Virus record (IMG/VR): IMGVR_UViG_3300034107_000171
Location: 1-20,466 of that record
Origin: a virus
DNA: 20,466 nucleotides
Reading direction: 5' to 3' (one strand)
This document shows positions 1 to 20,466 of this stretch, piece after piece. The notes under the pieces were generated by a model. The model saw only the letters and a program-made list of their open reading frames with translations. It was not told where the DNA came from and searched no databases. A program made the translations under genes and the position numbers. The number at the start of each line of letters is the position of its first letter. Position 1 is the first letter of the stretch.

Positions 1-609
1 TGAGTACCACTCATAGACCTTATCGTAGACTTCGGGGTTAGTGGCTGCTATCGCCGCCTCTTGTTCCGAGTGAGGATCATCAATAATGAGCAGATCAGCT
101 CCTTTACCTGTAACAGTACCGCCAACACCAATAGCAAAGTAATCGCCATTGGCATTAGTACCCCAACGGCCAGCAGCCTTACTATCAGACTTAAGAGCGA
201 CATCTGGGAAAATCTTTGAGTACGCTTCGCTACCAACTAGGTTCCTCACTTTCCTACCAAAACCGACCGCAAGTTCTGCGGTGTTAGAACATTGAATAAT
301 CTTCTTAGACGGAAACTTTCCTAAGAACCATGCGGGAAGCATATAGGATGCAAACTCGCTTTTCGTATGACGGGGAGGCATATTAATGATGAGTCTTTTT
401 AATTTACCATCCGCTATATCTTGAAACTTCTTAGCCATTATCTTATGATGGGGGCCGTTTACAAAGCCGGGCCACATTTGGTGGACAAACTCCATAAAGT
501 CGGTTTGGGCTTTTTCCCTACCTAGGGAGTCTACATAATCCTTCGCCATCAGCATTAACGCAGATTGCTCTTCTGGGGGTAAACCCTTAATGATCTCTTC
601 GATGTTCAT
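1..609 (-). CDS. terL: Terminase large subunit (N-terminal part, cut by window edge)
   Basis: This is the motor that cuts and pumps phage DNA into the prohead. The first 203 residues are present and the gene runs off the left edge. I read an ATPase core: a Walker A-like segment NMPPRHTKSE near residue 75 and a Walker B segment LLIIDDPHSE near residue 180, in the usual order and spacing for terminase ATPases. The start ATG at 609 overlaps the stop of the LexA-like gene (ATGA, 606-609), so translation is probably coupled. The small terminase lies just upstream on the same strand. The C-terminal nuclease domain is outside the window. The assignment rests on motifs and context. Confidence 0.93.
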   Translation of the reverse strand, partial: MNIEEIIKGLPPEEQSALMLMAKDYVDSLGREKAQTDFMEFVHQMWPGFVNGPHHKIMAKKFQDIADGKLKRLIINMPPRHTKSEFASYMLPAWFLGKFPSKKIIQCSNTAELAVGFGRKVRNLVGSEAYSKIFPDVALKSDSKAAGRWGTNANGDYFAIGVGGTVTGKGADLLIIDDPHSEQEAAIAATNPEVYDKVYEWYS

Positions 610-836
610 TCGATCACTAACTTATGGACACGAATATAGGACGGACGGATACTTCTCGCCCGATTTGGTAATCTCTTACAGTGACCCAGATCACAGAGTT
701 GTTTCATGATTCTATGAGTATGTCCTCTACCCTTAAATTTGGTCTGTTGCATTACATCATCTATAGAGGGCGCATAGCCGAACTTCTTCCACCATTCGTC
801 AATCATCTCGTATACGATCGCCTGGCGCTCAGTCAT
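606..836 (-). CDS. LexA-like winged-helix DNA-binding protein without peptidase domain
   Basis: This 76-residue protein aligns along its length with the N-terminal DNA-binding domain of LexA: it opens MTERQAIVYEMIDEWWKKFG, followed by APSIDDV (LexA: PPTRAEI), a recognition-helix region near residues 35-48, and a wing ending RARSIRP (LexA: ASRGIRLL). The Ser/Lys autoprotease and dimerisation domain is absent, so it cannot be inactivated by RecA-stimulated self-cleavage as LexA is. The start has AGGA about 6 nt upstream. It sits between terS and terL with a 4-nt overlap into terL. It could repress its own operon through the box at 1704-1723 or compete with host LexA; both are inference. Confidence 0.8.
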   Translation of the reverse strand: MTERQAIVYEMIDEWWKKFGYAPSIDDVMQQTKFKGRGHTHRIMKQLCDLGHCKRLPNRARSIRPSYIRVHKLVIE

Positions 837-867
837 TGCGTTCCTGTTTCAAAATATATACCCCCCA

Positions 868-894
868 CCCCTAAGTGTTTGATTTCATTAGGGG
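868..894 (-). other. Stem-loop at the terS 3' end
   Basis: TTAGGGG and CCCCTAA form a 7-bp inverted repeat with a 13-nt loop, overlapping the last codons of terS. On the minus strand it is followed by a G-rich run and then TATATATTTT before the LexA-like gene. It could attenuate transcription or mark an RNA-processing point between terS and the downstream genes. The U-tract is not clean, so I do not call it a terminator. Confidence 0.3.
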
Positions 895-1650
895 GGTGTC
901 TTCTGTATCTGGTAAATTTACCAGATGGCTCTCGTTTTCGAGGGGTACCCCTATTTTGTTTGGTGATCGTGTGTCTGGATTACTATGTGTATTACCGACG
1001 GTCATAACATCCACGAGGCCGACTGGGGCGGCGGTGGGGTCGGAATACTCAGAAAGAGCGATGGGGTCGGGCTTACCGCTTTTAATGATAGCCAATAGCT
1101 CGTCCGAGTCGTCTAGCTCATCGACTGTTCTAATGTTATCGCTCATGACTTGCTTGAGCTTAGCCATTAGCTCAGCCTTGGCACTCTCAGAGTCCTTGAT
1201 GATTGTCTTCTCGATCTTGCGTTCGGTGAACACCTGTAATTCTGACACCGACCCCAGCTTGCTTAAGGCTTGTATTCTTGCATTAGGTGGACTCTCAGGG
1301 TCAAGAGCCTCCTTGGTAAGCTGAGAAACCACGAGGGAACGGAGTTCAGCGATCTTTTGAGCGTTCTCTTGATAATCCAGATAGTTTTTAGCCCTCTCTA
1401 GCGCCTCCACCTCAGCGATGATTCGGGGGTCATTTGACAATCTACTAGCATCATCTGACATTGTCTTTCTCTTTCCTGTGTATTTATAAGCTTTAGCCAT
1501 CGCCTCTGTCTTCGTCAGTCCGTTGACCAATCCTTTACAAAATTGCTTTTGCTTATAGGTTAAGTTCCTTTTATTGCTTAATATCCTATGGGCTGGAATG
1601 TTATCTAGCTCCTCGCTTATCTGTCTTCTCGTTAGTCTTTGAGGTTTCAT
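871..1650 (-). CDS. terS: Terminase small subunit
   Basis: This is the DNA-recognition subunit of the packaging terminase, 259 residues. The N-terminal part has the helix-turn-helix signature typical of small terminases: LTYKQKQFCKGLVNGLTKTE near residues 29-48, then AMAKAYKYTGKRKTMSDDAS, followed by a helical oligomerisation region (about 85-175) that includes ARIQALSKLG. The last ~80 residues are Ser/Asp/Pro-rich and probably disordered. It is the first gene of a minus-strand terS - LexA-like - terL operon. The ATG at 1650 lies about 24 nt after the predicted transcript start and has no clear Shine-Dalgarno. A perfect 20-bp palindrome lies inside its 3' end (907-926). Confidence 0.85.
   Translation of the reverse strand: MKPQRLTRRQISEELDNIPAHRILSNKRNLTYKQKQFCKGLVNGLTKTEAMAKAYKYTGKRKTMSDDASRLSNDPRIIAEVEALERAKNYLDYQENAQKIAELRSLVVSQLTKEALDPESPPNARIQALSKLGSVSELQVFTERKIEKTIIKDSESAKAELMAKLKQVMSDNIRTVDELDDSDELLAIIKSGKPDPIALSEYSDPTAAPVGLVDVMTVGNTHSNPDTRSPNKIGVPLENESHLVNLPDTEDTPLMKSNT
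907..926. repeat. Perfect 20-bp palindrome, copy 1
   Basis: ATCTGGTAAATTTACCAGAT is a perfect dyad inside the 3' end of terS. The 18-mer TGGTAAATTTACCAGATG (910-927) recurs at 11942-11959, where it overlaps the -35 region of a promoter. A 14-bp perfect core shared at two distant places suggests a protein-binding site. The binder is unknown; candidates encoded here are the LexA-like, ParB-like and HTH/sigma proteins. Confidence 0.6.
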
Positions 1651-1680
1651 TCAATAGGGTATTTATTTGGTATTGGAAGA

Positions 1681-1689
1681 ACTATAGCA
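1681..1689 (-). promoter_or_regulatory. Extended -10 promoter of the terS operon
   Basis: Read on the minus strand this is TGC followed by TATAGT, an extended -10 element, 31 nt upstream of the terS ATG. The hexamer 17 bp upstream (1704-1709) reads ACAGTA, a poor -35, which suits an extended -10 promoter and coincides with one end of the LexA-type box. The same TATAGT hexamer is used at two other predicted promoters in this window. Confidence 0.55.
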
Positions 1690-1703
1690 CAGAATCCTGG
1701 CTT

Positions 1704-1723
1704 TACTGTATATCCATCCAGTA
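1704..1723. promoter_or_regulatory. LexA-type box over the terS -35 position
   Basis: TACTGTATATCCATCCAGTA has the CTG-N10-CAG core of E. coli LexA boxes and matches the 20-bp consensus TACTGT(AT)4ACAGTA at 17 positions by my count. It covers the -35 position of the terS promoter, where binding would block RNA polymerase. The operon encodes a LexA-like DNA-binding protein, so autoregulation or host SOS control is plausible. Confidence 0.6.
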
Positions 1724-1932
1724 GTTTATGCGAACGAGAAGGCAATGCTTTATTTTTCAATGGGAACTGGTAAGCGAGTAAGTCTCCTATCCTCTCTCTA
1801 TTCTTTATGTCTTTCCCTCTATGCGTACTTAAGCCATCCCTAAGAACTGAGCGGGCTTTTATGTTTTAAGGTGCAAAGCTGCAGAGCGGCCCCAAACAAA
1901 AAACAACAATAACCCTTTGACTTAGTCGGGAA

Positions 1933-1962
1933 TTGCGCTTGACTTTGGTTTGGGTGTATATT
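1933..1962 (+). promoter_or_regulatory. Possible promoter of the micro-gene operon
   Basis: TTGCGC (1933-1938) and TATATT (1957-1962) are 18 bp apart, about 45 nt upstream of the first micro-gene. A better -35 (TTGACT, 1939-1944) lacks a well-placed -10. Some promoter is expected here because the operon starts at 2007, but the exact elements are uncertain. Confidence 0.35.
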
Positions 1963-2006
1963 CTCAATATGTAGTTTTTTTCAATGTATTGATAAGAGGA
2001 GAAGTT

Positions 2007-2246
2007 ATGAAAAGATACAAGTTTGAATGTCCTGACGATGTTCGGGATTTCTTGGAAGAGTTGGTCGATGATGGCTTGACCTTTCACCTTGACGATGACC
2101 CCGAAGATATTTTCGAGGGTGAGATTGCTTACTTGCTTAAGTTAAACATGATCGACTTGTGGAAGTATTGCGACCCTTGGCAAGTCATGGAGTATTACCC
2201 CGAAACAGAAAAGAAGTATATGGATAGAGATGAGGAGGCAGTATGA
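2007..2246 (+). CDS. Small acidic hypothetical protein, first gene of the micro-gene operon
   Basis: This 79-residue protein is unrecognised. It is strongly acidic (DDVRDFLEELVDDG, LDDDPEDIFEGE) and looks soluble and mostly helical. The start is set at 2007 because AAGAGGAGAAG sits just upstream; the same ribosome-binding string precedes the genes at 12817 and 19138. In-frame codons back to about 1950 overlap the promoter area and are probably untranslated. It ends in ATGA overlapping the next gene. Its charge would suit a DNA mimic or a host-protein inhibitor, but nothing in the sequence proves that. Confidence 0.75.
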   Translation: MKRYKFECPDDVRDFLEELVDDGLTFHLDDDPEDIFEGEIAYLLKLNMIDLWKYCDPWQVMEYYPETEKKYMDRDEEAV

Positions 2247-2446
2247 GATTCAGCAAAAGAACCATGATGGCTCACATAGTCAGAAGACTAGCCAAATTAG
2301 AAACAGAGTGGGGTTTCGACCCTAACAATGGCTATGCACAAGTCAAGGATTCGGACTTTCATCGTGTCATGGCTTATGGTGAATATGAGGCTTTAAACAA
2401 GATGTGGGATGCAATCGAATATAACCTTATCAAGGAGGAAGTATGA
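2243..2446 (+). CDS. Small hypothetical protein
   Basis: This 67-residue protein is unrecognised and likely helical (IVRRLAKLETEWGF early, YEALNKMWDAIEYNL late). It overlaps both neighbours by ATGA. Its last three codons, GAG GAA GTA before TGA, double as the Shine-Dalgarno of the next gene, so it ends in EEV. Confidence 0.7.
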   Translation: MRFSKRTMMAHIVRRLAKLETEWGFDPNNGYAQVKDSDFHRVMAYGEYEALNKMWDAIEYNLIKEEV

Positions 2447-2781
2447 ATTTCTCAGTAGACACCCCAACAATTGCTATGAAAAGCACAAACCGCAAATGGG
2501 TCATTTTGATGCCTGATGGCACGAAGTATAAGCAACCATCTAATCCAAAATATGACCTTGAGTTTGATCAATTTGAACTTGCGAATTACTTCGTATGCAA
2601 CATGGACACAAAGAAAAAACACAAGGTCAGAATCACGATGGAGATTGATTTAGAAGTATCCACAGACTACCTTGCAAAACTTGCCAATAATTTAAGCATG
2701 GAAGTAGTTAGAAACTGTTTTAAAAATCACAATCGCACCATTAACTCTGAATCAATGACCATTATTAGGGAGGAAGTATGA
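2443..2781 (+). CDS. Small hypothetical protein, C-terminal half like its neighbour
   Basis: This 112-residue protein is unrecognised. The N-terminal half (about 1-60) contains the strand-like KWVILMPDGTKYKQPS. The C-terminal half starts KVRITMEIDLEV and continues to LANNLSMEVV, resembling the beginning of the next gene product (MKFTMTVDIDL ... NNLSLEDV). This suggests a duplicated module or a fusion. It is coupled on both sides by ATGA and ends REEV for the same Shine-Dalgarno reason as its neighbours. Confidence 0.7.
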   Translation: MNFSVDTPTIAMKSTNRKWVILMPDGTKYKQPSNPKYDLEFDQFELANYFVCNMDTKKKHKVRITMEIDLEVSTDYLAKLANNLSMEVVRNCFKNHNRTINSESMTIIREEV

Positions 2782-2975
2782 AATTCACAATGACAGTAGA
2801 CATTGATTTAGTCGCTATTGCTGATGCTATGAGGGATAACAATCTCTCATTAGAGGATGTTAAGCATAGGATTGGGAACAACCTTTACATGGGCTTATCT
2901 TGCATTGATGCAATGCTTAATCGTGATCTTGGCATTGAAATTACAGAATCATTTGTACATAAGGAGCAAGCATGA
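2778..2975 (+). CDS. Small hypothetical protein, paralogue of the preceding C-terminal half
   Basis: This 65-residue protein is unrecognised. The pattern FTMTVDIDL, then about 12 residues, then NNLSLEDVKHRIGNN parallels the C-terminal half of the previous gene product. The likely fold is a short strand followed by two helices. The start has GGAGGAAGT immediately upstream and overlaps the previous stop. Confidence 0.7.
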   Translation: MKFTMTVDIDLVAIADAMRDNNLSLEDVKHRIGNNLYMGLSCIDAMLNRDLGIEITESFVHKEQA

Positions 2976-3259
2976 ACAAATACGAAAGAGATCAAATGGA
3001 AAAATTTAACGGATGGCACAACTACGCCACATGGAGGATCAATCTTGAGGTGTTTGATGGTTTGACCCTAAGAGACATTGACACAGTTGAAACTAACCCT
3101 CATGAAGTTTCAAAAATCCTCAAAGATTATGTAGAAATGGGCATAGGCGATGAGTGTAAATATGGCTCTTTATCTTATGGCTATGCAATGGCTTTTGTTT
3201 CAGAGGTCAACTTTTACGAGATTGCTCAACACTTATTAGAACAAACGGAGGAAGTATGA
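2972..3259 (+). CDS. Conserved small phage protein with WHNYATWRINLE motif
   Basis: This 95-residue protein carries FNGWHNYATWRINLEVFDG near residues 13-31. An NGWxNYATWxxxLE signature is, from memory, common in small uncharacterised phage proteins (a DUF7249-like family; the name is not verified). The remainder is acidic and helical. Function is unknown. Both ends couple to neighbours by ATGA, and the protein ends TEEV because those codons form the next ribosome-binding site. Confidence 0.75.
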   Translation: MNKYERDQMEKFNGWHNYATWRINLEVFDGLTLRDIDTVETNPHEVSKILKDYVEMGIGDECKYGSLSYGYAMAFVSEVNFYEIAQHLLEQTEEV

Positions 3260-3456
3260 AAACATTCGAATGCTTTTGGGGTGATGGATATCGGGGTGAT
3301 GATGGAAAGTCAATCCTTGCTTATAACAATACGGACTTTTTTACTGTGGATAGAGGGTATTCAGAGAGTGATATTTGGGCGGTAGATTCCCTTGAGCGTG
3401 GTGAATATGCCGAATTTAAAGAGAGCGGTGATCATTGGGTAAGGAGAATCTCATAA
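3256..3456 (+). CDS. Small hypothetical protein
   Basis: This 66-residue protein is unrecognised and rich in aromatic and acidic residues (CFWGDGYRGDDG near the start, DHWVRRIS at the end). It looks like a compact beta-rich domain. The start carries GGAGGAAGT. The stop TAA shares one base with the next ATG (TAATG, 3454-3458), unlike the ATGA junctions elsewhere. Confidence 0.7.
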   Translation: MKTFECFWGDGYRGDDGKSILAYNNTDFFTVDRGYSESDIWAVDSLERGEYAEFKESGDHWVRRIS

Positions 3457-3632
3457 TGGCAAAAGTTTACAAAGTCTATGCAACTGAAAAGGTTTTTTAC
3501 GAAATCGGAGTTGTAGCCGATAGCGAGGAAGACGCAATCAAACAAGTAGAAATGGGGAATTACTCTACATGGGAAACCATTGATGGGGAAAACTTCTATA
3601 TTGAAAACGCAGTATTTGAGGAGGATTTATGA
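3456..3632 (+). CDS. Small hypothetical protein, possibly DpnD/PcfM-like
   Basis: This 58-residue protein has the layout Y-K-V-Y-A-T-E, then FYEIGVVADSEEDAIKQVEM, then an acidic tail. A strand, a strand ending in an A(D/E)SEEDAI helix and an acidic end are typical of the small DpnD/PcfM-like family, whose role is unclear. The start is set at 3456, directly after AAGGAGAATCTCATA, rather than at an upstream in-frame codon inside the previous gene. The product of 5476-5661 has a similar layout. Confidence 0.68.
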   Translation: MAKVYKVYATEKVFYEIGVVADSEEDAIKQVEMGNYSTWETIDGENFYIENAVFEEDL

Positions 3633-3853
3633 AGATTTACTACGCACACGCACATAGTCGGAGTTTTGACTTTCAAGCCATCGGCTCGACCTATAACGAG
3701 GCGATAGGCACACTCCACAAGGGACTTAAGGCACACGCAAAGACTTACAACCTTGAGCCGAAATGGTTTGAGCAATGGGCAGATATACGAGTGCAAGAGA
3801 TTAATTCGGGCGAGTGTTTAAGGGATAGAGAACCAATCAAGGAGATAGCATGA
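3629..3853 (+). CDS. Small conserved-looking phage hypothetical
   Basis: This 74-residue protein is not firmly recognised. The order SFDFQAIGSTYNEAI, LKAHAKTYNLEP, WADIRVQEI and RDREPI resembles small phage proteins I have seen annotated only as hypothetical. Predicted layout is strand, helix, strand. It is coupled by ATGA upstream and downstream, with GAGGATTT as the ribosome-binding site. Confidence 0.7.
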   Translation: MKIYYAHAHSRSFDFQAIGSTYNEAIGTLHKGLKAHAKTYNLEPKWFEQWADIRVQEINSGECLRDREPIKEIA

Positions 3854-4032
3854 AAAATTGGCACGAACTAACCAACGAGGCAGTAGAAAAGATTGCACTA
3901 GATGCCCTTACAAAGGCTTATGACTATATCTATCTGAATCTTGGGGTGGATGTATCAAACGCATTTACAGACATAGAAAAGGAGGCTTTGTTAGATGTTA
4001 TATGGGACAAGTTGTTAATCAAGCAAGTCTGA
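3850..4032 (+). CDS. Small helical hypothetical protein
   Basis: This 60-residue protein is unrecognised and mostly helical (LTNEAVEKIALDALTKAYDY, then KEALLDVIWDKLL). The ATG overlaps the previous TGA and is preceded by AAGGAGATAGC. The stop TGA shares its A with the next ATG (TGATG). Confidence 0.68.
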   Translation: MKNWHELTNEAVEKIALDALTKAYDYIYLNLGVDVSNAFTDIEKEALLDVIWDKLLIKQV

Positions 4033-4094
4033 TGATGGCTTTATTAGCCGAAATCCCGAAAGGGATAATTTGCAAACAAAAGGAGGAAGTATGA
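4032..4094 (+). CDS. Coupled 20-residue micro-ORF
   Basis: The reading frame begins in TGATG, re-using the last base of the preceding stop, and ends in ATGA, re-using the start of the next gene. It encodes MMALLAEIPKGIICKQKEEV, ending in the same EEV as three other genes of this operon because those codons form the next Shine-Dalgarno. It may be a real micro-peptide or simply a ribosome bridge that maintains coupling across an otherwise 58-nt gap. Confidence 0.45.
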   Translation: MMALLAEIPKGIICKQKEEV

Positions 4095-4285
4095 ATCATT
4101 ATTTAACTATGGATGCCAATTACAAACGAGCAAACATTTACGCAACAGATCAGGGAGCATGGTTAGTTAAATGCTTTGAGGATGGCTATCACATACCCGA
4201 ACTAGATAGCAGTTTGAGCCTAAGAGAAAATGCCCTGTTAATGGGTGAAATGTTTGTCACCGACACAAGGAAGATAAAACCATGA
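4091..4285 (+). CDS. Small hypothetical protein
   Basis: This 64-residue protein is unrecognised. It opens with a likely strand pair (ANIYATDQGAWLVKCFEDG) followed by a helix (LRENALLMGEMFV). The start at 4091 is preferred over an in-frame TTG at 4070 because GGAGGAAGT lies directly before it. The stop overlaps the next ATG. Confidence 0.68.
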   Translation: MNHYLTMDANYKRANIYATDQGAWLVKCFEDGYHIPELDSSLSLRENALLMGEMFVTDTRKIKP

Positions 4286-4437
4286 GCGAGCCATTCACAA
4301 TTGACGATTTATTTTGCTCAGTCAATGACATATACGAGCAATTTGACGGGGGATATCTACCCTTAGACGAGGCAAACGACATCCTAAAGCGGTGTTGCGA
4401 GGCTTTCATTCAATCAAACCAACCAAAAGAGGCTTAA
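4282..4437 (+). CDS. Small hypothetical protein
   Basis: This 51-residue acidic protein begins MSEPFTIDDLFCSVNDIYEQ and ends NQPKEA. It is unrecognised and likely two helices. The start codon overlaps the previous stop (ATGA, 4282-4285), with AAGGAAGATAAAACC upstream. The next gene starts 3 nt after its stop. Confidence 0.6.
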   Translation: MSEPFTIDDLFCSVNDIYEQFDGGYLPLDEANDILKRCCEAFIQSNQPKEA

Positions 4438-4439
4438 AC

Positions 4440-4730
4440 ATGGCACAGACTCGAATTTTCCGAGGAGTAGAGACAACCACCTTTCGCAACGATCAAGGAG
4501 CGTTGGTGGGCATTTATAGAGGCACAGAGGTTGCCTCACAACTGGGAGATACCATCACTCTTAAAACGGGCGGATGGAAGTCAAGAACGACCAAAGTTCG
4601 CATGAATCAATTTTCCAATACTTATTGCCATGGCTTTTTTGGGGTATATCAAAAGAATCATGAATGGTTCGTAAGCATTCACGATCAGATTCTCCCATTT
4701 TTGGGCGATACGATCACTTTCGAGTTGTAA
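4440..4730 (+). CDS. Small beta-rich hypothetical protein, last gene of the first block
   Basis: This 96-residue protein is unrecognised. It contains alternating strand-like segments (RIFRGVETTTFRNDQG, GDTITLKTGGWKSRTTK) and near its end repeats the phrase GDTITFEL, so it may be two similar beta halves. The start at 4440 is chosen because AAAAGAGG lies 9 nt upstream; an in-frame ATG at 4392 lies inside the previous gene. A hairpin terminator follows 16 nt after the stop. Confidence 0.65.
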   Translation: MAQTRIFRGVETTTFRNDQGALVGIYRGTEVASQLGDTITLKTGGWKSRTTKVRMNQFSNTYCHGFFGVYQKNHEWFVSIHDQILPFLGDTITFEL

Positions 4731-4746
4731 AACAGATGGCAGCCTG

Positions 4747-4766
4747 AAGCCCTTTTTTAAGGGTTT
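4747..4766 (+). terminator. Hairpin terminator after the first micro-gene block
   Basis: AAGCCCTT and AAGGGTTT form an 8-bp stem with one G-U pair around a TTTT loop, followed by TTTT at the 3' edge and then G-rich sequence. The U-tract is short, so termination may be partial. Confidence 0.5.
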
Positions 4767-4822
4767 TGGGGTGGCATTTGGGAAAATTTAGGCCCGATTC
4801 CGCCAGGTTTCACGCAGTACGA

Positions 4823-4831
4823 TGCTATTTT
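4823..4831 (+). promoter_or_regulatory. Weak candidate extended -10 element
   Basis: TGC TATTTT lies 27 nt upstream of the next ATG and after the terminator, where an internal promoter would be useful. No good -35 is seen. Confidence 0.25.
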
Positions 4832-4857
4832 TATTTACAAAAGGGAAAAGTAACTTT

Positions 4858-5085
4858 ATGAAAAAAAGATTACGCAGTAAGACGCTAAAACATTTGTTAG
4901 ATGTAAAAGAGTCTGTTGCCTATATCCAGGAAAGAATCCGGATGAGTAAGGGTATAGACCTAGAGATTTTAAACAAGAACTTACATTATGCTTTATTAAA
5001 AGAGGAGGAGTTATGCAAGAAAACTGGCTTTGGGGGTTTGACCAATTCATCAACGACATCACAACGACTAGAGGGGGAAGCATGA
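4858..5085 (+). CDS. Small basic hypothetical protein
   Basis: This 75-residue protein begins MKKRLRSKTLKHLLDVKESV; it is helical and basic at the N terminus and acidic at the end. It is unrecognised. The start at 4858 follows AAAAGGGAAAAG. Its last ~24 codons share DNA with a possible early start of the next gene (5013), and its stop overlaps the alternative start at 5082 (ATGA). Confidence 0.55.
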   Translation: MKKRLRSKTLKHLLDVKESVAYIQERIRMSKGIDLEILNKNLHYALLKEEELCKKTGFGGLTNSSTTSQRLEGEA

Positions 5086-5264
5086 AAGTTAAAACGCAAG
5101 GATGGGGCGATAGCATGATCGCTACAAAGTATGTGTATGAAAGAATCTATGACATCCTAGATGGCAAAGGAAGTGATATGTCTTTTGAATTATCTAGATT
5201 TTTAGATGAATGCGCCCACAATTACAAAGTAGATACTGGTAACTTAATAGGGGAGGAATCATGA
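5082..5264 (+). CDS. Small hypothetical protein with two possible starts
   Basis: From 5082 the product is 60 residues (MKVKTQGWGDSMIATKYVYE to NLIGEES) and is coupled to the previous stop by ATGA with GAGGGGG upstream. An in-frame ATG at 5013 has an equally strong site (GAGGAGGAGTT) and would add 23 residues (MQENWLWGFDQFINDITTTR and three more) while overlapping the previous gene by 73 nt. I list the shorter form because it matches the operon's junction style. Both could be made. Function is unknown. Confidence 0.6.
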   Translation: MKVKTQGWGDSMIATKYVYERIYDILDGKGSDMSFELSRFLDECAHNYKVDTGNLIGEES

Positions 5265-5479
5265 AAGAAGCACCACGCACAGTCATGTTTAATACTTTTG
5301 CTATAGAAGGCATGACTTTAAGAGATCACATAGCTTGTAAGGTATTACCAGCCGTAATGAATAAGTGGCCCAGTGCAAGCGAAATCGGGGCTGCAGAGTT
5401 AGCTTATATGCATGCTGACGCTATGCTATTAGTTCGTGATATGAATCCTGATGATTATGGAATGGAGATGGACAAATGA
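5261..5479 (+). CDS. Small phage protein of the LRDxxAxK / ADAML type, copy 1
   Basis: This 72-residue protein has MTLRDHIACKVLPAVMNKWP near residues 18-37 and LAYMHADAMLLVRD near 46-59. The same order (LRDYFAAKVMSG, then AYELADAMLAER) appears in the product of 13420-13611, so the two are paralogues. Proteins with this LRD...A..A...ADAML layout are, from memory, frequent in phages and annotated as hypothetical. It is ATGA-coupled at both ends. Confidence 0.75.
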   Translation: MKEAPRTVMFNTFAIEGMTLRDHIACKVLPAVMNKWPSASEIGAAELAYMHADAMLLVRDMNPDDYGMEMDK

Positions 5480-5661
5480 AAATGAAAGAATATTCAGTAA
5501 CGATTTCTTATAGTGGTTCAAGGACTTATTCTGTAAGCGCACCCGATTATGAGGAGGCAGAGGGCATCGCTTGTGATGAGTTTGAAAACGATTGCGGGGA
5601 GATTAGGGAGGATACTACAATTGATGATGTAATCTCTGAAGAGGATGGTAATGAAGAATGA
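5476..5661 (+). CDS. Small acidic hypothetical protein, possibly DpnD/PcfM-like
   Basis: This 61-residue protein reads strand (YSVTISYSGSRTYSVSA), helix with acidic cap (PDYEEAEGIACDEFEND), then an Asp/Glu-rich tail. The layout matches the 3456-3632 product and the DpnD/PcfM-like small proteins in general shape; sequence identity is low. The ATG overlaps the previous stop. Confidence 0.65.
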   Translation: MKMKEYSVTISYSGSRTYSVSAPDYEEAEGIACDEFENDCGEIREDTTIDDVISEEDGNEE

Positions 5662-5839
5662 AAAGGAATTTTTTCAAGAACTGCTAAAGCTGGAGAAGAT
5701 CCAGCCTAGCGCACCATTGACCATCAAGGAGATAGAGTCTATCTACTTTGATGTGTCGATGCAAAAGAGCATAAGCCCGCTTGTCGACTTTGTTCGGCGG
5801 ATTGAAAACGCACATGGAATAGGAGTACACAATGACTAG
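5651..5839 (+). CDS. Small hypothetical protein
   Basis: This 62-residue protein is mainly helical (MKNEKEFFQELLKLEKIQPS first, SPLVDFVRRIENAHG last) and unrecognised. I place the start at 5651, 6 nt after GAGG; an in-frame ATG at 5645 has no room for a ribosome-binding site. It overlaps the end of the previous gene and contains the start of the next micro-ORF. Confidence 0.62.
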   Translation: MKNEKEFFQELLKLEKIQPSAPLTIKEIESIYFDVSMQKSISPLVDFVRRIENAHGIGVHND

Positions 5840-5900
5840 AGACGACCTGATTTGCGCAGTATTGTTTGGCCTTATGACCGCAGCCTTATGCCTGGCATGA
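5832..5900 (+). CDS. 22-residue single-membrane-span micro-protein
   Basis: MTRDDLICAVLFGLMTAALC plus LA is a charged start followed by one hydrophobic segment that fills the rest of the protein. The ATG is 6 nt after AGGAG and inside the previous gene's last codons; the stop forms ATGA with the next gene. Ribosome-binding site and coupling at both ends support translation. It might be a small inner-membrane regulator or lysis-related peptide; this is not established. Confidence 0.5.
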   Translation: MTRDDLICAVLFGLMTAALCLA

Positions 5901-6085
5901 GGGTTTTGACTGATAGAACCGCACTAATCCAAGCGGTTGATAGGCTAGAAAACAAGGGCAGTTTTGCGGTATCATTAGGCAAGGCTGCCCTTATAGCTGA
6001 CGAGGAGAACCTTAAGAAGTTAGTGGAGGCTTTTCCGGATTATTTCATAAAGCACGAGGCTATCAGAATTGTATGGACGCAGTGA
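5897..6085 (+). CDS. Small hypothetical protein
   Basis: This 62-residue protein (RVLTDRTALIQAVDRLENKG, then VSLGKAALIADEENLKKLVE) is helical and unrecognised. I choose 5897 because it shares ATGA with the preceding micro-protein; an in-frame ATG at 5852 would overlap that gene. Confidence 0.65.
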   Translation: MRVLTDRTALIQAVDRLENKGSFAVSLGKAALIADEENLKKLVEAFPDYFIKHEAIRIVWTQ

Positions 6086-6267
6086 TACTCTATTTAAAAG
6101 ATGGCAAGAACGGCAAAGTTGAAGTTGTAATGGAATTGGTTGGTGATCCAGGTCAGTCGTTCCTTATTGGAAACGCCATTGTCAACAACCTATGGGAAGT
6201 TAACAACTGCGTGTTCGTCAAACACAATGAGTTTACTCAGGATTCACCGTCCGACCTATTGCAATAA
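6073..6267 (+). CDS. Small hypothetical protein, last gene of the second block
   Basis: This 64-residue protein (MDAVILYLKDGKNGKVEVVM at the start) is beta-rich and unrecognised. It overlaps the previous gene by 13 nt and converges on the primase gene with a 35-nt tail-to-tail overlap (6233-6267). No good Shine-Dalgarno is seen, so translation may depend on coupling. No clear bidirectional terminator lies at this junction. Confidence 0.55.
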   Translation: MDAVILYLKDGKNGKVEVVMELVGDPGQSFLIGNAIVNNLWEVNNCVFVKHNEFTQDSPSDLLQ

Positions 6268-7036
6268 GCGATTTGCCGGCGGCCTCAGACCCCACTCTAG
6301 TTTCAAAATCATTGAAGTCCTCTCCCTCCAAGGCAGAAACCCAGTAAGGCATCCCTGTTTTCTTGGCTGCCTTGATGCCTACAGGATCATGATCCGCTAC
6401 TATCATGCAGTCAGGATGATTCTTTGCCACCTCTGCGATGTTTCCAGCAGAAAAGCATACTTGGATGTTATAACGAGTGCGGACGGCTTTAAGAGCCTTC
6501 CTGATGGACAAGGCGGTAGCGTAGCCTTCCACAAGAATGATGCGTCCTTTGTTGTTGATCTCGCACGATGCACCTTTGGTACGCTGACCAGAAAGGAACC
6601 TTTTGGAACCTTGTGGATCTATTAACTGACAACCAACCAAACGCCCTTCTATGCGCATAGGTATAACAAGAAGGTTATTCCATACCAAGTCTTTGACATC
6701 TGCGAATCCCTTGTTAACTAAATATGGATGTGTTACTTTTACGCAACGGTCAAGAATCCAAGATGCCTTACCGGATGCCTCGTTCTGTTTAGCAAGCAAG
6801 TCTTTGTTAAATTTCTGTACACGCTCCCGATATTCAGCCTCTGGTACATAACTACCGCTCCAAAAGATGGCTTTCTCATGCACTGCCCAGTTTTTCACCG
6901 CCCCATGATCTCCATGATAGATATAAGAACCATTCTTTTTATTAGGTTTATCAACTGTAGGAACACGAGTCCAACGGTCGTGAACCAAGCTATCAATAAT
7001 CAATCCATGTTGATGTGCAAAAGATTCAAAGCTCAT
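6233..7036 (-). CDS. Toprim-domain DNA primase-like protein
   Basis: This 267-residue protein probably makes or helps make RNA primers for phage replication. The C-terminal half is a Toprim domain: catalytic Glu near 170 in RIILVEGYATALSI and a DxD pair (Asp215, Asp217) in MIVADHDPVGIKAA. A beta-strand region NLLVIPMRIEGRLVGCQLID (121-140) precedes it, as in phage and plasmid Toprim primases. No CHC2-type zinc finger and no RecA-like helicase domain are present, so this is the Toprim part alone; the helicase role may fall to the superfamily 2 protein upstream. It overlaps the methyltransferase stop by 11 nt and is last in the minus-strand operon. Confidence 0.82.
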   Translation of the reverse strand: MSFESFAHQHGLIIDSLVHDRWTRVPTVDKPNKKNGSYIYHGDHGAVKNWAVHEKAIFWSGSYVPEAEYRERVQKFNKDLLAKQNEASGKASWILDRCVKVTHPYLVNKGFADVKDLVWNNLLVIPMRIEGRLVGCQLIDPQGSKRFLSGQRTKGASCEINNKGRIILVEGYATALSIRKALKAVRTRYNIQVCFSAGNIAEVAKNHPDCMIVADHDPVGIKAAKKTGMPYWVSALEGEDFNDFETRVGSEAAGKSLIAIGRTVNPE

Positions 7037-8339
7037 TCTCTACCTCCGCAATACGTTTACCAATCCATTTCATAACTGGAACTGCCATGCTATTACCCAT
7101 TGCTTTGTATCTTTGACCATCCGGCGACTCGTCTTTACCACGCCAAGGAATGTTGGTATAGCTATCAGGGAATCCCTGTAACCTTTCGCATTCAACAGGG
7201 GTAAGACGGCGAACTGCCATGGTTGAGGCAAATACTGCTGCCACTTGGTTTGTAACTTCGGTAGATTGTGGTGAACGACTAGGATCATTACTTGCGGTCA
7301 GCGTAGGCGCAACAGATTCTTGGGCCACAAAAGTCTGAGCATGATGCGACTGCACTGATGGGCGCAAGGCTTGCAAAGCTGGAGTTACATGTAGTGGGGT
7401 AGCACTAAAGTTATTGGCATTAGCATCTTCACGCAAACTATATGCTTCAATATTTTGCACGAGCGGAATGTTGCCACCGCCTGTACCCCAGCGTGATGTA
7501 ACTGTCTGAGATACATCGCCCATCTCTTTTACACGACTATCGGCTGGGTGAGTTTCATATACTTTAGCTATCAGATCAGATGCGCTCTTGTAATCACGGG
7601 CTGCAATGGTGCTGGCTACATCTTGAGTTCCATACTCACCAGTAGATTGACGATCAAAGGTTACTAAGGTTTCTGATCCTCCTCCAAGATCTCCACCATT
7701 TGCTCTGATTGTTCCAACTCCTTCGCCGTAGCCTCCAAAGCTGCTTGGAGTAAATGGGGTAACTTCTTTCCTCTTTTCTCTGCTCGGCGGAGTATCCCTG
7801 CGCAAGCAAGAGGACTCAAATAAAACTTTTGCGGGAGATTCCCAGTCTCCAAGACATCCAACAACAAAGACACGTCTACGTCTTTGGGGTACTCCGAAGT
7901 ATTGAGCGTCAAGCACCCGATAGCTGAACCCATACCCGAGTTCGACCAACGCCCCGAGGAAGGAACCAAAGTCCCGTCCTCCATTGCTACTGAGGACACC
8001 TGGCACGTTTTCCCATACGCACCACTTGGGTCTAAACTTGTCAAGAATTCCAACATAGGTAAGGGCAAGGTTACCCCGTGGATCTTCAAGCCCTTTACGA
8101 AGTCCTGCAACTGAAAAGGATTGACACGGAGTTCCTCCGACCAAAAGGTTAATTGGTTCATTTAAATTCCATTCTTTATACTTAGTCATATCGCCCATAT
8201 TTGGAACGCTTGGGTAGTGATGCGCTAATACTTCCGATGGGAACTTCTCTATCTCGGAGAAGGCTATCGGATTGAAGCCAAGGTCATGCCATGCTACCGT
8301 GGCCGCCTCAACCCCTGAACACACGGATAAGTAGTTCAT
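7026..8339 (-). CDS. dcm: Orphan DNA cytosine-5 methyltransferase
   Basis: This 437-residue enzyme would transfer methyl from S-adenosylmethionine to C5 of cytosine in phage DNA, probably to evade restriction. Motifs in order: I, LSVCSGVEA (4-12); IV, GGTPCQSFS with catalytic Cys72; VI, WENV (108-111); VIII, QRRRRVFVVG (150-159); IX, RRLTPVECERLQGFP (about 377-391); X, AMGNSMAVPV near 413-422. Between VIII and IX lies an unusually long recognition region of about 215 residues with repeated strand phrases (VGTIRANGG, ASTIAARDYK, QTVTSRWGTGGGN, APTLTASND). No partner restriction enzyme is recognised nearby. A second protein is encoded in another frame inside it (7664-8161). It is ATGA-coupled to the gene upstream. 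Confidence 0.95.
   Translation of the reverse strand: MNYLSVCSGVEAATVAWHDLGFNPIAFSEIEKFPSEVLAHHYPSVPNMGDMTKYKEWNLNEPINLLVGGTPCQSFSVAGLRKGLEDPRGNLALTYVGILDKFRPKWCVWENVPGVLSSNGGRDFGSFLGALVELGYGFSYRVLDAQYFGVPQRRRRVFVVGCLGDWESPAKVLFESSCLRRDTPPSREKRKEVTPFTPSSFGGYGEGVGTIRANGGDLGGGSETLVTFDRQSTGEYGTQDVASTIAARDYKSASDLIAKVYETHPADSRVKEMGDVSQTVTSRWGTGGGNIPLVQNIEAYSLREDANANNFSATPLHVTPALQALRPSVQSHHAQTFVAQESVAPTLTASNDPSRSPQSTEVTNQVAAVFASTMAVRRLTPVECERLQGFPDSYTNIPWRGKDESPDGQRYKAMGNSMAVPVMKWIGKRIAEVENEL
7664..8161 (-). CDS. Overprinted protein inside the C5 methyltransferase gene
   Basis: An uninterrupted 165-codon frame with ATG start lies on the same strand but in a different frame, entirely within the methyltransferase (its residues about 60-225). 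The product starts MNQLTFWSEELRVNP and contains GRWSNSGMGSAIGCLTLNTS, FYLSPLACAGILRRAEKRGK and a helical, acidic C terminus. I recall phage hypothetical proteins with the same opening (NQLTFWSEE), the NSGMGS...LNTSEWP stretch and the ACxGILRRAEKRGKxLP motif; that is memory, not a search. If right, the frame is conserved and translated. Function is unknown; a modulator of the methyltransferase is one guess. The start has only a weak GGA upstream. Confidence 0.6.
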   Translation of the reverse strand: MNQLTFWSEELRVNPFQLQDFVKGLKIHGVTLPLPMLEFLTSLDPSGAYGKTCQVSSVAMEDGTLVPSSGRWSNSGMGSAIGCLTLNTSEYPKDVDVSLLLDVLETGNLPQKFYLSPLACAGILRRAEKRGKKLPHLLQAALEATAKELEQSEQMVEILEEDQKP

Positions 8340-8512
8340 TTCTTACCTATCAATTCTCTAACTTCTTGCATAAGTTCTTTTGCTCGCCTATCCATAGCAT
8401 CTCCAAGTTGTTTTTTTTCTTTTTTATTAAAGATAGCATCCCAATTGTCATTAAAGTCTTTCATTGGAATAACCAATGGTCTTTGGGCATCGCCCTTGCC
8501 ACCGTCTCTCAT
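8336..8512 (-). CDS. Small hypothetical phage protein with NWDAIF motif
   Basis: This 58-residue protein begins MRDGGKGDAQRPLVIPMKDF and contains NDNWDAIFNKK, then a charged helix. Short phage proteins with RP...F..NWD.IF are familiar to me only as hypotheticals. The ATG has AGGAG 7 nt upstream and overlaps the previous stop (ATGA), and its own stop overlaps the methyltransferase ATG, so it is part of a tightly coupled chain. Confidence 0.68.
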   Translation of the reverse strand: MRDGGKGDAQRPLVIPMKDFNDNWDAIFNKKEKKQLGDAMDRRAKELMQEVRELIGKK

Positions 8513-8685
8513 ATCATTGCTCCTATAAAGTCTTCTACTTTAAAACCACGCTTCTCTAATTCTCTCTTAAGTTTTTGCTTTGCTTTTAATTCAATTGCTC
8601 CGACATTACCTCTGCTCATGCCCAAGGCATCAGCTACTTCTTGTTGTGTCATAGCGTAGTCATCATATGGTGTCTTTTCTATCAT
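8509..8685 (-). CDS. Small sigma-70 region 4-like HTH protein
   Basis: This 58-residue protein contains AMTQQEVADALGMSRGNVGA followed by IELKAKQKLKRELEKRG. This is the helix-turn-helix and following helix of sigma-70 region 4.2, the part that reads the -35 element. Regions 2 and 3 are missing, so it is not a full sigma factor; it could bind DNA or RNA polymerase as a small regulator. The ATG has AAGGAG 7 nt upstream and overlaps the helicase stop (8682-8685). A larger relative is encoded at 12817-13416. Confidence 0.68.
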   Translation of the reverse strand: MIEKTPYDDYAMTQQEVADALGMSRGNVGAIELKAKQKLKRELEKRGFKVEDFIGAMI

Positions 8686-10172
8686 ACCGTTGCTCCTTGT
8701 TGTGCTTTGCTCTTACCGTATGCAATAAACCGGCTTTTAATCCAGCGTAATGTCTCTGGTGTTGGTGGTTTAGGATCAACATGCAATCCACCTGGAAACA
8801 CCGAAAACTTTTCTTTGTATTTATAGGCAGCCCATCCATCCTTATAACCTTTAAGGCGCCCGTAATACATAAGTTCTGCATAAAATTCTGTGTTTGATTT
8901 ATGCAACTTACGATTGGCTGCCTCTAATTCTTCAAGTTGACCAGCCACACTGTCAATCATGCTTCTGCTAGGTCTTACATGACCGCAAGCATGGCAAGTA
9001 TTAGTTGTAGAGACCCATAGCTCAGCACAAACTGGACACTTAGCTTCTTTCTTTTCTTTTTCGGTTGGCTCTCGTTTAACTTTCTCTGATCCGCCTTCCT
9101 CTAAAGTCTGAACGCCCTCGGTATATAGTTGATCCCAATCCTCACGGAAGCGCAGGAAGTTACCGGAATGGTCTAGCCACAATGCAAACTCTTTACCTTC
9201 GTGTGGACGCATCACACGCCCAAGCTGCTGGACATGGGATGAAAAAGACTTAGAGAATGGGCGGGCTGATACACCAATCATGACATCAGAAACATCAAAT
9301 CCACGAGTAAGAATGTCGGTAGCAATTAACCCATGAATCTGCGTGTCTGGGCGAGAGAAGTCTTCAATAGCCTCTCTTTTGAACTCATCTTCTTCTTTAT
9401 AAGAAATAGATACAAAGTTATAACCTTGCGATGCAAACTGTTCTACCAGGTCTCGCCCATGCTCTACACCTGAACAGAATACAATCGTCTTGCGTGGGCC
9501 ACCAAAGACTTCATGCGTCTTCTTAATCCATTCCTGAACAATATCGCCTGTGATTTGCATACCACGCTTGGTTGTATCGTTAGCAGACCACTCACCAGCC
9601 ATCTTAGTAACGCCCGTCATGTCAATTTCTTTAGCAATAAAGACACGCAGTTTAGTAAGCCAGCCTTTTTCAATCAAATCGCCAGTAGGTGTGGCGCCCA
9701 CCACATGGGTATATATGTCTCCAAGCCCCTTAGTAAAAGGGGTTGCGGTCAATCCAATAACTCTGATGTGTGGATTGTTCTTAATGAATTCAGTAGTCTT
9801 TGTACGAGCAATATGGCACTCGTCAATAATGAGCAACTCAATATCAGGGAATGATGATCTACGCTCTAGCGTTTGCGCCGAACAGATCTGAATTCTTTCG
9901 TGTGGACGTTCTCTCCAATGCTTGGCTTGCATGACTCCATGCTCAATACCATACTTGGATAGACGCATACTGGTTTGATCTATTAAGACAATGCGATCTA
10001 ATACCATCGCTGTCTTTTTATAATCTTCTGAAACAGTCTTCATGATAGACATTGCTACTTCTGTCTTACCAAATCCTGTTGGTGCGTAAAGCAATTGCCG
10101 TGTGTGGCCTTGCTCAAATCCCTCTTTAATCTTTTGAACAACTTCTAATTGATGCTCACGCAGTTCTAACAC
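8682..10172 (-). CDS. Superfamily 2 DEAD/DEAH-type helicase with C-terminal zinc ribbon
   Basis: This 496-residue ATP-dependent helicase is probably for replication or repair of phage DNA. Motifs: Walker A PTGFGKT (31-37), II IIDECH (115-120), III LTATPF (141-146), VI HVQQLGRVMRP near 325. A four-Cys zinc ribbon follows (CPVC ... CHACGH, about 388-407). The layout resembles the UvsW/RecG-like and 'DNA repair helicase' phage proteins; a specific orthologue cannot be named. The start is GTG at 10172 with AGGAG 5 nt upstream. About 180 nt of non-coding sequence with a palindrome precede it, so it may have its own promoter. Confidence 0.9.
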   Translation of the reverse strand: MLELREHQLEVVQKIKEGFEQGHTRQLLYAPTGFGKTEVAMSIMKTVSEDYKKTAMVLDRIVLIDQTSMRLSKYGIEHGVMQAKHWRERPHERIQICSAQTLERRSSFPDIELLIIDECHIARTKTTEFIKNNPHIRVIGLTATPFTKGLGDIYTHVVGATPTGDLIEKGWLTKLRVFIAKEIDMTGVTKMAGEWSANDTTKRGMQITGDIVQEWIKKTHEVFGGPRKTIVFCSGVEHGRDLVEQFASQGYNFVSISYKEEDEFKREAIEDFSRPDTQIHGLIATDILTRGFDVSDVMIGVSARPFSKSFSSHVQQLGRVMRPHEGKEFALWLDHSGNFLRFREDWDQLYTEGVQTLEEGGSEKVKREPTEKEKKEAKCPVCAELWVSTTNTCHACGHVRPSRSMIDSVAGQLEELEAANRKLHKSNTEFYAELMYYGRLKGYKDGWAAYKYKEKFSVFPGGLHVDPKPPTPETLRWIKSRFIAYGKSKAQQGATV

Positions 10173-10242
10173 TTATGCTCCTGTTCTAGCAAGAAACCGC
10201 TTGCATTCGGGTGGGGTTACTAACAACTATGTGAAGTCTTTA

Positions 10243-10256
10243 ATCTTTATAAAGAT
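10243..10256. repeat. 14-bp perfect palindrome upstream of the helicase
   Basis: ATCTTTATAAAGAT is a perfect dyad in the 181-nt gap between the ParB-like gene and the helicase, about 70 nt before the helicase start. It contains a TATAAA string on the minus strand that could serve as a -10, but I see no good -35. It may be an operator. Confidence 0.4.
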
Positions 10257-10334
10257 ACAGGCTATTTAAAGTCGCCGAGCCGACTGTGTTGCGTTCACCC
10301 CATGTAAACTTTAATGCTTTTATGACAACTTTTT

Positions 10335-10354
10335 AATAGAGGAATACCCCTATT
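10335..10354 (-). other. Hairpin just after the ParB-like gene
   Basis: On the minus strand AATAGGGG-TATT-CCTCTATT forms an 8-bp stem with one G-U pair (an A-C mismatch if read on the other strand), starting at the stop codon of the ParB-like gene. It is followed by AAAAAG rather than a U-tract, so it is more likely an RNA-stability or processing element than a full terminator. Confidence 0.4.
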
Positions 10355-11154
10355 TACGCTGCCATTTTTTGTGCTTGCTTTTTCCAGTAAGTAACTTGCT
10401 TCATTAATTCAGAGCATTTGTTTTGGAAAGTATCACGGCTAATGGTTAATGAACGGATCGCAATTTCTTGATTCTTAACCGTAGCTTGAAGCTCCTCAAT
10501 GATAGCCTGAGCAGCCCCCTTCTCTGTAGCCGTACCTTCCATAGCAGCGACCGCAACTCTGGCTTCGAGCCGTTCGTTCTCCTCAGCCAAGGCTTGAATT
10601 TCAGTTGCCAGCTCATGGAGTTTGTCCTCTTCAGGGGCAGGTGCCGGTACGGTTGGTTGTTCATCTTTGTATTTTACTTTCTGCTCAAACTCTTTTCCGT
10701 TTCTTTCAAACTTAATTGCTTCAGGTTGTGGCTTACCTAAAGACTCACGAATAGCCATCACGGTTGGATGGGTTACGCCAGTTTGAACAGCGATCTCACG
10801 GTTACTCCATAAAGACCATTCCATGTCGTCCAGTAATTTTAATACTGCACGGCGTCTATCAGCACGAGTTGGTGGCAGACCGTGATCTTTGTTGACACCA
10901 GTTGACGCCAGCAGAGCATCACGCTTAGTACCATCAACAATAATGACTTCTACATCAACTATGCCAGCCTTCTTATAAGCAAAGTAACGGTGCCATCCAT
11001 CAACGAGATAATGGCGAGATCCAACTCGGTATACCTTAAGGGCTGGGAATTTGACTCCCTCTCTGATCTTCTCGGAATAATCATGGATCGTGTCCTGGTT
11101 TAGTGTTTCACGGGATTGAAGTTCTGGGTCAAGTGTAATTTCTGTAAGTTTCAT
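10354..11154 (-). CDS. ParB-like nuclease-domain protein with coiled coil
   Basis: This 266-residue protein has an N-terminal ParB/sulfiredoxin-like domain (about 1-90) with LVDGWHRYFAYKKAG in place of the ParB GERRxRA box, then an HTH-like stretch (NREIAVQTGVTHPTVMAIRE, about 118-137), a Pro/Glu linker, and a long coiled coil (about 180-260) full of Glu and Gln. Family members bind DNA, and some bind CTP or cut DNA; phage copies act in partition, transcription or nucleolytic roles. The coiled coil suggests oligomerisation. The ATG has GAGG 5 nt upstream and overlaps the upstream small gene. No ParA is seen in the window. Confidence 0.82.
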   Translation of the reverse strand: MKLTEITLDPELQSRETLNQDTIHDYSEKIREGVKFPALKVYRVGSRHYLVDGWHRYFAYKKAGIVDVEVIIVDGTKRDALLASTGVNKDHGLPPTRADRRRAVLKLLDDMEWSLWSNREIAVQTGVTHPTVMAIRESLGKPQPEAIKFERNGKEFEQKVKYKDEQPTVPAPAPEEDKLHELATEIQALAEENERLEARVAVAAMEGTATEKGAAQAIIEELQATVKNQEIAIRSLTISRDTFQNKCSELMKQVTYWKKQAQKMAA

Positions 11155-11336
11155 AAATTCCTCATTAGTTCAGCGAAGGCCGTTTTTAGCTCTCGCTCGG
11201 TTGCTTTAGGGTTATTGGCAGTTCTTAGAGCGTTCATTGCTCTTTCTTTCCACCTGATCGTAGTTTGCACCGATCCTCTTTGTACCGCATCGGGGATTAC
11301 CCCAGCTTGCTTTTTTATTTCTTCTCGTAAATCCAT
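11151..11336 (-). CDS. Small basic hypothetical protein coupled to the ParB-like gene
   Basis: This 61-residue helical, basic protein begins MDLREEIKKQAGVIPDAVQR and ends AFAELMRNL. It is unrecognised. Its final codons ATG AGG AAT TTA TGA supply the ribosome-binding site and start for the ParB-like gene. A structured leader of about 220 nt lies upstream. Confidence 0.62.
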   Translation of the reverse strand: MDLREEIKKQAGVIPDAVQRGSVQTTIRWKERAMNALRTANNPKATERELKTAFAELMRNL

Positions 11337-11560
11337 TGCTCTCTTTCTATTGCTTTCTTACGTAAGCCCATGTTACCTTTTGGTGGACGCACTACGCCCT
11401 AGCAGTGCGCCTTTAACTGTTACCTTTCGGAGCCACAGCACTCGCCAGTCGTTCGTAGAATCGGCACTAAGCTTCGCCACCGATATTGCGCTCTTACATC
11501 CACTTCCCCAGTAGCGCTTGTATCTATCCCGCTGGTGTTTCTCTGCCGTCCAGGATAAAC
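11337..11560 (-). other. Structured non-coding leader of the ParB-like operon
   Basis: No convincing gene lies here. On the minus strand I see hairpins GCGCT/AGCGC, ATCGG/CCGAT and CGCACT/AGTGCG, two copies of AAAGGTAACA flanking the last hairpin, and a CTTACGTAAG palindrome at 11357-11366. A short 18-codon frame starting at 11371 overlaps the next gene but has weak support. The region may be a regulatory leader or a second RNA. Confidence 0.4.
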
Positions 11561-11563
11561 CAC

Positions 11564-11595
11564 AAAAGAAAAAACCCCATACAACTGGAGTCTAC
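11564..11595 (-). terminator. Terminator at the 3' end of the structured RNA
   Basis: The 3' arm of helix P2, ending GGGG on the minus strand, is followed directly by TTTTTTCTTTT. A strong stem followed by a U-tract is a classical intrinsic terminator and would release the RNA near 11566. Confidence 0.65.
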
Positions 11596-11721
11596 ATTTG
11601 GACATTCTCTTATGTTTATCACCGACCAACTAAGCATAAGAAAACTAGGCGTAGACCCCATGTGTATAGGGCTTTGGTCGTGATTGTAACATAAAGAAAC
11701 CGTCCAAAGTTTCCTTCTGTT
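11566..11721 (-). ncRNA. Structured RNA with two crossing long-range pairings
   Basis: A transcript of about 156 nt is predicted between an extended -10 promoter (11728-11736) and a U-rich terminator. Helices on the minus strand: P1, 11716-11709 with 11700-11693 (8 bp); P2, 11671-11651 with 11595-11575 (9 bp, a 2x2 internal loop, 10 bp); P3, 11644-11635 with 11614-11605 (10 bp). The G-U pairs in all three would be A-C mismatches on the other strand, which fixes the transcribed strand. The P3 loop contains TTGGTCGGTGAT, complementary to ATCACGACCAA just before P2 (11 bp, one bulge). The P1 loop TTTGGAC is complementary to GTCCAAA between P3 and P2. Both cross P2, giving pseudoknots. About 110 of 156 nt would be paired. 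No coding frame fits. I do not recognise it as a known RNA class. Confidence 0.75.
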
Positions 11722-11727
11722 AGTAAA

Positions 11728-11736
11728 ACTATACCA
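11728..11736 (-). promoter_or_regulatory. Extended -10 promoter of the structured RNA
   Basis: On the minus strand TGG is followed by TATAGT, the same extended -10 type as at terS. The -35 position (TTCTTG) is poor. It lies just downstream of the terminator of the preceding unit, so the RNA appears to be an independent transcription unit starting near 11721. Confidence 0.55.
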
Positions 11737-11739
11737 CAA

Positions 11740-11773
11740 ATAAAAAGGGGCAAGAAGTTTCTTCTCACCCCTT
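11740..11773 (-). terminator. Intrinsic terminator of the 35-residue gene
   Basis: On the minus strand AAGGGGTGAGAAG-AAA-CTTCTTGCCCCTT forms a 13-bp stem with two G-U pairs and a 3-nt loop, followed by TTTATTT. It starts 12 nt after the stop of the small gene at 11785. Confidence 0.8.
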
Positions 11774-11784
11774 GGCTTACGCCA

Positions 11785-11892
11785 TTACTTCTTGAGCTGC
11801 TCTAGAACTGTGATAGTCCAGTTGATCCACATATCGTTGTACTTCTTAACTTGTGTGGTTACTTCTTTAACTTGCTTATCAAAATCAAACAT
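11785..11892 (-). CDS. 35-residue helical protein with its own promoter and terminator
   Basis: MFDFDKQVKEVTTQVKKYND followed by MWINWTITVLEQLKK gives one amphipathic helix. The opening MFDFDK recalls phasin-family N termini, but the protein is far too short and I do not assign it. AGGAG lies 6 nt before the ATG. A promoter with operator-like palindromes is upstream and a strong terminator downstream, so this is a complete single-gene unit. That effort for 35 residues suggests a regulated, possibly potent, small protein. Confidence 0.7.
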   Translation of the reverse strand: MFDFDKQVKEVTTQVKKYNDMWINWTITVLEQLKK

Positions 11893-11912
11893 GGTTATCT
11901 CCTATTGGTTTA

Positions 11913-11927
11913 TGTTGCATTGCAACA
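11913..11927. promoter_or_regulatory. Palindrome at the start site of the 35-residue gene
   Basis: TGTTGCA-T-TGCAACA is a 15-nt dyad directly downstream of the -10 hexamer, covering the predicted transcript start. A protein bound here would block transcription. Confidence 0.5.
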
Positions 11928-11955
11928 ATTATACACCTATGTGGTAAATTTACCA
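11928..11955 (-). promoter_or_regulatory. Promoter of the 35-residue gene with operator over the -35
   Basis: The minus strand carries a perfect TATAAT (11928-11933). The -35 region 16-17 bp upstream is a poor match (TGGTAA or CTGGTA) and lies inside the palindrome TGGTAAATTTACCA (11942-11955). A consensus -10 with a palindrome where the -35 should be suggests an activator or repressor site. Confidence 0.65.
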
Positions 11956-11959
11956 GATG
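11942..11959. repeat. Palindromic repeat, copy 2
   Basis: TGGTAAATTTACCAGATG is identical over 18 nt to 910-927 inside terS. The 14-bp core is a perfect dyad. Here it overlaps the -35 region of a promoter. Confidence 0.65.
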
Positions 11960-11960
11960 C

Positions 11961-11995
11961 AAAAAAAATGGGAGTGGCTCCGTGATGCCACCCCC
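11961..11995 (-). terminator. Strong intrinsic terminator downstream of RusA
   Basis: On the minus strand GGGGGTGGC-ATCACGGA-GCCACTCCC forms a 9-bp GC-rich stem with one G-U pair and an 8-nt loop, followed by A and eight T. It would stop transcripts from the RusA gene or from any promoter inside the repeat-rich region. Confidence 0.85.
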
Positions 11996-12023
11996 AAACA
12001 CCTTACCGAGGAAAAGTAATACT

Positions 12024-12043
12024 AACTGTACATCTATACAGTA
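12024..12043. promoter_or_regulatory. LexA (SOS) box
   Basis: AACTGTACATCTATACAGTA contains the exact CTGT-N8-ACAG core and matches the E. coli consensus at 17 of 20 positions by my count. Which promoter it controls is unclear: TATAAG at 12052-12057 (plus) or TTGGGA-16-TATAAC (minus, upstream) are possible partners. Confidence 0.65.
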
Positions 12044-12055
12044 TTAATAGTTATA

Positions 12056-12104
12056 AGGGTTTACCCTAGGTTCCCAAACGGAACCTATTAAAGAGTCCTT
12101 TAAT
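12056..12104. repeat. Three palindromes joined end to end
   Basis: AGGGT-TT-ACCCT (12056-12067), TAGGTTCC-CAAAC-GGAACCTA (12067-12087) and ATTAAAG-AGTC-CTTTAAT (12087-12104) are perfect inverted repeats, each sharing one base with the next. They could form three stacked hairpins in single-stranded DNA or RNA, or a row of protein sites. A degraded copy of the third follows at about 12118-12136. Confidence 0.65.
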
Positions 12105-12256
12105 ACCTGAAAGCCTTATTAAAGAATCATTTACTAAACCTTACAAAATGCCCCGTTCGGGAATTTTTGTGTAATATACGCTACTTTTTCTTACATTATT
12201 CCCGATCAGGAAACTTTTTGTTACACAGGTGACCTATTTTAAAAACGCTTGTAAGT

Positions 12257-12316
12257 GCATGAAATTTATATAAAAAGTCATGCAAAAATAGGACATCATG
12301 CCATCATGCCGCATGA
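12257..12316. repeat. Iteron-like cluster of GCATGA/TCATGC
   Basis: The hexamer occurs five times in 60 nt: 12257, 12278 (inverted), 12296 (inverted), 12304 (inverted) and 12311. The third and fourth are in a tandem repeat of CATCATGC. Clustered short sites beside AT-rich DNA are typical of initiator or regulator binding regions. Confidence 0.5.
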
Positions 12317-12331
12317 AAGTGAGGGACGTAC

Positions 12332-12730
12332 CTAATCGGTTAAGTCTTGTATAAGACTGGCCATGCGGTCGGTTAGAGTAGAAACATGCTTACTGTATTC
12401 CTTGATGGTTACATCACAGCCACCGCCTTTAATCTTTTCAGCCCGCTCAACGGTCAGCTTCCAAACTTGTTGGTCGTCATCATAGAGATATCCCTGTAAT
12501 GAATCCAAAATACATTTACAAATGTTATCAATATCCAAGAGTCTTTTGTCTCGTGGATACAACACGATTGATACTTCTACTGGATCACTTCCAAATCCAG
12601 TTATCCCATTACAAGCCTCTGCTGCAGCAGCTTTAAAGGCCATGCCCCGCTTAGAAATATAGCGCCTCTTGCCCGATGTTAGCCAGTAGGAATTAACAGA
12701 ACAAGGATAAGGTAGCTTTAGGGTAATCAC
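12332..12730 (-). CDS. rusA: RusA-like Holliday junction resolvase
   Basis: This 132-residue endonuclease cuts four-way junctions formed during recombination-dependent replication and helps clear branches before packaging. RusA features: the opening LKLPYPCSVNSYWLTSGKRR, and the catalytic acidic segment LLDIDNICKCILDSLQG (Asp72/Asp74 region) followed by YLYDDDQQV. Length is close to the family norm of about 120. The start is GTG at 12730; it fits the family N terminus but has no visible Shine-Dalgarno, so the message may be nearly leaderless. It is transcribed away from the HTH/sigma gene and ends at the terminator near 11995. Confidence 0.9.
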   Translation of the reverse strand: MITLKLPYPCSVNSYWLTSGKRRYISKRGMAFKAAAAEACNGITGFGSDPVEVSIVLYPRDKRLLDIDNICKCILDSLQGYLYDDDQQVWKLTVERAEKIKGGGCDVTIKEYSKHVSTLTDRMASLIQDLTD

Positions 12731-12765
12731 TTATAAATAAATTGCATTAAAGTGGGTACGATGTA

Positions 12766-12794
12766 TTGACTGTATTCATAACTGTGATTATAGT
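12766..12794 (+). promoter_or_regulatory. Near-consensus sigma-70 promoter of the HTH/sigma gene
   Basis: TTGACT (12766-12771), exactly 17 bp, then TATAGT (12789-12794). It lies 23 nt before the ATG at 12817. This is the best full promoter in the window and probably opens the whole rightward unit early in infection. Confidence 0.85.
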
Positions 12795-12816
12795 CTTAAA
12801 AAAAGAGGAGAAGTAT

Positions 12817-13416
12817 ATGAAAGAATATCGAGTAAAAGTAACGGTTAGGAATAACTTGTTACTGTCAGCGATTGAGGATGCTGGCTACAAATCTCAAGCA
12901 GAGTTTGCTAGATCTGCTGGTCTAACGGACACACAAGTTACAGCACTAGTTGGGCTGCGGGCCTGTCCAATAAACAACGATGGAGAATTTTCAAAGTTGG
13001 CACAAGCGGTTATGGAGGCCCTGGGCGCCTGCCCAACCGATCTGTGGACAAACGAACAATTAACTATGCGTTTAAAAGTCAGTAGCGCAGAAGCTAAAAT
13101 TGATCAATACCAGTTACATGCAGTACTTGGAAAGAACGCATCTGATTTAATTGGATTTGAGGTTAAACAAAACAATGAAGATCATTTACATGACTTAAAA
13201 AAATTAGTTGCAGAAAAGTTAGATACCCTTACTCCAAGGGAAAGAAAAGTATTGCAATTGCGCTTTGGAATCGACGCAGAGAACCATACATTATCTGAAG
13301 TTGGCAATATGATGGATATGACTAGTCAAGGTATACGTCAAATAGAAGCAAAAGCATTGCATAAACTGAGACACCCATCACGTTCCAGTGATCTCAAACA
13401 ATTTATAGAGGAATAA
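12817..13416 (+). CDS. HTH domain fused to sigma-70 region 4
   Basis: This 199-residue predicted regulator has an N-terminal Cro/C1-like HTH (about 12-75: SAIEDAGYKSQAEFARSAGL, TDTQVTALVGLR) that continues ACPTDLWT, as in XRE-type proteins. The C-terminal part (about 130-199) is sigma region 4: LTPRERKVLQLRFGI, then LSEVGNMMDMTSQGIRQIEA and KALHKLRHPSR. Regions 2 and 3, needed to open the -10, are missing. It may therefore redirect host RNA polymerase or act as a DNA-binding switch. AAGAGGAGAAG precedes the ATG at 12817; an upstream in-frame ATG lies within the promoter. It is the first gene of the plus-strand block. Confidence 0.82.
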   Translation: MKEYRVKVTVRNNLLLSAIEDAGYKSQAEFARSAGLTDTQVTALVGLRACPINNDGEFSKLAQAVMEALGACPTDLWTNEQLTMRLKVSSAEAKIDQYQLHAVLGKNASDLIGFEVKQNNEDHLHDLKKLVAEKLDTLTPRERKVLQLRFGIDAENHTLSEVGNMMDMTSQGIRQIEAKALHKLRHPSRSSDLKQFIEE

Positions 13417-13419
13417 GAA

Positions 13420-13611
13420 ATGACAGATAGACAGCGCAGACTGCGTGATTATTTCGCAGCTAAAGTAATGAGTGGCATGTGTTCCGGTGATTGGAAGTTT
13501 GATCTATTTAGCGGTAAGACCTGGGATGAGATAGCTGCCAAGAGGGCTTATGAGCTGGCTGATGCCATGCTTGCAGAGCGTGAGATTGAAAACATTCCGA
13601 CATCCCATTGA
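13420..13611 (+). CDS. Small phage protein of the LRDxxAxK / ADAML type, copy 2
   Basis: This 63-residue protein (RRLRDYFAAKVMSGMCSG, then RAYELADAMLAER) is a paralogue of the 5261-5479 product, sharing LRD, A-K-V, a central Trp and AY...ADAML in order. Function is unknown. GAGGAATAAGAA precedes the ATG, 3 nt after the HTH/sigma gene. Confidence 0.75.
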   Translation: MTDRQRRLRDYFAAKVMSGMCSGDWKFDLFSGKTWDEIAAKRAYELADAMLAEREIENIPTSH

Positions 13612-13612
13612 T

Positions 13613-13687
13613 ATGACTGAATTAATTATTGCTGCGGTCGTATTCATGGTTTGCTATGCAGTCTTTCTGTTTATGAAAGGCAGATGA
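13613..13687 (+). CDS. 24-residue single-span membrane micro-protein
   Basis: MTELIIAAVVFMVCYAVFLF followed by MKGR is a short hydrophobic segment with a positive C-terminal end, suggesting the C terminus faces the cytoplasm. It starts 1 nt after the previous stop and its own stop overlaps the next start. No strong ribosome-binding site is visible, so translation would depend on coupling. Confidence 0.45.
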   Translation: MTELIIAAVVFMVCYAVFLFMKGR

Positions 13688-13866
13688 TGGCTGGCAAGAA
13701 ACGAGAAGAGTTTTTTAAACTTGATAACAGTATTACTTACTACCTAAAAGACTATGTGGACGACAAAGATAAGCAACGAAAAATTATCCAAAGGAACAAT
13801 GGCGATTTGTTCTACATTTTTAAACCAAGAGGAGAAACAAATGAATGCAATATGGGAGAGAGCTAA
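13684..13866 (+). CDS. Small hypothetical protein
   Basis: This 60-residue charged protein (MMAGKKREEFFKLDNSITYY first, LFYIFKPRGETNE later) is unrecognised. The start at 13684 (or 13687) overlaps the stop of the micro-protein in ATGATG. Its 3' end overlaps the next gene by 26 nt. Confidence 0.55.
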   Translation: MMAGKKREEFFKLDNSITYYLKDYVDDKDKQRKIIQRNNGDLFYIFKPRGETNECNMGES

Positions 13867-14116
13867 CAAGATTAGCGAACTAGGTTACAAGGTGCATAGC
13901 GCCGCAATGGTAATTGAATTAGTAGCTACTAGCATTACAGATAACGCAGAAAGCGGTGCCTGCTGGTGCGCAGTAGATACTCTTACAAGAGTAAGTGATG
14001 AAATAGAGTCAGAAGTATCACACCTGATGAGCGAGAACCGTGCGCAAGAAGAATGCATTCGTAAGTTAGAGGCAGTTATAGCTAAGCATAAGCTAACCAA
14101 GGATGCGAAGAAATGA
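13841..14116 (+). CDS. Small helical hypothetical protein
   Basis: This 91-residue protein has a central helix with AAMVIELVATSITDNAESGA and a C-terminal coiled-coil-like stretch (SHLMSENRAQEECIRKLEAV). It is unrecognised. The start at 13841 is chosen for AAGAGGAGAAACAA directly upstream; an in-frame ATG at 13754 lies within the previous gene. The stop overlaps the glycosyltransferase ATG. Confidence 0.65.
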   Translation: MNAIWERANKISELGYKVHSAAMVIELVATSITDNAESGACWCAVDTLTRVSDEIESEVSHLMSENRAQEECIRKLEAVIAKHKLTKDAKK

Positions 14117-14970
14117 AAAAGTTATGCGTCATTAACTTTTGGGAGGGCGGATTTGATGGAGACTTCTTTGAATACTTTTTTCAACGGGCATTAGGTGGTT
14201 TTCAATACACAGATAACCCATATGATGCAGACCTTATCGTAACTTCTGTCTTTGGAAATGCTCACTATGATCAGCGAAAAACTATTGCATACATTGGAGA
14301 GAATATTCGACCTAGCTACATGGGCTACGATCATTCTCTTTCTTTTGACTATGACAGTTACGGTGGACGTAATTTTCGATTACCTTTATGGTACTCACGG
14401 TTAGCATGGCCCGGCTTTGAACAAAAGCCACGCAGACCAAACGCCCATAACCATGGGTACGAACCATTGATTGAGATTGCTCCGCTTGTTCAGCCACGCA
14501 TACTTGATGCTAGTAAGAAAGATAAGTTCTGCGCAATGATTGCTGGCAATCCTGAAGGGTTACGCATTAACTTGTACAACTCTATATCTAGGTATAAACC
14601 CGTACATGGATTTGGAAATATGTTTAACAACTCTTTGCGTCAATCTAAGTTCTCTGTTCTGCCTGAGTATAAGTTTTGCCTATGCCCTGAGAACTCTATC
14701 TACGATGGCTATGTAACGGAGAAGTTATTAGACGCCTATGCGGGCGGTACTATACCTATCTATAGCGGAACAATGTCGGCTGACTGCGATTTTCATGAAG
14801 GTGCTTATCTGAACTATATGAACACTAAAGATATGAACTGGTTTATTACAACCATTCAAGCTATTGATGAAAGCAAGGAACTTTACGAGGCTATGTATAC
14901 TAAACCGCTTCTGTGGGAAGAACCCAGCCTTGATAACGCATTAGATTTTGTAAGGAACATAGTCCAATGA
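14113..14970 (+). CDS. GT10 family glycosyltransferase (alpha-1,3-fucosyltransferase-like)
   Basis: This 285-residue enzyme is predicted to transfer fucose or a related sugar from a GDP-sugar to an acceptor glycan. The C-terminal donor-binding signature is clear: KFCLCPENSIYDGYVTEKLL near 195-214, then DAYAGGTIPIYSG, as in GT10 enzymes. The N-terminal half has the acceptor-domain start (VINFWEGGF) and IAYIGENIRPSY. Length suits a minimal soluble GT10. It is the first gene of the sugar-modification group and is ATGA-coupled upstream and downstream. The target could be host lipopolysaccharide or a virion glycan; this is not determined. Confidence 0.85.
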   Translation: MKKLCVINFWEGGFDGDFFEYFFQRALGGFQYTDNPYDADLIVTSVFGNAHYDQRKTIAYIGENIRPSYMGYDHSLSFDYDSYGGRNFRLPLWYSRLAWPGFEQKPRRPNAHNHGYEPLIEIAPLVQPRILDASKKDKFCAMIAGNPEGLRINLYNSISRYKPVHGFGNMFNNSLRQSKFSVLPEYKFCLCPENSIYDGYVTEKLLDAYAGGTIPIYSGTMSADCDFHEGAYLNYMNTKDMNWFITTIQAIDESKELYEAMYTKPLLWEEPSLDNALDFVRNIVQ

Positions 14971-15044
14971 CACAGTTTGAAGAGGAAGTTCTTAAGCTAC
15001 TAAAGCAAATCTTATTGGCCTTAAGGAAAAACCAAGACAAATGA
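14967..15044 (+). CDS. 25-residue helical micro-ORF
   Basis: MTQFEEEVLKLLKQILLALR followed by KNQDK is one amphipathic helix. The ATG overlaps the GT10 stop and its TGA overlaps the FkbM gene start, so it bridges two coupled genes. It contains GAGGAAG but has no clear ribosome-binding site of its own; it may be translated by coupling. Confidence 0.45.
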   Translation: MTQFEEEVLKLLKQILLALRKNQDK

Positions 15045-15763
15045 ACCAATTAAACGATCTATTGGCGTCCTTGTATCCAGTTAAAACAAACTTTGAGCTG
15101 GTACGTATTGGCGGAAATAACGATGGCGGATATCTGCTTTCAAACGATTTAGAAGACATTACAGCCTGTTTCTCGCCTGGCGTGGATGTGACTGCCAGCT
15201 TTGAGAAAGATCTTCTTGATCGTGGCATTAAGTCTCATCTTGCAGATGCATCAGTAGATGGGCCGCCAGACGGATTAGAGGTAGCATCATTTACTAAAAA
15301 GTATTTAGACGGAGTAAATACTGAAGGCTATATGACCCTATCGGATTGGGTATTGAGTAATGCCTATTTTGGTGATGACTTGATTCTTCAGATGGATATT
15401 GAGGGCGCAGAATACGTAACGATACTAAGTACACCGTCCGAGGTATTGCGTAATTTTAGAATGATGGCTATTGAAATACACGATGTACAACAGTGGTTTA
15501 ACAACCCTCTTGCTTGGGGTGTAGTCCAAACTTTCTTTGAAAAACTATTGCAAGATTTTCATGTAGTTCATAACCATCCAAACAATAACTGTCAATTCAT
15601 TGATGTTAATGGATTGCTAATGCCTACGGTATTTGAGCTAACCTTCTTACGCAAAGATCGCTCGCCAGCCACAGGATTTTGCACAGAGTTTCCGCATCCA
15701 TTAGATATGCCAAATGTCTTGGATAAACCAGACCGCCCTTTACCAAAGGATATGTACAAATGA
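15041..15763 (+). CDS. FkbM family methyltransferase-like protein
   Basis: This 240-residue predicted S-adenosylmethionine-dependent methyltransferase often found in sugar-biosynthesis clusters has LVRIGGNNDGGYLLSNDLED (about 21-40), ACFSPGVDVTASFEKDLLDR near 45-64 (binding-loop region), and the family hallmark LILQMDIEGAEYVTI near 124-138. The C-terminal part is beta-rich and ends FELTFLRKD before a tail. It is flanked by GT10 and radical SAM genes, so it probably methylates a sugar hydroxyl. It overlaps the next ATG by 4 nt. Confidence 0.83.
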   Translation: MNQLNDLLASLYPVKTNFELVRIGGNNDGGYLLSNDLEDITACFSPGVDVTASFEKDLLDRGIKSHLADASVDGPPDGLEVASFTKKYLDGVNTEGYMTLSDWVLSNAYFGDDLILQMDIEGAEYVTILSTPSEVLRNFRMMAIEIHDVQQWFNNPLAWGVVQTFFEKLLQDFHVVHNHPNNNCQFIDVNGLLMPTVFELTFLRKDRSPATGFCTEFPHPLDMPNVLDKPDRPLPKDMYK

Positions 15764-16632
15764 AAGAGAAGTACGGCATTAAACACTTTGAAGGCCCAGT
15801 AATGGAGCTGACGACAATGATCGGCTGTCCATTGATGTGTACCTTTTGCCCGCAAGAGAATCTTCGGGATAGCTACGGGGATAGCGAGAAGTATATGCAA
15901 CCTAGAGACCTAGTTGCAGTCCTCTCAAAGCTTCCAAAAGACACTAGGATTGATTTTTCAGGGATGTCTGAGCCTTGGGCTAACCCTCATTGTACGGAGA
16001 TGCTAGAGACCGTTCTATTCATGGGATTTAACATTGCCATATACAGCACTCTTTATGGAATGACGGATCCTGAGCGAGTCTGTAAGGTCTTAGAAGACCA
16101 TCCCAACCAAGTAGATGTCATTATGCTTCACCTTCCAGACGCCAATGGCAATATGAAGGGCTGGAAGAATAGCGAGGAATGGCAACACGCTGCTGCGGTA
16201 ATGTCCCATACCAATGTTCCATGCGGCGTTGGCGCTATGACAATGGATAGTTCAGGTTTAGTACATCCAGAGCTTCAGTCGATGATTGGTCGTCTTCCAG
16301 GTTGGAAAGGACATACACGGGCGGATAGTTTAAATACTGAGCAAGTGGCTGGTCAAGCCATCAGCATTACCCCAATGAATACTTTTTCATTAACTTGTAG
16401 ATCTACGCCGTTTTATGATCGGAATGTTTTACTTCCAAATGGAGATGTTGTTCTGTGCTGTATGGACTACAACCTTAAGCATATTATTGGCAATCTATTA
16501 ACGCAAACCTATGAAGAAATATTTAAGGGTAAACCCTTATTAGATCTTATTAAGATTAACGAGGAACCTAAATTTTCCAAGTGCAGTATCTGCAAGGCTT
16601 GTGAGAACGTGAGAGAGGTTAGTAATGTTTAA
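15760..16632 (+). CDS. Radical SAM protein with SPASM-like C terminus
   Basis: This 290-residue enzyme uses S-adenosylmethionine and a 4Fe-4S cluster to make radicals. The cluster motif CPLMCTFC (Cys23, Cys27, Cys30) sits after the first strand, followed by a Ser-Gly-rich FSGMSEPWANPH segment (SAM-binding GxxEP-type). The C-terminal region has spaced cysteines (LTCRS, VVLCCMDY, CSICKAC), as in SPASM domains that hold extra clusters, and the typical phrase LPNGDVVLCC. Members near glycosyltransferases often modify sugars or peptides. The substrate is unknown. It is ATGA-coupled to the FkbM gene. Confidence 0.85.
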   Translation: MKEKYGIKHFEGPVMELTTMIGCPLMCTFCPQENLRDSYGDSEKYMQPRDLVAVLSKLPKDTRIDFSGMSEPWANPHCTEMLETVLFMGFNIAIYSTLYGMTDPERVCKVLEDHPNQVDVIMLHLPDANGNMKGWKNSEEWQHAAAVMSHTNVPCGVGAMTMDSSGLVHPELQSMIGRLPGWKGHTRADSLNTEQVAGQAISITPMNTFSLTCRSTPFYDRNVLLPNGDVVLCCMDYNLKHIIGNLLTQTYEEIFKGKPLLDLIKINEEPKFSKCSICKACENVREVSNV

Positions 16633-16789
16633 GAACATTGTAATAGCAGTATTTCTTATTATTATAGGTATCTATTTTTGGGGTGATAGCCCCGCCCAAG
16701 ACTGTCCTGTGGAAAAGAAAACCCCACGCTGGGAAGACAATTGCATCATTCAAAAGAGTGGCGATAGGGAGATAAAGACATGCGGGTAA
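16625..16789 (+). CDS. 54-residue membrane-anchored hypothetical protein
   Basis: The protein starts MFKNIVIAVFLIIIGIYFWG, a single N-terminal hydrophobic segment, then a hydrophilic part with three cysteines (QDCPVE, EDNCII, KTCG), suggesting an exported, anchored small protein. It is unrecognised. It overlaps the radical SAM gene by 8 nt and the glycosyltransferase start by 10 nt. AGAGAGG lies a few nt before the ATG. Confidence 0.55.
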   Translation: MFKNIVIAVFLIIIGIYFWGDSPAQDCPVEKKTPRWEDNCIIQKSGDREIKTCG

Positions 16790-17451
16790 TGGTCATCACC
16801 CCTACTACTGGCAAAGATACGCTAATGAAAGCTATTGAAAGCGTGTTAAACCAAACAGTAAAGACTGAGCATTTGATTGTTGGTGACGGGGTGGACTTAT
16901 GTCTTCCTGACAAATCTCACTATATCCATCTTCCCGAAAACGTAGGCGGTAACGGATGGTATGGGCATAGGGTATATGCGGCTATGCCGTTAATGGTAAA
17001 CGCTGATTACATCTTATTTTTGGATGAGGATAATTGGTTCGAACCAAATCATGTAGAAACCATGATTAATAAGATTAAATCTAAAGACCTAATGTGGGCC
17101 TATAGCTTAAGGAGAATATGTGATGAACGAGGACAATATGTTCTTGATGATGATTGCGAATCACTCGGTAGATACCCGACGTTTTACGATCATTTACTCA
17201 ACTTTGTTGATACTAATTGCTATTGCTTTAGGCGTGATTATTTGGTTAACGTGGCACATCATTTCTACGGTCAATGGGGCGCAGACCGACCATTCTATAA
17301 AGCTTCCGCATCAGCTCTGCCTGCCTTCGGATGCACAGGCGAGGCTACGGTTAATTACAGAGCGCCCAAAAGATTACTTAGCATGTTTAGAGAGGGCAAC
17401 GAAGCTATGAAAAAAGCTTATGGTGAAGAACTCCCGTGGAGAAAGAAGTGA
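16780..17451 (+). CDS. GT2-type (GT-A fold) glycosyltransferase
   Basis: This 223-residue predicted sugar transferase opens MRVMVITPTTGKDTLMKAIE, SVLNQTV and HLIVGDGVD as in GT2 enzymes. The metal-binding acidic motif is LDEDNWFEP (81-89). Later NCYCFRRDYLVNVAHHFYGQ and CTGEATVNYR resemble small phage and bacterial GT2 proteins. The catalytic base region is short, so it may be a single-domain transferase. It is part of the sugar-modification group. Another frame inside it (17123-17410) may encode a membrane protein. GATAGGGAGATAAAGAC precedes the ATG. Confidence 0.82.
   Translation: MRVMVITPTTGKDTLMKAIESVLNQTVKTEHLIVGDGVDLCLPDKSHYIHLPENVGGNGWYGHRVYAAMPLMVNADYILFLDEDNWFEPNHVETMINKIKSKDLMWAYSLRRICDERGQYVLDDDCESLGRYPTFYDHLLNFVDTNCYCFRRDYLVNVAHHFYGQWGADRPFYKASASALPAFGCTGEATVNYRAPKRLLSMFREGNEAMKKAYGEELPWRKK
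17123..17410 (+). CDS. Possible overprinted membrane protein inside the GT2 gene
   Basis: A 95-codon frame in the +1 frame of the glycosyltransferase starts ATG at 17123 with AAGGAG 8 nt upstream (GTG at 17120 is also in frame). The product begins MNEDNMFLMMIANHSVDTRR, has one membrane span FTIIYSTLLILIAIALGVII and a basic, Leu-rich tail. The ribosome-binding site and span make it more than a random open frame, but the +1 frame of a gene often looks hydrophobic. The host frame is the conserved one. Confidence 0.35.
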   Translation: MNEDNMFLMMIANHSVDTRRFTIIYSTLLILIAIALGVIIWLTWHIISTVNGAQTDHSIKLPHQLCLPSDAQARLRLITERPKDYLACLERATKL

Positions 17452-17564
17452 GCTTTAAGGTCTACACGGAAGATGGTTGGCATATAGCCTGGTTTCATAC
17501 AGTAGATCAAGCCATTCAATCAATGTTAAATAACCCAACACATTATTATCATAGGGAGCATTAA
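17448..17564 (+). CDS. 38-residue hypothetical protein, GTG start
   Basis: The product starts (M)SFKVYTEDGWHIAWFHTVDQ and ends YYHREH. GTG at 17448 overlaps the glycosyltransferase stop and has GGAG 6 nt upstream. It is unrecognised, with a strand-strand-helix layout. The stop TAA shares its last base with the next ATG. Confidence 0.5.
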   Translation: MSFKVYTEDGWHIAWFHTVDQAIQSMLNNPTHYYHREH

Positions 17565-17716
17565 TGGAAATCCAATTAGAAGTTACTAAAGAATATGAGG
17601 ATGGATCTGCTGATGCAGTAGTTCATTTTGATAAAGAAGGACTAGCCGTACTGGTTGAGGCTGGCATATTAAGTATACTTAAACAATATATTGACCAAAA
17701 GAAGGAATCAAAATGA
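17564..17716 (+). CDS. 50-residue hypothetical phage protein
   Basis: This protein reads strand (MEIQLEVTKEYEDG), strand (SADAVVHFDKEG), helix (LAVLVEAGILSILKQYI). The D-G-S-A-x-x-x-x-x-D-K-E-G pattern recalls small hypothetical proteins in aquatic phages, from memory. The ATG follows GGGAGCATTA and the stop overlaps the next ATG (ATGA). Confidence 0.6.
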   Translation: MEIQLEVTKEYEDGSADAVVHFDKEGLAVLVEAGILSILKQYIDQKKESK

Positions 17717-18513
17717 GCTTTAAAAATGATAAGAAAATTGCACCGTTTGTGCAACAACAGCAACCGCAGATGCTGGCTAAGTTATTTGTAGCTACGCCTA
17801 TGTACGGAGGCATGTGTACTGGCCTATATGCTTCAGCAGTTATGCAATCAGTAGGTGTTATGGGCGCCAACCGCATTCAGATGTACTACTCATTTATGAT
17901 GAACGAGTCACTGATTACTCGTGCAAGAAACAGCATGGCATATGATTTTATAAAGTCTGATGCTACTCATTTAATGTTTATTGATGCTGACATTGGATTT
18001 AATCCACAAGACATCCCCCGCATGATACAAGCAGATAAAGACATCATCTGTGGAATCTATCCAAAAAAAGAGATCAACTGGGTACAAGTAACTGAGGCCG
18101 TAAAAGCTGGAGTTCCACCAGACCAACTCAGCCAACACACCGGCGCATTTGTTCTTAATCTTCCATCAGGTATATCCAGCACAACAGGAAACATCAACGA
18201 ACCTATTGAGATTGCTAATGGCGGAACAGGATTTATGCTGATTAAACGAGAAGTGTTTGATAGATTAAATGATAGGGTTCCTAGCTACACTAACGATATG
18301 TACCATGCCGTAGATACTGTTCGTGAAGTTAAGGTCATTAAAGAGTTCTTTGCAACCAGTATTGATGAAGAGTCTAACCGTTTGCTTTCAGAGGACTATC
18401 ATTTTTGTAAGATAGCCCGTGAAGCTGGATTTAAAGTATGGTGCGCTCCTTGGGCAAGCTTTAGTCATACCGGTTCATATAACTTCTCTGGAACATTACC
18501 AAGAAGTGCATAA
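17713..18513 (+). CDS. GT-A fold glycosyltransferase-like protein
   Basis: This 266-residue protein has KLFVATPMYGGMCTGLYASA near 23-42, LITRARNSMAYDFIKSDATH (67-86), the metal-binding motif MFIDADIGFNP (88-98) and DKDIICGIYPKK. An NGGTGFMLIKREVFD region and LLSEDYHFCKIAREAGFKVW follow. This is the layout of phage glycosyltransferase-like proteins whose donor and acceptor are unknown. It is the last transferase of the group. AAGGAATCAAA precedes the ATG. Confidence 0.8.
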   Translation: MSFKNDKKIAPFVQQQQPQMLAKLFVATPMYGGMCTGLYASAVMQSVGVMGANRIQMYYSFMMNESLITRARNSMAYDFIKSDATHLMFIDADIGFNPQDIPRMIQADKDIICGIYPKKEINWVQVTEAVKAGVPPDQLSQHTGAFVLNLPSGISSTTGNINEPIEIANGGTGFMLIKREVFDRLNDRVPSYTNDMYHAVDTVREVKVIKEFFATSIDEESNRLLSEDYHFCKIAREAGFKVWCAPWASFSHTGSYNFSGTLPRSA

Positions 18514-18947
18514 TGATTGGCGCCTACAAAACCTACGATCAGTCGCTCAGCGACAAGTACGACACTCCTGGACGAGAAGCTGTTAAAAAGTTTCTTAGTC
18601 GGGAGTGGGATTTGTATGCCCAAGACTATAAAAAGTATGAAGTAGATCTTATTTGCAGTAGACATGGTAAGAATAAGATTTATGTGGAAGTGGAAGTAAG
18701 GCCGTCATTTCGATGGGAGTTCCCATTTGAAACGGTACATATTCCAGAACGCAAGGCAAAGCTCTTTGATAACGACTTGCCAACGATCTATTTTGTAGTC
18801 AATAAAAACTTTACTAAAGCCTTGTGGATTAATACCAATCAAATTACTAACTGTGATTTGGTTGAGAACCCTAATTGCAATGTTAAAGAAGGCGAATATT
18901 TTTATAATGTTCCTAAAAAACGCTTTCAATTTGCACAGCTTTCTTAA
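18513..18947 (+). CDS. PD-(D/E)XK nuclease-like protein
   Basis: This 144-residue protein has YEVDLICSR (Asp45) and, 13 residues on, KIYVEVEVRPSFRW (Glu59 and Glu61), in a predicted strand-strand hairpin flanked by helices. That is the core of PD-(D/E)XK folds, with Glu in place of the usual Lys. It may be a small endonuclease or a non-catalytic relative. It shares one base with the previous stop (TAATG). It lies outside the sugar module in function but in the same transcription unit. Confidence 0.6.
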   Translation: MIGAYKTYDQSLSDKYDTPGREAVKKFLSREWDLYAQDYKKYEVDLICSRHGKNKIYVEVEVRPSFRWEFPFETVHIPERKAKLFDNDLPTIYFVVNKNFTKALWINTNQITNCDLVENPNCNVKEGEYFYNVPKKRFQFAQLS

Positions 18948-18979
18948 CTTTTTTCAACACAAATACTAGGACATACCCT

Positions 18980-19126
18980 ATGAGTGGTAATTTAATCATT
19001 GCAACAGGTTTAATTTACCTGTATATTGCAATAGAACAGTTAGTCAAAGGTAATGTAGCAATGTTTATATGTTACTTAGGATACGCTGGAGCCAATGTTG
19101 GCTTATGGATGATGGCAACTAAATAA
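18980..19126 (+). CDS. 48-residue membrane protein
   Basis: The product has two hydrophobic segments (LIIATGLIYLYIAI and AMFICYLGYAGANVGLWMMA) joined by EQLVKGN, predicting a helical hairpin in the inner membrane. It is unrecognised. The ATG at 18980 follows TAGGACATACCCT, a moderate site. It is small enough to be holin-like, but no lysis genes are seen nearby. Confidence 0.55.
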   Translation: MSGNLIIATGLIYLYIAIEQLVKGNVAMFICYLGYAGANVGLWMMATK

Positions 19127-19137
19127 GAGGAGAAGCC

Positions 19138-19440
19138 ATGAAGAGGAGTTTATTAGCAGCATTGCTGTTGCTAGGTGGAGTAGCCTCCGCACAAGTAACA
19201 AGCTGGGACAACAGTCCCTATAACTGGAACAACAGCCAGTACAACTACAACAATAGTTCTAACAATTGGAATAACAGTCCAAACAATTGGAATAACAGTC
19301 CAAACAATTACAACTCTACCAATGGCGTCTACGACAACCAAGGTAATCGTCAGGGATATGCAGTGCCAAGCCCTAGCGGAACAGTTAACTATTACGACAA
19401 CCAAGGTAACCGCCAAGGCTACGTCCCTTATGGAAGATAA
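19138..19440 (+). CDS. Exported Asn-rich repeat protein
   Basis: This 100-residue protein has a clear signal peptide (MKRSLLAALLLLGGVASA, cleavage after ASA). The mature part has about five 7-residue units of the form (W/Y)(D/N)NSx(Y/N)N (residues 22-57), then two copies of YDNQGNRQGY (65-74 and 86-95). Similar exported proteins occur, from memory, in freshwater Betaproteobacteria, so the gene could come from the host. It would be secreted or anchored outside the inner membrane. AGAGGAGAAGCC precedes the ATG. Function is unknown; the repeats suggest a flat beta structure or surface adhesion. Confidence 0.75.
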   Translation: MKRSLLAALLLLGGVASAQVTSWDNSPYNWNNSQYNYNNSSNNWNNSPNNWNNSPNNYNSTNGVYDNQGNRQGYAVPSPSGTVNYYDNQGNRQGYVPYGR

Positions 19441-19441
19441 G

Positions 19442-19600
19442 ATGATTGACTATTCAGAAACTATTCTTGAACTTAAAGCCGGTGAAAAAGAGTTAAGTAA
19501 ATTATTGCAACAGCGTGACTTTGCTGGTTCTTGGGACAAGTGCAATGACTTGATTATTGCGTTGATTGATTTGAAGTTTTGGTTGGATAAACAAAAATGA
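19442..19600 (+). CDS. Small helical hypothetical protein
   Basis: This 52-residue protein starts MIDYSETILELKAGEKELSK and is one or two helices. The start at 19442 has GGAAG 5 nt upstream inside the previous gene's last codons; an in-frame ATG at 19430 lies within that gene. The stop overlaps the next gene (ATGA). It may be a partner of the following nuclease, since the two are coupled. Confidence 0.6.
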   Translation: MIDYSETILELKAGEKELSKLLQQRDFAGSWDKCNDLIIALIDLKFWLDKQK

Positions 19601-20466
19601 TACTAACAAATAAATATAACCTTCCACAGACATTTATGAATGTCTTGGATCGCCCTACCTATAGCAAAGGTAAAGCGCACCTATCAGCTACCGAGTTGAT
19701 TAATAGCCCACGCATTGTGCTTTTGCGTAAGAAGTATGACGAACAGATTACGACCGATGTATCTGAGATGATGTGGTCTATTTTTGGTACCGCTATCCAC
19801 TCAGTATTGGAGCAAGGCAAAGACGCCAATCATATTGTAGAACAACGCCTTCACACCGAGATTGATGGCTGGCATTTGTCGGGCGCTATTGACCTGCAAA
19901 AGGTTGTCGAGGATGGCATTGAGATCAGCGATTACAAGACCGTAGGAGCGTGGTCTGTAATGAACGAGAAGATAGAATGGGAGCAACAGTTAAACATCTA
20001 TGCGTGGCTTGTAGAGCGTGTTAAAGAGGCTCCAGTAGTGAAGTTAGATATTGTAGCTATCATTCGTGATTGGAACCGTCGTGACGCACAGTCCCGTCAG
20101 GGCTATCCAGAGGCACCAGTTGCTGTAATTAGCATTAACTTGTGGCCTATGGAAGAAAGAGAATCATTCATCCGTAACCTTATACATATACATTCGGGAG
20201 CGTTATTTGCGGCTGAGGCTGGAGAGGAGCTGCCACTGTGTACTCCTGAACAAATGTGGGAAAAACCCACGATGTATGCAGTAAAAAAAGAAGGTGCATC
20301 ACGAGCAAAATCAGTTCATGAAGAACTAGACGCTGCCGAAATAGCTTTAGAAAAAGCTGGAAAAGGATACCAATTGGAGATTCGTCAAGGAGACCGCACT
20401 CGTTGCTCGTCTTTCTGTCCGGTTGCCGAGTGGTGTGATCTGTACCAAACCTACCTGAAAGAGAAA
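19597..20466 (+). CDS. RecB/Cas4-like PD-(D/E)XK nuclease with cysteine cluster (cut by window edge)
   Basis: The 290 residues present show FGTAIHS (His68), LSGAIDL (Asp99), ISDYKT (Asp112, Lys114) and QLNIYAW (Gln131, Tyr135), the order of RecB-family nucleases. Four cysteines (Cys215, Cys270, Cys274, Cys280) follow the pattern of the 4Fe-4S cluster in Cas4, AddB and Dna2. It is probably a 5' or 3' exonuclease for phage recombination, working with the helicase and RusA. No cas1/cas2 or repeat array is nearby. The gene continues beyond the window. Confidence 0.83.
   Translation, partial: MILTNKYNLPQTFMNVLDRPTYSKGKAHLSATELINSPRIVLLRKKYDEQITTDVSEMMWSIFGTAIHSVLEQGKDANHIVEQRLHTEIDGWHLSGAIDLQKVVEDGIEISDYKTVGAWSVMNEKIEWEQQLNIYAWLVERVKEAPVVKLDIVAIIRDWNRRDAQSRQGYPEAPVAVISINLWPMEERESFIRNLIHIHSGALFAAEAGEELPLCTPEQMWEKPTMYAVKKEGASRAKSVHEELDAAEIALEKAGKGYQLEIRQGDRTRCSSFCPVAEWCDLYQTYLKEK

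Follow-up and report, generated by a model that had tools for sequence, protein, structure and literature searches.

Several described systems come close to the RNA that we consider here, and each of them differs from it in some telling way. The C4 antisense RNA and the P4 CI RNA are phage RNAs with paired segments that lie upstream of phage operons and are linked to termination; in the present case, the complementary segments lie within one fold, and the setting is not confined to phages of the temperate type. The orphan RNA Betaproteobacteria-1 (RF02932), which we take to come from a 2017 study of 224 candidate structured RNAs, lies directly downstream of our RNA and on the same strand, both in the stretch of viral DNA that we analyzed (20,466 nucleotides; hereafter, “the window”) and in its close relatives L001-L003, although it is a distinct RNA, and our unit has other partners elsewhere. 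IsrK of the prophage Gifsy-1 combines a short terminated RNA with a read-through RNA from one promoter and acts through the translated read-through mRNA (PMC4825925). Layout and phage setting are alike (we claim no sequence kinship), but the read-through transcript of the window would begin with a structured RNA; an ORF of 61 aa follows at 11336-11151. The put RNA of HK022, about 70 nt with two stem-loops, is a structured part of early phage transcripts downstream of early promoters, where it suppresses termination (PMC9378689); our unit differs in itself ending in a terminator, and the likeness is restricted to the second RNA. We conjecture, by analogy, that this second RNA (RF02932 or one of the other types below) may be comparable in role to put, which would be its nearest model if it acts on polymerase. 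In mycobacteriophages, RNA-based prophage origins place a noncoding RNA beside partition genes (PMC7157519); the host phylum is another one, and our family of units has no recurrent link to partition genes.

What, then, does the window hold? The original prediction placed an extended -10, three helices (P1, P2, and P3), a U-tract, and two crossing pairings on the minus strand at 11736-11566, and all of them are indeed found at the positions given. The extended -10 TGGTATAGT (11736-11728, with the hexamer TATAGT at 11733-11728) goes with a weak -35, and transcription is expected to start near 11721. P1, a hairpin of the minimum free energy (MFE) fold at 11722-11687, has the inner 8 bp seen before (11716-11709/11700-11693) and also an outer 5 bp (11722-11718/11691-11687) that had gone uncounted. 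Its loop, TTTGGAC (11708-11702), is perfectly complementary over 7 bp to GTCCAAA (11603-11597), the J segment that leads from P3 to the 3′ arm of P2, and this is the first pseudoknot, PK1. In the second, PK2, the linker between P1 and P2 (11684-11674) is complementary to the loop of P3 (11629-11618), giving 11 bp with one bulge. P2 and P3 are backed by the MFE fold and by covariation: P2 joins a 5′ arm at 11671-11651 (11671-11663 and 11660-11651) to a 3′ arm at 11595-11575 (11595-11586 and 11583-11575) in 9+10 bp with a 2x2 mismatch, and P3 is a hairpin of 10-11 bp at 11645-11604 (11645-11635 with 11614-11604). The U-tract TTTTTTCTTTT (11574-11564, including a T6 run at 11574-11569) follows P2 and was called as an intrinsic terminator by a terminator scan. 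Judged by its sequence, the window thus encodes a structured phage RNA of about 155 nt, consisting of P1, P2, P3, and two pseudoknots.

On the minus strand, the stretch of 171 nt folds at -58.7 kcal/mol (z = -5.1; none of 200 shuffles was as stable), and the fold of the plus strand is weaker, at -44.5 kcal/mol. It had been argued that every G-U pair is valid on this strand only, which is true, but true by definition; the informative form is the ratio of G-U to A-C cells, which is 252:26 in P2 of the RF02932-linked units and 78:17 in the close family, and because G-U cells outnumber A-C cells, the transcribed strand is fixed. Protein coding can be set aside, as the ORFs that overlap the RNA (e.g., 11739-11524) are mechanical, and indels of 1-2 nt set the relatives apart. 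That the RNA matches no known family has also held up: a search of Rfam 15 gave no match above gathering score on the RNA itself, be it in the window, in close relatives, or at 16 loci of the wider family, the best score being a chance match far below the cut-off, and a known ribozyme or intron was set aside for the same lack of a match. The RF02932 model (cut-off 49.4 bits) finds nothing over 11722-11566, matching the neighbor at 11560-11440 alone.

Does evolution respect this fold? Three viral contigs that encode a related ParB-like protein have the RNA in the same place, and further viral contigs were collected with a pattern of the P1 loop and J alone (ACTTTGGACNGT...GTCCAAA). Across 12 relatives, 88% of the cells in the named structure, both pseudoknots included, are paired, and 16 pairs have changed on both sides; the covariation score of 0.179 compares with 0.109 in shuffles (reached in 0 of 500) and 0.04-0.10 for slid structures. 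In these same 12, P1 shows changes on both sides in 5 of its 13 pairs, and helices 4 and 5, which belong to P2, are 100% paired with compensatory changes. PK2 is hypervariable and yet is paired anew each time, with GACCAA/TTGGTC in the window vs. CCTGAA/TTCAGG in L002, and with GCCACGAA/TTCGTGGC as the counterpart in L234 and CGAGTCAA/TTGACTCG in L243. The fold is, in other words, beyond chance, as homologues carry the compensatory changes that one would ask of it. PK1 is invariant within the close family, and since this group was gathered by the PK1 pattern itself, the covariation test is silent on PK1 there; its backing comes instead from a wider superfamily.

To reach that superfamily, we inspected the sequence upstream of RF02932 at 152 loci in viral contigs, 84 of which have a long terminator hairpin immediately 5′ of RF02932. 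For 33 cluster representatives, pairing between the 5′ region and the inner region of this hairpin is better than with swapped partners (0 of 20000 permutations), and the order P1 hairpin, linker, P2, P3, J, P2′, U-tract recurs with quite different sequences. A structural descriptor, in whose matches a T-run after P2 is present by construction, gave 91 matches at a score of at least 40 that adjoin RF02932 and 10 that do not; five of these 10 look like chance, and five are window-type units (L244, L248, L250, L255, and L257), three of which (L244, L248, and L257) nevertheless have RF02932 by Rfam. We also assembled a set that is independent of RF02932 by using a pattern on the surroundings of P3 and J in the largest family (family A), a pattern that ignores RF02932, the P1 loop, and the sequence of J and that yielded 87 distinct units. 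J takes 16 different sequences among them, and in 14 of the 16, it still finds at least 6 bp in its own 5′ region; PK1 of at least 7 bp is formed by J with its own 5′ region in 76% of units and with a swapped one in 3.3%. The P3 loop takes 31 different sequences in family A, 24 of which keep at least 6 bp, and PK2 of at least 6 bp is formed with the unit’s own linker in 83% of cases and with a swapped linker in 9%. (PK2 is absent where the P3 loop is very short, as in L152.) Pseudoknots that are rebuilt with other sequences must be selected for pairing rather than for sequence, and with own pairing so far above swapped pairing across diverged phages, both of the crossing pairings first proposed for the window are real. 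The RNA is a member of a large family, not listed before, whose virus-encoded RNAs have one or two internal knots and of which at least 150 distinct copies are present in public viral contigs.

The unit does not stand alone. In the window, RF02932 (11560-11440, minus strand; Infernal 88.7 bits, E 1.4e-15), which the original prediction overlooked, begins 8 nt after the T6 run, leaving no room for a promoter between the two. Among 48 family representatives, TATAAT-like hexamers cluster just before P1 (38 in a 40-nt bin vs. 3 on the other strand), and sense-strand -10-like hexamers number zero from -120 to +80 of the RF02932 core, so that no separate promoter is visible for the second RNA. Nearly all RF02932-linked units end 85-108 nt from the RF02932 core, and a T-run directly follows the 3′ arm of P2 in the listed units of family A, whose pattern does not require one. 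The RNA had been described as bounded by its own promoter and terminator between two other units; promoter and terminator stand, but the 3′ neighbor is no unrelated unit, being a second structured RNA (in other phages, another conserved element) that follows within about 8-25 nt and for which no promoter is visible. As for a promoter after RF02932, the peak of -10-like hexamers there is about equal on both strands of AT-rich DNA, and we do not claim one, although a later promoter for the genes may lie there. Conservation of Betaproteobacteria-1 runs about 75 nt past the Rfam model in the window (11440-11365, minus strand; CUGUGGCUCCGAAAGG...CACC), and the model is therefore probably too short.

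Nor is RF02932 always found with the unit. A similarity search of annotated phages and plasmids turned up no copy of the unit and RF02932 only in Acidovorax phage AP1 (L315, 7918-8041), where it is unannotated in the record and directly follows a primase gene with no unit just upstream, an arrangement in which it can belong to a longer transcript. In 399 bacterial genomes from the order of a Betaproteobacteria bin, RF02932 scores above its cut-off in five; it is preceded by the unit in the bin itself but not in the two of the remaining four genomes whose upstream sequence was read (L325 and L326, with L331 from the same genome as L325). A window-type covariance model found nothing in the same 399 genomes. 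A 14-base pattern of P1 was dropped as too short, with mostly chance matches. Pattern matches in Dyella and Rhodanobacter are taken as chance as well, the Dyella one overlying an ORF like methionyl-tRNA synthetase.

If RF02932 may lack the unit, may the unit lack RF02932? It often does: among the 87 units, RF02932 comes next in 20, and nearly all of the others are followed by different conserved elements. We distinguish types X, Y, and Z, each a conserved noncoding element of roughly 200-270 nt that starts just after the U-tract. Type X (about 20-220 nt after the U-tract) is seen in L335, L336, L340, and others; type Y in L337, L338, L349, and L352; and type Z in L343, L345, L358, and L376. 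Rfam gave no match among the X, Y, and Z elements tested. In type Y, 16 predicted pairs have changed on both sides, and TTTCTGC, which comes directly after the U-tract, is part of the first helix, as would be expected if transcription passes the terminator; types X and Z are known from alignment or reading. In L255 (8740-8500, minus strand), a window-type unit is followed by a sequence other than RF02932, X, Y, or Z.

The unit nearly always comes immediately before another conserved RNA element, and its probable role is therefore that of a start-and-stop gate for this downstream RNA. The specific form that we propose, with somewhat less than even confidence, is an RNA gene with a leaky or conditional terminator that would yield two products, a short one of about 155 nt and a read-through one that includes the second element, with the unit and the second RNA together forming what we infer to be one bipartite transcription unit. 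IsrK offers a precedent for such a pair of products. Host RNA polymerase would start at the -10 just before P1. In the nascent RNA, P1 would form, P3 would capture the linker (PK2), and the loop of P1 would capture J (PK1); the pseudoknots would bring the distant arms of P2 together, and P2 would stop transcription in most rounds, releasing a compact, stable short RNA. By joining the arms of P2, the pseudoknots would, on this proposal, set how often the gate closes and stabilize the short product. In the other rounds, or whenever folding changes, polymerase would read into the second RNA (here, RF02932) and the downstream genes, and the second RNA, interchangeable among phages, would act on the long transcript or on polymerase. 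A gate that refolds is possible, as the arms of P2 are able to fold alone: the 5′ arm by itself has -4.1 kcal/mol vs. -1.4 kcal/mol when shuffled (p = 2.5e-8), and each arm folds alone in most families, although the two arms are not independent evidence. Against all of this, the window’s own 20-nt arms of P2 have no local hairpin (0.0 kcal/mol), the P2 terminator looks strong, and promoters further upstream could feed the downstream operon. Regulation of that operon by the RNA is possible. One can go further and imagine a modular device, in which a double-pseudoknot terminator gate stands before at least four unrelated, interchangeable RNAs (RF02932, X, Y, and Z), each modifying host RNA polymerase or the downstream transcript; this we hold to be possible but rather doubtful, and if it is true, phages exchange the second RNA in the way they exchange antitermination systems.

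The chief competitor is a free-standing small RNA that acts in trans. The unit’s own promoter and terminator, its compact double-pseudoknot fold with strong covariation, and a cassette that occurs in unrelated genomic settings speak for such an RNA, in which case the RNA of about 155 nt would be the sole relevant product, working through a bound protein or exposed loops, and the second RNA would be a neighbor only through a shared mobile cassette. We find this rather doubtful: immediately beside the unit there is nearly always another conserved element, and no promoter is to be seen separating the two. Complementarity to the phage’s own genome, moreover, shows no clear excess (the longest match does not exceed that found with swapped genomes; 0.055 vs. 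0.031 11-mers per kb), and loops that are engaged internally argue against simple antisense.

Where the cassette sits bears on the remaining readings. In the window, the operon downstream comprises the 61-aa ORF, a ParB-like protein, a helicase, a methylase, and a primase, and the original prediction offered a replication-linked RNA or a regulator of the ParB-like operon. Elsewhere the company changes. The largest group has a small Cro/YdaS-like regulator encoded immediately upstream (PHROG 35; Pfam PF15943, with PF14549 below cut-off), and YdaS is also a weak match, under the Pfam cut-off, for two further upstream clusters. T7-like phages have the cassette between their scaffold (PF05396) and major capsid (PF19821) genes. 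Neither of those roles is general, then, and such varied settings mean that the cassette is not bound to replication. A primer or origin RNA, like the RNA-based prophage origins of mycobacteriophages, would fit the ParB-like, helicase, and primase genes near it in the window and the AT-rich stretch after RF02932, and it has that precedent (PMC7157519); with many units after cro-like genes or before a capsid gene, and with RF02932 itself before or after replication genes depending on the phage, we consider it very unlikely.

A role in immunity or incompatibility, in the style of P4 CI or P1 C4, reads the same settings differently. PK1 and PK2 would be a code of self and nonself, and the short RNA of a resident phage would pair with the nascent RNA of a related incoming one and force it to terminate. 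In favor of this, PK2 is changeable and yet re-paired, as the P3 loops of family A show, a terminator stands directly ahead of the downstream transcript, and in many phages, the unit sits after a Cro/YdaS-like gene and before other genes on the same strand. Prophage immunity is not expected between the scaffold and capsid genes of T7-like phages, however, and Rfam finds no match of the RNA to C4 antisense RNA (RF01695); we regard this reading as unlikely.

Small HNH-type genes lie within about 170 nt downstream of RF02932 in L194, L221, and L231 (and also in L172, L176, and L211), an HNH endonuclease gene following RF02932 in a few phages; the calls come from Pfam HNH in one cluster, the second being HNH-like by eye only. 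Their presence after RF02932 in phages of different gene content suggests a mobile cassette. An anti-defense decoy RNA would fit such a compact, apparently mobile phage cassette with rapidly changing pseudoknot sequences, but it leaves the constant coupling to a second conserved element unexplained, and we think it very unlikely.

In the literature that we covered, mostly freely readable papers and with the 2017 study of 224 candidate structured RNAs outside its scope, there is no description of the unit. Both the class of fold and its combination with interchangeable second RNAs appear to be new, and the logic that we propose may be one already known. Fast sequence change under a persistent fold has kept the family from being described, and both pseudoknots, repeatedly rebuilt, provide unusually clean evolutionary evidence for crossing helices. 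Betaproteobacteria-1 gains a frequent partner, at least three further conserved elements join it at the same site, and what these phage RNAs do can be probed, for the entire set, by a single reporter assay.

A few smaller observations deserve mention. On contig G006 (that of L161 and L168), two diverged pairs of unit and RF02932 lie at 417-538 and 35631-35752, possibly as two prophages or a joined assembly. Upstream of the RNA in the window, a 35-aa ORF on the minus strand (11892-11785; MFDFDKQVKEVTTQVKKYNDMWINWTITVLEQLKK) has its own TATAAT and terminator and a diverged counterpart in L003; it has no Pfam match. Further along, at 12766-13416 and on the strand opposite to the RNA (plus), the window encodes a phage protein with a sigma-70 region 4 domain.
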